Of a stretch of DNA of 64,000 nt, positions 1-64,000 are shown one piece after another. Made by a program: the position numbers and the translations under genes. The notes under the pieces were generated by a model. That model searched no databases. It worked only from the letters and a program-made list of their open reading frames with translations, and was not told where the DNA came from. Positions within the stretch are counted from its first letter, which is position 1; each line of letters opens with the position of its first letter. This DNA comes from an uncultured Bacteroidales bacterium (GTDB lineage: Bacteria; Bacteroidota; Bacteroidia; Bacteroidales; Paludibacteraceae): positions 1 to 64,000 of the forward strand of contig CAMHOY010000002.1 in NCBI GenBank assembly GCA_946186915.1, given 5' to 3'.

Positions 1-76
1 TCAAAATCAAGTCAAATAGATTTAATAATCCGTCCAACTTTTTGGGGTCACCTCAAATAAGAGTGCTTTTTCTATT

Positions 77-98
77 GAAAATTAAGAATTACGAATTA
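77..98. repeat. 7-nt periodic AT-rich repeat at the 3' end of the XRE gene
   Basis: Three degenerate heptamers (GAAAATT, AAGAATT, ACGAATT) end exactly at the stop codon of the regulator gene. The same 7-nt periodicity occurs at several other gene ends in this window. Seen directly; the role is unknown. Confidence 0.5.
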
Positions 99-491
99 CT
101 GACGATTAGTGTAAAATTCCTCGAAGGTGTTGTCCGTATAATATACGACAATCCGACTAATCTGTTTAAGAGGAGCTGCAGGGGCCTGCGGCTCTTCTTT
201 TTGCGTATTACGTACTCTTTTCTCTTGCGGATCGGGTGCCTGGGTATCAAACAACCCCGGTTCCTGTCCCGGAACAGTGCGCCACATTTCGCCTCTTCCG
301 GCAATAAGCCACTCCGGATTAAGCGTAGGGTAACGCTCCATAATACGCTTCATAACCTCTAAACTGGGATTATTACGTCCGGCCATCATATTACTGATCG
401 TTCCGGGCTGCACATGAATCTCTGCAGCAAACTGCCTTGCCGTTAAGTTCATCACCTTAATGACGTGCTCTATACGTTCCTTCTCATTCAT
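96..491 (-). CDS. XRE-family helix-turn-helix transcriptional regulator
   Basis: A 131-residue protein with an N-terminal XRE/Cro-type helix-turn-helix at about residues 5-60 (motif FAAEIHVQPGTISNMMAGRN, then WLIAGRGEMW), typical of short Bacteroidetes repressor-like regulators. The remaining 65 residues are polar, rich in Gln and Pro, and end in a hydrophobic strand-like tail with no recognised effector domain. It should bind DNA in the cytoplasm; its target is not evident. It is transcribed away from ispE across a long AT-rich gap and has its own -33/-7 promoter about 50 nt upstream, with no clear Shine-Dalgarno sequence. The stop codon abuts a 7-nt periodic repeat. Autoregulation is plausible for this family but is inferred only. 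Confidence 0.85.
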   Translation of the reverse strand: MNEKERIEHVIKVMNLTARQFAAEIHVQPGTISNMMAGRNNPSLEVMKRIMERYPTLNPEWLIAGRGEMWRTVPGQEPGLFDTQAPDPQEKRVRNTQKEEPQAPAAPLKQISRIVVYYTDNTFEEFYTNRQ

Positions 492-540
492 AATTAGATA
501 TCAGTTTTTCAGTTGTATGTTATCAATATAAAAAACGCTG

Positions 541-572
541 CAAAGATACGAAATAAATGTGAAATACACAAA
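541..572 (-). promoter_or_regulatory. Bacteroidetes-type promoter of the XRE regulator gene
   Basis: On the minus strand the -33 element TTTG (569-572) is separated by exactly 20 nt from the -7 element TATCTTTG (541-548). The consensus is TTTG / TAnnTTTG. The predicted leader is about 45 nt. Confidence 0.75.
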
Positions 573-863
573 TATATGCAAACTTTTTTGTAAAATATAT
601 TTGTGATTTGTGAATATCTGAATGTAAGAATTGTGAATATAGATATTCTAAATAAGCGCGTGGAACATTTTCTCTTCCCTACGCCTTCTTTCTATCCGTC
701 ATACAGCCAGACTCATTGATATTTCTTGTTATTTTACTTCATATAGCAGTTGTATATCTCTCATTTTCAGCACTTTACCCGATTTATTTACCATAAAACA
801 ATCTCATTACGCGGTCTGAATCAAAAAGCCCTATAGTATATTTTCATTTTGCTTTAAGTAATT

Positions 864-895
864 TTTGTAACTGTTGATATACAATAAGTTACAAA
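864..895. repeat. Inverted repeat, 9-bp arms, in the XRE-ispE gap
   Basis: TTTGTAACT (864-872) and AGTTACAAA (887-895) are perfect complements separated by 14 nt. It is not followed by a T-run, so it does not look like an intrinsic terminator. It may be an operator or a chance AT-rich hairpin. Confidence 0.4.
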
Positions 896-1110
896 TTTTG
901 CTATGATGTGTTTTTAACTAATACCACTTGCCTACTCAATTCCGGAAGGATTGAACATTTCTGTGTTTCTACTCTACTCTGCTCTCACAATTGTGTATTG
1001 TGCTAATTAGCCCGATCTTGCAGATATGTTGCATTTTGTGAATGGAATATTTGTGTATAAATTGCATAATCTGTTCGTACACCTTTATTGAACCTAAAAA
1101 TTCAGTTTTT

Positions 1111-1142
1111 TTTGTGTATGTCAAAAAAAAGTAGTACCTTTG
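1111..1142 (+). promoter_or_regulatory. Promoter of ispE, giving a nearly leaderless mRNA
   Basis: TTTG (1111-1114), 20 nt, then TACCTTTG (1135-1142). The A of the chosen ATG is only 9 nt after the last G of the -7 element, so the transcript should start within a few bases of the start codon. Confidence 0.8.
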
Positions 1143-1150
1143 CGCTCGTT

Positions 1151-2038
1151 ATGTTACTCTATCCTAATTGCAAGATAAATATCGGTTTGCGCGTAGTGCG
1201 TAAACGCCCGGACGGATACCATGATCTGGAAACACTATTTGTCCCTATTTATGGCCTGTATGATGAGTTGGAAGTAAAGCCTATCCCCGCCCCTTCCCTA
1301 AAAGGAAGGGAGATTACCTTTGAACAGGAAGGGATTATTGTAGATTGTGAGGCAGAGGATAACCTGATTATCAAATGTTATCGCAAAATGGCCGCCAAAT
1401 ATCCGCAGATAGGCAGTGTTTCTATCCGATTTAAAAAGAATATACCCTTTGGGGCGGGTTTAGGAGGAGGAAGCAGCGATGCCGCTCACATGGCGATAGC
1501 ATTAAATGAGTTATTCGGTTTGGGATTGAGTAAAGCCCAATTGGCAGAAGAGGTGCGCCCGTTAGGAGCCGACTGCCCGTTCTTTATCTATAACACGCCC
1601 TGTTATGCCGAAGGCATAGGGGATATTCTCACGCCTGTTGATTTGGACCTCAAAGGCACACGTATCGTGCTTATCAAACCCGCTGAGGGTGTTAGCACCA
1701 AGGAGGCGTACAGCGGCATAAAGCCGCGGGGAGAAGGGATAGGCGCCCTAGGAAAACTAGGAAAACTAGATGACCTAGATATCCTAGAAAACAAAAATCA
1801 ATTCGAGAATGATTTTGAGGCGACTGTTTTTCCGCATCACCCGATTATTGCGGACATAAAAAAGCACCTACTGGACGCAGGTGCTTATTATGCTTCGATG
1901 TCAGGAAGTGGTTCAACGGTGTTCGGGCTTTTTAAGAACGATCCGGAAGGTCGTACCGACACCCAGTTGGCTTTGCTTAAGCAACAGTTTGCCGCCATGA
2001 TACTCCTCGATGATACGTTTGGCGAGTGGAAGTCCTAA
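1151..2038 (+). CDS. ispE: 4-diphosphocytidyl-2-C-methyl-D-erythritol kinase
   Basis: IspE phosphorylates CDP-methylerythritol in the non-mevalonate isoprenoid pathway (cytoplasm). The 295-residue protein has GHMP kinase signatures: an N-terminal PNCKINIGL motif, the ATP loop IPFGAGLGGGSSDAA and the C-terminal motif SMSGSGSTVFGLF. The ORF-track start at 1088 is rejected because it lies upstream of the promoter; ATG 1151 restores the normal family N-terminus. Oddities: a GC-rich inverted repeat near residues 47-53 (PAPSLKGR), and five 9-nt units each starting CTAG at residues 200-214, encoding Leu-X-X five times in a normally variable loop. The last 41 codons overlap the opposing histidine kinase gene. 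The identification is firm; the repeat origin of the two segments is inferred. Confidence 0.95.
   Translation: MLLYPNCKINIGLRVVRKRPDGYHDLETLFVPIYGLYDELEVKPIPAPSLKGREITFEQEGIIVDCEAEDNLIIKCYRKMAAKYPQIGSVSIRFKKNIPFGAGLGGGSSDAAHMAIALNELFGLGLSKAQLAEEVRPLGADCPFFIYNTPCYAEGIGDILTPVDLDLKGTRIVLIKPAEGVSTKEAYSGIKPRGEGIGALGKLGKLDDLDILENKNQFENDFEATVFPHHPIIADIKKHLLDAGAYYASMSGSGSTVFGLFKNDPEGRTDTQLALLKQQFAAMILLDDTFGEWKS
1291..1310. repeat. GC-rich inverted repeat inside ispE
   Basis: CCCTTCC (1291-1297), loop CTAAAA, GGAAGGG (1304-1310). It is in frame and codes for part of PAPSLKGR, a stretch I do not expect in IspE. It looks like a small palindromic repeat element that inserted in frame. Confidence 0.5.
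1748..1792. repeat. Five tandem 9-nt CTAG units inside ispE
   Basis: The units are CTAGGAAAA, CTAGGAAAA, CTAGATGAC, CTAGATATC and CTAGAAAAC: exactly 45 nt in phase with the codons, so each unit encodes Leu plus two residues. CTAG is generally rare in bacterial coding DNA, so five copies in 45 nt stand out. Confidence 0.75.
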
Positions 2039-3022
2039 GCCCCACCCTCTATCTTTCGATGTATAGCCCGGTTCAAAGATACGTCTTTGCGCCGCATTGT
2101 CAATACCTTTTCCCGAGTCCGTGATATCTAACATCACTTCATGTTCATTCTCATGTATCTGCAGACTGATAGTACCGCTTCCGGAAATGGCATCAACCGC
2201 GTTCTTGAGGAGGTTTTCCACTACCCACTGCATGAGCGGCGCGTTCAGCGCAACGATACGCGCTACGCCGTCCAGACTACTGTCATCGATCGATATCCGA
2301 TTGCTTACCCGCGCCCGCATATAGCCGACAGCTTCTTTTACCACGGGGATGAGGTTACATTCCTGCAAATCCGGCTCGCTACCAATCTTCTGAAAACGGT
2401 CTGCGATTATCTGTAGGCGTTCGATATCCCGCTTCATCTGCGGCACATATTCATCCGAAGGATATTTATCCGCCAGCAGTTGTTGCCACGCATTCAATGA
2501 AGAGATGGGTGTTCCTAACTGATGCGCCGTCTCTTTACTCAGACCAACCCAGAGCCTGTTCTGCTCGCTGCGTTGCCCCGTAAGCATTACTACAACGGCT
2601 ATCGCAATGAAGATGAAGATCAGTGCAAACTGGGCATATGGCACCAAACGCAGACTGGTCAGCAGACGGCTGTCATCCCAATAGATATATTGCGTCGTCT
2701 GCTCATCAATCTTCAATTCAATGGGGCCGTGTTCGCCCAGTTCACCGGAAGAAGTGACATTACGGCTGGAGAGCACATTACCATCCTTGTCGCAGATATA
2801 CACCGGAATGGTGGTATTTTTCTCTATGATGGACATGAAGAAATCGATGTCGGCATCGTCTTCCGCTACTATCAGTTGTTGCGTAGCATCTGTCCAGATG
2901 GCCATGTTCTTCTGCTCTTCAACCTGCAGTTTTTTTGCCAGATTATTGGTAAATAGTACGGAGACCACCACGATTAACATGGCGATCACCAGTACTATTG
3001 TTCCAATTTGTCGATTTGACAT
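1913..3022 (-). CDS. Membrane-bound sensor histidine kinase, orphan
   Basis: A 369-residue two-component sensor. Residues about 7-25 and 131-148 are membrane segments flanking a small extracytoplasmic sensor region. A short linker leads to the H-box ETAHQLGTPISSL (phosphoacceptor His about residue 167), the N-box VVENLLKNAVDA, the G1 box DITDSGKGI and the G2 box WGLGLPLAKRI. All kinase boxes are present. No response regulator gene lies in the window. It starts 15 nt after mmdB and is the last gene of the minus-strand decarboxylase group, so co-transcription is likely. Its final 41 codons, including the end of the G2 box, are antisense to the 3' end of ispE. The signal sensed is unknown. Confidence 0.9.
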   Translation of the reverse strand: MSNRQIGTIVLVIAMLIVVVSVLFTNNLAKKLQVEEQKNMAIWTDATQQLIVAEDDADIDFFMSIIEKNTTIPVYICDKDGNVLSSRNVTSSGELGEHGPIELKIDEQTTQYIYWDDSRLLTSLRLVPYAQFALIFIFIAIAVVVMLTGQRSEQNRLWVGLSKETAHQLGTPISSLNAWQQLLADKYPSDEYVPQMKRDIERLQIIADRFQKIGSEPDLQECNLIPVVKEAVGYMRARVSNRISIDDSSLDGVARIVALNAPLMQWVVENLLKNAVDAISGSGTISLQIHENEHEVMLDITDSGKGIDNAAQRRIFEPGYTSKDRGWGLGLPLAKRIIEEYHGGKLLLKQSQLGVGTTFRIVLKKPEHR

Positions 3023-3037
3023 ATAAATTGAAAGGAG

Positions 3038-4213
3038 TTATCCTAACATCGTCAACAACACACCTGCTGCGACAGCTGAACCGATTACTCCGGCAACGTT
3101 CGGGCCCATGGCGTGCATGAGCAGGAAGTTCGACGGGTTTTCTTCCTGTCCAACAGTCTGGCTCACACGTGCAGCCATAGGAACGGCAGACACTCCGGCA
3201 GAACCGATCAACGGGTTGATCTTGTCCTTGAGGAAGAGGTTCATGAACTTAGCGAGTAATACGCCGCCTGCACTACCCAGACCAAACGCCACGATACCCA
3301 TCGTAAGAATACCCAGTGTCTTGAGCGTAAGGAAGCTGCCGGCTGTAGCCGTCGCACCCACAGAAAGTCCGAGGAAGATAACAACAATGTTCATCAACTC
3401 GTTCTGCGCCGTCTTGGACAGACGTTCCACTACTCCACACTCTTTCATCAGGTTGCCGAGCATCAGACATCCGATCAGCGGAGCTGCATCCGGCAGGATA
3501 AGAGCCACGATAGCAGTAATGATGATCGGGAAGACGATCTTCTCTGTTTTGGACACCGGACGCAACTGTCCCATCTTTATCGCGCGTTCCTTTTTAGTCG
3601 TGAGCGCGCGCATGATAGGCGGTTGAATCACCGGCACCAAAGCCATGTAGCTATAAGCCGCAATAGCAATCGGGCCCAAAAGATGCGGTGCTAACTTGGA
3701 AGTCAGGAAGATAGACGTAGGTCCGTCTGCTCCGCCGATGATACCGATAGAGCCTGCCTCCGCGGGGGTGAAGCCCATCCAGTTCGCGCAAAGGAACGTA
3801 ACGAAGATACCTATTTGCGCAGCTGCACCCAAGAGAAGCGATTTCGGGTTTGCAATCAGCGGACCGAAATCCGTCATAGCTCCTACTCCGATGAAGATCA
3901 GACAGGGATATACACCGGCTTTGACGCCGATATAAAGCACATCCAGCAGTCCGGCTCCTTTGAGGATCGCGCCATACGAGTGGTAAGCAGGGTTGTTAGG
4001 ATCCAGGAATGCTGTCCATAACTCGTCATGGAACATTCCTGCTCCCGGCAAGTTGGTAAGCAGCATACCGAAGGCTATCGGCAGCAAGAGCAACGGCTCG
4101 TATTTCTTATGAATAGCAAGGTATAGCAGGAAGAACGACACCAAGAGCATTACGCCTTGCTGCCAGGTCATCTGCATGAATCCCATGCCTTGGAAAAATT
4201 CAATTATATTCAT
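3038..4213 (-). CDS. mmdB: Sodium-pump decarboxylase beta subunit (methylmalonyl-CoA/oxaloacetate type)
   Basis: A 391-residue polytopic inner-membrane protein of the OadB/MmdB/GcdB family. This subunit decarboxylates carboxybiotin and couples that step to Na+ export. Family hallmarks include the conserved stretch [14 protein letters not shown] near residue 165 and many hydrophobic segments. The length is close to the family norm. Its upstream neighbours supply the biotin carrier, the small membrane anchor and the carboxyltransferase, so the substrate is most likely methylmalonyl-CoA rather than oxaloacetate (inferred from the adjacent epimerase). The 50-nt gap before it carries a CTAG-rich 16-nt tandem repeat. 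No separate promoter was seen. Confidence 0.93.
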
Positions 4214-4227
4214 AATCTGATTTTTTA

Positions 4228-4254
4228 TAGTCTACTAGTTAACTAGTCTACTAG
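4228..4254. repeat. 16-nt tandem repeat between mmdC and mmdB
   Basis: TAGTCTACTAG at 4228-4238 recurs at 4244-4254, a period of 16 nt. A related single unit (TAATCTACTAGTTAAC) lies after tpiA at 50759. It is rich in CTAG. Confidence 0.6.
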
Positions 4255-4263
4255 AATATTAGA

Positions 4264-4710
4264 TTATCCCAAAACGATAAGGAGATCATCCTGCATCACG
4301 TTCTGACCCGGTGTAACAGCAATTTGTTTTACCGTTCCGTCGGTTTCAGCCATGATAGCGTTCTCCATTTTCATGGACTCAAGCGTCAGAAGAGTGTCTC
4401 CTCTCTTAACAGCCTGTCCTTCGCTAACCAGAACTTTGATTACACTACCAGGCAGCGGGCTCTTAACCTGAACCCCACCGGCAACAGGAGCGGCTGGTTT
4501 AGGAGCTTCTGCTTTGGGTGCTGCAGGAGCTGCAGCGGGTTTCGGAGCAGGCGCAGGCGCAGGTTTCGAAGCAGGCGCCTCTACCTTCGGAGTCTCGGTC
4601 TCTACAGTATATACTTTGCCGTTAACAGTGACATTCGTCTTTCCGGCCTCAATTTCTTCTACAGCGCACTTATATTCTGCGCCATTGATCTTAAATGTGA
4701 ATTCTTTCAT
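4264..4710 (-). CDS. mmdC: Biotin carboxyl carrier subunit of the sodium-pump decarboxylase
   Basis: A 148-residue protein with a short N-terminal strand region (1-40), a flexible Ala/Pro/Lys-rich linker (about 41-78) and a C-terminal biotinyl domain (about 79-148). The biotin-accepting lysine is about residue 114 in ESMKMENAI; the family consensus is (A/S)MKM. Biotin moves the carboxyl group from MmdA to MmdB. The Ala/Pro hinge is the normal design for such swinging arms. It lies between mmdD and mmdB on the same strand. The upstream gap carries a 38-bp direct repeat that duplicates the end of mmdD. Confidence 0.93.
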   Translation of the reverse strand: MKEFTFKINGAEYKCAVEEIEAGKTNVTVNGKVYTVETETPKVEAPASKPAPAPAPKPAAAPAAPKAEAPKPAAPVAGGVQVKSPLPGSVIKVLVSEGQAVKRGDTLLTLESMKMENAIMAETDGTVKQIAVTPGQNVMQDDLLIVLG

Positions 4711-4715
4711 TGTTA

Positions 4716-4753
4716 CACGATTAATATTTAGGGGTCAAAAACCCACATTATTC
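4716..4753. repeat. 38-bp direct repeat, copy 1 (mmdD-mmdC gap)
   Basis: Matches 4768-4805 at 36 of 38 positions. This copy is wholly intergenic and reproduces the last codons and stop of mmdD. Confidence 0.85.
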
Positions 4754-4756
4754 TTA

Positions 4757-4768
4757 GCCCTTGCGGGC
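4757..4768. repeat. Small hairpin between the 38-bp direct repeats
   Basis: GCCC-TTGC-GGGC lies between the two direct repeat copies. It has no adjacent T-run, so it is not a convincing terminator; it may be an mRNA processing or stabilising stem between mmdD and mmdC. Confidence 0.4.
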
Positions 4769-4805
4769 ACGATTAATATTTAGGGGTCAGAAACCCACAT
4801 TGTTC
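4768..4805. repeat. 38-bp direct repeat, copy 2 (overlaps the 3' end of mmdD)
   Basis: It differs from copy 1 at two positions. It includes the mmdD stop codon at 4787-4789 and the codons for the C-terminal NNVGF. Confidence 0.85.
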
Positions 4806-5185
4806 ATTCCTACACTCTTGGTATTCCACGCCGTCTCATGCTGGTGCAAAGAGATCATTGCTGTAGGAATATCATGTTTCTTGTTTTGCGCAAGATAGAG
4901 CGCATAAGCGATAGCAGCTATATCTTCGTCGCCTGCTTGCGCGATAGCCATGGCTATTGCCGCCTTGGTACCTTCGTCTGTCGGCTCTGCGGATTTTACA
5001 GCCTTCGGGGCCTCCGCCTGCTTCTCGGGTTTAGGTGCTTTCGGTGCACGCGGTGCTGTCGCCTTCTGCATGATCCACCCGAAGAACATCAGGATATAGA
5101 CCAGGAAGAAAAGCAACAGCAACACGATACCGAATCCAAGACCGGTAACTATCCATGTATCTGCAGTAATTGCTAACAGTACCAT
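4787..5185 (-). CDS. mmdD: Sodium-pump decarboxylase gamma/delta-type small membrane subunit
   Basis: A 132-residue OadG/MmdD-type protein. Residues about 12-35 form a single hydrophobic helix (VTGLGFGIVLLLLFFLVYIL), followed by a charged Lys/Pro/Ala linker and a conserved-looking C-terminal helix region (AIAMAIAQAGDEDIAAIAYAL). This subunit anchors and assembles the carboxyltransferase with the membrane beta subunit. It starts 2 nt after the mmdA stop, implying translational coupling. Its 3' end is duplicated downstream as part of a 38-bp direct repeat. The C-terminal domain is somewhat longer than in minimal OadG proteins. Confidence 0.88.
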   Translation of the reverse strand: MVLLAITADTWIVTGLGFGIVLLLLFFLVYILMFFGWIMQKATAPRAPKAPKPEKQAEAPKAVKSAEPTDEGTKAAIAMAIAQAGDEDIAAIAYALYLAQNKKHDIPTAMISLHQHETAWNTKSVGMNNVGF

Positions 5186-5187
5186 AA

Positions 5188-6744
5188 TTACAGCGGGATA
5201 TTAGAGTGTTTCTTCAGCGGATTCGTTAAGCGCTTAGTCTGCAGCATTTCGAATGCACGGATGATGCGGCTACGCGTATAACACGGTTCAATCACATCGT
5301 CAATGTAACCACGATTAGCAGCCTGGTACGGGCTTGCGAACAAGTCTTTGTACTCTGCCTCTTTCTCCGCGATAAATGCCTTGCGCTCTTCCGGATCCTC
5401 GATAGCCTTGATAGCTTTTGCCTGTAACACGCCTACTGCGCCACTAGCACCCATTACAGCGATTTCTGCATTCGGCCATGCGTAGCACATGTCACCACGT
5501 AACTGCTTGCAACTCATAACGATGTGTGAGCCGCCATAGCTCTTGCGAACAGTGATTGTGACTTTTGGCACAGTAGCTTCGCCATAAGCAAACATCAGTT
5601 TTGCTCCATGGTCGATGATGCCCGCGTACTCTTGTCCGGTTCCGCAAAGGAAGCCCGGTACATCTACAAGAGTAAGAATCTGGATATTGAATGCATCGCA
5701 GAAACGTACAAAACGTGCGGCTTTACGGGACGCGTCGCAGTCCAGGACGCCTGCCAACCAGGATGGTTGGTTAGCGATTATACCTGTCGAACGTCCGTTG
5801 AAGCGTGCAAAACCGCAGATGACATTCTTGGCGTAGTCTTTATGAACTTCCATGAAATCACCGTTATCCACGATGGTGTTGATGATCTCGTGCATGTCAT
5901 AAGGCTTGTTCGGATCGTTTGGAACGATGTCGTTCAGTTTGTCATCTACGCGGGTTATATCATCGGTGCACGCTACAAGCGGTGCTTCCTCCATATTGTT
6001 CTGCGGGATGAAAGAAATGAGACGGCGTACTTCAGCCAGAGCCTCTTCCTCCGTAGATGCTACGAAATGGGTCACACCCGATTTGGTAGCATGAATCTTA
6101 GCACCTCCGAGTTGCTCTACAGTCACATCTTCTCCTGTAACAGACTTCACTACCTTCGGACCGGTAATGAACATATAGGAGTTCTGCTCGGTCATCATGA
6201 TAAAGTCAGTCAGCGCAGGGCTGTATACTGCTCCACCCGCGCACGGACCGAAGATCACGCTAATCTGCGGAACTACGCCGGAAGCCAGGATGTTACGCTC
6301 GAAGATTTCTGCGTATCCCGCGAGTGCGCACGCTCCTTCCTGGATACGTGCTCCACCCGAGTCATTCAGACCAATGATCGGTGCGCCGAGTTTCATAGCC
6401 TGGTCCATGACATTACAAATCTTCTGTGCCATTGTCTCGCTCAGTGAGCCACCTATTACGGTAGCATCTTGCGCAAAGACGAATACCAGACGACCGTCAA
6501 TAGTACCCGAACCTACGGCTACGCCATCACCCAAAAATACTTTCTTCTCCATGCCAAAATCATGACAACGGTGGGTGAGGAACATATTTATTTCCTCAAA
6601 AGAGCCTTCATCCAGAAGCATATTGATACGTTCACGAGCCGTATAACTGCCTTTGGCATGATGTTTTTCTACTGCTGCCTCCCCGCCTCCGGCCTGAGCC
6701 TTCGCGCGGTTGTCAATCAGCTTGTCTAATTTTGCTTGATCCAT
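5188..6744 (-). CDS. mmdA: Methylmalonyl-CoA decarboxylase alpha subunit (carboxyltransferase)
   Basis: A 518-residue acyl-CoA carboxyltransferase of the PccB/MmdA family, with the tandem crotonase-like domains of that family. Motifs include LNDSGGARIQEG, FGPCAGGAVYSPALTDF, MFITGPKVV and, in the second half, VDVPGFLCGTGQEYAGII. It transfers the carboxyl group of (S)-methylmalonyl-CoA to biotin on MmdC, giving propionyl-CoA. The length fits the family. Close relatives act as propionyl-CoA carboxylase beta subunits; the Na+-pump neighbours favour decarboxylase. It lies 36 nt downstream of the epimerase gene and is the core of the operon. Confidence 0.94.
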   Translation of the reverse strand: MDQAKLDKLIDNRAKAQAGGGEAAVEKHHAKGSYTARERINMLLDEGSFEEINMFLTHRCHDFGMEKKVFLGDGVAVGSGTIDGRLVFVFAQDATVIGGSLSETMAQKICNVMDQAMKLGAPIIGLNDSGGARIQEGACALAGYAEIFERNILASGVVPQISVIFGPCAGGAVYSPALTDFIMMTEQNSYMFITGPKVVKSVTGEDVTVEQLGGAKIHATKSGVTHFVASTEEEALAEVRRLISFIPQNNMEEAPLVACTDDITRVDDKLNDIVPNDPNKPYDMHEIINTIVDNGDFMEVHKDYAKNVICGFARFNGRSTGIIANQPSWLAGVLDCDASRKAARFVRFCDAFNIQILTLVDVPGFLCGTGQEYAGIIDHGAKLMFAYGEATVPKVTITVRKSYGGSHIVMSCKQLRGDMCYAWPNAEIAVMGASGAVGVLQAKAIKAIEDPEERKAFIAEKEAEYKDLFASPYQAANRGYIDDVIEPCYTRSRIIRAFEMLQTKRLTNPLKKHSNIPL

Positions 6745-6780
6745 TATTTTCGATATTACGTTATAACGATATTTCGAGGT

Positions 6781-7194
6781 TTACTTAGGCTGTTGGCAAA
6801 GTTCAGTAAGGACGCCCTTCGTGCTCTTGGGGTGCAGGAAAGCAATCATCAGGTTTTCAGCACCTTTACGCGGTGCTTTGTCGATGAGTTGGATACCGGC
6901 AGCCTCACACTCTGCGAGTGCCTCCGCTACGTTCTCTACATTGAAAGCAACGTGGTGAACACCACCGCGGCCTCCGTTTTTCTCGATGAACTTGGCGATA
7001 GTGGACTCGGGGCTCGTCGGCTCGAGCAATTCAATCTTTACTTCACCTACCTTAAAGAAGGCGGTGCGTACTTTTTGGTCAGCTACTTCCTCAATACTGT
7101 AGCATTTGTTACCAGTGAGGAACTCAAAGAAGGGCGCAGCCTCCTCAATAGAGGTGACTGCAATGCCCAGATGTTCAATGTGTGTAGGTTTCAT
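6781..7194 (-). CDS. mce: Methylmalonyl-CoA epimerase
   Basis: A 137-residue protein of the vicinal oxygen chelate (glyoxalase) superfamily, made of two beta-alpha-beta-beta-beta modules. Seen motifs: IEHLGIAVTSIEEA at the N-terminus, VKIELLEPTSPEST and GGVHHVAFNVENV, which provide the usual metal ligands (His, Gln/Glu). It converts (R)- to (S)-methylmalonyl-CoA, linking the B12-dependent mutase to the decarboxylase. The mutase genes are not in the window. It lies between the EF-G paralog (36 nt upstream) and mmdA. Confidence 0.95.
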   Translation of the reverse strand: MKPTHIEHLGIAVTSIEEAAPFFEFLTGNKCYSIEEVADQKVRTAFFKVGEVKIELLEPTSPESTIAKFIEKNGGRGGVHHVAFNVENVAEALAECEAAGIQLIDKAPRKGAENLMIAFLHPKSTKGVLTELCQQPK

Positions 7195-7205
7195 ATAAAT
7201 TATTT

Positions 7206-7230
7206 GAAAATCAGAATTGTAAATTACATA
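7206..7230. repeat. 7-nt periodic AT-rich repeat between the EF-G paralog and mce
   Basis: Degenerate heptamers (GAAAATC, AGAATTG, TAAATTA) fill most of the 36-nt gap and run up to the EF-G paralog stop codon. The periodicity is visible, but the sequence is low complexity. Confidence 0.4.
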
Positions 7231-9387
7231 TTAGTCTTCATCCGTTTGCGTAGCAGCATATGCAGCAAGCAGTTTCTCCTGTACGTCAGCCGGAACAAGT
7301 TGATATGAGTTGAAGGCCATTGTGAAGGTAGCGCGGCCACCTGTCAATGACGACAGAGTCGTCGAATAACTCGAGAGTTCCTTCAAAGGCACTTGTGCTT
7401 TAAGACGTGTGAAACTCTTCTCAGTCTCCATACCCATTACCATACCACGACGACCGTTGATATCAGACATCACATCACCCATGATCTCCGACGGCACGAA
7501 TACCTCGAGGTCATAAACCGGCTCGAGCACTTTCGGGTTGGCCTCTTTGAAGGCTTGTGCGAACGCATTACGACCTGCCAGACGGAAGGAAATTTCATTC
7601 GAATCAACCGGGTGCATCTTACCATCATAAATGATTACGCGCACGTCGCGAGCGTAAGAACCGGTAAGCGGTCCCTGCTCCATACGATCCATGATACCTT
7701 TGACGATAGCAGGGATGAAGCGTGCATCGATAGCACCTCCGACGATAGAGTTGATGATGACTAATTTACCACCCCACTCGAGGTTGATTTCCTGTTGGTC
7801 CTTCACAGAAATCTTGTACTCCTGGTTTCCGAACTTATAGGTCTCTTTAACAGGCATACCCTCTTCGTACGGCTCTACAATCAGGTGCACTTCACCGAAC
7901 TGACCGGCACCACCGGATTGTTTCTTATGGCGATAGTCTGCGCGGGCAGCTTTGGTAATCGTCTCACGATACGGAATCTTCGGTTCAAGGAACTCGATCG
8001 GCATCTTGTCGTTGTTCTCCAAACGCCATTTGAGGGTACGAAGATGGAACTCACCTTGGCCAGAAACGATCATCTGCTTCAACTCTTTACTCTGCTCTAC
8101 AACCCAAGTCGGATCTTCCTCATGCATGCGGGTCAGCAGTGCAGCCAGTTTCTCTGCATCGCTCTCTGTTACCGGCTTGATAGCACGGCGGTAACGCGGT
8201 TGCGGATAACTGATTGGCACATATTGCAAATCACAGCCTTTGACGTTCAATGTGTTCCCCGTACGGGTGTCTTTCAATTTTACGGTAGCACCGATATCAC
8301 CGGCTGCCAGTTCATCTACCGGCACGCGGATAGAACCGGCAACACTATATAATTGTGAGATGCGCTCTTTGGAGCCACGCTCGATATTTTCGAGGTCATC
8401 ACCATTATGAACAGTGCCTTGCATTACTCGGAAATAGTTCACCTCACCGATGTGCGGCTCCACAGAAGTTTTGAAAACATAAAGACTGGTCGGAGCTTTT
8501 GCATCAGGGCTTACTCTCTTGCCATCCACGGTCGGATAACTGAACTGAGCAGGGCTTGGAGCCATTCCGTTGAGGAAATCCATCAAGCGGCGGATACCCA
8601 TATCTTTGAGACCCGAACAACAGAGGACAGGATACATCGATCCGTCTGCGTAAACGGATTTCAGACCCTGCATGATCTCTTCATCCGTGAGACCTTCGCC
8701 AAGGAATTTATCAAGCAATGTCTCATCTGCTTCGGCAGCCTGCTCTTGCAGTTGCTGACGCATCTCTTCTACTTTGTCTGCGTACTCGGCGGGGATATCC
8801 TTCAGTTCGGGAGCACCACCTTCGGGTTTCCAAACAAGCATTTTGCCTTTCAAGACGTCAATCACTGCATTGAAACCGGCACCTGCGTTTACCGGGAATT
8901 GGATAAGTGTACACTTATTGCCAAAGTTCTCTTTCAGTTGATTGAATGTGCGTTCGAAGTCTGCATCCGGATGATCGCACTTGTTAATCACGAATGCTAA
9001 CGGCTTCTTGGCATGCTCAACGAGACGGAAGTTATTTTGGGTACCAACCTCAACACCGCCGTTAGCACTAAGGACGATGAGTGCTGATCCACACATCTGG
9101 AGTGCTGCTACCGTACCGCCGCAGAAGTCGTCACTACCCGCACAATCGATGATATTCAGTTTCTTACCTTCGAATTCCACATTGCAGACCGTCGAGAAAA
9201 CGGAGTAACCATACTCCTTCTCTACAGGGAAATAGTCACACACCGTGGACTGTGCCTCAATAGAACCGCGGCGTTTAATCACCCCGCACTCGAATAACAT
9301 CGACTCCATCAAAGTCGTTTTGCCAGATCCGCTGCCGCCAAGCATAGCGACATTCTTGATCTCATTTGCTTGATAAACTTTAGCCAT
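7231..9387 (-). CDS. EF-G paralog with altered GTPase motifs (EF-G2-like)
   Basis: A 718-residue protein with the five-domain EF-G plan. The P-loop is GGSGSGKTT (residues 17-25) instead of the canonical AHIDAGKTT; the switch I region has EYGYSVFS where RGITI is expected; and the G3 box is DCAGSDDF (81-88) instead of DTPGHVDF, so the catalytic histidine is replaced by serine. NKCD (135-138) is intact. From memory, Bacteroides EF-G2 is reported to support translocation without GTP hydrolysis and to matter under carbon starvation; this protein has the changes expected for that group. It is a specialised paralog, not housekeeping fusA. It has its own promoter and heads the mce/mmd group, which may be read through from it. 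Confidence 0.9.
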   Translation of the reverse strand: MAKVYQANEIKNVAMLGGSGSGKTTLMESMLFECGVIKRRGSIEAQSTVCDYFPVEKEYGYSVFSTVCNVEFEGKKLNIIDCAGSDDFCGGTVAALQMCGSALIVLSANGGVEVGTQNNFRLVEHAKKPLAFVINKCDHPDADFERTFNQLKENFGNKCTLIQFPVNAGAGFNAVIDVLKGKMLVWKPEGGAPELKDIPAEYADKVEEMRQQLQEQAAEADETLLDKFLGEGLTDEEIMQGLKSVYADGSMYPVLCCSGLKDMGIRRLMDFLNGMAPSPAQFSYPTVDGKRVSPDAKAPTSLYVFKTSVEPHIGEVNYFRVMQGTVHNGDDLENIERGSKERISQLYSVAGSIRVPVDELAAGDIGATVKLKDTRTGNTLNVKGCDLQYVPISYPQPRYRRAIKPVTESDAEKLAALLTRMHEEDPTWVVEQSKELKQMIVSGQGEFHLRTLKWRLENNDKMPIEFLEPKIPYRETITKAARADYRHKKQSGGAGQFGEVHLIVEPYEEGMPVKETYKFGNQEYKISVKDQQEINLEWGGKLVIINSIVGGAIDARFIPAIVKGIMDRMEQGPLTGSYARDVRVIIYDGKMHPVDSNEISFRLAGRNAFAQAFKEANPKVLEPVYDLEVFVPSEIMGDVMSDINGRRGMVMGMETEKSFTRLKAQVPLKELSSYSTTLSSLTGGRATFTMAFNSYQLVPADVQEKLLAAYAATQTDED

Positions 9388-9437
9388 AATTGTGTTAGTA
9401 TTAAAGATTTTGTAAAGTCAAGTTTGCAAAAACGCTG

Positions 9438-9469
9438 CAAAGATACACAAAAAAAATAACATACGCAAG
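9438..9469 (-). promoter_or_regulatory. Promoter of the EF-G paralog
   Basis: Minus strand: CTTG (9466-9469), 20 nt, TATCTTTG (9438-9445). The -33 region reads CTTGCGTATGTTA, identical over 13 nt to that of waaA, and both are preceded by alternating GC-rich dinucleotides. The leader is about 45 nt. Confidence 0.8.
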
Positions 9470-9510
9470 CGCGCACGCTATTTTTTCAAAAATAATTTAT
9501 CAAGAGCGGC

Positions 9511-10386
9511 CTAATGCAAGGGAATATGATGGTTAAATTTCCATTGTTTGAGTTGAATTTGCATCTCGTTCCGCGTTTGTGAAGAACAATAAACCTCCGT
9601 GAAACGCTCCCATATATACTGAATAGCAACGGGGGAAGGATGCACCAAGTCTTCTGCATAGAAACGATAGTCCCGGAGTTCGTCCATCATGATTTCGTAA
9701 GATGGGAAATAGGAGATTGGCTTTGCTATGTGATATTTGTCATTTGAGATGTTTTCAATAGCCGACAAAAGTGTCGATTTGGAGAGTTGGTTCTCATGCA
9801 GACCGTCTTTGATATGGCGAATCGGTGAGACCGTGAAAAGCCAGTGTTTATCAGGATAACGCGCAATGAGCGGCAGCCATAACGCTTCGATTTCATCGGA
9901 AGAAAGACGTCTGCGAGTAAACCGCTCAGGCGGTAATTTATGACAGTTCCCTACCACGGAAGAGATTCCGGGCCCAAGCGACTCTACCGGGTCTTTCATT
10001 TCATATACCCACGCGGTCCCAAAAGTTACGATGACTACCGTCGCATCTTCAAGCGCCCGTTGCATTGTCTCAATAGAGTTACCAACCGCTTTGCGTGTTT
10101 CTTCTTCTGTGGCACGTGAAAAAGAACCATGATGGGCCATCGAGTGCCATAATCCATCAGACTCCACCAAAGGTGGAATCCCGGTCATCAGCATCGCCTG
10201 CGCAATAGATACGGGATTATAGAGTGTGCCGAAAGGATTGCATGTCACTTGTAAACCACGCTGCACCATCATTTGCCCGATGGAATCGGAAAAACAAGAA
10301 CCAACGAGCAGAATTTTATCCTCATATCCAATCTGCCACCCGCTTGGCTGAATATCCACTATCGTTTGTAATTTCATATCACTCAA
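9511..10386 (-). CDS. GSCFA-domain protein
   Basis: A 291-residue protein with the defining motif GSCFSDSIG near residue 29, plus TFGTAWVYEM and TVSPIRHIKDG, which mark the GSCFA family (SGNH-hydrolase-like; exact substrate unknown). The Ser of GSCFSDS, with a downstream Asp/His pair (for example in DLVHPSP), could form an SGNH-like catalytic set, which is inference. There is no signal peptide, so it is probably cytoplasmic. It overlaps the upstream permease gene by 8 nt, indicating translational coupling with lipoprotein transport or envelope functions. Homologs are common in Bacteroidetes. Confidence 0.85.
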   Translation of the reverse strand: MSDMKLQTIVDIQPSGWQIGYEDKILLVGSCFSDSIGQMMVQRGLQVTCNPFGTLYNPVSIAQAMLMTGIPPLVESDGLWHSMAHHGSFSRATEEETRKAVGNSIETMQRALEDATVVIVTFGTAWVYEMKDPVESLGPGISSVVGNCHKLPPERFTRRRLSSDEIEALWLPLIARYPDKHWLFTVSPIRHIKDGLHENQLSKSTLLSAIENISNDKYHIAKPISYFPSYEIMMDELRDYRFYAEDLVHPSPVAIQYIWERFTEVYCSSQTRNEMQIQLKQWKFNHHIPLH

Positions 10387-11611
10387 AATGCATTACTCTC
10401 GCCGGACTGATCTTTGTGATGATCATCGATGGTAGCAACAAGATAATCAACGAGATAACTATCGTTACAATATTCAAGAGAATTAGCCATCCCCAAGCAA
10501 ACGAAATCGGCACATATTCCACATAGTAAGTGGTTGCGTCCAGCGGTATTATATGAGCAAAATACTGCAGTGCCGCCAAGCCTAAGCCTATAATATTTCC
10601 CCATAGGACACCCTTGCCAATCAACATGGCGGCTTGCGTAAGGAATATACGACGTACAAAACGATTATCTGCACCTAACGCTTTTAGCGTTCCGATAAGA
10701 TTAATACCGTCGAGAATCAAGATGATCAATCCAGAGACTATATTAAAGCCCGCCACCAGAAGCATCAATACGATGATTACCACTACATTCATGTCCAACA
10801 GATCCAGCCATGCGAAGATTGCAGGATTCTGCTCGTGTAACGTTTGCACATAATAGACATGGTAGCCATCCTCATCCATCAAATATATCGTGGAAAAATA
10901 TACGCGATCCGCGACCTCATCCAAAACTCCGATGTCATCGATTAAAATTTCTACACCGGAGTAGGTGTTGTCCTCCCATCCTTGTAACCGTTGGGCAGTC
11001 TCCAAAGGCGCCAGAACAAACAAGTCGTCAAATTGCTCAAATCCCGTATTGTAGATGCCGGTTATGCGGAAACGGCGGGCGCGTATATCGGTCTCATCCA
11101 CGAAATAAGCACTGACAGCGTCACCTACTGCAATCTGCATCGTCTGCGCCACTTTTCGAGATACTAATACTTCTTGCGGTGCCGCAGGTAATGCACCTTC
11201 GACAATATTCCGGCTAAAAAAGTCCCAATAATTCGTTCCTTTGAGTACTATCCCATGAAAATCCGCCTCAGTCTTAAGCATACCGGGCTTGGTAATAAAA
11301 GGCGCAACAGAGTTCACGTGTTCATAGTTTGCAAGGGCTGTTAACAACGAGTCGGATACTTCTATCGGCTGTAAGTCATATGTATTGTTGTTATCAAACG
11401 ACACCAGTTGGATATGTGCGCCAAAACCAGCCACCTTTTGCGTAACCGTTTGCTTAAATCCTACTACGATGCAAATCGTAAGTATCATAACCGTCACTCC
11501 GACTATGATTCCAGCCAAAGCCACCCGTACAGCAGGACGAGAATGACGCTTTTTCCCCTCATTAGAGAAATAAAGTCGCGCAGCAAGTGCTATTTCAGGA
11601 GAAAACGGCAT
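10379..11611 (-). CDS. FtsX/LolC-family ABC transporter permease
   Basis: A 410-residue inner-membrane permease with the LolC/LolE-like plan. One N-terminal membrane segment (VALAGIIVGVTVMILTICIVVGF, about 27-50) is followed by a large periplasmic MacB-PCD-type domain and three C-terminal membrane helices with the conserved ILDGINLIGTLKALGADNRFVRRIF stretch. It probably extracts lipoproteins from the inner membrane together with an ATPase encoded elsewhere. The start ATG is 56 nt from the divergent 11668 gene. No clear TAnnTTTG promoter was found in that short gap. Confidence 0.85.
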   Translation of the reverse strand: MPFSPEIALAARLYFSNEGKKRHSRPAVRVALAGIIVGVTVMILTICIVVGFKQTVTQKVAGFGAHIQLVSFDNNNTYDLQPIEVSDSLLTALANYEHVNSVAPFITKPGMLKTEADFHGIVLKGTNYWDFFSRNIVEGALPAAPQEVLVSRKVAQTMQIAVGDAVSAYFVDETDIRARRFRITGIYNTGFEQFDDLFVLAPLETAQRLQGWEDNTYSGVEILIDDIGVLDEVADRVYFSTIYLMDEDGYHVYYVQTLHEQNPAIFAWLDLLDMNVVVIIVLMLLVAGFNIVSGLIILILDGINLIGTLKALGADNRFVRRIFLTQAAMLIGKGVLWGNIIGLGLAALQYFAHIIPLDATTYYVEYVPISFAWGWLILLNIVTIVISLIILLLPSMIITKISPARVMHFE

Positions 11612-11667
11612 GATTTTTGTTGTAATCTCATTTAGATTCCTAGTAAAACCCAGGATAATTGGTTGTT

Positions 11668-12099
11668 ATGGTAAAAAAACTTCTATCTCTATTGTGTTTT
11701 GCCCTTTTTGTGGGCTGTTTAATGGCTCAGGAGCAAAATATTCGTCCGCAACGTACGCCCGAAGAGGAGGCTTCCAAACAAACAGAGCGTCTTGTGCGCG
11801 AGTTAGGTATTCGCGATTCCGTCCGTATAGACACCATCTATCGGATGCATCTCAAGTACGCTCAAATTCGTCAAAAAGGTTTGACCCGTGGGGAGAATAT
11901 GGAGCGCATGCAATCAATATACAATGAGTTAAAGCAGCTCCTTACTCCCGATGAATTCGAGCGATTTATGAATCACCCTGCGGAGCAACCTCGTCGTCCT
12001 CGTGGGGCGAATGTAGTTCAGCAAAAGGCAGCACCCAGCGGTGAAGCCCCCAATAGACCAACTCTGCGAGAAGAAATCCAACAAGCAGACCAGCCATAA
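11668..12099 (+). CDS. Small secreted protein, unknown function
   Basis: A 143-residue protein. I start it at ATG 11668 rather than TTG 11659, which gives a clean signal peptide (MVKKLLSLLCFALFVGCLMAQ). The mature part is charged and helical (RTPEEEASKQTERL, LTPDEFERFM), loosely resembling short periplasmic helical proteins of the Spy/LTXXQ kind, but I cannot place it in a family. The last 44 codons, a Pro/Ala/Gln-rich tail, overlap the PAP2 gene on the other strand. If the ancestral gene ended earlier, this tail is a late extension. Function not assigned. Confidence 0.7.
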   Translation: MVKKLLSLLCFALFVGCLMAQEQNIRPQRTPEEEASKQTERLVRELGIRDSVRIDTIYRMHLKYAQIRQKGLTRGENMERMQSIYNELKQLLTPDEFERFMNHPAEQPRRPRGANVVQQKAAPSGEAPNRPTLREEIQQADQP

Positions 12100-12565
12100 T
12101 ATCCGTAGGATAATGCACCCCGAGGTACATTCTGCTATAACAATTCAAAGCCACCCATGCCGACAGCGCTACGGTGGCTATTTTATTGCGAAAAAGCGAG
12201 CAGAATAGCGCCATAACAGCGATAGTATTTGCCGCATGAGAACTGCAGAAACCATATAAGCCTCCCGTATAACCATTCACTAAATGAAGAGGGTCTAATG
12301 CCGGTTCATGCGTAGGACGCAAACGGCAAACCAGAGGCTTGATGACACTGCTACAGATTATATCACTCAGTCCTACCGCTACAGCAAAACCGAGGATAAT
12401 AAAGAGCGCAATTTTCCAAGACCGGTAACGACAAACCACCAAGACTACCAAGATTATATAAAGCGGCAACCATGTAGCAGGATGACTGGTCCAGTACATT
12501 ATAGTATCCAACCACTCTGTATGGTGACCGTTGATCCAAAGTAATATGGAAGAGTCAACATTCAT
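11966..12565 (-). CDS. PAP2-family membrane phosphatase
   Basis: A 199-residue integral membrane phosphatase with the three PAP2 motifs: KPLVCRLRPTH, a degenerate CSSHAANT in place of PSGH, and SRMYLGVHYPTDI. All catalytic histidines and arginines are present. Such enzymes dephosphorylate undecaprenyl pyrophosphate, phosphatidylglycerophosphate or lipid A; the substrate here cannot be told. Five or six membrane segments are visible. Its C-terminal acidic tail (SPHEDDEVAPQGDS) lies inside the 134-bp overlap with the opposing 11668 gene. The start codon is adjacent to the rsmE stop, so the two are co-transcribed. Confidence 0.9.
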   Translation of the reverse strand: MNVDSSILLWINGHHTEWLDTIMYWTSHPATWLPLYIILVVLVVCRYRSWKIALFIILGFAVAVGLSDIICSSVIKPLVCRLRPTHEPALDPLHLVNGYTGGLYGFCSSHAANTIAVMALFCSLFRNKIATVALSAWVALNCYSRMYLGVHYPTDIMAGLLVGFLLAELVYWGLHRWVLPFAELHSPHEDDEVAPQGDS

Positions 12566-13270
12566 TTATTCATTGATGAGTACGGCGGTGTGACAAGCAA
12601 CAACCGCAGCTGTTTCCGTGCGGAGACGGCTATTCCCCAAACTGACAGGTGAAAAACCTAAAGCCAGCGCATCAGCCACCTCTTTTTCGCTAAAATCGCC
12701 TTCGGGGCCAATAAGTACAAGCACATCTTTCCCCTTCTCTATCTCGGTTTTCAATAAGCGTTTTTCATCTTTGTAACAATGTGCAATAAAGCATTGCTGA
12801 TTGAGTATGCTCTGCGTTTTCACAAAGTCGTCATAAGGTGTCAGTTCATGCAGGACCGGCAAATACGGAGTCAGGCTCTGTTTTGCAGCCGAGAGGATGA
12901 TTTTTTTTAAACGGTCTGTGCGTAATTGTTTGCGTTCAGAGAAACGGCATAACAATGGCGTAATCTCATTAACGCCGATTTCAACACACTTTTCTATCGC
13001 CCACTCCATGCGTTCTATATTCTTGGTCGGGGCGATAGCAATATGCAGATGAAAATCATGGTGCGGTTGTTGCTTCTCCGATGAGATGATTTCGAAGTCG
13101 CAGTGTTTAGGATGCGGGTTAGTGATGCGCGCCGTGTAGGTCGTACCACGACCGTCAGTAATAAGAATTTCATCACCCGTTGTATATCGCAACACACGGA
13201 CGCAGTGCACGCTCTCCTCTTCTGGCAGCGTAAGATTTTTCTCTATGTCGGGGCAATAAAACAGGTACAC
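12566..13270 (-). CDS. rsmE: 16S rRNA (uracil-1498-N3) methyltransferase
   Basis: A 234-residue SPOUT-class methyltransferase. It has an N-terminal PUA-like region (1-70) followed by the knotted domain with LVLIGPEGDFSEKEV and the SAM-binding knot LGNSRLRTETAAVVA. It methylates U1498 of 16S rRNA in the 30S subunit. The length is normal. It sits in a run of translation genes (rsmE, prfA, folD and ffh nearby) and abuts the PAP2 gene downstream with no gap. The 30-nt gap to prfA shows no terminator. Confidence 0.95.
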   Translation of the reverse strand: MYLFYCPDIEKNLTLPEEESVHCVRVLRYTTGDEILITDGRGTTYTARITNPHPKHCDFEIISSEKQQPHHDFHLHIAIAPTKNIERMEWAIEKCVEIGVNEITPLLCRFSERKQLRTDRLKKIILSAAKQSLTPYLPVLHELTPYDDFVKTQSILNQQCFIAHCYKDEKRLLKTEIEKGKDVLVLIGPEGDFSEKEVADALALGFSPVSLGNSRLRTETAAVVACHTAVLINE

Positions 13271-13300
13271 TTGTTTATATAAAATCTGAAGGTATGAATA

Positions 13301-14401
13301 TTACAACTCACTTTCTTTGAGTCGTTCCGCATTCTCTGCAACTTGTAGAGCATCGATAACGCCTTGAATATCCCCATCCATGAAGGCAGCAAGGTTATAG
13401 ACGGTATAACCTATACGATGATCAGTGATTCGTCCTTGTGGATAGTTATAGGTTCTAATCTTGGCGCTGCGATCGCCGGTGGAGACCATGGTTTTCCGTC
13501 TTGCCGCAATGTCATCAATATATTTCTGATGTTCCTTATCATATATCTGCGTGCGCAAGCGGCTCAATGCACGCTCCTTATTCTTCGGCTGATCCCGGGT
13601 CTCTGTGCATTCGATTAATATCTCCTGCACTTCACCAGTATTAGGATTTTTCCAATTATAACGCAACCGTACACCAGACTCCACCTTGTTGACGTTTTGT
13701 CCACCTGCACCACCGGAACGGAAAGTCTCCCATTTTATCTCGCCTTCATTAATATGGACCTCGAATTCATCGGCTTCCGGTAAAACTGCAACTGTAGCAG
13801 CCGATGTATGTACGCGACCTTGTGTTTCGGTAACTGGCACGCGCTGTACCCGATGCACCCCACTCTCGTATTTGAGTGTCCCATAGACATTCTGACCTGT
13901 CACGTTGAAGATAATCTCCTTGTATCCGCCGGCTGCTCCTTCGTTAAAGGATGATACGGAGCATTTGAATCCTTTTATTTCAAAATATTTAGTGTACATA
14001 CGGAAGAGGTCACCGGCAAAAATTGCCGCCTCATCACCTCCAGTACCGCCACGAATCTCCATAACGACGTTCTTGCTATCCTCAGGATCTTGCGGCAAGA
14101 GTTGCAGTTTCAGTTCTTCTTCCAACTTCGGAATTTGCGGTTCCAGTTCTTCCACTTCAGCACGCGCCATTTCTTTGAGATCAGCGTCTGACTCATTATA
14201 TAGAAGATCTTTGGCGTCCTGTAAGTTCTGCACAGCTTTCTTATAGCGATGTGCACATTCCAGGACACGCTCCAAATCGTGGTACTCGCGATTCAGACGC
14301 ACATAGCGGGCTTGGTCGGCAATAACGGCAGGGTCTGTGATTAACAGACTCACCTCATGGAATTTGGCCTCTAAACCGTCGATTTTATCGAGAATATTCA
14401 T
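13301..14401 (-). CDS. prfA: Peptide chain release factor 1
   Basis: A 366-residue class I release factor. The catalytic loop is GGAGGQNVNKVESGVRL, and the anticodon-like tripeptide region reads PVTETQGRVHTS, as in RF1, so it should read UAA and UAG. Domain 1 (helical, 1-100) and the C-terminal domain are complete. It overlaps the upstream folD gene by 17 nt, which suggests coupled translation. RF1 activity matters locally, since several genes here use TAG or TAA stops in interlocked convergent overlaps. It is housekeeping. Confidence 0.96.
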   Translation of the reverse strand: MNILDKIDGLEAKFHEVSLLITDPAVIADQARYVRLNREYHDLERVLECAHRYKKAVQNLQDAKDLLYNESDADLKEMARAEVEELEPQIPKLEEELKLQLLPQDPEDSKNVVMEIRGGTGGDEAAIFAGDLFRMYTKYFEIKGFKCSVSSFNEGAAGGYKEIIFNVTGQNVYGTLKYESGVHRVQRVPVTETQGRVHTSAATVAVLPEADEFEVHINEGEIKWETFRSGGAGGQNVNKVESGVRLRYNWKNPNTGEVQEILIECTETRDQPKNKERALSRLRTQIYDKEHQKYIDDIAARRKTMVSTGDRSAKIRTYNYPQGRITDHRIGYTVYNLAAFMDGDIQGVIDALQVAENAERLKESEL

Positions 14402-15290
14402 GATAAGCTTGTAATGTGTTTTGTAGCAGACTGACGATAGTCATTGGGCCCACTCCGCCAGGAACAGGAGTGATAAAACCGGCGACAGATGATACCCGTT
14501 CAAAATCCACGTCTCCAACCAGACGGTATCCGCGCGGAGCAGAAGAATCCTCAATGCGATTGATCCCAACGTCAATTACCGTTGCTCCGGATTTAACCAT
14601 GTCAGCTGTTACCAAGTTCGGACTCCCCGCTGCTACAATAATGATATCCGCCGTGCGGCAGATGGCAGCGAGATCTTGTGTCTTCGAATGGCAGACGGTG
14701 ACTGTAGCATCGCCGAGCGAAGCGGCACTCATCCCGGGGAGGGACAAATACGGACGTTGCATCAGGAGCATGGCGATTGGTTTGCCGACAATATTTGATC
14801 TTCCAATGACCACTACATGTTTGCCTTCTGTGGTAATACCATAGCGTGCAAGCAATTCGCGAATGCCGCGCGGAGTGGCACTCACGATAGACGGCAATCC
14901 CTGTACCGTACGACCAACATTCTCCGGTGTCAAACCATCTACGTCTTTACGATAGTCAATCGCTGAGAGGATGGCCAGCTCATTAATATGCTCCGGAAGC
15001 GGCAACTGAACAATAAATCCATCAATTGAATCGTCCTTATTGAGTCGATGAATCTCTGTAAGCAATGTCTGCTCGGATACATACTCATCATATGAGATAC
15101 GTTCCGCTTCAATACCAACTTCTGCGCAAGCTTTCAGTTTGTTGGTAACATAGGTCTCTGATGCAGGATTATGCCCCACCATAACGATAGCCAACTTAGG
15201 TGCACGCTTACCTTCTGCTCTAAGAGCAGCAATCTGTTCACGTAATTCACCACGTATCGTTTGTGCTATTTGTTTTCCGTCAATAATCAT
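14385..15290 (-). CDS. folD: Bifunctional methylenetetrahydrofolate dehydrogenase/cyclohydrolase
   Basis: A 301-residue FolD that interconverts 5,10-methylene-THF and 10-formyl-THF in one-carbon metabolism. Motifs are YVTNKLKACAEVGI with the catalytic Lys, DGFIVQLPLPEHI, VVIGRSNIVGKPIAMLL and ITPVPGGVGPMT. A short extra loop (YLSLPGMSAASLGD) between the nucleotide-binding strands is slightly longer than usual. It overlaps prfA at its 3' end and the small membrane protein gene by 4 nt at its start, so it is part of a tight operon with ffh. Confidence 0.96.
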   Translation of the reverse strand: MIIDGKQIAQTIRGELREQIAALRAEGKRAPKLAIVMVGHNPASETYVTNKLKACAEVGIEAERISYDEYVSEQTLLTEIHRLNKDDSIDGFIVQLPLPEHINELAILSAIDYRKDVDGLTPENVGRTVQGLPSIVSATPRGIRELLARYGITTEGKHVVVIGRSNIVGKPIAMLLMQRPYLSLPGMSAASLGDATVTVCHSKTQDLAAICRTADIIIVAAGSPNLVTADMVKSGATVIDVGINRIEDSSAPRGYRLVGDVDFERVSSVAGFITPVPGGVGPMTIVSLLQNTLQAYHEYSR

Positions 15291-15775
15291 TCGTTACCTT
15301 TTTCTTTGTTCTTTTTCCAAATCTTGAATGTATTCCAAATATCTTTCCATTCGCGTTGCGTGATATACCATGTGTTTTCTCTGCGCGGTGGACGATAAAC
15401 AGGACGTGTCTCTATTTGCACTTTACGTTTGAGTGAATCAAGATTATAGGCTTGAGTCAAGCTATCGGAATAGAGAAGCGCGTCTTGTTCCTCCGCTTTG
15501 TGAATACGCAGTTCGTCCACTGCCATCTCCGTTGCCGGATCATCATTCGGCATGGCTTTTATCTCTTCTACGACAAAGCGCACAAGGAAGAACAATCCGA
15601 TGAGAATCCCCATGACGAGCACTACAACCATCCCGTAATAGGCCTGCTTGTCCCGCATACGCAACGCTCCTCCAAGGCCTCTGTTGCGTTCATTCGGACC
15701 TATGTGATGATGGTGATGACGCTTCTTGTGTTTTGCTTCATCCCAGCCAGGTTGATATGTGTGCTCTTCCGCCAT
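15287..15775 (-). CDS. Small single-pass membrane protein, unknown
   Basis: A 162-residue protein with a basic cytoplasmic N-terminus carrying a natural HHHHH run (KHKKRHHHHHIGPNERN), one membrane helix at about residues 47-68 (YYGMVVVLVMGILIGLFFLVRFV), and a charged C-terminal region rich in Lys and Trp. I recognise no domain. It overlaps folD by 4 nt and its start shares the junction with the ffh stop, so it is translated within the ffh-folD-prfA operon. Conservation of this position next to ffh would suggest a membrane-biogenesis role; that is inference. Confidence 0.75.
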   Translation of the reverse strand: MAEEHTYQPGWDEAKHKKRHHHHHIGPNERNRGLGGALRMRDKQAYYGMVVVLVMGILIGLFFLVRFVVEEIKAMPNDDPATEMAVDELRIHKAEEQDALLYSDSLTQAYNLDSLKRKVQIETRPVYRPPRRENTWYITQREWKDIWNTFKIWKKNKEKGNE

Positions 15776-17079
15776 TAATGTCTGCGTCCGCTCATCTGTT
15801 GCACTTTGCGCATCATCTTTGATGTCTGCTCGAATTGTTTGAGAAAACGATTGAGCGCTACGATATCTACACCCGCCCCTTTTGCGATGCGGTTCTTGCG
15901 ACTTCCGTTAAGCAGGCTCGGGTTAGCACGCTCCGCCGGCGTCATGGAATTAATCATCGCTTCAATGGGTTTGAAGGCATCGTCACTCACCTCTACGCCT
16001 TTCAACGCTTTGTCCATACCCGGAATCATACCCATCAGATCCTTCATAGACCCCATCTTCTTGATTTGGTTTAATTGTCCGATGAAATCGTTGAAATCGA
16101 ATTGGTTCTTAGCAATTTTCTTTGATATACGCCGAGCTTCGGCTTCATCATATTGCTCTTGTGCGCGTTCTACAAGAGAAACAACGTCACCCATACCAAG
16201 AATTCTATCGGCCATACGAGAGGGATGGAACACATCAAGCGCCTCCATCTTCTCGCCGGTTCCGATAAACTTTATCGGTTTGTTTACGACCGATCGGATA
16301 CTCAGTGCTGCACCACCGCGTGCATCACCGTCTAATTTCGTGAGAACTACACCATCAAAATCCAGACGGTCGTTAAACTCCTTAGCGGTGTTCACTGCGT
16401 CTTGACCTGTCATGGCATCTACGACGAACAAGGTTTCAGACGGCTGGATAGCCTCTTTGATAGCCGCTATCTCTGTCATCATCTGTTCGTCCACTGCCAA
16501 ACGGCCAGCTGTATCTACAATCACTACGTCATAGCCGAATTTCCTGGCCTCAGTAATTGCGTCTTGCGCTTTCTTAACAGGGTTGGATTCGCTTTCTCCC
16601 GTGTATACTTTTGCGTTTATTTGCTCTCCGAGTACGCGAAGTTGCTCTATAGCAGCCGGACGATAGACGTCGCATGCCACGAGCATTACTTTTTTATTTT
16701 TCTTTGTTTGTAAATAATTCGCCAGCTTGGACGCAAAAGTAGTTTTACCACTACCTTGTAGACCCGCCATGAGGATGACCGCAGGCGAGCCTTTCAAGTT
16801 AATCTCTTGGGTTTCGCCACCCATCAACTCCGCCAACTCGTCATGGGTAATCTTCACCATCAACTGTCCCGGACGAACGGCCGTAATGACATTTTGACCG
16901 AGGGCTTTCTCCTTGACCTGATCAGTGAACTGCTTTGCTGTTTTGTAGTTCACATCGGCCTCCAACAGGGCTTTGCGGATATCTTTGACGGTCTCCGCGA
17001 TATTAATCTCGGTGATACGTCCTTCGCCTTTGAGAATTTTAAATGAGCGTTCTAATCTTTCTGATAAATTATCGAACAT
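15775..17079 (-). CDS. ffh: Signal recognition particle protein
   Basis: A 434-residue SRP54/Ffh GTPase. It has an N-terminal four-helix domain and a G domain with P-loop GLQGSGKTTFASKLA, VDTAGRLAVDEQMM and TKLDGDARGGAAL. The C-terminal Met-rich M domain (about 295-434) ends in MRKVQQMSGRRH. It binds 4.5S RNA and signal peptides and delivers ribosomes to FtsY. Its promoter is divergent from and adjacent to the tRNA-Gly/rnpB promoter, so two essential RNP systems share one control region. The leader is about 70 nt. Confidence 0.96.
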   Translation of the reverse strand: MFDNLSERLERSFKILKGEGRITEINIAETVKDIRKALLEADVNYKTAKQFTDQVKEKALGQNVITAVRPGQLMVKITHDELAELMGGETQEINLKGSPAVILMAGLQGSGKTTFASKLANYLQTKKNKKVMLVACDVYRPAAIEQLRVLGEQINAKVYTGESESNPVKKAQDAITEARKFGYDVVIVDTAGRLAVDEQMMTEIAAIKEAIQPSETLFVVDAMTGQDAVNTAKEFNDRLDFDGVVLTKLDGDARGGAALSIRSVVNKPIKFIGTGEKMEALDVFHPSRMADRILGMGDVVSLVERAQEQYDEAEARRISKKIAKNQFDFNDFIGQLNQIKKMGSMKDLMGMIPGMDKALKGVEVSDDAFKPIEAMINSMTPAERANPSLLNGSRKNRIAKGAGVDIVALNRFLKQFEQTSKMMRKVQQMSGRRH

Positions 17080-17150
17080 ATATATATAATAGAGTGTTTA
17101 AATTTACGGGTTAGAAATTATGATTTAGCCATATAATCTAAAATCGGCCA

Positions 17151-17182
17151 CAAAAGTAGTAAAAAAAAATCAAATATGCAAA
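17151..17182 (-). promoter_or_regulatory. Promoter of ffh
   Basis: Minus strand: TTTG (17179-17182), 20 nt, TACTTTTG (17151-17158). Its -33 element forms one arm of a palindrome (TGCAAAT-AA-ATTTGCA) whose other arm holds the -33 element of the rnpB-side promoter. Confidence 0.8.
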
Positions 17183-17186
17183 TAAA

Positions 17187-17218
17187 TTTGCACAATTCAA
17201 AAAAAAGTAGTACTTTTG
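17187..17218 (+). promoter_or_regulatory. Promoter of the tRNA-Gly/rnpB transcript
   Basis: TTTG (17187-17190), 20 nt, TACTTTTG (17211-17218). The transcript should begin about 15 nt before the tRNA. The -33 segment TTTGCACAATTC is identical to that of the GT2 gene promoter at 45694. Confidence 0.8.
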
Positions 17219-17236
17219 TAGCCGATTTTGAAAAAT

Positions 17237-17310
17237 GCGGTGTTAGCACATCGGTAGTGCATCGGCTTCCCAAGCCGAGGAGGCGGGTTCGATTCCCGTA
17301 CACCGCTCCA
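17237..17310 (+). tRNA. tRNA-Gly (anticodon CCC)
   Basis: A full cloverleaf: acceptor GCGGTGT/ACACCGC, D arm GCAC/GTGC, anticodon stem TCGGC/GCCGA with loop TTCCCAA (anticodon CCC) and T loop TTCGATT. The discriminator base is T and CCA is encoded (17308-17310). The next base, 17311, is the first base of the rnpB P1 helix, so there is no spacer between the two RNAs. Confidence 0.95.
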
Positions 17311-17596
17311 AGCAGGCCGGTCTATCGCGCCGAAAGGTGAGGAAAGTCCGGGCAGCACAGAGCACCGCAGCGGTTAATGGCCGTCAGGCAGAAATGTTTG
17401 GTCACTGCTACAGAGACGAGTCGCCTTCGGGCGGGTGAAACGAGCACACTGCGGGCTGCAATTCCATGTAAACCGATGTTTGAGCGTTGCTCGCGCGAGT
17501 CGGAGGGTAGGAAGCGAGAGAAGCCCGTGGTAACACGTGACTCGAGATTAATGATAGACACCCGCAAGGGTACAGAACCCGGCTTACAGGCCTGCT
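17311..17596 (+). ncRNA. rnpB: RNase P RNA (class A)
   Basis: The catalytic RNA that removes tRNA 5' leaders. It has the hallmark GAGGAAAGTCCGGGC near the 5' end, the GGTGAAACG segment in the middle and ACAGAACCCGGCTTA near the 3' end. The P1 helix is AGCAGGCC (17311-17318) paired with GGCCTGCT (17589-17596), which fixes both ends and a length of 286 nt, on the short side for type A. It directly follows the encoded CCA of tRNA-Gly, so one transcript carries both the enzyme RNA and a substrate at its 5' side. Confidence 0.95.
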
Positions 17597-17610
17597 TCCC
17601 TTTCTAGGGA
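17597..17610 (+). terminator. Weak hairpin after rnpB
   Basis: TCCCT-TTCT-AGGGA followed by only TTTC. It could be a weak terminator or a 3'-end processing signal. The yihY-like gene starts 29 nt later without a promoter of its own that I can see, so read-through is likely. Confidence 0.35.
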
Positions 17611-17638
17611 TTTCAAAAAAGACTCTTGGATAACAACC

Positions 17639-18952
17639 ATGAAGAAAATTTCCCAAATATCCGGATTTGTGCGCTACGACATGTGGCGGAGGACATCTAC
17701 GGAGATAGATAGCTGGTACAAACGTCTGGGATACATGGTAATACGTACTATCGCGTTAGTAGTACGCGGTTTCACAAGCAAAAATCTCAACGATCAAGCC
17801 AAAGCTCTCACCTACTCTCTTATTTTCGCTGTTGTACCTATTTTAGCTATGGTCGTAGCTGTAGCCAAGGGGTTTGGCGTCGCCGATGTAATTGAGCAAC
17901 AACTCAATGCATCGTTTCTCGGCGGGACAAATATGGTACCCACTATCATGGCAATGGTGGATCGCTATTTAGAGACTGCACAAGGCGGCTTATTTATTGG
18001 AATAGGAATTATAATACTCTTGTGGGCCATTTATTCTTTCTTTCAATCCGTAGAAACGGCCTTCAATCGTATATGGAATGTGAAAAAGTCGCGTTCTATA
18101 CTTCGTCAAGTGACCACCTATATTGCTATCGTGGTCTTAATTCCTGTGCTAATCGTTTGTTCGGCGGGTTTGAATATTTTTGTTCATTCAGCAGTAGAGA
18201 ATGCCGTTCATCTCGAAGCATTACATGAATCTTTGCATACGAGCGGAGTAAAATTTCTGCAGTTTATAATCTGCTGGCTGCTATTCACCATCATGTACGT
18301 AGCCATTCCAAACACAAAAGTGCGTTTTCTGCCGGCTGTTATACCCGGTGTTTTGATGGGTACGTTGTTCCAATTACTCCAGATGTTATCCGTCTATCTG
18401 ATAGCGCTCCTTGGTCGCACAAGTATTGTATATGGAGCGTTCGCATCTATCCCGATTCTTATGACCTGGTTGCAATGGACGAGTCTGCTTATTCTGATTG
18501 GTGCGGAGATGAGTTACGCCATCCAGAACAACGAAGAGTTTGAGTACGAACAGGACTTGAATGTGATGTCCCGCCGCTACAAAGACTTCATCATGTTATA
18601 CCTTTTATCTACAATAATTAGGCGTTTTGAGAACGACGAAGAACCCCTAACAGCACATCAACTTGCTATTCGCGATCATTTACCCATTCGTGTAGTCAAT
18701 CAGTTGTTGGGCAGAATGGTAGAGACAGGCTTGGTAAGAGAGGTTTATCATGAGGAAGAAGAGAAGAGTTATCAGCCTGCACTTGATACCCACAAGATTA
18801 GTATAGGGATGGTACTCGACCGTATTGATGCTCAAGGTGCAGAAGAATTTCTCACCTCACCTACCCCGGAGATGCAAGCTTTCTGGGAAAGGTATGTCGA
18901 AGTGAAAAAAAAGCATACTACGTTGAATGATATTTTAATAACTGATATATGA
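17639..18952 (+). CDS. YihY/BrkB-family inner-membrane protein
   Basis: A 437-residue membrane protein of the YihY/UPF0761 family (often mislabelled ribonuclease BN). It has six hydrophobic segments, starting with AKALTYSLIFAVVPILAMVVAVAKGF, and conserved stretches such as FFQSVETAFNRIWNVKKSRS and YGAFASIPILMTWLQWTSLLILIGAEM. A C-terminal cytoplasmic region (about 330-437) looks like a winged-helix module (LTAHQLAIRDHLPIRVVNQLLGRMVETGLV), common in Bacteroidetes members. The physiological role is unsettled. It lies just after rnpB and overlaps the amylase gene by 4 nt (ATGA). Confidence 0.88.
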   Translation: MKKISQISGFVRYDMWRRTSTEIDSWYKRLGYMVIRTIALVVRGFTSKNLNDQAKALTYSLIFAVVPILAMVVAVAKGFGVADVIEQQLNASFLGGTNMVPTIMAMVDRYLETAQGGLFIGIGIIILLWAIYSFFQSVETAFNRIWNVKKSRSILRQVTTYIAIVVLIPVLIVCSAGLNIFVHSAVENAVHLEALHESLHTSGVKFLQFIICWLLFTIMYVAIPNTKVRFLPAVIPGVLMGTLFQLLQMLSVYLIALLGRTSIVYGAFASIPILMTWLQWTSLLILIGAEMSYAIQNNEEFEYEQDLNVMSRRYKDFIMLYLLSTIIRRFENDEEPLTAHQLAIRDHLPIRVVNQLLGRMVETGLVREVYHEEEEKSYQPALDTHKISIGMVLDRIDAQGAEEFLTSPTPEMQAFWERYVEVKKKHTTLNDILITDI

Positions 18953-20799
18953 AAAAACACCATTTTGTATTCGCCGCCGTGCTGATGATGAGTCAGTTCG
19001 TTCTTGCGGCTCCGAAGATTCAACAAGTAGAACCTCTTAGTTGGTGGACGAACATGAATATGCCGCTCACTGTGATGTTCCATGGCCAGGATTTGCAGGA
19101 CGCCCAAGTGAGCGTTCAGCAGATTGTTAACGGCAAAGTAATGCGTGGAGAGTGTTTAGGCCTCGTTCCTCGCGGACAACACAACGCGGAGAGTCCGAAT
19201 TACCTGTTCGTGGACTTTGGTGTATTCCACCCCGGTACCTATCGCATTACCCTCAAGAAAGGCAAAAAGAAAGCGATGTATGACTATGTCATAAACGAAC
19301 GTAAGGCTGGTAGCCGTGAGCGCAAGAGTTTCGACGCTTCGGATGTCGTTTACCTGATTATGAGTGACCGTTTTGTGGATGGCGACGAGAGTAATAACAG
19401 CACTCCGAATACCAAAGAGAAAGCAAACAAGGCGGATGTGAATGGTCGTTGGGGCGGTGACATACAAGGAATCATCAATTCGTTTGACCATATTGTCAAA
19501 TTAGGTTGTACAGCTATCTGGCCGACTCCAATGCTTGGCGACGATGAGGCAGCATGGAGTTATCACGGCTATGCGTGCTCGGACTATTATCACATCGATC
19601 CGCGTTATGGAAGCAATACTTTATACGCGCAGATGGTACAACAAGCTCACGCAAAGGGATTGAAGATCCTCATGGATATGGTTCCGAACCATTGCGGTGC
19701 GGCGCACTGGTGGATGAGCGACCTTCCTTACCATAATTGGATCAATCAGTTTGACCAGTTCACCAACACCAATAACTGCTTCACCGCCAACTATGACATC
19801 AATGCCTCGGAGTATGACCGTCAGCTTTCTAACCGCGGTTGGTTCGATCATCCGATGCCGGATATGAATCTTGAAAACCCTGACCTGCTGAAATACTTCC
19901 AACAATGGGCCATCTGGTGGGTAGAGTTTGCTGACTTAGACGGTTTGCGCGTAGATACGTACCCGTATATTGAGAAGATTCCCGCCAGCCAATGGCTCAA
20001 GGCTATTCGCGATGAATATCCGAATATCAATATAGTCGGTGAGTGCTGGACTCGTCCTGCGCCCGCAGTCGCCTACTGGCAGAGCGGCGCGAAGAACTTC
20101 GACGGTTTCGATTCGAACCTGCCTACTGTGATGGACTTCCCCGTAGAAGAGGCTATCCGTCAAGCACTTGAGAACGATGGCAGCGGATGGGGTAATGGCT
20201 TGACACGCGTTTACGATGCCATGACGATGGATTACATGTACGCCGACGTGAATAAGTTGTTGACCTTCCTCGGCAACCATGACATGGCGCGCATCACCGA
20301 TATCGTCAAGGATAAAGACCCTCGCCGTGTGAAGTTGGCGAACGTGCTTTTGGCAACCATGCGTGGCATTCCGCAGTTATTGTACGGCGATGAATACGCG
20401 TTGACAGCTAAGGGCGATCCGAATAACCACTCCCTACTCCGCGTTCCACTGCCGCAGGGCGACGAGGTAACACCGGCCATGAAAGATATGTACGACTTCC
20501 AGAGCAAACTTTATACCTGGCGTAAGAATGAACCCGTGCTGCATTTCGGTCGTACAATGCATTTCCTTGCGCGCAATAACACCTACGCGTTCTTCCGTTA
20601 TAATGACAAGGAGGCAGTGTTCGTATTTGCCAATGCAGCGGAACAACCGCGTACTATTCCGACGGAGACCTATGCCGAGATCCTTGGAAAATATAATGCC
20701 AAAGGTATTAACCCGCTGACAGGCGAAACGGTTGACCTCAACCGTACGGATATCGAAGTGCCTGCATTGGCTACACTGATTGTTAAGCTGAAGAAATAA
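18949..20799 (+). CDS. Secreted or periplasmic GH13 alpha-amylase family enzyme
   Basis: A 616-residue glycoside hydrolase. It has a signal peptide (MKKHHFVFAAVLMMSQFVLA), an N-terminal beta domain resembling the cyclomaltodextrinase N domain (21-115), then a (beta/alpha)8 barrel. Catalytic residues are visible: the nucleophile Asp about 337 in DGLRVDTYPYI, the acid/base Glu about 365 in VGECWTRP and the third Asp about 445 in FLGNHDMARI. A C-terminal beta domain ends the protein. It probably hydrolyses maltooligosaccharides or pullulan, as SusA-like neopullulanases do. No SusC/D pair lies nearby, so it is not in a classic utilisation locus. It is translationally coupled to the yihY-like gene. 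Confidence 0.92.
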   Translation: MKKHHFVFAAVLMMSQFVLAAPKIQQVEPLSWWTNMNMPLTVMFHGQDLQDAQVSVQQIVNGKVMRGECLGLVPRGQHNAESPNYLFVDFGVFHPGTYRITLKKGKKKAMYDYVINERKAGSRERKSFDASDVVYLIMSDRFVDGDESNNSTPNTKEKANKADVNGRWGGDIQGIINSFDHIVKLGCTAIWPTPMLGDDEAAWSYHGYACSDYYHIDPRYGSNTLYAQMVQQAHAKGLKILMDMVPNHCGAAHWWMSDLPYHNWINQFDQFTNTNNCFTANYDINASEYDRQLSNRGWFDHPMPDMNLENPDLLKYFQQWAIWWVEFADLDGLRVDTYPYIEKIPASQWLKAIRDEYPNINIVGECWTRPAPAVAYWQSGAKNFDGFDSNLPTVMDFPVEEAIRQALENDGSGWGNGLTRVYDAMTMDYMYADVNKLLTFLGNHDMARITDIVKDKDPRRVKLANVLLATMRGIPQLLYGDEYALTAKGDPNNHSLLRVPLPQGDEVTPAMKDMYDFQSKLYTWRKNEPVLHFGRTMHFLARNNTYAFFRYNDKEAVFVFANAAEQPRTIPTETYAEILGKYNAKGINPLTGETVDLNRTDIEVPALATLIVKLKK

Positions 20800-20804
20800 C
20801 GAGT

Positions 20805-20836
20805 TAACGAATGAAGGAATTAACGAGTGAAGGAAT
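20805..20836. repeat. 16-nt tandem repeat over the start of the CWC gene
   Basis: TAACGAATGAAGGAAT (20805-20820) is followed directly by TAACGAGTGAAGGAAT (20821-20836), with one mismatch. The start codon of the downstream small gene lies inside the first unit. Confidence 0.7.
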
Positions 20837-21011
20837 AGCAAAAGTGTGCCCACGATGCGGGGCACATTTTGTTTGCCATCATAAAAATCCTGCTATCTGT
20901 CAGTGTGCAGGGATTAACTTAAATGAAAATGCGCGCGCTTATCTGCGCACGCATTATACGGATTGTCTATGTAGGGCTTGCCTACTTGAGGTGGCTCGCG
21001 AAATGCAATAG
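20811..21011 (+). CDS. Small cysteine-rich CWC-type protein
   Basis: A 66-residue protein with the spacing CPRCGAHFVC...ICQC...CLCRACL, which matches the cysteine-rich CWC family. It probably folds around Zn; the function is unknown. The start codon sits inside a 16-nt tandem repeat, so the N-terminal MKELTSEGI is likely repeat-derived and the conserved part begins at the first Cys pair. It lies 11 nt after the amylase. The 3' end overlaps the convergent btuF-like gene by 30 bp. Confidence 0.8.
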   Translation: MKELTSEGIAKVCPRCGAHFVCHHKNPAICQCAGINLNENARAYLRTHYTDCLCRACLLEVAREMQ

Positions 21012-22007
21012 ACTATCGGGGGCGTTATTCAGGATATGAATAACGTCCTCGAGCATTTCTTCGGGGTGTACTACCCCACGCTCCCAGAAATTATTTGCTC
21101 CGCCAGGCTTGATTTGCTTGCGCCAATTATAGACACGTCCTGACTGATAGGCCTTAAACCACGTGTGTTTCTCGTCCATCTCTGCTAGTTCTGCCATGTT
21201 GTTACCGCCAGCACCAACCCATACGTCGGCGTCATGAAAATAACGCAGCGTCTCTTCGATAGTCAACGGAATGGATGTCTCGCGTTCGTCATCAAAGAAC
21301 GGATAGTCCGCGCCTGCATCCTTGAAGAGATAAGCCAAGTAGTTCTTGCCGGAAGGGACATACCATGTACCACGGAAATTATTACCACTCATAATTTTCG
21401 TGGATTTGAGATTTGAGATCTGAGATTTGAGAATTATATATTGTGTTTCCACCTTTTGAAAGATGGAATCGGCTTCGTGCAGTTTGCCGGTAAGGGCGCC
21501 GAGGACACGGATCCACTCCGCACGCGCCAAGGGTGAACCTTCCTGCCATTCGTTGATATAGATGGTGCGTACGCCAAGTTTCTCCAAACGAGTGGCCTCC
21601 AGATTGTCATACTGACCATAGTTGACGGCTAATAAGGCATCCAATCCCGCTTGGAGCGTTCGCTCAGCACTTGGTTTCATGGAGTCTCCAAGATCAACCT
21701 CATCACCTTTGACGGGCGTGTAGATGAGTTCGGGATTGCATACAGCTACCAAGCAATCCATAGCATCCAATGCATAGATAAATCCCACCTGCACGGTACT
21801 CATTGTACCGAGTCGATGCAACGGTTCTTGGACACAAATGCGCTGGTAAGGATGGAACACTTCTACCACTACTCCAGTGTCCGTCTCCGTGATTTGAAAG
21901 CCCGTGGCATACTTATTTCCTACAGGAATACTACTCTGCTCTACGGACTGTTTGGCACAGCCCGCAAAGCAAAGCAGCAATCCTAATATCGGTAATAAAC
22001 GTCTCAT
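20982..22007 (-). CDS. BtuF-like ABC substrate-binding lipoprotein
   Basis: A 341-residue periplasmic-binding protein of the class III (BtuF/FepB) type. The lipobox is LLCFAGC (Cys about 17). Family features include RLGTMSTVQVGFIYAL, YDNLEATRLEKLGVRTIYI and a C-terminal HPEEMLEDVI. It should deliver cobalamin to an inner-membrane BtuCD encoded elsewhere. It is the last gene of the riboswitch-led operon, with a 1-nt TAATG junction to the DUF4465 gene. Four GATTTGA-type heptamers in frame encode KSQISNLKS in the linker helix between the lobes. That segment is absent from what I know of the family. Confidence 0.9.
   Translation of the reverse strand: MRRLLPILGLLLCFAGCAKQSVEQSSIPVGNKYATGFQITETDTGVVVEVFHPYQRICVQEPLHRLGTMSTVQVGFIYALDAMDCLVAVCNPELIYTPVKGDEVDLGDSMKPSAERTLQAGLDALLAVNYGQYDNLEATRLEKLGVRTIYINEWQEGSPLARAEWIRVLGALTGKLHEADSIFQKVETQYIILKSQISNLKSTKIMSGNNFRGTWYVPSGKNYLAYLFKDAGADYPFFDDERETSIPLTIEETLRYFHDADVWVGAGGNNMAELAEMDEKHTWFKAYQSGRVYNWRKQIKPGGANNFWERGVVHPEEMLEDVIHILNNAPDSLLHFASHLK
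21403..21430. repeat. Four 7-nt repeats inside the btuF-like gene
   Basis: Plus-strand units GATTTGA, GATTTGA, GATCTGA, GATTTGA. On the coding strand they read CAAATCTCAAATC and encode the core of LKSQISNLKS. The same unit recurs in korA and, degenerate, in btuB. Confidence 0.85.
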
Positions 22008-22696
22008 TAACGCTTAGCGCCAAGGTCGTCGAATGCGAAATAAGCCGGCGTATTTAAATATCCATAAGATGTGCGGCTACCTGTTAGACCGAAAAACAGA
22101 CCATCAATTTCACCAAGCTTACTAAGATCAACATACGTCCAGTCCTTTACGACCTCAGTATCTTTTGCCAAATAGAAGTCAACCTTTCCGGTAGGCTTAT
22201 TATTTTTCACTCCGACAATAGTCAATAAGAACCAATCTCCTTGAGCAAAAGGTTTCTCATAGGCATCACCTTTTGTAATAGACTCATACGCATAAATAGA
22301 GTTCGTTACATAGAAACCTGGCACTGTAGCAGGTTGTTTCAGTTTGATGGTATCCAATCCATAAAAGTCCAGATTCCATACCACATAGTTTTTACCTGTA
22401 TGCGCTCCTCCTACAGCAGACTTCCATGCATCATTCCAATCTTTAAAATTAGTATCAGTATGGTTCGATACCACATTGCAGGAATAGTAAGCACTAGACG
22501 GCTGTGCATCCTGTTTGAAAATAAAATTGCCGCTCTGGAAAACTCCGGTAGTGTCCAATTTAAATTCGCTATTAACCTCTTTAGGACTAATAGCAGCCTC
22601 TTCAAAAGTAGCCACGAATGTGTCTACCGCCTCGTTTTGGTTACAAGCAGCAAAGGTCAGTGCCAGAGCTGCTACGAAAAGAATTTGTTTTTTCAT
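22007..22696 (-). CDS. DUF4465-type surface lipoprotein (candidate B12-binding, BtuH-like)
   Basis: A 229-residue lipoprotein (lipobox LTFAACNQ, Cys about 18) with a single DUF4465-like domain: motifs SGNFIFKQDAQPSSAYYSC, VPGFYVTNSIYAY and VDLSKLGEIDGLFFGLTGS. From memory, Bacteroides BtuH proteins that bind cobalamin at the cell surface belong to this kind of family. The operon position between a BtuG-like protein and BtuF supports a B12 role; direct binding is inferred. The start codon is followed by a normal signal peptide. There is a 56-nt gap to the upstream gene, containing AT-rich sequence. Confidence 0.82.
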   Translation of the reverse strand: MKKQILFVAALALTFAACNQNEAVDTFVATFEEAAISPKEVNSEFKLDTTGVFQSGNFIFKQDAQPSSAYYSCNVVSNHTDTNFKDWNDAWKSAVGGAHTGKNYVVWNLDFYGLDTIKLKQPATVPGFYVTNSIYAYESITKGDAYEKPFAQGDWFLLTIVGVKNNKPTGKVDFYLAKDTEVVKDWTYVDLSKLGEIDGLFFGLTGSRTSYGYLNTPAYFAFDDLGAKR

Positions 22697-22752
22697 TTTG
22701 TTTGTTGTTTTAAATTGTTAATAAATAATGTTAATTATAAGTGTTATTGGCA

Positions 22753-24630
22753 CTATTCTATATGCAAGTCAATAGCTCCGGATATTTCAGTACTAATCTC
22801 GCCAGTTGGATCATTAATCTCATCAACCGCGGTGTAAACACGAACGAAATCAATCGTCGGCAGACTAACAGATTGTCCGTATGTATCTACAGCCCACGAG
22901 ATATCAAACGACGAACCTATTGTATCATTGTTCGGTTTATTATCCACATAGCCGAAATCCAATATCTTCTGAACTGTCTGCCCGCTTATTTTTACCGTCT
23001 GTGAGGGCAACTTGGCGCCATAGAGCGTGTATTCGTCCTCTTCCAACCACTGCGGGTAATATGGCTGTTTATGGAAGGGATTTTGAATGGTATCCCCGGA
23101 ACGCGTATAGGTCTTCTGATACGTATGATTTGTCTGCGGATTATCGTACAGACAGCCTTTAAGTTCATACCATGTATCATCGGGCATTCCATTATTATTT
23201 GCGTCACGACTCACCAATACTATTCCGGGTTCAGAACTACCATACTCCGTACTTCCAGTCATATAATAGGCATTCGCGAGTATTTGTATATCGCGGCCTT
23301 CTTTATTCTCTACAGGGTGGTCAAAGCCAAATGTAATATAACCACCCCAGCCTCCGAGGCAAACCAATCCACCGGCATTGTTGGCAATTGCTTGCTCACA
23401 TTTACGGCACATGGTCTCGGCATCATCACCCTCCTCATATTTGGGCAACTCATTGACAAACTGCCCCATACCCGGCAAATATTCATATACATGTGCGAGG
23501 TAACGATGAACATCTTCATGTGAGCCGGTATCGGGTGCCAGTGAATATTCTCCCGTCACGCGACAGAGATGTCCCGGAATATCTCCGGTCAGTGCGCGCC
23601 AGTGCTCATGGCCATCGTATCCATAGCAATGCAGCACTCCGGAAGAAACGTAGTTCTTCGCATCCGTAATGTAAAGAGCCTCATCTGTCGCTAAAAGACC
23701 ATATGGATGCTCGTAGTTTTTGATATCTATCGGTTGAGGCTGTTCCGCAAAGTCAATTGTGGAGAACGCGCGTAGTGTATTTGCTTCATTATCAATGACA
23801 TACGCAGTATTCCCGCAGATGGAGATATTTGAACATGACGTAGTAATACGCTTTAGGATATGGGTAAAGTCTAGGATTACCAGGGAAGGCATAGCATTTA
23901 CATAGTTTCCTTGGCAGCAAACCCATAGATGTTTCTGTGCATCCACGCGAATGCGTGTCGGGTTCAAACCCACCGGTATCTTTTCTATCTCTGTAAAAGT
24001 CGTCAGGTCAATGACCGAAATCGTAGAGTCATAGCGATTGGTGAGGTATCCTCCGGAATTGCAGACAAAGAGTTTGTTATCCACGACACACAGTTCATCG
24101 GGTTGATGGCCGACTTTGACTTCCCGTGTAACAGTGAGTGTAGCCGTGTCCACTTCATAGACAGAACCTAACATATCCGGGTCTGCAATCGAACCAACGT
24201 ACGCGCTGACATACATCTTATCTCCCTTGAATGCCATGTAACGGCAATTAGATATATCAATTTTTGCAATATGTCGTGCTGAGAGGTCCATCACTTCCAC
24301 TTTATGTGAGCAGTTAATGACGGCATACAAGCGATGACCATATTGCTGAATATCATTGCCGACATCTCCCAGTTCCTTCATCTGTGTTGGGTTCATCGCC
24401 CCGTACCAATTGGAGTAGTAATCTCCGGTGTGAAGGTTGATATAGTCCAGTCGGGCCTTGTTCGAGCCCATATTTCCTTCACAGAGTACATACAATCCTC
24501 CATTGCGTACTTCATCCGTGACGTGCGTTCCTATCGTAGGATAGACGATTTCGTCACCGCGACAGGAGGCAAGCATTATGCATATGCATAATACAATTTG
24601 AAATTTTAATATCTGAAGGCAAGGGTGCAT
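22753..24630 (-). CDS. BtuG-like surface lipoprotein: beta-propeller fused to an extra C-terminal domain
   Basis: A 625-residue lipoprotein (lipobox IMLASC, Cys about 23). Residues about 40-390 show repeated YncE-like beta-propeller blades (GNDIQQYGHRLYAVINCSHKVEVMDL, DNKLFVCNSGGYLTN and similar), as in BtuG, which caps BtuB and captures cobalamin. Residues about 400-625 form a second domain (GGLVCLGGWGGYITFGFDHP, SRDANNNGMPDDTWYEL) with an Asp/Asn loop that resembles a calcium site. The gene overlaps btuB by 25 nt. It is longer than a propeller-only BtuG; the role of the added domain is unknown. The B12 role rests on the fold and on the riboswitch operon. Confidence 0.85.
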   Translation of the reverse strand: MHPCLQILKFQIVLCICIMLASCRGDEIVYPTIGTHVTDEVRNGGLYVLCEGNMGSNKARLDYINLHTGDYYSNWYGAMNPTQMKELGDVGNDIQQYGHRLYAVINCSHKVEVMDLSARHIAKIDISNCRYMAFKGDKMYVSAYVGSIADPDMLGSVYEVDTATLTVTREVKVGHQPDELCVVDNKLFVCNSGGYLTNRYDSTISVIDLTTFTEIEKIPVGLNPTRIRVDAQKHLWVCCQGNYVNAMPSLVILDFTHILKRITTSCSNISICGNTAYVIDNEANTLRAFSTIDFAEQPQPIDIKNYEHPYGLLATDEALYITDAKNYVSSGVLHCYGYDGHEHWRALTGDIPGHLCRVTGEYSLAPDTGSHEDVHRYLAHVYEYLPGMGQFVNELPKYEEGDDAETMCRKCEQAIANNAGGLVCLGGWGGYITFGFDHPVENKEGRDIQILANAYYMTGSTEYGSSEPGIVLVSRDANNNGMPDDTWYELKGCLYDNPQTNHTYQKTYTRSGDTIQNPFHKQPYYPQWLEEDEYTLYGAKLPSQTVKISGQTVQKILDFGYVDNKPNNDTIGSSFDISWAVDTYGQSVSLPTIDFVRVYTAVDEINDPTGEISTEISGAIDLHIE

Positions 24631-26636
24631 CGTATGTTTTGTTTAGGCATCGGATAGTTCTGAATAACTTCATAATCCTGTCCGAGCATGTTATTGAGTT
24701 CAAAATTCGCTTTTAGCCAGAACTGCCGGATATTCCATTCGGCGTACACCGCCAAGTCATGTGTGTACCACGGCAACACTTCGTTATAGACAGTGTTCTC
24801 TTGTTGGCAGTACCGCTTGCCGACATATATGAAGGAGTAGTTGAAACCGTAATGGTCTCCGCGCTTGCTCTTCCAGTCCAATCCGCCCACTACACTTCCG
24901 CTGTGCCAAGGGATGTAAGGTATCTGATGCCCGTAGTAGGTGTCCTCCGGATTGGTGACATCTATCGCCGTTTGGTAAGTATAGTTCAGCCGTGCACGGA
25001 GTGTGAAGTTCAGCGGTAGAAAGAAAGAGAAGTCCGCCTTGGAATCCACACCGTTGATCTTCACTGTTCCGAGATTCAACATCGTCCAACGGAACTGCTG
25101 TCCCTTCGGATATGCAATAATCTTATCCGTCACGCGGTTATAGTAATACGACGCACTAAGGTCGATGTGGTAAGTCTTATCTGTTTTGCGGTAAGCCACC
25201 TCAACGGAGTGTTGACGCGCTAATTCCGGTCGCAAATTCGCGTTGCCGAGGTCGGTATAATAGAGGTCGTTGAAGGTTGGATAGCGATAACTCTGCTTAT
25301 AGAAAGCATTGATACTCAGGTCGATAGCCGGATAAGGGCGCAAAGAGAAGAAAATACCCGGGGTGAATTTACATTTGTCATTGGTGATTGATGATTTGTC
25401 ATTTTGCACAGCAGTCATGAGGACGGATGCCTGTAATCTCAGATATTCCTTGATATTCATGGCTGTAGCGACACTTAACCAATGACTATGCCTGTTGAAA
25501 TGTTCGGGAACAGCCTCTATGAGCAGGTTTTTTCTGTCGAGAATATTATACTGGTAGTCGTATGCGAGCGAAGCGTCCCACCAATTGAATATCCGCACCT
25601 TATTCGCAAAGGAGAAATAGACTTCTTGCTGCAGATATTCGTTGTTAGACGGCAAGAGGCGCTCGTCATAGTTCTTATAATGCGTGTAATCGTTAGCCCA
25701 CTTCGCCAAAACGCGCGTATTCCATCGATTAAACCACTCATCTTGCCATTCAGCCTGCACAAAATTGTTACGATCCCACAGACGCTCACCATTCCGCCAT
25801 ACATTATTGACGATTGCGCCGGGAATGCCGCGCTCCGACCAATAATTATAGGCATGGATTCGGAAGAATCCGGTGGTACTATAATAGTCATGCAGTCCGC
25901 CTTCCACGCGCACGGCATTAATGTCTCCGTTTTGCCGAATGGCTGTGGTATCGTACGCTACTTCCCCCGAAGGCAGTACACGTCTGTAGCGGAAAGGATA
26001 TCTACCATCCGAATAGACGTACTCGGCATCGAAATTGAGTGCGAGCGTCTCCGTCAGCTTGACATCAAACCCCAGACTCGGATTTGCAAGGGCAAACGAG
26101 CCGCAACGCATTTGCGCGCGTACGTGCACGCGTTCCTTATCTTTAAAATAAGGTCTGCGAGTAGTGAGATACACATTTCCTGCCGCCCCGAACTCCCGTG
26201 CAGACTGAAATATATCGGATTTTTGGCCGTTATAGAGTTGAATCTGCTCCATGTTATCGAGCGAGAAGCGACCTAAGTCCACTTGTCCGTTTTGCGCATT
26301 GCCAAGCTGTACTCCGTTATAATAAACAGCGGTGTGCTGGCTTCCCATAGATCGAACGTTGATGGTTTTAATACCTCCTACTCCGCCATAGTCCTTGAGT
26401 TGAACTCCCGAGAAATAGCGCAAGGCATCCGCTACAGAAAGTGCGTTTAGGCGTTTCAGTTCAGCTCCCTTGAGCGTCTGCGGTACAATAACATCTTTCG
26501 CTAAAGCACGCGCCGTTACTTCCACTTCCTCTATATGGAATTGGTTATACAACGAATCTAACTCCGCATCGCTGACAGCGAATACAGAGCGTGCACATAG
26601 TGCGAAAATCAGTATTAAAAGAATATTTTTGTTCAT
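24606..26636 (-). CDS. btuB: TonB-dependent cobalamin receptor
   Basis: A 676-residue outer-membrane receptor. It has a signal peptide (MNKNILLILIFALCARSVFA), a TonB-box region at about 35-40 and a plug domain at about 50-160 (LSVADALRYFSGVQLKDYGGVGGIKTINVRS). A 22-strand-type barrel ends in the aromatic CTLAFRY. The cobalamin riboswitch in the leader and the BtuG/BtuF-like genes downstream identify the substrate as B12 or a related corrinoid. Five ATTTG-type heptamers lie in frame in the barrel (about residues 411-421, NDKSSITNDKCK), probably in an extracellular loop. The length is normal to slightly long. Confidence 0.93.
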   Translation of the reverse strand: MNKNILLILIFALCARSVFAVSDAELDSLYNQFHIEEVEVTARALAKDVIVPQTLKGAELKRLNALSVADALRYFSGVQLKDYGGVGGIKTINVRSMGSQHTAVYYNGVQLGNAQNGQVDLGRFSLDNMEQIQLYNGQKSDIFQSAREFGAAGNVYLTTRRPYFKDKERVHVRAQMRCGSFALANPSLGFDVKLTETLALNFDAEYVYSDGRYPFRYRRVLPSGEVAYDTTAIRQNGDINAVRVEGGLHDYYSTTGFFRIHAYNYWSERGIPGAIVNNVWRNGERLWDRNNFVQAEWQDEWFNRWNTRVLAKWANDYTHYKNYDERLLPSNNEYLQQEVYFSFANKVRIFNWWDASLAYDYQYNILDRKNLLIEAVPEHFNRHSHWLSVATAMNIKEYLRLQASVLMTAVQNDKSSITNDKCKFTPGIFFSLRPYPAIDLSINAFYKQSYRYPTFNDLYYTDLGNANLRPELARQHSVEVAYRKTDKTYHIDLSASYYYNRVTDKIIAYPKGQQFRWTMLNLGTVKINGVDSKADFSFFLPLNFTLRARLNYTYQTAIDVTNPEDTYYGHQIPYIPWHSGSVVGGLDWKSKRGDHYGFNYSFIYVGKRYCQQENTVYNEVLPWYTHDLAVYAEWNIRQFWLKANFELNNMLGQDYEVIQNYPMPKQNIRCTLAFRY
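25372..25406. repeat. Five degenerate 7-nt repeats inside btuB
   Basis: Plus-strand units CATTTGT, CATTGGT, GATTGAT, GATTTGT, CATTTTG. They encode NDKSSITNDKCK on the minus strand. The array is more degenerate than those in the btuF-like gene and korA. Confidence 0.65.
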
Positions 26637-26764
26637 TGTTCGTCCTACTCCAGGAGGACTTTCAATTGCGCAAAGACGAAGCGATCTGACTTAGGTCCTA
26701 CGACCATCACAGTTGCCGGTCAGTCCGGGATTCTCACCCGAGTTCTCTTCTATCTTCTTTGCTG
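26637..26764 (-). promoter_or_regulatory. Cobalamin riboswitch controlling the btuB operon
   Basis: The minus strand carries the conserved cobalamin core GGGTGAGAATCCCGG followed by CTGACCGGCAACTGTGA and then the pairing partner GTCAG. It fills the 128-nt gap between the DUF1846 gene and btuB. A 5-bp-arm stem (GTCCT/AGGAC, 26642-26659) ends 5 nt before the btuB ATG, so control is probably by blocking ribosome access; there is no T-run. The 5' limit of the aptamer may reach into the end of the DUF1846 gene. Confidence 0.93.
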
Positions 26765-28246
26765 TTATTTTTTAGCGGGTTCTGTTGTTAAATCAATTCC
26801 CAATTTCTTAAATGTTCTCCAGTCCACTTCCTTCAGCATCACAGTGGAGTGCGCCTGACATCCTTTGAGCAGAGGAAGTGTTTCCAAAGCTTTGCGGCAG
26901 TTCTCATCTTGTAGCGAGAGTACCGACAATGCTACTAAGACTTCATCCGTATGCAGACGCGGGTTCTGACCATGCAGATAGCGAATCTTCGTCTGTTGGA
27001 TTGGTGTAATGATTTCCTCCGGAATGAGTCGTACGGAATGGTCAATACCCGCCAGTTCTTTCATTGCATTAATCAGCAAGGCGGCAGAAGAACCCAATAA
27101 ATCTCCGGCTTCCGAAGTGATGATTTTTCCATTCGGCAATTCGATAGCGGCTGCATGCGCAAACGCACCATCGTGCAACGCCCCTGTGAGTGCTCGGCGT
27201 TCTCGCGCAGCCACCGTTGTGTTCCTATACGCAGTATTGATACCTACCTGTTGTTGTAGCAGGGCCAGTTTCTTAATCTCTGCATCGTTGCATGCTCCGT
27301 TCGCCATGTGGCACAAAGCCTGGAAGTAGCGACGGATAATCTCCTGTTTGCTTGCCTCTCGTACGGCATTATCATCGCTGATACAGAATCCTACCATGTT
27401 CACACCCATATCGGTTGGTGACTTATAGGGGTTCTTGCCGTAGATGGAGGTAAACAGAGCATCCAGAACGGGATAAATCTCTACATCACGGTTATAGTTC
27501 ACGGCCGTCTTTCCATATGCCTCCAGATGGAAGGGATCAATCATATTCACGTCTTGTAGGTCAGCAGTCGCAGCCTCGTACGCCACGTTGAGTGGATGTT
27601 TGAGTGGTAAATTCCACACAGGGAAAGTCTCGAACTTAGCATAGCCAGCCTCGTGTCCTCGCGCATGTTCACTATAGAGTTGACTCAGACACACCGCCAT
27701 TTTGCCGCTTCCCGGTCCCGGTGCTGTAACAACTACCAGAGGACGCGTTGTCTCCACAAAGTCATTACGGCCGAATCCTTCTTCCGAAGCAATAAGGTCC
27801 ACGTTATGCGGATAACCATCAATGATATAATGGTAGTACACACGGATTCCTTTGCGCTCCAAGCGCTGACGATAAGCGTCTGCCGATCGCTGACCAGCAT
27901 AATGCGTGATAACGACCGATGAGACCATGAAACCGCGTTCCAAAAAGGCCTCACGCAGGCGGAGCACATCTTCATCATAGGTAATACCCAAGTCCTGACG
28001 CACCTTATTGCGCTCGATATCCTCTGCAGAGATGACGATGATGATTTCCAACGAGTCTTGCAACTGCATTAACATCTGCAGTTTACTGTCCGGCATGAAT
28101 CCGGGTAGTACTCTACTCGCATGCAGATCGTCGAACAATTTACCGCCTAACTCCAAGTATAGTTTGTTTCCAAACTGCGCAATTCGTTCACGGATATGCT
28201 CCGATTGAATACGGATATATTTATCGTTGTCAAAAGCAGTAGCCAT
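26765..28246 (-). CDS. DUF1846 family protein
   Basis: A 493-residue cytoplasmic protein of the DUF1846 family. Characteristic stretches are LYLELGGKLFDDLHASRVLPGF, VVVTAPGPGSGKMAVCLSQLY (a P-loop-like Gly-rich segment) and DMGVNMVGFCISDD. The biochemical function is not established to my knowledge; the N-terminal half looks nucleotide-binding. It starts 2 nt after the wzc stop, so it is transcribed with the polysaccharide genes, and the B12 riboswitch follows its stop. I see no functional link to either neighbour. The length fits the family. Confidence 0.88.
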   Translation of the reverse strand: MATAFDNDKYIRIQSEHIRERIAQFGNKLYLELGGKLFDDLHASRVLPGFMPDSKLQMLMQLQDSLEIIIVISAEDIERNKVRQDLGITYDEDVLRLREAFLERGFMVSSVVITHYAGQRSADAYRQRLERKGIRVYYHYIIDGYPHNVDLIASEEGFGRNDFVETTRPLVVVTAPGPGSGKMAVCLSQLYSEHARGHEAGYAKFETFPVWNLPLKHPLNVAYEAATADLQDVNMIDPFHLEAYGKTAVNYNRDVEIYPVLDALFTSIYGKNPYKSPTDMGVNMVGFCISDDNAVREASKQEIIRRYFQALCHMANGACNDAEIKKLALLQQQVGINTAYRNTTVAARERRALTGALHDGAFAHAAAIELPNGKIITSEAGDLLGSSAALLINAMKELAGIDHSVRLIPEEIITPIQQTKIRYLHGQNPRLHTDEVLVALSVLSLQDENCRKALETLPLLKGCQAHSTVMLKEVDWRTFKKLGIDLTTEPAKK

Positions 28247-28248
28247 AC

Positions 28249-30873
28249 TTATGCTTTATTATCATTCTCCTTGTTCTGCGCCTCCTCATCATCCTCATCG
28301 TGGTGGTAATAGTAATACGAGCGGTAAGCCTTGTCATCCTTCATCAGTTTGCCGTATATCTTACCATACAACTTACCATAACGTTTTGATTTTGCATTAT
28401 CTCCTCCGTAGCCGTAACCATAACCACCATAGCCACCGTAACCAAAGTGACCGTATCCATAGCCACCGTAGCCACCATAACCATAGCCATAACCGGATCC
28501 ATAGGAGTGACGTCCTTCAGTCGGGATATCAGAGAGTACCAATTGGATCTTCTCCGGATTATCCACAACGTCCGCTACCTGCTCCAAGGTCTGTTTGCAG
28601 AAGGATTTATTGGTCTGCATACAACGGATTACATACAGACAAAGGTCACTATGCTCGATAACAGCATATGCATCCGGTACCAAGCCGATAGGCGAAGTAT
28701 CGATGATGATGAAGTCATATATTTTACGTGCCTCCTCTATCGTCTTTGCCAATTTATCGGAGTGCACCAATTCTCCCGGGTTCGGCGGAATAGTACCTGC
28801 ACGAACGAAGTCGAAGCCAAACGGCGTATTACGCACATAGATATCTTCCAGTTCCGCATCACCAATCAGATAGTTCGATGCACCCGGACCATTCTCCAAA
28901 CCTAATTTCGTATGAATATTCGGTTTACGCAGGTCAAGATCCACGAGCAATGTCTTCTTTCCGGTCATTGCATACAATGCCGCAAGGTTGGTAGAGAGGT
29001 AAGTCTTACCATCACCGGACTCGGTAGATGTTACACATATTACCATCTTGTCTTTACGACGTAAAACAAATTCCATGCGCGTTCGGATGGCACGTAACAT
29101 CTCCGCATAACTGGATCGAGGCGAAGCGCGTACCAACGTCGGGTTCTGGCTCTTTGCATGACGAAGAGTACCTATCAGACGGAAAGATTTGAGTTTGAGA
29201 ACATCCTTCGGCGAACGGATTTTATTGTTGAGCAACTCGCTGAGAATAATAAGTATCATTGGAATGAGGAAACCAATGACGAGATAGGTAGAAGTGGTCT
29301 TCTTCTTTGCCTTGGCATTCATGATAGCCGTAGTACGTGCCTTATCCATGATAGAGTTATCAGGCGTGTTAGATGCCTTTTGAATCTCGGCCTCGGCACG
29401 CTTCTGGAGGAAGAAGGTATAGTAGTTATCATCAATGCGGTAGTTACGCTCAATGGCTACCATCTGCAGTTCTTTCTGCGGCAACTGCTTAATTGAACGC
29501 TCTACCTCCTGATAGCGATTCGCTAAATCGGCTTTTTCAATCTCCAGCGATGCCCGCATAGAGGTTACGATCTCTTCTATCGCCGTCTTGACATTTTCTA
29601 TATCCTTGGTGTATTTCGCGTAGTATACGTTTTTCTCCGTCAGTTCTCCTCGCTGAATTCGCAAGTCATTAAGTTGCTGTACCAGACCTACCAACATAGG
29701 TTCGTTCACGCCCATGGTTGTCGGTGCAATAACCGCATCTTTTTCAATATTATCATGGATATACTTGATCAAATAGTCGAAATAGGTCTCGCGCAGACGA
29801 AGTTCCATTGATTGCTGGTCATAGGCTGCTATGCGGCCCATTAATTGCCCCGCATAAGAATTGACATCCACGAATTTGTTCTCCTGACGGAAATCAGTCA
29901 TCGCTCCTTCACTCACCTGCAAGGAAGACTGCAGGTTCGTCAACTGCTCGTTAATGAAGCGGATGGAGTTCTCTGCCACCTCATTCTTCTGCTCGAGATT
30001 TTGCAATAAGTATATCTTCGCCAACTCGTCGATGAACTCACAGTCCCGTTGCGGTGTCTCGCTGACGAGCGAGAGCGCCAAGACAGTCGATCCTTCCGTT
30101 ACGAAAGACAGTTGCAGACGACTCATGAATTCGTCTACCAATGACTCATGGCTACGGAAACGGAAATATACTTTTCCGCTGTTCGTCATCAATTCTGTCG
30201 GCAGGATTGTTCCATCAAAATACGGACAATGAATCGGTTCTCCATAGTGGGCATCAAGTTCCAAAGGCATATTCTCGTTCGTCGAAGAAATGTGCATTGA
30301 ACCGTCATGGCTGAAGTTCACCTGATAGAGAATCTCATATGCCCGCGCGTCGAGACGAGTCGTCTCTACGACAATTGGTGTCTGACGATAGAGCTGACGG
30401 GTTTTAAAACGGCCCTGCGTGATATATTCGACGTTCATAAATGGTAGTGAATCCACTACTCTACTCATCAGATCGTACGATCCGAGCATAATCATCTGGT
30501 TATTCACGTTCTTGTACCCCGCATCCACGCCGAAACCACTCATCAATGCTGACGCCGAACCGCCATATGTTCCGCTTTCCTTGATAACGATTGTACCCTG
30601 AGAGTAATACGTTGGTATCCAGCGTCTGTTTTTGAGCATCGAAAGACCTAACGCAATCACGAGAGCAATCACGAACAAATACCAATAATGCAAGAATGTG
30701 AACAACCACTCCAGCGGATTGAAGTTCAGTCCATTGTCATCATCATCATTCTGCTGAGGATCTTGCTGATAATACTGCTGATTACCGCCCTGATAGTAAT
30801 AGGCGTTGTTGCCACCCGGGTTATAGTATCGGTTGTTACCGCCCGGCGTGTAATATTGATTGTTGTTATCCAT
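28249..30873 (-). CDS. wzc: Wzc-type polysaccharide co-polymerase / BY-kinase
   Basis: An 874-residue inner-membrane tyrosine autokinase. A Tyr/Gly/Asn-rich N-terminal tail (1-45, repeating YYTPGGNN-like units) precedes the first membrane helix (about 58-78). A Wzz-type periplasmic region with coiled coil follows, then the second helix (about 525-545). The kinase domain has Walker A ESGDGKTYLSTNLA and a DLDLRKPN Walker A' motif. The C-terminal cluster (about 790-860) is a long GYGYGGYGG run plus YYYYHHDEDDEE, far more Tyr/Gly-rich than the usual short tyrosine cluster. It controls export and chain length with Wza. It is the third export gene of the operon. Confidence 0.92.
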   Translation of the reverse strand: MDNNNQYYTPGGNNRYYNPGGNNAYYYQGGNQQYYQQDPQQNDDDDNGLNFNPLEWLFTFLHYWYLFVIALVIALGLSMLKNRRWIPTYYSQGTIVIKESGTYGGSASALMSGFGVDAGYKNVNNQMIMLGSYDLMSRVVDSLPFMNVEYITQGRFKTRQLYRQTPIVVETTRLDARAYEILYQVNFSHDGSMHISSTNENMPLELDAHYGEPIHCPYFDGTILPTELMTNSGKVYFRFRSHESLVDEFMSRLQLSFVTEGSTVLALSLVSETPQRDCEFIDELAKIYLLQNLEQKNEVAENSIRFINEQLTNLQSSLQVSEGAMTDFRQENKFVDVNSYAGQLMGRIAAYDQQSMELRLRETYFDYLIKYIHDNIEKDAVIAPTTMGVNEPMLVGLVQQLNDLRIQRGELTEKNVYYAKYTKDIENVKTAIEEIVTSMRASLEIEKADLANRYQEVERSIKQLPQKELQMVAIERNYRIDDNYYTFFLQKRAEAEIQKASNTPDNSIMDKARTTAIMNAKAKKKTTSTYLVIGFLIPMILIILSELLNNKIRSPKDVLKLKSFRLIGTLRHAKSQNPTLVRASPRSSYAEMLRAIRTRMEFVLRRKDKMVICVTSTESGDGKTYLSTNLAALYAMTGKKTLLVDLDLRKPNIHTKLGLENGPGASNYLIGDAELEDIYVRNTPFGFDFVRAGTIPPNPGELVHSDKLAKTIEEARKIYDFIIIDTSPIGLVPDAYAVIEHSDLCLYVIRCMQTNKSFCKQTLEQVADVVDNPEKIQLVLSDIPTEGRHSYGSGYGYGYGGYGGYGYGHFGYGGYGGYGYGYGGDNAKSKRYGKLYGKIYGKLMKDDKAYRSYYYYHHDEDDEEAQNKENDNKA

Positions 30874-30879
30874 AGTCTT

Positions 30880-31653
30880 TTATCTATACAGTAATGCCAC
30901 ATAATTGAGTACCGTTGTCAACAGAGCTACACTGCTTGTAATAAGTCCAAGGAAGCCTGTATAAGTCGGTACTTTATAGAAACTGTCTTTTGTACGTGCC
31001 ACATAGATGACGTCATTCGGATAGACGTAGTAATATTTCGAATCGATGATAGAATTCGTTCGCATATCAAATTCCAACACCTCGGGCTCTTCGCCATTGT
31101 CATGAGGACGTATAATACGTATGTGACGGCGGTCTCCGCTATTCATTACATCACCTGTCATGGCGAGGGCTTGGAAGATGTTCATCTTCTCTTTATATAT
31201 AAAATAACGGCCAGCACGGGCATCACCCACAACAGAGAAATACTTGTTGTATAGCGCCACCTTGACATCAGCGTCCGGGATTATCTCACGGATGGCAGCC
31301 CGGATGGTATCCTGTGCTTCCTGTTCCGTCAGCCCTACTACCTTTATCGGCCTGAGGAATGGCAGATCGATTGTACCGTCCTCATAGACGCGGTAAGAAT
31401 TGGCATACTGGGAAGCACTGGCACCGCCGTTGCCCGCTGCCATCATCTTTGAGATTGTCTCGTCCAAGGTCACTAAACGATAGATAATCTCATCGTTGAC
31501 GCGTATTCGGTAGGGCTCGTACGGCACGGAGTCGTACACCGGTAACTTGTTCGCTTTCGTTGGTTCCTGCAAGTAGCCAATCTGCCGATGGCTGTAGCAA
31601 CTCGATAATAATACGGCGACGAGGCCGAAGAGAACTATTCGTATCGTTTTCAT
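30880..31653 (-). CDS. Wza-type polysaccharide export lipoprotein, paralog 2
   Basis: A 257-residue outer-membrane export protein of the Wza/BexD family. The lipobox is VLLSSC (Cys about 19). The poly_export domain (YRIRVNDEIIYRLVTLDE) is followed by SLBB-like strands (GRYFIYKEKMNIFQALAMTGD) and a hydrophobic C-terminal helix that may cross the outer membrane. It overlaps its paralog upstream by 4 nt. The two share residue patterns along the whole length but are clearly diverged, so this is a tandem duplication and not an assembly artefact. Confidence 0.88.
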   Translation of the reverse strand: MKTIRIVLFGLVAVLLSSCYSHRQIGYLQEPTKANKLPVYDSVPYEPYRIRVNDEIIYRLVTLDETISKMMAAGNGGASASQYANSYRVYEDGTIDLPFLRPIKVVGLTEQEAQDTIRAAIREIIPDADVKVALYNKYFSVVGDARAGRYFIYKEKMNIFQALAMTGDVMNSGDRRHIRIIRPHDNGEEPEVLEFDMRTNSIIDSKYYYVYPNDVIYVARTKDSFYKVPTYTGFLGLITSSVALLTTVLNYVALLYR

Positions 31654-32510
31654 TTGCCACCTCCGTTTCCGTAATATTTGTTTACGTGATTAATACCCGT
31701 CTGTACGATTGAATAGATGAATACGCCAAACGAAATTGTAGTAGCTGTCACACCCAACACCGTAGAAGCTGAGTTGATTCCAAAACTATAACCGGGTATC
31801 TGACGTATATAGATAATATCATTCGGCTCTATATAATAGAACTCGGAGTTCACAATATCTTTCGAGCGGGCATCAAACGTCTTAATGGTCGTTACGCCTT
31901 CTTTCTCACGAACCAATTTAATCTCCTTGCGGCTATTGAACTCTCCAAGATCTCCTACTAATGCCAATGCTTCAAAAATCGTCATCTTCTCTTTGGTAAT
32001 CATATAGCGTCCGCTTTGTGCGCCAATGACAGAGAAGGAACGGTTCACAATATTCACTTCCACCGATACCGTAGCAAAGCCCGGTATTTCTTCTAGCAGT
32101 TTACTCAGTTCTTCTTCCAATTTACGTTTTACCTCACGTGTTGTAAGTCCGCGAACATATATCTTGCCGATTGTCGGGAAATCGATCGTTCCGTCATCCA
32201 TTACAAGATAAGTGTACAGGTCATACGAACCATACGAGCTACCTCCACTCATCATCATCTGCTGACGCATCTGACTTCCAGAACCACCTGCATTGTACAT
32301 TTTCGAGACGTTTTCATCCAGCGAATAAACATATACATACAGTCGGTCGCCGATTCGCAACTCGTAATCCTCGAAACTAAGTGTATCCGCATAATGGGGG
32401 ATATACTTGTCCGGTTCCTGCATATAGTTCACTTTACGCGCTGTCACACAGGACGAGAGCGCAAAGCCTGCTATAGCAAAGAGGAATGCAAATTTCAGTT
32501 TCTTATCCAT
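31650..32510 (-). CDS. wza: Wza-type polysaccharide export lipoprotein, paralog 1
   Basis: A 286-residue lipoprotein. I start it at 32510 (MDKKLKFAFLFAIAGFALSSC) because the longer ORF at 32561 adds a polar stretch in front of the signal peptide. The lipobox Cys is about 21. It has the polysaccharide export domain (YELRIGDRLYVYVYSLDENVSKM), a Gly/Ser/Met-rich insertion (SGSQMRQQMMMSGGSSYG) and a C-terminal hydrophobic segment. It forms or contributes to the outer-membrane exit pore for capsule or exopolysaccharide. It overlaps the deacetylase-like gene by 16 nt and the second paralog by 4 nt. Confidence 0.88.
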   Translation of the reverse strand: MDKKLKFAFLFAIAGFALSSCVTARKVNYMQEPDKYIPHYADTLSFEDYELRIGDRLYVYVYSLDENVSKMYNAGGSGSQMRQQMMMSGGSSYGSYDLYTYLVMDDGTIDFPTIGKIYVRGLTTREVKRKLEEELSKLLEEIPGFATVSVEVNIVNRSFSVIGAQSGRYMITKEKMTIFEALALVGDLGEFNSRKEIKLVREKEGVTTIKTFDARSKDIVNSEFYYIEPNDIIYIRQIPGYSFGINSASTVLGVTATTISFGVFIYSIVQTGINHVNKYYGNGGGK

Positions 32511-33274
32511 AGTTTCTTTATCCAATTCTTTGTTGTTTGGAGTATCAACTCCCGAAGCCATGCGGCTTTATTATTCGTCCATCGCTGCGGATGGGTAACT
32601 ATCATGACATGTGCCGGCATCCGATCAGTTTCTATGGCTTGCAGTATTTGAGGTGTCGTATGCCAAGTGAGGCCTTTAGCTGTCCATTGTTCTTGCATGC
32701 CTGGTATTTTGTCGCGCACACTCACTTTATAGCCATCCCAGCAACGCCCCGTGTCCGTAAGGTAGAAGATTTGCTCAAAATCTGTGTCCATATACGGTTC
32801 ACCGATAACTCCTACTGTCCTATAGTCGTATTTGTTCCACAACGCTTTTCCATCCCATTTACTCATCGGAGCGCCATGCATACAAATCGTCTCTACCGCG
32901 TAGTACTGCCGGAAATACGCCAGCCATGTCTGAAAGTGACTCCATGCCTCATCTGTATTCCCATTACACAGACTCATATCTTCGTAATGATAACCTATCT
33001 CGTGTCCCAAGGCCACGACGGCACGGATGATTTCAGGTTTGTTACTCTCCTTGCCGCAACGGAAATAATAGGTTGCTTTGGCACCAAGAGCATGCTCTAT
33101 CTGCGCGGTTTTCAAACTATTCTCGGGTTGTGTATCTACGTCGTGCCGCAGGATGGCAAACTTTTCATTCTCCGCTTTTCCTTTTACATAATCAGCATAG
33201 CCGATTAATTGATATCCCTTCCGCTGAAGGGTTTCTAACAATTCCCTATATGTATCAAGCGTAAAGTCCCGCAT
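32495..33274 (-). CDS. Polysaccharide deacetylase-like (WbmS-type) protein
   Basis: A 259-residue cytoplasmic protein with an NodB-like start motif, FAILRHDVDTQPENSL, and later motifs GHEIGYHYEDMS and HVMIVTHPQRW. The Asp and His residues are arranged as in polysaccharide deacetylase-like enzymes. Similar proteins occur in O-antigen and capsule clusters; the sugar substrate is unknown. It is coupled to fcl: its start codon shares base 33274 with the fcl stop region. It lies between nucleotide-sugar synthesis and export genes, so it probably acts on a precursor or glycan of this locus. Confidence 0.8.
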   Translation of the reverse strand: MRDFTLDTYRELLETLQRKGYQLIGYADYVKGKAENEKFAILRHDVDTQPENSLKTAQIEHALGAKATYYFRCGKESNKPEIIRAVVALGHEIGYHYEDMSLCNGNTDEAWSHFQTWLAYFRQYYAVETICMHGAPMSKWDGKALWNKYDYRTVGVIGEPYMDTDFEQIFYLTDTGRCWDGYKVSVRDKIPGMQEQWTAKGLTWHTTPQILQAIETDRMPAHVMIVTHPQRWTNNKAAWLRELILQTTKNWIKKLWIRN

Positions 33275-34215
33275 CAGCGTTCTGCCCGCATCGGATTTTC
33301 CAAAAAGTCTTTATAGGCAAGACGTATTCCGTCTTCCAGTTCAGTCTTGTAGGTCCAGCCGAGTTTGGTTGCTTTGCTAACATCCAACAGTTTGCGCGGA
33401 GTGCCATCCGGACGAGTGCTGTCCCACTCGATTTTCCCTTCGTAGCCGATCACTTTTGCTACGAGCTCCGTTAACTCCTTTATCGTCAACTCTTTGCCTG
33501 TGCCGGCATTGACGGTCTCGTTACCCGAGTAGTTGTTCATAAGGAACACACACAGGTTCGCCAAATCATCAACATACAAGAACTCACGCAGCGGAGAGCC
33601 TGTTCCCCAACAAGTCACGCTCTTTGCGCCACTCATTTTTGCCTCATGAAAACGACGGATGAGCGCCGGTAGGACGTGACTGTGCTCCGGATGATAGTTA
33701 TCATTCGGACCATAAAGGTTCGTCGGCATAACGGAAATATAATCCGTTCCATACTGACGGTTCAGAAATTCGCAGTATTTGAGTCCGCTGATTTTCGCGA
33801 GTGCATAAGCCTCGTTCGTCTTCTCCAGTTCTCCTGTCAGGAGACAGGACTCTTTCATTGGCTGCGGAGCCATGCGCGGATATATGCAACTTGAACCCAA
33901 AAACTCCAGTTTCTTGCAGCCGTTCTTCCATGCCGCATGAATCACATTCATCTCCAGAATCATGTTATCGTACATGAAATCCGCTAACGCATTCTGATTC
34001 GCTACTATTCCGCCCACTTTGGCTGCTGCCAGGAACACATACTCCGGCTTCTCTTCCTCAAAGAATTTCTCCACTGCCTCTTGGCGGCACAGATCCAATT
34101 CCTTGTGCGTACGGGTGATGATGTTCGTATATCCTTGACGCTGTAACTCTCGCACAATCGCCGAACCCACCATTCCACGATGCCCCGCTACATATATTTT
34201 TGAATTCTTCTCCAT
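33274..34215 (-). CDS. fcl: GDP-L-fucose synthase
   Basis: A 313-residue short-chain dehydrogenase/reductase that epimerises and reduces GDP-4-keto-6-deoxymannose to GDP-L-fucose with NADPH. Seen: the N-terminal [15 protein letters not shown] nucleotide fold, [16 protein letters not shown] and the catalytic [10 protein letters not shown] (Tyr-X3-Lys). The length is typical (about 310). It directly follows gmd, which makes its substrate, with a 76-nt gap. Together they supply fucose for surface glycans. Confidence 0.95.
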
Positions 34216-34291
34216 AAAAGCGTATCCGGTTTTATTCTTATTAAATGCTTATTATGTGCCTATTAAATGCTGGTTTTATGCTGTACACTTT

Positions 34292-35368
34292 TTATTTTAC
34301 TATACCTTTTTCGAGATACTCGGCGGCATTGAAGTGTTCACGTGTCACTTTCTGCATGTCGTGTCTTACCATGAGTTCGACGAGTTGCTCAAAACTGGTC
34401 TTCTGAGGATTCCAGCCCAGCTCTTTTCTGGCCTTGGCGGGATCACCGAGCAAGTTCACAACGTCCGTCGGACGATAGAAATCAGGGCTCACTGCCACAA
34501 CGACTTTTCCGGTTTTCACATCTATACCCTTCTCGTCCACTCCTTTTCCTTCCCAACGAAGTTCTATTCCGGCATGGTGGAAAGCAAGCGTAGCAAACTC
34601 ACGCACGGTGTGTTGTACACCTGTGGCAATCACAAAGTCTTCCGGAGTATCGTGCTGGAGAATGAGCCACATACACTCCACATAATCCTTGGCATAACCC
34701 CAATCGCGCAGCGAATCGAGGTTGCCCAGATACAGACAATCTTGCGTTCCATGTGCAATACGTGCGGCAGCCAATGTAATCTTACGGGTTACAAATGTTT
34801 CTCCGCGACGCTCGGACTCATGGTTAAATAAAATTCCCGAACAGCAGAACATATCGTACGCCTCACGGTACTCCTTGATAATCCAATACCCATAAAGCTT
34901 GGCAACCGCGTACGGACTATAGGGGTGGAAAGGAGTGTTCTCATTCTGCGGCACTTCCTCCACTTTCCCGTACAACTCAGATGTTGAGGCCTGATAAATG
35001 CGGCATGTTTTTTCCAAATGGTTCGTGCGAACTGCTTCAAGAACGCGCAACACACCTACAGCGTCCACGTCCGCGGTAAACTCCGGTGCATCGAATGAAA
35101 CCTGTACATGGCTCTGCGCCGCAAGATTATAAATCTCATCCGGCTGCACTTTGCCTACCAGTTTCACTAATGACATCGAGTCGCTCATATCTGCGTAATG
35201 CAAGTGGAAATGCGGTGTTCCCTCCAGATGAGCAATACGCTCACGGAAGTCCACCGAACTACGACGAATAATGCCGTGTACCTCGTAACCTTTCTCCAAC
35301 AAGAACTCCGACAGATAACTACCGTCCTGCCCTGTAACACCTGTTATTAATGCTGTTTTCTGCTTCAT
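34292..35368 (-). CDS. gmd: GDP-mannose 4,6-dehydratase
   Basis: A 358-residue SDR enzyme, the first step from GDP-mannose to GDP-fucose. Motifs are [27 protein letters not shown] at the N-terminus, [16 protein letters not shown] and the catalytic [10 protein letters not shown]. It has the normal length. It is the first gene of the long minus-strand run ending at the B12 genes, with its own promoter at 35431-35462 and a leader of about 60 nt. Confidence 0.96.
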
Positions 35369-35430
35369 ATGCGTTTACCTTTATTCCGAATGGCTAACCG
35401 GATGTCGAGTCTCTCGCCCAAATTAGCGTG

Positions 35431-35462
35431 CAAAAGTACAAAAATTAATTGATTTATACAAA
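35431..35462 (-). promoter_or_regulatory. Promoter of gmd
   Basis: Minus strand: TTTG (35459-35462), 20 nt, TACTTTTG (35431-35438). It probably drives gmd, fcl and the export genes. Confidence 0.75.
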
Positions 35463-35520
35463 TAAAATTAACATAATTTTATGCAACCACCTATTATTTT
35501 GTATTTTTTTGTTATTTTTC

Positions 35521-35551
35521 TTGTGCATATAAGATAGTTTTTGTATCTTTG
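35521..35551 (+). promoter_or_regulatory. Promoter of the 35616 gene
   Basis: TTG (35521-35523), 20 nt, TATCTTTG (35544-35551). The leader is about 60 nt and AT-rich. Confidence 0.75.
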
Positions 35552-35615
35552 CCGCAAATTTGGTTTTAACAACAAACAAAAACAATCTCTATTTATTAAC
35601 TAAAAAGTTTTTCTT

Positions 35616-36137
35616 ATGAAAAAGATTTTTGCTCTTTGTGTAGTTGCTCTTGCGGCGCTGAGTGTTTCTGCAGCCGCACCGTACAAAAACAGTATTGGTA
35701 TCGTAGCCGGTTCCGGTATTGGTTTACAGTACAAAGCAATGGTAACAGAACATTTCACAATCATTGAGGAATTCGGTTATTTGGGAAGTTATTGCGCAGC
35801 GGGTGCTAACGGTTTTCGTGTAGCCACTTTTGGTGCGACCAATGACCTTGTACTGGCTTATCAGGCAAAAGCTGCTGAGGGTCAAGGCATCGGACTCGAC
35901 TGGTTTATTGGTGGGCAGGTAAAAGCCGGCTACATTGATTTTGGCGGTGCCGCAGGTGGTCAGATTGGCTTTGGTGCTGCAGCCGGTATTGATGCCAAAA
36001 TGAAAAATGCACCTATTGCTTTCTCATTTGACTTCCGTCCGGGTTACGGCTGTATTCTTTGGGGCGGTGGAGGAAACGTAGCGGCAGCGCACGCTTTCGA
36101 CTGGACCATCAACCTTGGTGTTCGCTACGCTTTCTAA
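35616..36137 (+). CDS. Small secreted Gly-rich protein, probable outer-membrane beta-barrel
   Basis: A 173-residue protein with a signal peptide (MKKIFALCVVALAALSVSAAA). The mature part consists of alternating hydrophobic, Gly-rich strands (IGIVAGSGIGLQYKAMVTEHF, GLDWFIGGQVKAGYIDFGG) and ends in NLGVRYAF, with a terminal Phe as in outer-membrane barrels. An 8-stranded barrel would fit the size. I recognise no family. It has its own promoter, and queH begins at the base after its stop codon, so they share a transcript. Confidence 0.75.
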   Translation: MKKIFALCVVALAALSVSAAAPYKNSIGIVAGSGIGLQYKAMVTEHFTIIEEFGYLGSYCAAGANGFRVATFGATNDLVLAYQAKAAEGQGIGLDWFIGGQVKAGYIDFGGAAGGQIGFGAAAGIDAKMKNAPIAFSFDFRPGYGCILWGGGGNVAAAHAFDWTINLGVRYAF

Positions 36138-36788
36138 GTGAAGCATACTAATTCAATTAGTATTCCTGAAGGGTGCACAACAGTGCTGTTACATGCCTGT
36201 TGTGCACCTTGTTCCAGCGCCATCGTAGAATGGCTGCTGGCACATGATATCACGCCCGTCATCTACTATTTCAATCCGAACATCTACCCTTTCGAGGAAT
36301 ATGAGATCCGCAAGAACGAATCCAAACGTCACGCGGAGTCCTTAGGAATAAAATGGATTGACGATGACTGGTGCCACAATCAATGGCTCTGTGCAGTAAA
36401 GGGTTTGGAGCATGAACCAGAACGTGGAAAGCGTTGCGAGGAATGTTTTTATTATCGACTTCTGGCCACTGCGAAGAAAGCACGAGAACTCGACATTCCG
36501 GTCTTCGCCACTACTCTCGCCTCTTCAAGATGGAAAAATCTCGAGCAGATAAATGCCGCCGGTCGGAAAGCCGCAGAGATGGTGAATAACACCCCGCATG
36601 GCGGGCTGGGGGGAAATCCTATTGCCTTTTGGGCACAGAACTGGAGAAAAGACGGGCTTCAAGACCGTCGGAATGCTTTGCTGAAAGAATACGGGTTTTA
36701 CAACCAGAAGTATTGCGGCTGCGAGTTTAGTCTTCAGGCTTCTCTAAATCATACCGAAAACCTACATACACTTTCCAACCCATTGTAG
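36138..36788 (+). CDS. queH: Epoxyqueuosine reductase QueH
   Basis: A 216-residue QueH (DUF208) enzyme for the last step of queuosine synthesis in tRNA. Cluster-binding cysteines are visible in LLHACCAPCSS, ERGKRCEECFYYR and KYCGCEFS. The start is GTG directly after the previous stop; no ATG precedes the conserved motif. Two oddities: an inserted NNTPHGGLGGN stretch encoded by a GC-rich repeat-like segment before the FWAQNWRKDGL motif, and a C-terminal extension after CGCEFS of about 19 residues, mostly read from the antisense of the TonB receptor gene. The function should be intact. Confidence 0.93.
   Translation: MKHTNSISIPEGCTTVLLHACCAPCSSAIVEWLLAHDITPVIYYFNPNIYPFEEYEIRKNESKRHAESLGIKWIDDDWCHNQWLCAVKGLEHEPERGKRCEECFYYRLLATAKKARELDIPVFATTLASSRWKNLEQINAAGRKAAEMVNNTPHGGLGGNPIAFWAQNWRKDGLQDRRNALLKEYGFYNQKYCGCEFSLQASLNHTENLHTLSNPL
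36593..36605. repeat. GC-rich inverted repeat inside queH
   Basis: CCCGC-ATG-GCGGG, followed by CTGGGGGG. It codes for part of TPHGGLGGN, which is not expected in QueH. It resembles the palindromic intrusion in ispE. Confidence 0.4.
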
Positions 36789-39009
36789 GTCCGCAGACCA
36801 TCGAGGCATCGAAATTCGGACCAAAAGGTTCTTCCCATCCTATAATCGGATTATCCTGTCGGAAATTCGTCATATTCTCCGCGCCTAAGTAAATACTGCA
36901 GGTACGGAAATACTTCGTGATCTGCGCCATTAACTGCGGGTACCACGTGAAGGGCTGTTCAAAGCCGTCCGGCATGCGTCCCACACCGTTAAACTGCGCT
37001 GTGACATCAAACTGCCACTTCTTCAAAGGTGTCTGATAACTGGTGGTAACAACGCCTTTGAAGCGGTTGGAAAGCGCTTTGGGGCGCAAACGCGCAACGC
37101 CATTCTCATCTATGGTAGTTTGCCGAGCGTCCGTATAACGGAAAGCGGCAGTCCATGTCCAGCCTCGCAGCACTTCAACGGATGCCTCTATCTGTGCGCA
37201 GTGCGCAAAAGATTGAGCACCCGGATAATCCGTCTGGTTATAGATATACACGGCATGTTTATCCTGATCCAGATCCACGATAAGAGAGTTCAGAAAATGT
37301 GTGTAATAATACTCGGCGGAGAGTTGTAGTTCTTTACTGCCTAACGGAATATAGAAAGTGGTTGAAATACCGGCATTGACAGCGCGTTCTTGTTTTATAT
37401 CATTCGCAAGATGCAGTTCCCTACTCGACGGCAACATAAACGCATTGTCGGAGATAGCATTCGGACTACGATATCCCATTCCCACACTTCCGCGTAGCGT
37501 CCACCATGCAAAGGGCGTGTATCGGATATTCATTCGAGGAGTCGCAAAGAAGCCGTAACGTGTGGAATAGTCGGCGCGCACACCGGCAACCAATGACAGC
37601 ATTTCCGCGTATTTATAGCTGTATTCGGCAAAGATTCCGGGCACCACTTCGGAGCGATTGAGAGGGTTAGCCAACACACTGAGTGTCTCCTCGTATCGGT
37701 CGTAATTGAGACTCAAACCCGCACTCAGACGATGATCGTTATCAATGAGACCGCCACCTTCGAAATTCCCTTGATAGATAGCATTGGCATAGACATTCAG
37801 TTGGTTCGCATCCCATGTTCTGGCGCCATATGTGTTATTGAGGTTATGGTAACTGACAGAAGTGATGAGTGCGACGGATGAACCGCTCTCTTCATCAAAC
37901 ACGTAGCCGTTCTTAAAGAAACCTTCCACACGCCATGTATTGAGGTTGATTAAGTACGGGTTCGCCAATGCCGGTTGGTGATGTACGTTCTGTCCTCCGC
38001 GACGACGGTCGTAGAGCCCGCGCACAAAGGCTTGGAACGTATATTCGCCCTGTCTGTAAAACCAGCGGTTGGCAAGGTTCACATTCTGTATTTTCGGCAT
38101 GTCGGCAAAAGAATCATGGTTGCCGTCCATCGCCATATAACTGCCGCCGTAGTGCGCCAAAATACCCGTGTATAGTGAGCGGTGATGGCAATGTTCGCCT
38201 TCTTCGTGATGGTGCTCGTGTTCATGCGCCTCCTCATCTCCCAAAGGAATCTGCCAGCCGCCCATAATATTGGCCTCTCCCATGATTTCGGAATTGAACA
38301 TGAGATTTACGGACAATGGGTTTTGAAGTTGCGGTTTAAGCAGTTCCACGTTTATCTGTCCTGAGGTCGCTTCGTAGCCATTGATGACAGACGAGGTACC
38401 TTTGCTGACCTGAATACTGCTCATCCATGGTCCCGGGATATACTCCAGGCCAAAGGTCTGCGCCAAGCCGCGCACGGCAGGTGTATTCTCTTGGATTAAC
38501 TGCACGTATGTACCGCTCAGTCCCAGCAGACGGATCTGTTTGGCGCCCGTAGCTGCATCGGAATAGGCAACATCCACCGAAGCACTTGTCTCAAAAGCCT
38601 CACTGAGGTTACAACACGCCGCACGGCATAGTTCTTCTGTTCCGATGGTCTGCGTGTCGAACGCGGATGTACGGCTCTTGATTACTCCCATCTTGCGTTC
38701 GGTAATAGTCACCTCGTCCAATACGGTCTCGTCGATCAGCACGATAGTCAACGGCTGACGATTCAGTACAACAGTGGTATCATTATGACATCCGACAAAC
38801 GATGCCACCAGACGATTGGTGCTTTTGACGGGCATAATAGTGAATTCGCCGTCTATGCCGGTTGCCACGCCTTTGGTGGTTCCTGCCCAATAGATGTTGG
38901 CTCCAATCATCGGATAGCCGCTTTCATCCAATACAACACCGCTTATTTGCGCGTACATGGGCACGCACAAGCACACTACAAATAGGTATAAAAACAGACG
39001 TTTCGACAT
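36727..39009 (-). CDS. TonB-dependent receptor with His-rich loop (possible metal transporter)
   Basis: A 760-residue outer-membrane receptor. It has a signal peptide (MSKRLFLYLFVVCLCVPMYAQ), a CarboxypepD_reg-like domain (about 22-100), a plug domain (about 105-225) and a barrel ending in GWKVYVGFRYDLEKPED. About residues 250-275 contain the His-rich loop HEHEHHHEEGEHCHH, which suggests a metal substrate (zinc, copper, nickel or cobalt) or a metal-bound ligand. There is no SusD partner. Its promoter spacer contains a perfect 8-bp-arm palindrome, a good operator candidate. The 3' end overlaps queH by 62 bp. Metal specificity is inferred. Confidence 0.9.
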   Translation of the reverse strand: MSKRLFLYLFVVCLCVPMYAQISGVVLDESGYPMIGANIYWAGTTKGVATGIDGEFTIMPVKSTNRLVASFVGCHNDTTVVLNRQPLTIVLIDETVLDEVTITERKMGVIKSRTSAFDTQTIGTEELCRAACCNLSEAFETSASVDVAYSDAATGAKQIRLLGLSGTYVQLIQENTPAVRGLAQTFGLEYIPGPWMSSIQVSKGTSSVINGYEATSGQINVELLKPQLQNPLSVNLMFNSEIMGEANIMGGWQIPLGDEEAHEHEHHHEEGEHCHHRSLYTGILAHYGGSYMAMDGNHDSFADMPKIQNVNLANRWFYRQGEYTFQAFVRGLYDRRRGGQNVHHQPALANPYLINLNTWRVEGFFKNGYVFDEESGSSVALITSVSYHNLNNTYGARTWDANQLNVYANAIYQGNFEGGGLIDNDHRLSAGLSLNYDRYEETLSVLANPLNRSEVVPGIFAEYSYKYAEMLSLVAGVRADYSTRYGFFATPRMNIRYTPFAWWTLRGSVGMGYRSPNAISDNAFMLPSSRELHLANDIKQERAVNAGISTTFYIPLGSKELQLSAEYYYTHFLNSLIVDLDQDKHAVYIYNQTDYPGAQSFAHCAQIEASVEVLRGWTWTAAFRYTDARQTTIDENGVARLRPKALSNRFKGVVTTSYQTPLKKWQFDVTAQFNGVGRMPDGFEQPFTWYPQLMAQITKYFRTCSIYLGAENMTNFRQDNPIIGWEEPFGPNFDASMVCGPTMGWKVYVGFRYDLEKPED

Positions 39010-39028
39010 AAGTTTTCAAAATTCGCTG

Positions 39029-39060
39029 CAAAATTACTGCTTTTGTACGAATCGTACAAT
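39029..39060 (-). promoter_or_regulatory. Promoter of the His-rich TonB receptor gene
   Basis: Minus strand: ATTG (39057-39060), 20 nt, TAATTTTG (39029-39036). The leader is about 16 nt. A palindrome occupies the spacer. Confidence 0.7.
39043..39059. promoter_or_regulatory. Candidate operator palindrome TTGTACGA-A-TCGTACAA
   Basis: Perfect 8-bp arms around a single central A, lying in the -33/-7 spacer and overlapping the -33 element. A dimeric repressor, or a MerR-type activator, would fit. The cognate regulator is unknown. Confidence 0.65.
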
Positions 39061-39076
39061 CCCCAATAATAGGGAT

Positions 39077-41044
39077 TTATTTCGTTACGCGATCTACTGC
39101 CCGCAAAATGGGTTCAATAGTCGGTGCTTCTCCAACGGCTTGAATGAGCCATTCTTTCGGTGTCAGCCGGCCGAGACGGTAAATACGCATGTATTCCAGC
39201 GCAAAATCTTTCTGCGACTCACATTTTGCCAGATGTTCCTCCAACTGATATTGGACGATATGACCGAGGGGATAATTCGGCAGATACATAGGAGCATTCA
39301 CCATGTGACTATAAACTGCCAAAAGAATGCAATCATGTTCGCCGAGAATAGGTTCATAATACGCATTCCAGACATCTTTGGCTATTTGCATCGTTGCTTC
39401 GCACAGTTCCTTTGCCGTCGCCTTCGGATGAGCGTAGATCCAACGCCACATACGCATATCGACAAGGCTTACGCCCATGATTTCGTACATTGACCAAAAC
39501 TGATCCAAGACTTCGTCTTTCTTCTCGGATCCGCCAATCGCTAACCGCTTAATCCCTTCCGTTTGAGGCAGCAATTGAAGATCGCGTTGCTGCCATAGGA
39601 AAGCTGATGCCTCCGTGTACGCTGTATTCGGCACACCGGAAAGCATATAATAGTCGATATAATACATGTCCAGAACCTGTTCCACACAATGTCCGAACTC
39701 ATGTACGGCGATATTATACCCCTTGTAATCCATGCCGGCTGCAGGGATACGGGTACGCAGTCGGGCATCCTCTTTGCGCCCTAAACAAGGCCACGCATGT
39801 CCCGAACCGCGTGCAGGTTCTACTACAATACGATGAGCTATATTACGGGCATCTTCGCTATAGAAGCCCATCTGGGTAAGCAATCTCCACATGTCAGCCG
39901 CAAAGGCGTTGGCGTCCGGATAGAGTTTGCGCGTCTCTGCAGACAGTGCATCTTCATCCAAGGCTGCGCGGGATTTGAAACCATCATACCAGATATCATA
40001 CGGACGGAGTTCCCTACCCAATCGTTCGCGGATGACTGCGGCCACCTGGGCTACTTGAGGAGAACCCACCAACGCGCGGAACAGACTGTCTAATTCTTCG
40101 GCAGGAATCTCCACCCCTTCTTCGAAGTTACGGATAATACCCGTAGGCGCCGTAGGGCAATATGGGTCTTCCGCAAAATAGGACTGTGCAATCTCCAATA
40201 TCCGTTCATAACGCGTATAGGGTTCAGCCGGCTGGTCATCGACCACGGAAGGTTTCCAGACATAATCCTTGCCGTTGACGGCTGCCTGCGGAATGGTCTG
40301 ATCAACAATGCGTTGCATCACACGGTAGATCATTTCCTGTTTCTCTTGTCCGCCCTCAGTGCCGTAAAGCGCTTTGAGTTCGTCTCGCAGGTTCCAGTGA
40401 CTCAGCAAAATCTTGTCTTCCGGCCATAACGCACGGTCGTCCTCTGTACGCAGGTTCCCCATGTAGATATTGTAGTCGGCAATGTAGTTCTCCGCATTAG
40501 CGAGCGATTGAGCCATGCGTGTGTTGACCGATGCCGGAATACGGGTCGTGAACACGTCACCCATACGGGCGAACGCCCACTCCTGACGAGTCCAGTTCTT
40601 GCCCAATGTATTCTTCTCTTCCAGCGTATAATGAGGGAAATTCAGGATGGTGACAAATGCAAGTTTGTTCGCGAACATATCGTCCGAGAAATGCGCCAAG
40701 GGGCTGTAACCCGATAATATCCAATCCGGTGTCTGCGGTTCGGCAGCATTCGTCAGTTGGGTCGGACGAAGCAGTTCCACCGTCAGCAGGTCTGCCGACT
40801 GATAGATGTTCTCAAATGCCTTACTTAACGACTCAAAGAGCGCCAAACGTTCACTATCGGTTTTACAAGTGTTGTCCGCAATAAACTGCTCCAACTCTTC
40901 TTGTGTACCGTCTGTAGGCGTCCAAAGGGCGCGCACTTGTTGTTCTCCACGCGAGTATTCCATCGTTTCTGTCTTTTTCGATGTGCATGACGTCAAGCCT
41001 AAGATGGCTGCAAACGCCATGTAAAACATTGTTTTCTGTTTCAT
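39077..41044 (-). CDS. Zinc metallopeptidase lipoprotein (HEXXH gluzincin type)
   Basis: A 655-residue lipoprotein (MKQKTMFYMAFAAILGLTSC, Cys about 20). I start it at ATG 41044; the longer ORF uses TTG. The catalytic zinc motif is HEFGH at about residue 445, with a downstream TEASAF that may give the third ligand. The fold should be all-helical, like M2/M3-type peptidases, but I cannot assign the subfamily. It probably acts in the periplasm or at the cell surface on peptides. Its own promoter lies 20 nt upstream. A bidirectional gap separates it from the DUF3667 gene. It is followed by the His-rich receptor gene, which has a separate promoter. Confidence 0.82.
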   Translation of the reverse strand: MKQKTMFYMAFAAILGLTSCTSKKTETMEYSRGEQQVRALWTPTDGTQEELEQFIADNTCKTDSERLALFESLSKAFENIYQSADLLTVELLRPTQLTNAAEPQTPDWILSGYSPLAHFSDDMFANKLAFVTILNFPHYTLEEKNTLGKNWTRQEWAFARMGDVFTTRIPASVNTRMAQSLANAENYIADYNIYMGNLRTEDDRALWPEDKILLSHWNLRDELKALYGTEGGQEKQEMIYRVMQRIVDQTIPQAAVNGKDYVWKPSVVDDQPAEPYTRYERILEIAQSYFAEDPYCPTAPTGIIRNFEEGVEIPAEELDSLFRALVGSPQVAQVAAVIRERLGRELRPYDIWYDGFKSRAALDEDALSAETRKLYPDANAFAADMWRLLTQMGFYSEDARNIAHRIVVEPARGSGHAWPCLGRKEDARLRTRIPAAGMDYKGYNIAVHEFGHCVEQVLDMYYIDYYMLSGVPNTAYTEASAFLWQQRDLQLLPQTEGIKRLAIGGSEKKDEVLDQFWSMYEIMGVSLVDMRMWRWIYAHPKATAKELCEATMQIAKDVWNAYYEPILGEHDCILLAVYSHMVNAPMYLPNYPLGHIVQYQLEEHLAKCESQKDFALEYMRIYRLGRLTPKEWLIQAVGEAPTIEPILRAVDRVTK

Positions 41045-41063
41045 AATGACCAATTTTGCGGCG

Positions 41064-41095
41064 CAAAATTACATTTTTTTTTGGACATGTGCAAA
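41064..41095 (-). promoter_or_regulatory. Promoter of the metallopeptidase gene
   Basis: Minus strand: TTTG (41092-41095), 20 nt, TAATTTTG (41064-41071). The -33 segment TTTGCACATGTCC is similar to those of korA and the GT2 gene. Confidence 0.75.
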
Positions 41096-41229
41096 TTTAT
41101 TTTTTTAAAATCACGGGATATATACATAGTATATATAAGGTAGTGCGGGATACGATATTAACTGCTTGCAGTAAGGGTATTGAAAGGCAAATAGGTATCA
41201 ACTGCAAAATAAAAGAAAATTTCAAATAA

Positions 41230-41261
41230 TTTGCGTATATCATATATTTTTACTATTTTTG
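41230..41261 (+). promoter_or_regulatory. Promoter of the DUF3667 gene, nearly leaderless
   Basis: TTTG (41230-41233), 20 nt, TATTTTTG (41254-41261). The ATG is 10 nt after the final G. The -33 region contains TTGCGTAT, as in waaA and the EF-G paralog. Confidence 0.78.
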
Positions 41262-41270
41262 CAGCGAATT

Positions 41271-42101
41271 ATGAAAAAAGGTAAGATATCGGAATTCTTT
41301 GCGGTGGTACGCAAGCTGTTGGAGAAACTGCGCACATTGATTCGTGTTCGGTTTTCAGAGTTCCGTACCCATCAAACGGCTGAGTACGGTGAAGTGGAAG
41401 CAAACAGCAAGCGCATCACTATGGAGAGCGTGACATCGAATTTTCTTGAAGTGTGGGGTTTCGGCAACAAGAATATCTTTGTGACCATAGGGCACCTGTT
41501 TTGGCGTCCCGGATACATGATGCGGGACTATTTAGAAGGGCGCCGGGGACGATTGATGCAACCTGTTATGATGTTAGTAGTGCTAACCTTGGGCCTGATG
41601 CTGTTGGGGAAAATACTACCTGTGGAGATTATGCCCCGCGAATCAGCAACCTTGCATTTCTCGGAAGCGCGCGCTCAGTTAGACAGTACGAATCCCAATG
41701 ATGCTGAAACACTTCAACTCTTAAATGCCGTAGAGCAGTTCTCTATATTTATGGAGAACATACATCGATGGGAAGAAGAACATCCGGATTTCGGGCTGCT
41801 CTTTAAGTTTTCGATTACTATGTTGCTCATGTGGTTGCTGTTTCGCAAAGCCAAAGAAAAAACCTATAATTTCGCAGAAATCATGACTGTTGTATGCTAT
41901 GCGATATGCCAGTTACAGGTGATTTCCATTGTATGGTTACTCTGCACGGCGTGGTGGCATCCACAGATAAGTTTTAATCCCTTTATTTTCCCGTTCTACA
42001 TCGCTCACATTGTATTCTTTATCGACTTCCAACAGCTCTTTCAACGCCGTTGGTGGTCAACTTTATGGCGTACAATCGTGGCGTTAATCTTTGTTTTCTG
42101 A
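41271..42101 (+). CDS. DUF3667 family membrane protein
   Basis: A 276-residue protein starting at ATG 41271, not the TTG at 41259, which lies inside the promoter. The conserved DUF3667 stretch is TIGHLFWRPGYMMRDYLEGRRGR, followed by a membrane helix (LMQPVMMLVVLTLGLMLLG). Two or more helices in the C-terminal half are separated by a periplasmic segment. The function is unknown. Members without the usual N-terminal zinc ribbon exist; this one begins with a charged helix. Its stop is followed after 1 nt by the ATG of the PagL-like gene, so the two are coupled. Confidence 0.87.
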   Translation: MKKGKISEFFAVVRKLLEKLRTLIRVRFSEFRTHQTAEYGEVEANSKRITMESVTSNFLEVWGFGNKNIFVTIGHLFWRPGYMMRDYLEGRRGRLMQPVMMLVVLTLGLMLLGKILPVEIMPRESATLHFSEARAQLDSTNPNDAETLQLLNAVEQFSIFMENIHRWEEEHPDFGLLFKFSITMLLMWLLFRKAKEKTYNFAEIMTVVCYAICQLQVISIVWLLCTAWWHPQISFNPFIFPFYIAHIVFFIDFQQLFQRRWWSTLWRTIVALIFVF

Positions 42102-42102
42102 T

Positions 42103-43410
42103 ATGAGAAAGAGTCTGCTGTTAATAGTTCTATGCATTGCCCTTTCGAGTTGGGCAATCCCGCATTACGAGTTAGCGTACAAGTTGACCGGTAACGGTGC
42201 CATGATGATGCCAGACGGGAAGGTTGATCAGTTTATACAGCGGCCCGTTTTCGGCGGATCCTTTGCTGTAGAGTTTCTGCCGACAGGAAGATGGCATTGC
42301 TTGCAGCAATGGAACAATGCATCGATAGGTGTGGGAGTCAGTTACTTGAACTTAGGTAATGATGCGTTCTTAGGTTCCGCAATCGCGGCGTACGGTTACA
42401 TGAACCAGCCGTTTTACAATGGCAAACACTTCCGCATAGGTGCTCGTCCGACGGTAGGTTTAGCGGCAGTGACCAAGACTTATCGTAACACGCTGCCGGA
42501 AGGGATACCTCCCTACTCTCAAGCCCGTGGAGGGGACGGAAAGTTAATTGCTAACTGGTCTATCGGTTCCATTTTAAATGCCTATTTAGCGATGGACTTA
42601 TACATGGATTTCCCCATCAAAGACGGCTGGGAGATCACACTCGCCGGCGGATGGCATCATATTAGCAACGGAAGTGTGATGCACCCGAATGCAGGCTATA
42701 ACATGTTCGGAGGCGAATTGGGCGTACGGTATCATCCGACGAGTCCGAATGATCAGAGTACGCTGAATAATCCGAAGCGTATGACGACCAAGGAACTGCA
42801 CGAAGAAGTAGAGAAACCGTGGGCCGTGGAGATCAGTGCAACAGGAGGAATGAAGCAGAACTACTATAAGGATAATATCAATGGCATGTTGTTCTATGGC
42901 GTGGCAACACTGAAGGCCGCGGCATACTGGGTGCCAGTGAGCATCTTTCGTCTCGGCGCAGGTGTAGATGCATTCTACGATGGTTACTACAGCGCAGTTA
43001 ACGACGAGTATGCGTCAGAAAACCCGGGTGCTCCTGTGACCTATTTTGGAAAGACGTATCTGCGAACGAGTGACGTGAAGAACTGTTTCCGCGTTGGTAT
43101 TAGTATTCAACCGGAGTTCATTATCGGTCATCTGACAGCCGGTATTCATGTAGGCTTCTACGTCTTCGACCCCATCAAAAACTTGGAATACAAGGAGGAC
43201 ATTATTACCAAACGCGGTGGCGAGCCATACGACTTAGGGATATTTTATCCATATGACTTCTCTGAAGCCAGTAATAAGAAAGACGGGTGGTGCTACATGC
43301 AGTTCGTGCTGAAGTACCACGTATTAGACAATTTGTTCGTACAATTAGGTCTCAAGACTCACGGCGTACGTGCCGAGTTTATTGATGCAGGAATAGGTGT
43401 AGCCTTCTAA
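42103..43410 (+). CDS. PagL/acyloxyacyl-hydrolase-like outer-membrane protein
   Basis: A 435-residue secreted protein. The start at 42103 gives the signal peptide MRKSLLLIVLCIALSSWA. A first beta-barrel-like region contains GGWHHISNGSV, similar to the His-X-Ser-Asn motif of lipid A 3-O-deacylases (PagL) and related acyloxyacyl hydrolases. The second half (about 250-435) is also strand-rich, as if a second barrel or a duplicated domain were present, and ends in FIDAGIGVAF. It may trim lipid A acyl chains; catalysis is inferred from the motif alone. A segment PPYSQARGGDG is unusually Pro/Gly-rich. Its stop interlocks with the opposing gene (4-bp overlap). Confidence 0.75.
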   Translation: MRKSLLLIVLCIALSSWAIPHYELAYKLTGNGAMMMPDGKVDQFIQRPVFGGSFAVEFLPTGRWHCLQQWNNASIGVGVSYLNLGNDAFLGSAIAAYGYMNQPFYNGKHFRIGARPTVGLAAVTKTYRNTLPEGIPPYSQARGGDGKLIANWSIGSILNAYLAMDLYMDFPIKDGWEITLAGGWHHISNGSVMHPNAGYNMFGGELGVRYHPTSPNDQSTLNNPKRMTTKELHEEVEKPWAVEISATGGMKQNYYKDNINGMLFYGVATLKAAAYWVPVSIFRLGAGVDAFYDGYYSAVNDEYASENPGAPVTYFGKTYLRTSDVKNCFRVGISIQPEFIIGHLTAGIHVGFYVFDPIKNLEYKEDIITKRGGEPYDLGIFYPYDFSEASNKKDGWCYMQFVLKYHVLDNLFVQLGLKTHGVRAEFIDAGIGVAF

Positions 43411-44633
43411 ACTTTTAGAAGTTGGTCTTCAATTAGATAGACTTGTTCAAGGGGCACTCCGTGATCCACGAGCGCTTTTCTGTCGGGTCTGAAGAGATTA
43501 TAGAAATCCTTTGATGATTTGCATAACAGCCGCGCCTGGCGGTAGTTTTCAAAAGCCATGACGCGGTCACCTTGCAGCAGCATACAATGGCCATAGTTGA
43601 TATAATCCTGCGGTGCATTGGCTCCTTTGCGCAAGTGCTCCAAAAGCCATCGAGAAGCCAATTCGATATTATCCCACACCATATCCATACGTCCAACTGT
43701 CAAGTATGTCAGCGCCATTCGGTTTTGGCGTTCATACCCCTCTCCTACCACAACATTATAGACCCATGTATCAGGTAAAATATCAATAATGCTGCGCATA
43801 TATTCCTTTTCGGTATTGGTGATGATGGATTGAATACCATTCAGACTGGAGTCTTCACCTGTTGCCTCCAGAAGAGATTGCAGTTCCTGCGGTACATCTT
43901 CAGGTCTCAACTCTTTGACAGTCAGATTTTTAAGCCATTCATCGTTCGTGGCCAACACCAATGAACATAAGGTCTGAAAGGCCTGCTCGCCATCGTCATT
44001 CATCTCTGCAACAGCATTCGCGAATGCATTTTGGATATCGGGAAAGTAGTCTATTCGTATATCATAGTGTGCCAATAAAAGAATGACATTCGACAGGCAC
44101 TGCTCAGCAATCACATCGGAACCGCTATTGATGCCGTCAATAAGGGTTAGTATGGACTGTTCCGAGAAGCACTGACGAAGTCCGTGAGCAATAGAAGAGA
44201 CTGCCATAAGTGCCGTTGCGCCACGGCTAGGATCCCGTATGATTTTCGCCAACCACTCCAAGTCCGTTTCCAAAGGATGCACATGATTCGAGAAATAATG
44301 CATAACCGACTGCAAGTTATTCTCATTGAAAGAGTGCATGAGGGGCGATACGCCCCGTTGAAGGCGGATATCAGCATAGACAGCATCCACCAAACGATAC
44401 GTATTACCTGTGAGGTGGTCCAATTCTTTGTCCAGGCCTTCATCATTGGCACTGACCCAACGGCTGAAGAGATCTGTGTAGTTTTGCTGAATATCCAGAT
44501 ATGCTTTCTCAAAGGGATTCGTTTCCCCTAACTCGTTAAGCCAGGTACGCACCACGGTCAACGCATGTCCAATCATGCGTTCCCCGAGCGAGCGCTCTAT
44601 CGTCACTATTTGCTCTTCAAGCGTTTGAGCCAC
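43407..44633 (-). CDS. Unknown all-helical cytoplasmic protein
   Basis: A 408-residue acidic protein without signal peptide or membrane segment. The sequence is mostly amphipathic helices, with TPR- or HEAT-like spacing near the C-terminus (INYGHCMLLQGDRVMAFENYRQARLL). I recognise no catalytic motif. Homologs would need profile searching. It lies 37 nt upstream of the GT2 gene stop, on the opposite strand to the PagL-like gene, with stops overlapping by 4 bp. No clear promoter is visible; the GT2 gene upstream on the same strand may supply transcription. Confidence 0.7.
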   Translation of the reverse strand: MAQTLEEQIVTIERSLGERMIGHALTVVRTWLNELGETNPFEKAYLDIQQNYTDLFSRWVSANDEGLDKELDHLTGNTYRLVDAVYADIRLQRGVSPLMHSFNENNLQSVMHYFSNHVHPLETDLEWLAKIIRDPSRGATALMAVSSIAHGLRQCFSEQSILTLIDGINSGSDVIAEQCLSNVILLLAHYDIRIDYFPDIQNAFANAVAEMNDDGEQAFQTLCSLVLATNDEWLKNLTVKELRPEDVPQELQSLLEATGEDSSLNGIQSIITNTEKEYMRSIIDILPDTWVYNVVVGEGYERQNRMALTYLTVGRMDMVWDNIELASRWLLEHLRKGANAPQDYINYGHCMLLQGDRVMAFENYRQARLLCKSSKDFYNLFRPDRKALVDHGVPLEQVYLIEDQLLKV

Positions 44634-44670
44634 CTAAAATTTACTATTTAGTCATTAATTGTTTAGCCCT

Positions 44671-45639
44671 TTATAACTCCTCTTTAATGAGATAATCATT
44701 GCGACTCGGAGAATTGCGGATAATCAGTTCTGCTAAGAAACCGGCGAGGAAGAGCATACAACCGAGAATCATCATGAGGATAGCTATGTGGAAATAAGGA
44801 TTTACACCCACCAGCATAGCAGGCACATGATTTGACAATGCATAGAGTTTCATTCCCCCAACAACAATTGTAGCAACGAAACCGACAAAGAACATCAAAC
44901 TACCAACGAGTCCGAAGAAATGCATAGGTTGTTTGCCGAATTTATTGAGGAACCACAAAGTCATAAGGTCCAGATAACCGTTTACAAAACGATTGATGCC
45001 GAATTTCGAGGTTCCGAATTCGCGTTTACGATGCTGAACCACTTTTTCCCCAATTTTGGTAAATCCGGCATTTTTCGCCAAGTATGGGATATACCGATGC
45101 ATTTCGGAGAAGACCTCAATATTTTTCACAACATCCTTGCGATAAGCTTTCAGTCCGCAATTCATGTCATGGAGTTGAATACCCGTCACGCGACGGGCTG
45201 TAGCATTGAAGAGTTTGGACGGCAGATTCTTGGTGAGTGCATTGTCATAACGTTTCTGCTTCCATCCGCTGACAAGGTCAAACCCTTCCTCTGTAATCAT
45301 ACGATAGAGTTCCGGTATTTCATCCGGCGAATCCTGCAGATCGGCATCCATAGTGATGACAACATTGCCTTGCGCCGCTTTAAAACCGCAGTACAACGCT
45401 GCGGATTTACCGTAGTTACGCCGGAAACAGATACCTCTGATTGAGGCTTTGGAGCCGGACTTTTCGTCTTCGGCCTTCAACTCCTGAATAACCTTCCAGG
45501 AATCATCGGTAGAACCATCATTAACGAAGATTACTTCGTATGAGAACTTATTCTCCTTCATCACGCGTGCTATCCACTCATAGAGTTTCGGCAGCGACTC
45601 CGCCTCGTTGAACAGAGGCACTATAATTGATATATCCAT
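44671..45639 (-). CDS. Family 2 glycosyltransferase with two C-terminal membrane helices (DPM/GtrB-like)
   Basis: A 322-residue inner-membrane glycosyltransferase. The GT-A domain is MDISIIVPLFNEAESLPKLYEW, VNDGSTDDSW and TMDADLQDSP (DXD), with a QKRYDNALTK loop. Two C-terminal membrane segments (about 230-255 and 270-295) follow the pattern of polyprenyl-phosphate sugar transferases. The long ORF start at 45843 runs through the promoter and into waaA, so it is wrong. ATG 45639 fits homologs; ATG 45654 (MVNDF) is also possible and would make the mRNA nearly leaderless. It probably makes an undecaprenyl-phosphate sugar for envelope modification. Confidence 0.9.
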   Translation of the reverse strand: MDISIIVPLFNEAESLPKLYEWIARVMKENKFSYEVIFVNDGSTDDSWKVIQELKAEDEKSGSKASIRGICFRRNYGKSAALYCGFKAAQGNVVITMDADLQDSPDEIPELYRMITEEGFDLVSGWKQKRYDNALTKNLPSKLFNATARRVTGIQLHDMNCGLKAYRKDVVKNIEVFSEMHRYIPYLAKNAGFTKIGEKVVQHRKREFGTSKFGINRFVNGYLDLMTLWFLNKFGKQPMHFFGLVGSLMFFVGFVATIVVGGMKLYALSNHVPAMLVGVNPYFHIAILMMILGCMLFLAGFLAELIIRNSPSRNDYLIKEEL

Positions 45640-45662
45640 AAAGTCATTTACCATTTGGGCTG

Positions 45663-45694
45663 CAAAAGTAGTATTTTTTTTTGAATTGTGCAAA
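45663..45694 (-). promoter_or_regulatory. Promoter of the GT2 gene
   Basis: Minus strand: TTTG (45691-45694), 20 nt, TACTTTTG (45663-45670). The -33 segment TTTGCACAATTC is identical to that of the tRNA-Gly/rnpB promoter. Confidence 0.8.
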
Positions 45695-45730
45695 TAATTA
45701 CGAAAAAAAACAAAGAAAATGCGCGCGCAC

Positions 45731-45761
45731 TTGCGTATGTTAAAAAATATTGCTACCTTTG
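45731..45761 (+). promoter_or_regulatory. Promoter of waaA and the downstream operon
   Basis: TTG (45731-45733), 20 nt, TACCTTTG (45754-45761). It is preceded by GCGCGCGCAC and shares CTTGCGTATGTTA with the EF-G paralog promoter. Confidence 0.8.
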
Positions 45762-45782
45762 TGCCCGATTTGTAGCGTAAGA

Positions 45783-47009
45783 ATGGCAAATATCTTTTTC
45801 GGACATAAGACGCGTGCGTTGTTCCGCGGTCAACGCGAGACATTAGATGCCGAGCATAAGGCTCTTTTAAAATCTAACAGCGGTGCTGTTTGGATTCATG
45901 CGGCCTCTGTTGGTGAGTTTGAGCAAGTGCGACCTCTTATTGAGCGTTTGCGCAGAGAGCATCCGGATATAAAAATAGTAGTGACATTTTTCAGCCCTTC
46001 GGGCTATGAAGCTCGCAAGAACTATGCGCAGGTGGATGCGGTGGTTTATCTGCCTTTTGCTACGCGGCGCAAAGCAAAGCGTTTTTTGGACGTTCTACAA
46101 CCCTCTATGGCTCTATTCGTGAAGTACGAGTTCTGGCCTGCTTACCTGCGTGAGTTAAAAAAACGCGACATTCCAACATATAGTATATCTGCGATATTCC
46201 GCCCTACCCAACGGTTCTTTCATTGGTACGGCAAGGGAGCTTTGCGTTTGATGCATTGCTTCACGCACATCTTTGTGCAAGACGAGGCTTCGCGCCGCTT
46301 GTTAGCGGAGCATGGTGTACATGATTGTTCCGTAGCGGGTGACACCCGTTTCGATCGTGTGAATGAAGTTTTAGTTGCGACACGAGAACATCCGGACGGC
46401 CGTCTTTTACCCATCGCGCAGTTCGTAGAGAATGCAGGTCGTGTAGTTGTAGCCGGCAGTACATGGCCGGAAGATGAAGAACTGCTGACACAATGGTGCA
46501 ATGAGGTGGCTGCGTTTAATGATGCCAAACTTATATTGGTACCGCACGAGATTAATGAAGAGCATCTACATGATATCTTCCAGCGTTTCAAAGGCAGGTT
46601 CGTGAAGTATTCAGATATCAGCGCCATGCCATCGAATCTCAGCAGAGTAAACATTTTACGGCGCGCCAAGGTTATGGTGATTGACACAATCGGTCTGTTG
46701 TCATCCATCTATCAGTTCGGACATGTCGCCTATGTAGGCGGTGGTTTTGGAGAAGGCATTCACAACACGATTGAAGCTGCTGTCTATGGCGTACCGGTGG
46801 TATTCGGTCCCAATTACCATCATTTCCGTGAGGCACAGGGATTGATTGATTCAGGCGCTGCGCGGAGTATCAATAATTACAACGAGTTAGAGTCGGCTTT
46901 TGCTACCGCTCTCGATCAATATGAGTCAATCGGCGTCAAGGCTGCGGAGTACGTCCAATCCGAATTAGGCGCCACTGCAAAAATCTATGAAGAATTGTTT
47001 AATCATTAG
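45783..47009 (+). CDS. waaA: 3-deoxy-D-manno-octulosonic acid (Kdo) transferase
   Basis: A 408-residue GT-B enzyme that adds Kdo to lipid IVA in lipopolysaccharide synthesis. Motifs are [16 protein letters not shown] with the catalytic Glu, [24 protein letters not shown] and, in the C-terminal half, [14 protein letters not shown] and [18 protein letters not shown]. The start at 45783 follows the promoter by about 20 nt. The usual N-terminal membrane-anchor helix is missing: the protein begins only about 30 residues before the catalytic motif, so it may be peripheral. It heads a plus-strand run through rsgA. Confidence 0.93.
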
Positions 47010-47032
47010 TCGTCTATTCAGATAGTCGTCTA
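47007..47032. repeat. 16-nt tandem repeat between waaA and hisS
   Basis: TAGTCGTCTA at 47007-47016 and 47023-47032, a period of 16 nt. It has the same period as the repeats at 4228 and 20805. Confidence 0.6.
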
Positions 47033-47047
47033 ACCAACTATAATAAT

Positions 47048-48361
47048 ATGGCACAAAAACCAAGTATACCTAAGGGCACGCGGGATTTCGGACAAGTGGA
47101 GATGGCCCGCCGCAATTATATCTTCGACACCATCAAAGGTGTATTTCAGTTGTATGGTTTTCAGCAGATAGAGACTCCGGCAATGGAGAACCTGTCCACG
47201 CTGATGGGCAAGTACGGCGAGGAAGGCGACAAACTGCTGTTTCGTATCCAAAACAGCGGCGAGAAAGCCGCTTTAGCACCGGAGAAGGGTTTGCGATATG
47301 ACCTGACCGTTCCTTTTGCTCGTTATGTGGTACAGCACCGCGAGGAGATCGTTTTCCCCTTCAAGCGCTTCCAAATACAACCCGTTTGGCGTGCGGACAG
47401 ACCACAGAAAGGACGTTATCGCGAGTTTTACCAGTGCGATGTAGATGTAATCGGCAGTGACAGTCTCGTCGGCGAGTTGGAACTGATACAAATCGTAGAA
47501 GAAGTGTACCGCCGTCTGGGCATCCGTGTATGCCTGCATATCAACAACCGCAAGGTGCTTGCCGGCATTGCGGAGGTTATCGGTGCGCCTGACAAGATGA
47601 TTGATATCACTGTCGCCATCGACAAACTCGACAAGATCGGTGTAGAAGCCGTGAATGCAGAACTGATTGAACGCGGTTTAAATGCAGAGCAAGTAGACAA
47701 ACTGCAGCCTATTCTCAATCTCTCCGGTTCAACCGCCGACAAACTCAATGCACTACGTTCAATTCTCGCAGCCAGCGAGATAGGCATCCAAGGTATCGAA
47801 GAGCTGGATACTCTTTTCGGCCTAATCAAGGCAACAGATGTGCAATTGAATATCGAATTGGATCTATGTCTTGCCCGCGGACTGAATTACTACACGGGAG
47901 CCATCTTCGAAGTGAAGGCTCTTGATGCCCAAATCGGTTCTATCACCGGTGGCGGCCGGTATGACAACCTAACAGGAATCTTTGGCTTACCCGATGTATC
48001 AGGTGTCGGCATATCCTTTGGCGCCGATCGCATCTATGACGTGCTGACAGAGTTAGATTTATTTCCGAAGGAGCTGCAATCTACCACACAAATTCTATTC
48101 GCAGCGTTCGGCACAGACGAGTTGCATTATGCACTGCAATGGGCTAAAGCATTACGAGCTACGGGTAGGACCGTCGAAGTGTATCCGGAACCCACAAAGA
48201 TGAAGAAGCAGATGAGTTATGCAGACGCAAAACAGATTCCGTTCGTGGCAATAGTAGGCGGCGATGAGATGGCTCAGAACAAAGTGATGCTTAAAAATAT
48301 GGTTTCCGGCGAACAAGAATTAGTGGATTTCGAGGAACTTGTAAAATTGTTAAATTGTTAA
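47048..48361 (+). CDS. hisS: Histidyl-tRNA synthetase
   Basis: A 437-residue class II aminoacyl-tRNA synthetase. Motif 1 is near the N-terminus (GTRDF...[22 protein letters not shown]), and the motif 2 region is [21 protein letters not shown]. The His-specific loop is [17 protein letters not shown], and the motif 3 region is [18 protein letters not shown]-terminal anticodon-binding domain (about 345-437) follows. It charges tRNA-His. It lies 38 nt after waaA across a 16-nt tandem repeat. A 6-nt gap to the next gene indicates an operon. Confidence 0.96.
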
Positions 48362-48367
48362 GCTATT

Positions 48368-48904
48368 ATGGCAGATACGAATAGACAATTCGATGAAGTG
48401 ACAGCAAAGTGTCGCCAAATCTTTATCGACAAGATGAAGGACTATGGTCCTTCGTGGCGTATTTTCCGTTTACATGGCATTACAGACCAATTGTATATCA
48501 AGGCTTGTAATATCCGTCAGCGTCAAGAGACGGGTATTAGTTTGGTAGGAGATGACATAGAGGGGAATCTGCGCGCAATCGTAAACTACGGCATCATGGC
48601 TATTATCCAAGAGCGTAATGGATATGCAGATGCTACAGACATGAGTAGCGAAGAAGCCACAAAGTTATATGACAAGGTGTTACATGAAGCAAAGGAATTG
48701 ATGGTGCGCAAGAATCACGATTACGGAGAAGCATGGCGCGAAATGAGCAAAGAAGGTATTGTTGATATGATTCTCGCGAAAATCATCCGTATCAAGAATA
48801 TATTGTCCAATAACGGCAAAACCATCGCTTCGGAAGGTACCGAAGGCAATTATTTCGACATCATCAACTACGCAATATTTGATTTGATTCATTATGAGAA
48901 TTAA
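48368..48904 (+). CDS. DUF1599 family protein (nucleotide-modification associated)
   Basis: A 178-residue protein composed of two similar halves. KDYGPSWRIFR...NLRAIVNYGIMAII is echoed by HDYGEAWREMS...YFDIINYAIFDLI, which shows an internal duplication of the DUF1599 module. It is cytoplasmic and the biochemical role is unknown; relatives have been placed with nucleotide-modification systems, but here the neighbours are housekeeping. It overlaps the next gene by 11 nt. Confidence 0.87.
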   Translation: MADTNRQFDEVTAKCRQIFIDKMKDYGPSWRIFRLHGITDQLYIKACNIRQRQETGISLVGDDIEGNLRAIVNYGIMAIIQERNGYADATDMSSEEATKLYDKVLHEAKELMVRKNHDYGEAWREMSKEGIVDMILAKIIRIKNILSNNGKTIASEGTEGNYFDIINYAIFDLIHYEN

Positions 48905-50000
48905 TGCAAAACATATCATTGGCGCAATAAGTCGCACGCTGCTCGCGCTGACCTTCTTGTTCTCGGGATTTGTCAAGGCCGTTGATCCGTTAGGTACCGT
49001 CTACAAGATAGAAGACTACCTGAAGGCATTCGGCGGTTTCGCCAACGAACTGCTGCCTTTGGCAGGTGCTGCTGCAGTGTGTCTGATTATTGTGGAATGG
49101 CTGTTGGGCGTGTGCATGTTAGCAAATATTCGCACGCGTTGGACGAGTTGGTTAGCTCTTGCCTTCTACCTTGTCATGACGCCCCTTACGCTTTGGATTG
49201 CGTTAACCAATCCTATCAGCGACTGCGGTTGTTTTGGTGATGCATTGGTACTGACGAATTGGCAGACTTTCTGGAAGAATATAGTGCTGCTTAGTCTTGT
49301 CGTTATCCTATTGGTATGCCGCAAAGCTATTCCACAGACCTTTACGTGGCCGGCAGAGATAATCATTGCCGGTATCGGTTTAGGTGCGTTAATCAATATC
49401 ATGTGTTACAGTTATAACCACCTGCCTCCTATGGATTTCCGTCCATATAAAATAGGTAATAACATTCCCGAATTGATGGAAATACCAGAGGACGCTGAGC
49501 CGGATATCTATGAAACGACCCTGATATACGAGAAAGACGGTGTTCAACAATCCTTTACTCTGGAGAACTACCCGAAAGGAGAGCCAGAGTGGAAATTTGT
49601 GGACCAGCAATCCGTACTTATCAAGAAGGGCTATGAAGCTCCTATTCATGACTTTGAAATCCTAACCATGGACTTCGATGATATCACGTATGATGTATTG
49701 GAATCCGAAGAACCCATCACGCTTGTAATCATTTATGAGATTAAGAAGATGAATCGCTCGCAAATGGATAAACTACGCTCTATCATTCACGAACGGAGTA
49801 AGGTGTATGTACTTACCGGTTCAGGAGAAGACGAAGTTATCGAACTAGCCGAGGAGTTAGGCTGGGACGAAGAGACCACATGGGCAACCTTCTGTTATAC
49901 TGATCCCGTCACGCTGAAAACCATCGTGCGTGCAAACCCGGGACTGATTGTGGTGCAAAATGGAACAATTATAGAGAAAAAGAATTTTAAACAACTATAG
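48894..50000 (+). CDS. DoxX/MauE-like membrane protein with a C-terminal soluble domain
   Basis: A 368-residue protein. The N-terminal half (about 1-175) has four to five membrane helices of the DoxX/MauE type, with GFVKAVDPLGTVYKIEDYLKAFG and a DCGCFGD motif whose Cys pair suggests a redox role. The C-terminal half (about 185-368) looks like a degenerate thioredoxin-like fold (ITLVIIYEIKK, VYVLTGSGEDEVIELAEELG) without a CXXC pair. It may be involved in disulfide or quinone chemistry in the envelope, by inference. It overlaps the DUF1599 gene by 11 nt and precedes tpiA by 3 nt. Confidence 0.83.
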   Translation: MRINAKHIIGAISRTLLALTFLFSGFVKAVDPLGTVYKIEDYLKAFGGFANELLPLAGAAAVCLIIVEWLLGVCMLANIRTRWTSWLALAFYLVMTPLTLWIALTNPISDCGCFGDALVLTNWQTFWKNIVLLSLVVILLVCRKAIPQTFTWPAEIIIAGIGLGALINIMCYSYNHLPPMDFRPYKIGNNIPELMEIPEDAEPDIYETTLIYEKDGVQQSFTLENYPKGEPEWKFVDQQSVLIKKGYEAPIHDFEILTMDFDDITYDVLESEEPITLVIIYEIKKMNRSQMDKLRSIIHERSKVYVLTGSGEDEVIELAEELGWDEETTWATFCYTDPVTLKTIVRANPGLIVVQNGTIIEKKNFKQL

Positions 50001-50003
50001 AAT

Positions 50004-50756
50004 ATGGCAAGAATTAAAATGGTTGCAGGTAACTGGAAAATGAACAAGAACCTGCAGGAAGGTGTAGCGTTGGCTACCGAGTTGAAAGAAGCAGTAAAGA
50101 ACCCCTCATGCGCCGTTGTGATCGGCACTCCGTTTATTCACTTGGCTACAGTAGCTGAGTTATTGAAGGGCAGTCCTATTAAAGTAGCAGCTGAGAACTG
50201 CGCAGACCACGAGAAGGGTGCGTACACCGGAGAAGTAAGTGCAGAGATGGTAAAATCCACAGGTGCCGAGTACGTAATATTGGGTCACTCGGAGCGCCGT
50301 CAGTACTATGCAGAAAGCTATGAGATGCTCGCTGAGAAAGTACGCCTGGCACTTGCAAACGGTCTGAAGGTTATCTTCTGTATCGGTGAGGTAAAAGAGG
50401 AGCGTGAGGCAGGCAAGCAAAATGAGGTAGTAAAGGCACAGCTTGAGGGTTCTGTATTCGGACTGAGCGCAGAAGAGTGGAAAAACATCACCTTGGCTTA
50501 CGAACCCGTTTGGGCTATCGGTACGGGTCTTACGGCCACTCCTGTACAGGCACAGGAGATCCATGCCTTCATCCGCAGCCTCGTAGCAGAGAAATTCGGC
50601 AAGCAGGCAGCCGAGGACACGACGATCCTCTACGGCGGAAGCTGCAACGAGAAGAACGCAGCCGAGCTGTTCGCATGCCCGGATATCGACGGCGGTCTGA
50701 TCGGTGGTGCAGCTCTCGTGGCTGAGAAATTCCTCGCCATCATCGCTGCACGATAA
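50004..50756 (+). CDS. tpiA: Triosephosphate isomerase
   Basis: A 250-residue TIM barrel. It has the substrate Lys in GNWKMNKN (about residue 10), the catalytic His in [14 protein letters not shown], the Glu in [17 protein letters not shown] and the phosphate loop [15 protein letters not shown] and [10 protein letters not shown]. It interconverts DHAP and glyceraldehyde 3-phosphate in glycolysis. The gene is more GC-rich at its 3' end than its neighbours. It is 3 nt after the DoxX-like gene and is followed by a 34-nt gap containing one CTAG-rich repeat unit. Confidence 0.97.
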
Positions 50757-50758
50757 GT

Positions 50759-50774
50759 TAATCTACTAGTTAAC
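50759..50774. repeat. Single CTAG-rich 16-nt repeat unit after tpiA
   Basis: TAATCTACTAGTTAAC differs at one position from the first unit of the mmdC-mmdB repeat (TAGTCTACTAGTTAAC). It is one copy only. Confidence 0.5.
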
Positions 50775-50790
50775 TGGAAAGCAAAAAACT

Positions 50791-51318
50791 ATGGCTCTTG
50801 TCAAGACCATAAATAGGAATGGAGAGATTCTCACTCCGCACATCGCGGATGACGTGTTCATGGCGGAGAACGCCACGGTTGTCGGCGATGTGACGGTTGG
50901 TGAGGGTTCGAGTCTGTGGTTTAATGCTGTACTGCGCGGGGACGTAAATACGATTGTAGTAGGCAAGCATTGCAATATTCAAGACGGTGCAGTACTCCAT
51001 ACTCTCTATCAGAAATCAACCATTCGTTTGGGAGACTATGTGTCGGTAGGACACAACGTGACGATACATGGTGCGGATGTAGATGACTACGCATTGATTG
51101 GTATGGGTGCTACTCTACTCGATGATGCCCATGTGGGCGAAGGAGCGATTGTGGCGGCAGGAGCGCTCGTGCTCAAAGGCACACAGATCGGTCCGCACGA
51201 GATATGGGGAGGTGTACCGGCTAAATTCATAAAAAAGGCTGATCCTGCCCAAACCGCAGAAATCAATAAAAAGATTGCAAACAACTATGCGATGTACGCG
51301 AGTTGGTACAAAGAGTGA
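50791..51318 (+). CDS. Gamma-carbonic anhydrase family protein
   Basis: A 175-residue left-handed parallel beta-helix protein (YrdA/PaaY/Cam type) with hexapeptide repeats. Metal-binding His residues are visible in NIQDGAVLHTL, VSVGHNVTIHGADV and the H-X4-H spacing. Conserved RGDVNTIVVGKHCNI and GVPAKFIKK fit the family. Some members are carbonic anhydrases; for many the activity is unproven. It is cytoplasmic and probably trimeric. It lies in the tpiA-pyrH run. Confidence 0.9.
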   Translation: MALVKTINRNGEILTPHIADDVFMAENATVVGDVTVGEGSSLWFNAVLRGDVNTIVVGKHCNIQDGAVLHTLYQKSTIRLGDYVSVGHNVTIHGADVDDYALIGMGATLLDDAHVGEGAIVAAGALVLKGTQIGPHEIWGGVPAKFIKKADPAQTAEINKKIANNYAMYASWYKE

Positions 51319-51350
51319 CATTGTTACGTTAAATTGATAAATAGTAACCT

Positions 51351-52055
51351 ATGTATAAACGCATTTTATTGAAACTTTCCGGTGAAAGTCTCGCCGGAGC
51401 AAACAAACAAGGCATTGATACCCAACACCTTGCCGAGTATGCAGAGCAAATCAAAGCGATAGCTCAGAAAGGTGTACAGATCGGTATTGTCATTGGTGGT
51501 GGAAATATCTTCCGCGGTCTGAGTGGAGCCCAACGCGGTTTTGACCGCGTAAAGGGAGACCAAATGGGCATGTTGGCAACCGTGATCAATGCGTTGGCAT
51601 TAGCATCTGCACTTGAATCCATTGGTCAACCTGTTCGTGTACTAACGTCTATCAGGATGGAGCCGATAGGTGATTTCTACAGTCCTGCGAAAGCCATTCG
51701 ATTGTTAGAAAAAGGAAACGTGGTCATTCTTGCAGGAGGAACAGGTGCACCCTACTTCACTACAGACACCGGGTCGAGTCTTCGTGCTTTGGAGATTAAA
51801 GCAGACATAATGCTGAAGGGTACACGCGTGGATGGTATCTATACTGCCGATCCAGAAAAAGACCAGACAGCAACGAAGTTCAATGAGATCACGTATGACG
51901 AAGTCATCCGTCGCGGACTAAAAGTGATGGACCTTACGGCAACCGCCATGGCGAAAGAGAACGGACTGCCGATCTATGTATTTAACATGGATCAAGTAGG
52001 CAATCTCGGTAAGGTCATCAATGGCGAGAATATAGGAACATTGGTCACTCCATAA
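51351..52055 (+). CDS. pyrH: UMP kinase
   Basis: A 234-residue amino-acid-kinase-fold enzyme that phosphorylates UMP to UDP. Motifs: RILLKLSGESLAG at the N-terminus, IGIVIGGGNIFRG, GDQMGMLATVINALAL, AGGTGAPYFTTDTGSSLRALE and a YTADPEKD loop. The length is typical. It pairs with frr downstream, an order common in bacteria. The 34-nt gap between them is a 7-nt periodic AT-rich sequence. Confidence 0.97.
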   Translation: MYKRILLKLSGESLAGANKQGIDTQHLAEYAEQIKAIAQKGVQIGIVIGGGNIFRGLSGAQRGFDRVKGDQMGMLATVINALALASALESIGQPVRVLTSIRMEPIGDFYSPAKAIRLLEKGNVVILAGGTGAPYFTTDTGSSLRALEIKADIMLKGTRVDGIYTADPEKDQTATKFNEITYDEVIRRGLKVMDLTATAMAKENGLPIYVFNMDQVGNLGKVINGENIGTLVTP

Positions 52056-52062
52056 CATATAT

Positions 52063-52083
52063 GATTTAAAATTTTAAATTTGA
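52063..52083. repeat. 7-nt periodic AT-rich repeat between pyrH and frr
   Basis: Three heptamers: GATTTAA, AATTTTA, AATTTGA. It fills most of the intergenic gap. Confidence 0.5.
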
Positions 52084-52089
52084 TATACT

Positions 52090-52653
52090 ATGAACGACGA
52101 ATTAGAACTCTATCAATCTGCAGCCGAAGAACAAATGCAGAACGCCGTTGACCATTTGGACGACACCCTTCAGCACATCCGTGCCGGTAAAGCCAATCCG
52201 CGTATCTTAGATCCGATCAAGATCGACTACTACGGTTCGCTGTCACCGGTGGCCAATTGCGCTACTATCACCACTCCTGATGCCCGTACTATCGCCATCA
52301 CTCCGTGGGAGAAAAAACTGATTGGTGACATTGAGCGTGCTATTATCAATTCGAATATCGGCCTCGCACCATCCAATAACGGCGAGACGATTCGTCTGAT
52401 TCTGCCGCCTTTGACCGAGGAGCGCCGTCGTGAACTGTGCAAACAGTGTAAAGCTGAGTCCGAGAGCGCAAAGATGTCCATCCGCAATGCCCGCCGTGAC
52501 GCCATCGAAGAATTCAAAAAACTCGTGAAGAATGGCCTGAGTGAGGATGTAGAGAAGGATGCGGAAGAGGATATGCAGAAGACCCACGATAAGTATATCG
52601 CGAAGGTCGAAGCCCTATACGCAGCCAAAGAGAAAGAGATCATGACAGTATAA
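52090..52653 (+). CDS. frr: Ribosome recycling factor
   Basis: A 187-residue RRF that splits post-termination ribosomes together with EF-G. The protein shows the two-domain plan: a three-helix bundle and the small beta/alpha domain. Motifs: [58 protein letters not shown] and the C-terminal [22 protein letters not shown]. It lies between pyrH and rsgA. The presence of the EF-G paralog elsewhere in the window is notable, but there is no direct link. Confidence 0.97.
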
Positions 52654-52657
52654 CTGT

Positions 52658-52685
52658 CATTGATTATTTGCAACTGATAATTGGT
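52658..52685. repeat. 7-nt periodic repeat at the frr-rsgA junction
   Basis: Four degenerate heptamers: CATTGAT, TATTTGC, AACTGAT, AATTGGT. The last unit contains the start codon of rsgA. Confidence 0.55.
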
Positions 52686-53607
52686 GAGAGGCTTAGTCAT
52701 CAAATCTACGGGTAGCAGTTACATCGTTCGCATGAACGATGGTTCGGATGCGGAATGTCATATCAAAGGCAATTTCCGTATCCGAGGCATCCGTAGCACG
52801 AATCCTGTGGCTGTCGGAGATCATGTGAAAGTACAAACACTGGCTGACGGTACTAATTGGATTAAGGAGATTGAAGAGCGGCAAAACTATATCATTCGTC
52901 GTGCAACAAACTTGAGCAAAGAGAGTCATATCTTAGCCGCAAACATTGACCAAGTAGCACTTATCGTCACCATTAACCATCCTATCACCTCTACAACGTT
53001 TATTGATCGTTTTCTCGCCACCTGCGAGGCCTATCGCGTGCGCGCGATCCTTATTTTTAACAAGACAGATCTGCTCACCGAAGAGGAGATGGAGCAACTC
53101 GAGGCACTCCGTTCATTGTACGAGTCATTAGACTATCCTACCATTAAACTGTCTGCTATCAGTCTTCAGCCATCAAAAATCATTCCGCTGCTGGCAGGGA
53201 AAACGACCTTGTTCTCCGGCAATTCGGGTGTTGGTAAGAGTACGCTGTTGAATGCGCTTTTCGGCAAAGAGTTGACGCGTACAGGAAAGATATCCGATGC
53301 ACATGACACGGGCATGCACACCACCACTTTCTCGGAGATGTATTTCCTGCCGGATGGCGGCGCTGTCATTGATACTCCGGGTATTAAGGGATTTGGAACA
53401 ATTGATTTTGAAAAAGAAGAAGTGAGTCATTATTTCCGTGAGATATTCCGTGTAAGTCGTGAATGTCGTTTCAGTAATTGTACCCATACCAACGAGCCGG
53501 GTTGCGCTGTACAGGAGGCTATAATAAAAGGATCCATAGCAATCTCTCGCTATGAATCCTATTTATCTATTCTCAACGATTCTACAGAAGGAAAGTATCG
53601 AGGGTAG
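52684..53607 (+). CDS. rsgA: Ribosome small-subunit GTPase RsgA
   Basis: A 307-residue circularly permuted GTPase involved in 30S maturation. It has an N-terminal OB domain (1-70), then the G domain in the order G4 (FNKTDLL), G5, G1 ([16 protein letters not shown]) and G3 (DTPGIKGFG). The C-terminal zinc knuckle is [17 protein letters not shown] prefer the GTG start at 52684, which gives [10 protein letters not shown], like the MKGLVIK start of homologs; TTG 52681 is the alternative. The start lies inside a 7-nt repeat and has no Shine-Dalgarno sequence. The 3' end overlaps korB by 26 bp. Confidence 0.95.
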
Positions 53608-54613
53608 CCGTTAGTTCATCAAAACTCTTGGTTTTTGCTTTTTCACGAACCTCGGTTATTTGTCTGTTCACCGCCTGGTCGTACGTGTCTGCTTCTACAC
53701 TTCGGATAACACCTAAGGCAATAGGCAGTTCGTTATCCACTTCTGCATTCACATTAACTATTCTATCCTGACCCATCAGCCCCAATAGCCGATGTAGGGT
53801 CGGATCTGGTTGTGTCGCGTCATGCGTTAACACGCGCGGGTCGTCAGACGGCACAACGATTATCTTAGGCACAAAGGTTACCGGGTCGATCTCTACAGCA
53901 AGACCTTTATCGCGGTCCTTGCCGAATATCATCTTCTCGCCGTGCTTGAGGATGATGGAGTGTTCTGCACGTTGCTCTCTATCAGCTATCCATGCATGTG
54001 TGCCATTGTTAAAAATCACGCAATTCACCAGACACTCTACGATAGAACATCCTTTATGTTGCTGCGCCGCAACGAGACAGTCCACAGTTGTCGGCATGTC
54101 CACGTCAAGTGTCCGTGCGAAAAAAGTACCTCCTGCGCCGAGCACTAATTGCGCAGGCACAAATGGGCGTTCTACCGTTCCAAACGGACTGGACTTGGAA
54201 ACGAAGCCCTTTGGGCTTGTAGGAGAATACTGACCTTTGGTAAGACCATAGATGCGGTTATTGAACATACATACATTGAGGTCCACGTTCCGGCGTATCT
54301 CATGGATAAAATGGTTTCCGCCGATGGCGAGACAATCTCCATCACCGGACATCTGCCAAACGGTTATTTCCGGATGAGAAGTCTTGACGCCGGTAGCGAT
54401 AGCACCGCCACGACCGTGAATGGTGTTAAAACCATAGGTGTTGAGGTAATGCGGCATTCGGCTTGAACAACCGATTCCTGATATTACCGCGACCTGATGC
54501 GTAGGAATACCTATTTGTGCCATGGCTTTCTGCAACGCCATACAAATAGCATGGTCACCGCAACCCGGACAGAAACGAACGTATTGATCTGATTTAAATT
54601 GAGATGCTTCCAT
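53582..54613 (-). CDS. korB: 2-oxoacid:ferredoxin oxidoreductase beta subunit
   Basis: A 343-residue TPP-binding subunit. I start it at ATG 54613 ([21 protein letters not shown]), 4 nt after the korA stop; the longer ORF runs into korA. Cluster and TPP motifs: [27 protein letters not shown] and the GDGD motif in [14 protein letters not shown]. With KorA it oxidatively decarboxylates 2-oxoglutarate (or a similar 2-oxoacid) with ferredoxin and CoA. It has the standard Bacteroidetes two-subunit arrangement. Confidence 0.93.
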
Positions 54614-54617
54614 AGGA

Positions 54618-56489
54618 TTATTTTTTAACATGGTTAACGATGCGTTCAACGGCAAATGGTTGTCCTTTTATCTCGTTGTATTGCTCAATTGGCAACTCTG
54701 GGAATTGTGCGCGAAGATACGTAGCAAATTGACCGGTATTTAATTCGCACACCACAATTCGCTTATATTGACTTAGTACTTCGCGGGTGTTTCGAGGAAG
54801 CGGACAGATATAATTGAATTGCGCAAGGTCGCATCCCAAAGCATTGGCGGCGGCATGCAGATGTCCTTCCGTACTACCCCAACCCACAAGGAGCGTTTCG
54901 CTCATTTTTGATTTGTGATTTGAGATTTGTGATTTAATCACTTTCAGTTCCGGTATGGAATTGGCAATCTGTTCGATTTTATGCTTGCGGGCAAGGACCA
55001 TGTGTTCGTGGTTTTCAGGATTCGTGGAGATTGTTCCCTTCTCCGCGTCACGCTCCAAGCCGATATTACGGTGTTCATATCCTTCCATTCCGGGGAAAGC
55101 CCAGTAGCGTACTCCGCGTTCGTCGCGCAGAGCAGGATTGAAATGCCCTTTCAGTTCTTCCGGTACACTCTGCGGGTGTATGGCAGGCAATTCCTCAAGA
55201 GTCGGAACGCGCCAGAGACCTGTTCCGTTAGCGAGATAAGTGTCTGTGAGTAAGATTACAGGCGTCATATTTTCCAACGCGATCTTACATGCCATATATG
55301 CAAAATCAAAGCAGTTGGCGGACGAAGAAGCGGCTATCACTACCGCGGGACACTCGCCGTTTCTTCCATACAGCGCTTGCATAAGGTCCGTTTGTTCGGT
55401 CTTGGTTGGCAGTCCGGTAGAAGGTCCTCCGCGCTGCACATCTACGATGACCAAAGGCAGTTCAGCCATGACAGCCAATCCTATCGCTTCGGATTTGAGA
55501 CTCAAACCGGGTCCGCTGGTGGTAGTACAAGCCAGGTCTCCTGCGAAAGCAGCTCCTATGGCTGTACAAACACCGGCTATCTCGTCTTCGGCCTGAATAG
55601 CCATGACATTCATGTCCTTGCGCGCCGCGAGTTCATGGAGAATATCGGTGGCTGGAGTAATAGGATACGAGCCCAAGAAGAGATGTTTGCCTGCTTTCTG
55701 CGCCGCGGCGATGAGTCCCCAAGCGGTCGCTTTGTTTCCGGCTATAGAGGTGTAGCGTCCGGGCTGTTTGTTTGCAGCGTCCAATTCCTCCAGCCGAATC
55801 TGTGTGGTATTCAGCGCAAGATTCTGCCCGTAGTTATAGCCATCGACTATCACCTTGGTATTTGGCGCGATAAGTGCGGGTTTCTTCTTGAATTTTTCCT
55901 CCAGCAGATGAATGGCTTTTTCCATCGGCTCGTCAAAGAGCCAATAGATGAGCCCCAGTGCGAACATGTTCCGGCACTTGAGCACGGCTTTATTGTCCAT
56001 GCCGGAGTCCTTGAGCGCCTCTTTTGTCAGCGAGGTCAGCGGCACCGGCACTATTTGTACGGACTCGGGAATGCCCAGTTCCGTAAACGGATTGTCGGTG
56101 TGGTACAGTGCTTTCTCCAGGTCCTTATCGGTCAGTGCATCGGTATCGACGATTACTATCGCGTGCCTGTGATAGAGCGCGAACTCATCATCAAAATGCG
56201 CTTGCGGATGGTTGAAATGCGAGCCCAGAGTGCACACCTTCAGCGCCGCGGCATTCATCGCCACGATTACGTCGGCTTTGTCGCCCGGCGTATAGACATC
56301 ACTTCCTAATTCTACTTGAAAACCACTTACGCCACCCAAGGTTCCTTGCGGCGCTCTAATTTCTGCCGGGAAATCCGGCAAAGTAGAGATCTCGTGACCT
56401 AATTCGGCGGCAAGCTGGGCAAACATGTTACCCGTAAGCTGCATTCCATCGCCCGAGTCTCCACAAAATCGAACTACGATATTTTTCAC
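54618..56489 (-). CDS. korA: 2-oxoacid:ferredoxin oxidoreductase alpha subunit with fused gamma domain
   Basis: A 623-residue fusion. Residues about 1-190 are the gamma domain (FCGDSGDGMQLTGNMFAQ, LPDFPAEIRAPQGTLGGVSG), followed by the alpha pyrimidine-binding domain (GNKATAWGLIAAAQKAG, YPITPATDILHELA, TTSGPGLSLKSEAIGLAVMAE) and a C-terminal transketolase-like domain. It is probably 2-oxoglutarate:ferredoxin oxidoreductase; pyruvate or branched-chain 2-oxoacids cannot be excluded. Four 7-nt units in frame encode KSQISNHKSK at about residues 517-526, just before the C-terminal domain (ETLLVGWGSTEG). The promoter is interlocked with that of lepA. Confidence 0.93.
   Translation of the reverse strand: MKNIVVRFCGDSGDGMQLTGNMFAQLAAELGHEISTLPDFPAEIRAPQGTLGGVSGFQVELGSDVYTPGDKADVIVAMNAAALKVCTLGSHFNHPQAHFDDEFALYHRHAIVIVDTDALTDKDLEKALYHTDNPFTELGIPESVQIVPVPLTSLTKEALKDSGMDNKAVLKCRNMFALGLIYWLFDEPMEKAIHLLEEKFKKKPALIAPNTKVIVDGYNYGQNLALNTTQIRLEELDAANKQPGRYTSIAGNKATAWGLIAAAQKAGKHLFLGSYPITPATDILHELAARKDMNVMAIQAEDEIAGVCTAIGAAFAGDLACTTTSGPGLSLKSEAIGLAVMAELPLVIVDVQRGGPSTGLPTKTEQTDLMQALYGRNGECPAVVIAASSSANCFDFAYMACKIALENMTPVILLTDTYLANGTGLWRVPTLEELPAIHPQSVPEELKGHFNPALRDERGVRYWAFPGMEGYEHRNIGLERDAEKGTISTNPENHEHMVLARKHKIEQIANSIPELKVIKSQISNHKSKMSETLLVGWGSTEGHLHAAANALGCDLAQFNYICPLPRNTREVLSQYKRIVVCELNTGQFATYLRAQFPELPIEQYNEIKGQPFAVERIVNHVKK
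54910..54937. repeat. Four 7-nt repeats inside korA
   Basis: Plus-strand units GATTTGT, GATTTGA, GATTTGT, GATTTAA. On the coding strand they encode IKSQISNHKS, nearly the same peptide as the repeat inside the btuF-like gene. Confidence 0.85.
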
Positions 56490-56517
56490 AACAATAGATA
56501 AATAGTTAAATTTTGCG

Positions 56518-56549
56518 CAAAGTTACAAAATAATTTTGATATGTGCAAA
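56518..56549 (-). promoter_or_regulatory. Promoter of korA-korB
   Basis: Minus strand: TTTG (56546-56549), 20 nt, TAACTTTG (56518-56525). Its -33 element lies inside the spacer of the lepA promoter. The leader is about 25 nt. Confidence 0.78.
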
Positions 56550-56565
56550 AAAAGTTGTAACTTTG
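56535..56565 (+). promoter_or_regulatory. Promoter of lepA, nearly leaderless
   Basis: TTTG (56535-56538), 19 nt, TAACTTTG (56558-56565). The lepA ATG is 11 nt after the last G. Its -33 element lies inside the spacer of the opposing korA promoter. Confidence 0.78.
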
Positions 56566-56575
56566 CGCTCGATTT

Positions 56576-58351
56576 ATGGATAAGATACGAAATTTCTGTA
56601 TAATTGCGCACATTGACCATGGTAAAAGTACCCTGGCGGATCGCATGTTGGAATTGACGGGCACAGTAGATGTCCGCCAAATGGAGAACCAGGTGTTGGA
56701 CGACATGGATCTGGAGAAAGAGCGCGGTATTACCATCAAGAGTCACGCTATTCAGATGCAGCATAAGGGTTATACCCTGAACCTGATAGACACTCCGGGG
56801 CACGTGGACTTCAGTTATGAGGTCTCGCGTTCTATCGCGGCTTGCGAGGGTGCGGTGCTCGTGGTAGATGCTACGCAAGGCGTGCAGGCGCAGACAATCA
56901 GTAACTTATATATGGCTATCGAGCACGACCTCGAGATTATTCCTGTGCTCAACAAGTGCGATATGGATAATGCTATGCCGGAGCGCGTAGAGGACGAGAT
57001 TGTGGATCTGTTAGGCTGCAAACGCGAGGAGATCCTCCGCTGCTCTGCCAAGACCGGAGAAGGCGTACCGGAGATTCTGGACGCCATCATCGAGCGTATT
57101 CCTGCGCCGAAAGGCGACCCGAACGCTCCGCTGCAATGTCTCGTTTTCGATAGTGTTTTCAACTCTTTCCGCGGCATCATCGCCTATTTCAAAGTGGTCA
57201 ACGGAACCATGCGAACCGGCGACCAGGTGCGCTTTGTCAATACCGGCAAGGAGTACGACGCCGACGAGATAGGTATTCTCAAACTCGACATGTCTCCGAG
57301 AAAAGAGATTTCCGCCGGTAACGTGGGATATATTATCTCCGGTATCAAGACTTCAACCGAGGTCAAAGTGGGTGACACGATTACCCATGTAGCACGACCG
57401 TGCGACAAAGCCATTGACGGTTTTGAGGAAGCCAAACCGATGGTCTTCGCGGGTGTTTATCCGATTGAGTCGGAGGACTACGAGGACCTGCGCGCTTCGC
57501 TTGAGAAACTGCAGCTGAACGACGCGTCCCTCACTTTCCAGCCCGAGTCGTCTATGGCACTCGGCTTCGGTTTCCGCTGCGGATTCCTCGGACTGCTCCA
57601 CATGGAGATCATCCAGGAGCGTCTGGACCGCGAGTTCGACATGGATGTCATCACCACCGTCCCGAACGTATCATATAATGTCTATACCAAAGACGGCGGC
57701 ATGGTCGAGGTGCATAACCCTGCCGGCATGCCAGATCTCACGGAGATAGACCGTATCGAGGAGCCGTATATCCGCGCTTCGGTCATCACCACCGCGGATT
57801 ATATCGGTCCGATTATGACCCTCTGTCTCGGCAAACGCGGTGAACTCGTCAAGCAGGAGTATATCTCCGGCAACCGGATGGAACTTCTTTTCGACATGCC
57901 GCTCGGCGAGATTGTCATTGATTTCTACGACAAACTCAAATCCATCTCCAAAGGCTACGCCTCCTTCGATTGGCACATGAACGGTTTCCGTCCGTCCAAC
58001 CTCGTCAAACTGGATATCCTCCTCAACGGCGAGCAGGTCGATGCCCTCTCTACCCTTACCCACCGCGACAACGCCGTGGATTTCGGACGCCGCATGTGCG
58101 AGAAGCTCAAAGAACTCCTGCCGCGTCAGCAGTTTGACATCGCAATTCAAGCCGCCATCGGTGCGAAGATAATCGCTCGCGAAACTGTCAAGCAGGTTCG
58201 CAAGGATGTCCTCGCCAAATGTTATGGCGGTGACGTCAGCCGTAAACGCAAACTGCTCGAGAAACAGAAACGCGGTAAGAAGCGTATGAAACAAATTGGT
58301 AATGTCGAAGTGCCACAGAAAGCCTTCCTCGCCGTCCTCAAATTAGACTAA
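56576..58351 (+). CDS. lepA: Elongation factor 4 (LepA)
   Basis: A 591-residue translational GTPase with canonical motifs: G1 [13 protein letters not shown], switch [11 protein letters not shown]3 [12 protein letters not shown] (catalytic His present) and G4 NKCDMD. It has the LepA-specific C-terminal domain ending in [23 protein letters not shown]. It acts on ribosomes in initiation/back-translocation. It contrasts with the EF-G paralog at 7231, which lacks the same histidine. Codon use is more GC-rich in the 3' half. The ATG follows the promoter so closely that the mRNA should be nearly leaderless. Confidence 0.97.
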
Positions 58352-58391
58352 GCAAAGATCAATAATATTCATTTTCATTAATTCAAATGCT

Positions 58392-59738
58392 ATGGAACAA
58401 TTTGTACATTCGGCATGGTCGCTGATTCCGTTCGGACTCATGCTTCTGATGATTGCTATCGGTCCGCTGGTAGCAGAACACTGGTGGGAGAAGAACACCA
58501 ACAAACTCATTGTTTCCCTCTTCCTCGGCGTGCCCGTAGCGGTATGCCTGATCATGGGAGGAATGATGCACGAGTTGGAGCACCAGATCTTCTTCGACTA
58601 CGTGCCATTCATCATCCTGCTGCTGGCGTTGTTTGTCATCACCGGCGGTATTCACTTCTCAGGTGACCTGAAAGCCAAACCCTGGGTCAACACCGGTTTC
58701 TTGGGTTTAGGCTGGATATTAGCCTCTATCATGGGTACGACGGGTGCCGCTATGCTGCTCATCCGTCCCCTCATCGAGACCAACAAACAGCGTGAATACA
58801 AGGTTCACACCATCCTTTTCTTCATCGCGCTGGTAGCCAACTGCGGCGGTCTGCTGACCCCGCTTGGAGACCCACCCTTGTTCATGCTCTTCCTCCGCGG
58901 CGCACACTTCTCATGGTTCATGCACCTTGCGCCCGAATGGGCTGTTACGGGAATTCTGCTGCTCGGTATCTATTTCGCGATGGATACCTATTATTACAAG
59001 AAAGAGCACTGGACCTCTCTCTCCGCTGACTCGCGTGAGGCGACTCCGATGGTAATGAAAGGTACTATCAATTTCGTATATCTGTTAGGCGTAGTGCTGG
59101 CAGTGGCTTTTGTGAACGAAGGAACCATCAAGCAGATGGGTGAAGCAGACGCTCCGCTGTGGCTCAAATACCTGCGTGAGATAGTACTGCTCTCACTCAC
59201 AGGTCTCTCGCTCTACACCACCAAGAAAGAGGTGCGATATGACGACAACAAGTTCAGCTGGACGCCGATAGTAGAGGTTGCTGTTCTGTTCCTCGGTATC
59301 TTCACGACGATGACCCCTGCCCTCGCCTATCTGAAGGCGCACGCAGCCGACCTCGGTTTCACCCACGCATGGCAGTTCTATTACTCGACCGGTGCGCTCT
59401 CTGCGTTCCTCGATAACACGCCGACAGCCGTTGCCTTCCACGGCGTAGCTTCCGGCCTGCCGGAGTCGCTTGCTGCCGCTGAAGCAGGAGTCGTAACAGG
59501 TATGTTCAACGGTATACCTTTCGTAGCCGGTGTTCCGGAGATACTGCTCAAAGCTATCTCCATCGCGGCTGTGATGTTCGGCTCACTGACCTATATCGGC
59601 AACGGACCTAACTTCATGGTGAAAGCCATCGCAGAGGAGAGCGGAATCAAGATGCCGTCCTTCTTCGGCTACATGATCAAGTTCTCGCTCATCATCCTCC
59701 TGCCGGTTTACATCATTGTTCAACTGCTTTTCATCTAA
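58392..59738 (+). CDS. NhaD/UIT6-type sodium:proton antiporter
   Basis: A 448-residue membrane protein of the ion-transporter (NhaD/ArsB/citrate) superfamily. It has about 12 hydrophobic segments and conserved stretches LVANCGGLLTPLGDPPLFMLFLRG and GALSAFLDNTPTAVAFHGVA, the typical duplicated half-site signatures (GDPP and DNTP). It most likely exchanges Na+ for H+, so it could interact with the Na+ gradient created by the Mmd complex. The 40-nt gap after lepA has no terminator. It overlaps the DedA gene by 1 nt (TAATG). Confidence 0.87.
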   Translation: MEQFVHSAWSLIPFGLMLLMIAIGPLVAEHWWEKNTNKLIVSLFLGVPVAVCLIMGGMMHELEHQIFFDYVPFIILLLALFVITGGIHFSGDLKAKPWVNTGFLGLGWILASIMGTTGAAMLLIRPLIETNKQREYKVHTILFFIALVANCGGLLTPLGDPPLFMLFLRGAHFSWFMHLAPEWAVTGILLLGIYFAMDTYYYKKEHWTSLSADSREATPMVMKGTINFVYLLGVVLAVAFVNEGTIKQMGEADAPLWLKYLREIVLLSLTGLSLYTTKKEVRYDDNKFSWTPIVEVAVLFLGIFTTMTPALAYLKAHAADLGFTHAWQFYYSTGALSAFLDNTPTAVAFHGVASGLPESLAAAEAGVVTGMFNGIPFVAGVPEILLKAISIAAVMFGSLTYIGNGPNFMVKAIAEESGIKMPSFFGYMIKFSLIILLPVYIIVQLLFI

Positions 59739-60391
59739 TGACATTTGTTGATAATATTATCGCGTGGTATTCGGCGCATATGAACTATGCGTCGATTACT
59801 GCGTTGATGGCAGTAGAGTCATCGTTTATCCCTTTCCCGAGTGAGGTGGTTATTCCTCCGGCAGCATTCGTTGCCGGCCAACCCGATAGCGTACTCTGCG
59901 CCACAGGTAACTATCTTGTAGACGTAACGATAATTGTGCTCTTCGGTACGCTGGGTGCAATGATCGGTGCCATCATCAACTACGGCCTCTCCGTGTGGCT
60001 CGGACGAATTATCATCTATAAATTCGCTGACAGCAAACTCGGACATCTGTGCCTGCTGTCGAGTGAGAAATTAGAGAAGGCGGAGTCGTATTTCCGCGAG
60101 AAAGGAAATGTGTCCACCTTCATCGGCAGGTTCATTCCGGGTATCCGTCAGTTGATATCTATTCCTGCAGGGTTAAGCCGCATGCATTTCGGCGCATTCC
60201 TTTGGTGGACCTTTCTCGGTGCCTTCTGCTGGAACTGCGTACTGGCGGCTGTTGGCTATGTAGCTGCCGGACAGATGGACCTCATAAAAGAATATAGCCA
60301 CGAATTATCCGTGGCCATACTCATTATCTTCGGTTTAGCAATCGTTTACTTCATTGTAAAACGCTTTATTGTTTCAGCCAAGAAGCAATGA
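59738..60391 (+). CDS. DedA/SNARE-associated family membrane protein
   Basis: A 217-residue inner-membrane protein with DedA signatures: SSFIPFPSEVVIPPAAF with a conserved Glu, a glycine-rich GTLGAMIGAIINYGLSVWLGR segment and FIGRFIPGIRQLISIPAGLSRM with essential-type Arg residues. DedA proteins are linked to membrane lipid (undecaprenyl phosphate) flipping. It is translationally coupled to the antiporter gene (TAATG) and its last 26 bp overlap the opposing Wzz-like gene. Confidence 0.9.
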   Translation: MTFVDNIIAWYSAHMNYASITALMAVESSFIPFPSEVVIPPAAFVAGQPDSVLCATGNYLVDVTIIVLFGTLGAMIGAIINYGLSVWLGRIIIYKFADSKLGHLCLLSSEKLEKAESYFREKGNVSTFIGRFIPGIRQLISIPAGLSRMHFGAFLWWTFLGAFCWNCVLAAVGYVAAGQMDLIKEYSHELSVAILIIFGLAIVYFIVKRFIVSAKKQ

Positions 60392-61316
60392 CCTTGCGGT
60401 TCTCGATGATTTCGGCAATCAGGCAGCCAAATGCCCAGCCGAATATCAGGAAGAGCAACACATATTTCAGGCGACCGTTCACGGGTTTTGAAACTGCTGT
60501 AAAGTGGTTTTCAAGAACTACGGGGGCGGTCGCTAACTGTAAGCGATAGTCACCTTGCTGCACGTGTTTCTGCTGCTCGTAAATCTCTTCGAGGAAAAGA
60601 CGGATCTTACGATCCCCATAGAAATTGACGCCATTACCGCTGTAATTCATCGGTTGCGCATTAGAGGCGTTATAGAAATAATAAGCACTCGTAAGGCTGT
60701 CCAGTTTCTGCGCCTGAGCGTGATTAAAGCGAACCTCTTCACGCAAGTTAGCCAAATAACCGACATACGACTTCTGCATAGGTTCATTACTATTCAGATA
60801 GTCCAAAATTCCCTTCTCTATTTCCGGCAGACGCGCAAAGTCACGGGCTTTAAGACGGAACTGCAGGCAGAGTCGGTCGTACATCTGTACATTCAATGTA
60901 TCATAAGGCTTGGACGCCCGCTTGAAGTCGATATAGTCGGCATTACCGTCATGCAAACAGTCAATGACACGGTAAGTAGTAAACGCTTGGGCTGTTTTCT
61001 CTTTAACTATCGGCGTGATTGCAGCGTCCTCAGGCAATAAGCGTCCAGATCGCAAAGGAGCGTAAGCTTGCTCGAACTGCTGCACGGAAGGACCATTCAA
61101 GAGTGCAACCGCATTCATTTTATACGTCAGATTCTCACAGCGAGTGAGGTATAGCGCGCAAGCGAGTGCCAACGCAACACAAGTGATCACTACCCACCAG
61201 CAACGGTAAGTCAAGCGTATCATGTGTGTCAAGAGACGGCAGCAGGCTTTGCAGCCATTGGCTATGCCGCGCCCGCACGCTACGCATAAATCAATAAAGG
61301 TCATATCTTTTTCCAT
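60366..61316 (-). CDS. Wzz-like two-helix membrane protein downstream of ftsZ
   Basis: A 316-residue protein with a cytoplasmic N-terminus rich in Cys (residues about 12-28), a membrane helix (about 39-58) and a periplasmic region of about 215 residues. A second helix (about 283-303) and a short tail complete it. This topology resembles Wzz/chain-length determinants, but the sequence match is weak and no Pro-rich Wzz motif is clear. It begins 12 nt after the ftsZ stop on the same strand, so it belongs to the division operon or its read-through. The start could also be Met-5 (61304). Function unknown. Confidence 0.7.
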   Translation of the reverse strand: MEKDMTFIDLCVACGRGIANGCKACCRLLTHMIRLTYRCWWVVITCVALALACALYLTRCENLTYKMNAVALLNGPSVQQFEQAYAPLRSGRLLPEDAAITPIVKEKTAQAFTTYRVIDCLHDGNADYIDFKRASKPYDTLNVQMYDRLCLQFRLKARDFARLPEIEKGILDYLNSNEPMQKSYVGYLANLREEVRFNHAQAQKLDSLTSAYYFYNASNAQPMNYSGNGVNFYGDRKIRLFLEEIYEQQKHVQQGDYRLQLATAPVVLENHFTAVSKPVNGRLKYVLLFLIFGWAFGCLIAEIIENRKVIASWLKQ

Positions 61317-61328
61317 AATTCCTGAGTC

Positions 61329-62582
61329 TTATTTGCGACGAATCCATCCGAAAGGACGATGACGCTCTTCCGTCTCCACTTTCTGTTCCTCTTTCGGTTC
61401 TTCTTCAATCGTGATGACTACATCATCCGCGGATGTGGAAGCAGCATGTTCGCGCGGTTGACGCGGCGCTGTCTCCAGTCCTTCCGCGAAAAGCGTCTCG
61501 CTGAGGTCGATGAGTTGCGGGTTTTCGTCCTCCATGGGTTTGGGCTGTTGTGGCGGATAATTCGCCTCAATAGCCTCAGAAATGGTCTTCTTGCCCTCTT
61601 CCTCTTCTTCCGAAGGCAGCCCATCCACTTTATATCCCGTAGCGATAACCGTCACGCGCACTTCATCTCCCAGACTTTCGTCAATGGATGCTCCCCATTG
61701 CACCTCGATATCGTCACCTACTTCCTGTACAAAATCATTGATCTGGTCAATCTCCTCCATCACAATCGCGTGTTCCGTAGAGCAATAGAACTGCAACAAG
61801 ATGCGCTCTGCACCATGAACATCATTGGTATTGACGAGCGGTGAATTCAAGGCGTCGTTAATAGCATTGGTAATACGTTTCTCACCGGAAGCATGACCGA
61901 TATTCATGATTGCCACACCACCTTTGCGGAGCGTATTGCGAACATCGGCGAAGTCGGTGTTAATATATCCCGGAACGGTGATGATCTCCGCGATTGCACG
62001 TGCTGCGTTTGCGACGACATCATCCGACTTACTAAAGGCATTGAGCAAGTTGAGTTCGGGATAGATCTGTTTGAGTTTCTCATTATTGATGATGAGAAGG
62101 GCATCCACATGTTTGGCAAGACGCGCCACACCTGTCATAGCTTTCTCTATCTTCTTCTTGCCCTCGAAGGCAAACGGAATCGTGACGATACCTACCGTAA
62201 GAATCCCCATCTCTTGCGCCACTTCGGCAACTATTGATGAAGCCCCTGTACCAGTACCACCACCCATACCTGCAGTGATGAATAACATCTGCGTGCCGTC
62301 ATTCAGCGCCTCACGGATATGATCCCTGCTCTCTTCTGCGTACTGACGCGCGGTCTCGGGATCACCTCCGGCACCCAAACCCGGTCCTAATTGCAGTTTA
62401 CTGGGCACTGACGATTTAATGAGCACCTGGCGGTCGGTGTTACAAACAAGAAACGAGACATCGCTCAGTCCCTGACGGAACATGTAGTTCACGGCATTGC
62501 AACCGCCACCACCTACTCCAATCACTTTGATAATACTGTCTTCTGTCAATCCTTCCAAAGGAAGTGTGAAATTGTCTTCCAT
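61329..62582 (-). CDS. ftsZ: Cell division protein FtsZ
   Basis: A 417-residue tubulin-like GTPase. I start it at ATG 62582 (MEDNFTLPLEG), 4 nt after ftsA; the longer ORF lies inside ftsA. GTP-binding motifs: IGVGGGGCNAVNYM, AGMGGGTGTGAS and the T7 synergy loop region GYINTDFADVRN. A linker of about 90 residues rich in Glu/Pro follows. The C-terminal peptide is RPFGWIRRK instead of the usual acidic-hydrophobic partner motif, so binding to FtsA may differ. Housekeeping. Confidence 0.97.
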   Translation of the reverse strand: MEDNFTLPLEGLTEDSIIKVIGVGGGGCNAVNYMFRQGLSDVSFLVCNTDRQVLIKSSVPSKLQLGPGLGAGGDPETARQYAEESRDHIREALNDGTQMLFITAGMGGGTGTGASSIVAEVAQEMGILTVGIVTIPFAFEGKKKIEKAMTGVARLAKHVDALLIINNEKLKQIYPELNLLNAFSKSDDVVANAARAIAEIITVPGYINTDFADVRNTLRKGGVAIMNIGHASGEKRITNAINDALNSPLVNTNDVHGAERILLQFYCSTEHAIVMEEIDQINDFVQEVGDDIEVQWGASIDESLGDEVRVTVIATGYKVDGLPSEEEEEGKKTISEAIEANYPPQQPKPMEDENPQLIDLSETLFAEGLETAPRQPREHAASTSADDVVITIEEEPKEEQKVETEERHRPFGWIRRK

Positions 62583-62586
62583 ATTA

Positions 62587-63870
62587 TTATTCACTTTCAA
62601 TAAACATATCCAATGTCGATTCCTTGACGCGGTCAAAGAACCCTGCTTTCTTGACCAACTGGTCTTTATGATTGTCGCGGTAGTCCTGTCCGAGGAGGAT
62701 TGTTCCTACCAGCGACGTATATTGCGGCGAGAGGTATTTCTCTTCTGTATCGCGGTGCAACAGGTAGTTATGCGCTCCGTAGCACACATGTACAGGAGTC
62801 TTTTGTTGCAGATATGCATCGAGTCCCTGCAACATACTTGCCCCACCGGTGATATAAATTGTCTTGATACGACTCTCCACTTTCTTCAGTTCGTCCAAAA
62901 GCGGCGCCACAATCTCCTGTAGTTTGATCTCAATGGCACTCGCCAGTTCATCCGATGAGATGACGATGTCCCCGCCTATCTCGGGCACAGCCGGCACACG
63001 CAGTCTTACGTTCTTCTCCACGAATTGCGGCGCGGCGCAACCGAACTTCTTCTTCAGTACTTCGGCGGTATTGAAACTCAGTCCCTGCTGTTCGAGCATA
63101 CGCGTGATATGATAGCCTCCTTTCGGCACCACTTTATTGAGCAAGTACTGCCCGCCCTTGTAAACCGTCAGTGTCGTCGTCTGCGCGCCGAAATCCAGCA
63201 CAGCGCAACCGTCAGTCAACACTTGGTTTCCATCGCAAGTAGCAAACGCCGAAAGAAGTGCCTCCGGTCGCACGAAAGACTGCTCTATACTGCGACCAGC
63301 CTGCGAGAATGCTTTCTGCAGTTGCGTATCAATCGCTTTGCGGCCGCAGAATGCGATATAATATGCTTCTACCAGCGCCGCGCGTTGTTCCGGCGTCGGT
63401 GTGTCATCCTGTTCAATGCCATCCAGTTTGAAATAACTCGGCACGAGTCCAAGCACCGCAACATCCGGATTGCGTACTTCAATCTTCTCCTTACACTCGC
63501 GCTCCATCTCATCCAGCAGCGTCTGGCTTATCTCCTTGCGACGTGCCTGATCACGGCGTGAATGCACCGCTACAATCTGCATAGAATATCCGCCTATGGC
63601 CAGAAAGGCAGTAGGCAGTTCGTCCACGCCGATGCGATTTGCCAGCAGTTTAAGCACCTCGGCAATGACGTAACCGGCATTGCTTGACTGCGTCACCACG
63701 CCCTGTTCCACGCATATATTTCCCATCTTTTGCGGACGCTCCTCCACTCCTAATATCTGGAAGAAATCCGCCGACAAGCGGCGGGCAGCCATAGCGCGCA
63801 CACTGTCGCTACCCAAGTCGATAGCCACCAACGGAAGTGAGTCTGCTTTTTGTGTCTGTTTTCTTGCCAT
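62587..63870 (-). CDS. ftsA: Cell division protein FtsA
   Basis: A 427-residue actin-like protein that tethers FtsZ to the membrane. It has the phosphate-1 motif AIDLGSDSVRAMAA, phosphate-2 VLDFGAQTTTLTVY and adenosine ITGGASMLQGL. The SHS2 (1C) insertion lies at about 85-165. The C-terminal tail (KESTLDMFIESE) is short; the classic amphipathic membrane helix is not obvious, although FFDRVKESTLDMF may serve. Order ftsQ-ftsA-ftsZ is the usual dcw arrangement. It starts 3 nt after the ftsQ stop. Confidence 0.96.
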   Translation of the reverse strand: MARKQTQKADSLPLVAIDLGSDSVRAMAARRLSADFFQILGVEERPQKMGNICVEQGVVTQSSNAGYVIAEVLKLLANRIGVDELPTAFLAIGGYSMQIVAVHSRRDQARRKEISQTLLDEMERECKEKIEVRNPDVAVLGLVPSYFKLDGIEQDDTPTPEQRAALVEAYYIAFCGRKAIDTQLQKAFSQAGRSIEQSFVRPEALLSAFATCDGNQVLTDGCAVLDFGAQTTTLTVYKGGQYLLNKVVPKGGYHITRMLEQQGLSFNTAEVLKKKFGCAAPQFVEKNVRLRVPAVPEIGGDIVISSDELASAIEIKLQEIVAPLLDELKKVESRIKTIYITGGASMLQGLDAYLQQKTPVHVCYGAHNYLLHRDTEEKYLSPQYTSLVGTILLGQDYRDNHKDQLVKKAGFFDRVKESTLDMFIESE

Positions 63871-63873
63871 TAT

Positions 63874-64000
63874 TTAATTCCTCCCAATCACCTGCCCTTT
63901 GAAGCGCAGGTCTATTTCGTTGTATTGTTTGTCTTTCGTTGCCTCTTTACCGTTCTCCAGGAACACACGCAGCTTGTGCAGTTTCTGCTCGTAGCCTCGC
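63874..64000 (-). CDS. ftsQ: FtsQ, C-terminal fragment (gene continues beyond the window)
   Basis: Only the last 41 codons are in the window. The reading frame ends RGYEQKLHKLRVFLENGK...YNEIDLRFKGQVIGRN, which fits the end of the FtsQ beta domain (a periplasmic POTRA/FtsQ-type division protein). Position upstream of ftsA agrees. It is truncated by the window edge, not by mutation. Confidence 0.8.
   Translation of the reverse strand, partial: RGYEQKLHKLRVFLENGKEATKDKQYNEIDLRFKGQVIGRN

Follow-up and report, generated by a model that had tools for sequence, protein, structure and literature searches.

A tandem of tRNA-Gly(CCC) and the RNase P RNA gene in a clade of gut Bacteroidales and its putative resolution by tRNA processing

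Results and Discussion

In a clade of gut Bacteroidales, the RNase P ribozyme is, as judged from the genome sequences, probably transcribed in fusion with a tRNA, which is among its own substrates, and would then have to be released by cleavage. RNase P RNA, which trims tRNAs, is an essential molecule that in most cases is transcribed from a promoter of its own. In this clade its gene, rnpB, directly follows the gene for tRNA-Gly(CCC). This tandem is real, conserved and derived. It recurs in 58 of the 106 loci that were read in the genus and occupies a whole crown clade, so that it cannot be attributed to chance. We consider it likely that the arrangement represents tRNA punctuation, in which the promoter-less rnpB is transcribed downstream of the tRNA in one precursor and released by cleavage at the 3' end of the tRNA. 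What we infer from the gene order and its conservation is that the two genes share a transcript, which enzyme acts on it and where exactly it cuts.

Gene arrangement at the locus

The locus was found in a 64-kb stretch of DNA, which was analysed as a whole and is referred to as the window. The tRNA-Gly(CCC) gene, the single copy in the genome, lies on the forward strand at 17237-17307 (RF00005, 64.4 bits) with T17307 as the discriminator, while ARAGORN placed it at 17237-17310 by including a CCA at 17308-17310. It shows a cloverleaf scoring above the threshold, the CCC anticodon and U73. The rnpB gene follows on the same strand at 17311-17602. It was matched by RNaseP_bact_a (RF00010) at 17309-17602 over the full model (1-367) with 156.7 bits and an E-value of 1.3e-48, well above the curated score of 100 for class A RNAs. 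The P1 helix is formed by AGCAGGCC (17311-17318) and GGCCTGCT (17589-17596), and in 106 relatives substitutions on both strands alter the pair type at six of the eight positions, mostly with retention of the pairing. Compensatory changes were also observed among relatives in the acceptor stem of the tRNA (GCGGTGT/ACACCGC, GCGGCAT/ATGCCGC, GCGGCTT/AAGCCGC). In the predicted minimum free energy fold of the joint precursor, the cloverleaf and the P1 helix downstream of it both form intact. Thus ARAGORN, Rfam and the covarying P1 agree with the preliminary description, in which rnpB followed tRNA-Gly(CCC) with P1 starting at 17311, and the covariance-model match does not move this edge well downstream.

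Behind P1, the fold contains a hairpin (TCCCT-TTCT-AGGGA, forward strand, 17597-17610), at which the terminator scan called no T run, so that it is not a clear terminator. A gene for a YihY/BrkB-family membrane protein (forward strand, 17639-18952; PF03631, 163 bits; TIGR00765) begins 36 bases past the end of the rnpB match, and no consensus promoter was found between the two. Its NCBIfam name is yihY_not_rbn, and the family was once mistaken in annotation for RNase BN, which acts in tRNA 3' processing. Members of the genus without the tRNA linkage likewise have yihY behind rnpB, so that the two genes stood in this order before the tRNA became linked. On the other side, ffh lies on the reverse strand at 15775-17079 (Pfam). 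The divergent ffh was rejected as a conserved partner, as it occurs upstream only in the source species and its nearest relative.

Promoters

The Bacteroidetes promoter pattern TTTG-N18-22-TAnnTTTG matched 12 times in the 64-kb window, compared to 1.0 expected in shuffled sequences. One match of the form TTTG-N20-TAnnTTTG (TTTGCACAATTCAAAAAAAAGTAGTACTTTTG, forward strand, 17187-17218) ends 18 bases ahead of tRNA-Gly and is the sole one in front of the pair; a near mirror image of it on the reverse strand (17151-17182) serves as the putative ffh promoter. The 5' leader of the precursor would comprise 17219-17236 on the forward strand with a start site near 17223. Many tRNA genes of the genome (L237-L267) share the transcript start sequence GCACCCGCTTTTGAAAA or close variants of it after the -7 box, and tRNA-Gly-rnpB (window 17219-17235) and ffh carry TAGCCGATTTTGAAAA / TGGCCGATTTTAGAT at this place.

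Between tRNA-Gly and rnpB, the pattern search detected no consensus promoter in the window. The same holds true for the 58 linked loci: in none of them did the stretch from the tRNA to P1 show a promoter or so much as a single -7 box, also where the spacer exceeds 100 nt, while 55 of them carried a full promoter within 150 nt ahead of the tRNA. The earlier claim of one promoter ahead of the pair and none in between is therefore borne out. In 27 of 30 rnpB loci of other genera, in contrast, a -7 box was located 6-13 nt ahead of P1. Since no promoter lies between the genes in the 58 loci, compared to one at 6-13 nt before P1 in the other genera, the simplest reading of these sequences would be that rnpB has no promoter of its own and now depends on that of the tRNA.

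Conservation within the genus

We were able to locate rnpB in 128 of 151 genomes of the genus. The 106 loci that were read comprise 26 obtained with a tRNA-to-rnpB pattern and 80 fetched by the position of rnpB, and tRNA-Gly(CCC) lies directly upstream of rnpB in 58 of them. On the rnpB tree, which resulted from a short search and contains some long branches, 53 of the 55 rnpB genes of the main clade are linked to the tRNA; in the two others the contig breaks off, about 91 and 38 bases ahead of rnpB. Further linked loci (L042, L083, L123, L081, L130 and L166, the last of which falls inside the genus on this tree) are placed deeper, beside relatives with a distant tRNA. In G175 and G277, tRNA-Gly lies 1.5-1.7 kb upstream of rnpB on the same strand, with one gene in between that by eye we presume to be trpB-like. 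One gain with losses as well as a few gains would both fit this distribution.

The two relatives with a distant tRNA, together with a spacer whose length varies between 2 and 176 nt within a single clade, would also be compatible with chance neighbours after a local rearrangement, in which the distance has no role in processing and rnpB is mainly transcribed from a non-consensus promoter inside the tRNA gene. Against this, the tRNA is retained in all members of the main clade whose sequence reaches far enough upstream of rnpB, and a consensus promoter lies between tRNA and P1 in none of the 58 linked loci but before the tRNA in 55 of them, which leaves this explanation improbable. Concerning adjacency, the locus corresponds to a tRNA-punctuated operon: the tRNA directly flanks rnpB without an intervening promoter.

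The junction between tRNA and RNase P RNA

The preliminary description regarded the encoded CCA as the edge that defines the junction. To assess this trinucleotide (forward strand, 17308-17310), 40 other tRNA genes of the genome (L237-L267) were read. C74 was encoded in all 40, whereas CCA was found in only three. Likewise, CCA occurs in a minority of the linked loci, and most relatives carry C74 followed by unrelated bases. Encoded CCA is hence a rule neither for this gene nor for the genome, and these counts rule it out as the defining edge. C74 is a genome-wide tRNA feature, perhaps kept for pairing with the GGU in L15 of RNase P RNA, and the CA behind it is probably coincidental at this junction.

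A zero spacer between the genes had also been proposed. In the source species this holds if the CCA is counted, but not as a conserved trait. Among the 58 linked loci, the distance from the discriminator T73 to P1 amounted to 2-6 nt in 32, 11-14 nt in 4 and 26-176 nt in 22 loci. The suggested synteny survey, carried out within the genus, thus recovered the tandem in 58 of 106 loci but not a conserved zero gap, and zero spacing as a conserved constraint is ruled out by the range of 2-176 nt. In the window, A17310 is able to pair with T17597, which would add one pair to the end of P1. Extensions of P1 into the tRNA trailer yielded 46 pairs compared to 20.4 +- 4.2 in shuffled flanks (0 of 5000), a difference that is inflated by relatedness and is to be taken as support, not as proof.

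Proposed release of the RNase P RNA

Two enzymes of the proposed route are encoded in the genome: an RNase Z of 269 aa (NF000801, 264.5 bits with a cut-off of 252) and a nucleotidyltransferase of the CCA-adding family (PF01743, 87.2 bits). With tRNA-Gly(CCC) located between a stable-RNA promoter and rnpB, the latter would be made as the 3' part of the precursor. Pre-existing RNase P would cut the 5' end of the tRNA, and an endonuclease acting on its 3' side, most probably RNase Z, would cut after T17307 or possibly after the chance CCA at 17310. This one 3' cut would free the tRNA, which the CCA-adding enzyme then would complete, and the RNase P RNA would retain 0-3 unpaired bases ahead of P1. 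In the unlinked genera, transcription that begins a little downstream of the -7 box would likewise leave a tail of a few bases before P1, so that the tail of 0-3 bases is close to what an own start site would leave in relatives.

RNase Z cleaves directly after the discriminator (PMC7479834). Since the counts in the genome and among the relatives show that the CCA is not conserved in this tRNA gene, the cut would be expected after T17307. Some RNase Zs, however, cleave behind CCA (PMC7479834), which makes a cut after 17310 possible as well. The sequence and the comparative evidence are consistent with the earlier proposal of a ribozyme situated 3' to its own substrate, for which a single cut could generate both ends, and in the source species such a single-cut release is plausible.

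Three observations stand against this route. First, 26 of the 58 linked loci have a spacer of 11-176 nt, and because of this length a single cut could not produce a short 5' end of rnpB there. Second, in the clade containing the linked species, RNase Z (G000:C7:69057-69863, locus L303; relatives L304-L348) lacks about 45-50 residues that form the flexible arm, which is kept in basal members of the genus and in other genera. Since this arm is the tRNA-binding exosite in other RNase Zs, its absence makes the activity of RNase Z on tRNA precursors in the clade uncertain. Third, the source species carries CCA at positions 74-76, and CC or CCA at this place inhibits the RNase Z of B. subtilis (PMC7479834).

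The same observations would be explained by a maturation of the CCA type, in which a cut by an RNase E/G-type enzyme is followed by exonuclease trimming and the 5' end of rnpB is trimmed separately. CCA at 74-76 is inhibitory to many RNase Zs (PMC7479834), the RNase Z of the clade has no arm and the relatives with long spacers need a second step in any case. With 0-3 nt between tRNA and P1, however, there is little single-stranded landing site for an RNase E/G cut, and most relatives with the same junction have no CCA. Altogether, we regard this route as rather unlikely, though the strongest of the alternatives to tRNA punctuation.

The reduction of RNase Z is accompanied by a reduced RNase P RNA. 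P13/P14, usual in class A RNAs but not required for membership, are absent in the source species and its clade (a gap of 43 in the Rfam alignment); since the conserved core, P1 and J3/4 are present, the RNA was filed as a reduced class A RNA. Several species of the clade carry insertions elsewhere in rnpB, and the extracted lengths ranged from 254 to 516 nt. The loss of P13/P14 spans a clade slightly larger than that of the arm-less RNase Z, and both losses precede the tRNA linkage on the tree. Arm loss as a result of the linkage was rejected, because the arm is also gone in unlinked sister lineages and so came first. The three traits co-occur in the same clade, and we claim no causal tie between them. 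A natural ribozyme-substrate fusion that couples the production of RNase P RNA to tRNA 3' maturation or to cis cleavage, and that belongs to a broader reshaping of the tRNA processing machinery in the clade (arm-less RNase Z, RNase P RNA without P13/P14), is an improbable interpretation.

Autogenous control or control in cis, with a tethered RNase P RNA that cuts its own precursor or senses its own supply via tRNA processing, is very unlikely: the substrate sits immediately 5' of the ribozyme and artificial self-cleaving conjugates have been built (Frank, Harris and Pace 1994, as cited in PMC11143913), but the spacers are variable, RNase P cuts the tRNA 5' end and would not thereby free the 5' end of rnpB, and the conjugates have the substrate attached next to the region that binds it, in contrast to the attachment at P1 in the present tandem.

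tRNA-rnpB tandems in other bacteria

Among about 690 Bacteroidota genomes from outside the genus, a single one, of another family, matched the pattern (G591, locus L236), again with tRNA-Gly(CCC) and with 4 nt between the models. A scan of a collection of 85,462 species, with an exact-match pattern that leaves out most Bacteroidota and overlooks many variants of rnpB, resulted in 98 stretches, and in 16 of these Rfam confirmed a tRNA in tandem with rnpB. They belong to Marithrix, Eremiobacterota, Gemmatimonadetes, Bacillaceae, Tumebacillus, Paceibacter and one further bacterium. In Paceibacter, 4 nt separate the models. The Bacillaceae, including Priestia abyssalis, have a class B rnpB beside tRNA arrays, and the rnpB of Tumebacillus is also of class B. 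Since a TATAAT-like box lies in the spacer of L163 and L193, these two pairs may not be co-transcribed. Judged by these scans, the arrangement is rare and has arisen more than once.

Class B rnpB adjoins tRNA genes in L209, L211 (Priestia abyssalis), L168 and L232. In L209 and L168 it also lies beside 6S and large SRP RNA, and in L211 and L232 within a 5S-tRNA array; Priestia abyssalis contains two such rnpB loci on one scaffold.

A literature search retrieved no described bacterial tRNA-rnpB tandem, a weak result given that most subscription journals were outside its reach. RNase P RNA would be inherited across the clade as the 3' passenger of one of its own substrates, with similar tandems arising independently in other phyla. 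Such tandems offer natural test cases for a coupling of RNase P supply and tRNA processing, and the arm-less RNase Z of the clade makes the 3'-processing step directly testable.

Comparison with known systems

Ordinary Bacteroidetes rnpB genes from other genera of the same family share the TAnnTTTG promoter type and the class A RNA, but have their own promoter 6-13 nt before P1 and no tRNA. A joint transcript is known from yeast mitochondria, where tRNA-fMet, RPM1 and tRNA-Pro are listed under one promoter (PMC3797045): the RNase P RNA shares its promoter with tRNAs and is excised. In contrast to the bacterial class A rnpB with its junction of a few nucleotides, this unit belongs to an organelle, RPM1 ends up as fragments and tRNAs lie on both sides. 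The conjugates of Frank, Harris and Pace (1994), as cited in PMC11143913, likewise join a pre-tRNA covalently to RNase P RNA; these, however, are designed molecules, for which cis cleavage was shown. A further likeness is to tRNA punctuation in mitochondria and in bacterial tRNA operons, for example the E. coli lysT operon with 2 nt between valT and lysW (PMC11143913). There as here, the tRNA would act as the processing signal, the spacing amounts to a few nucleotides, and the cuts by RNase P and at the 3' side set the ends of the neighbours; the difference is that the neighbour released here would be the ribozyme component of an enzyme that itself takes part in the processing.
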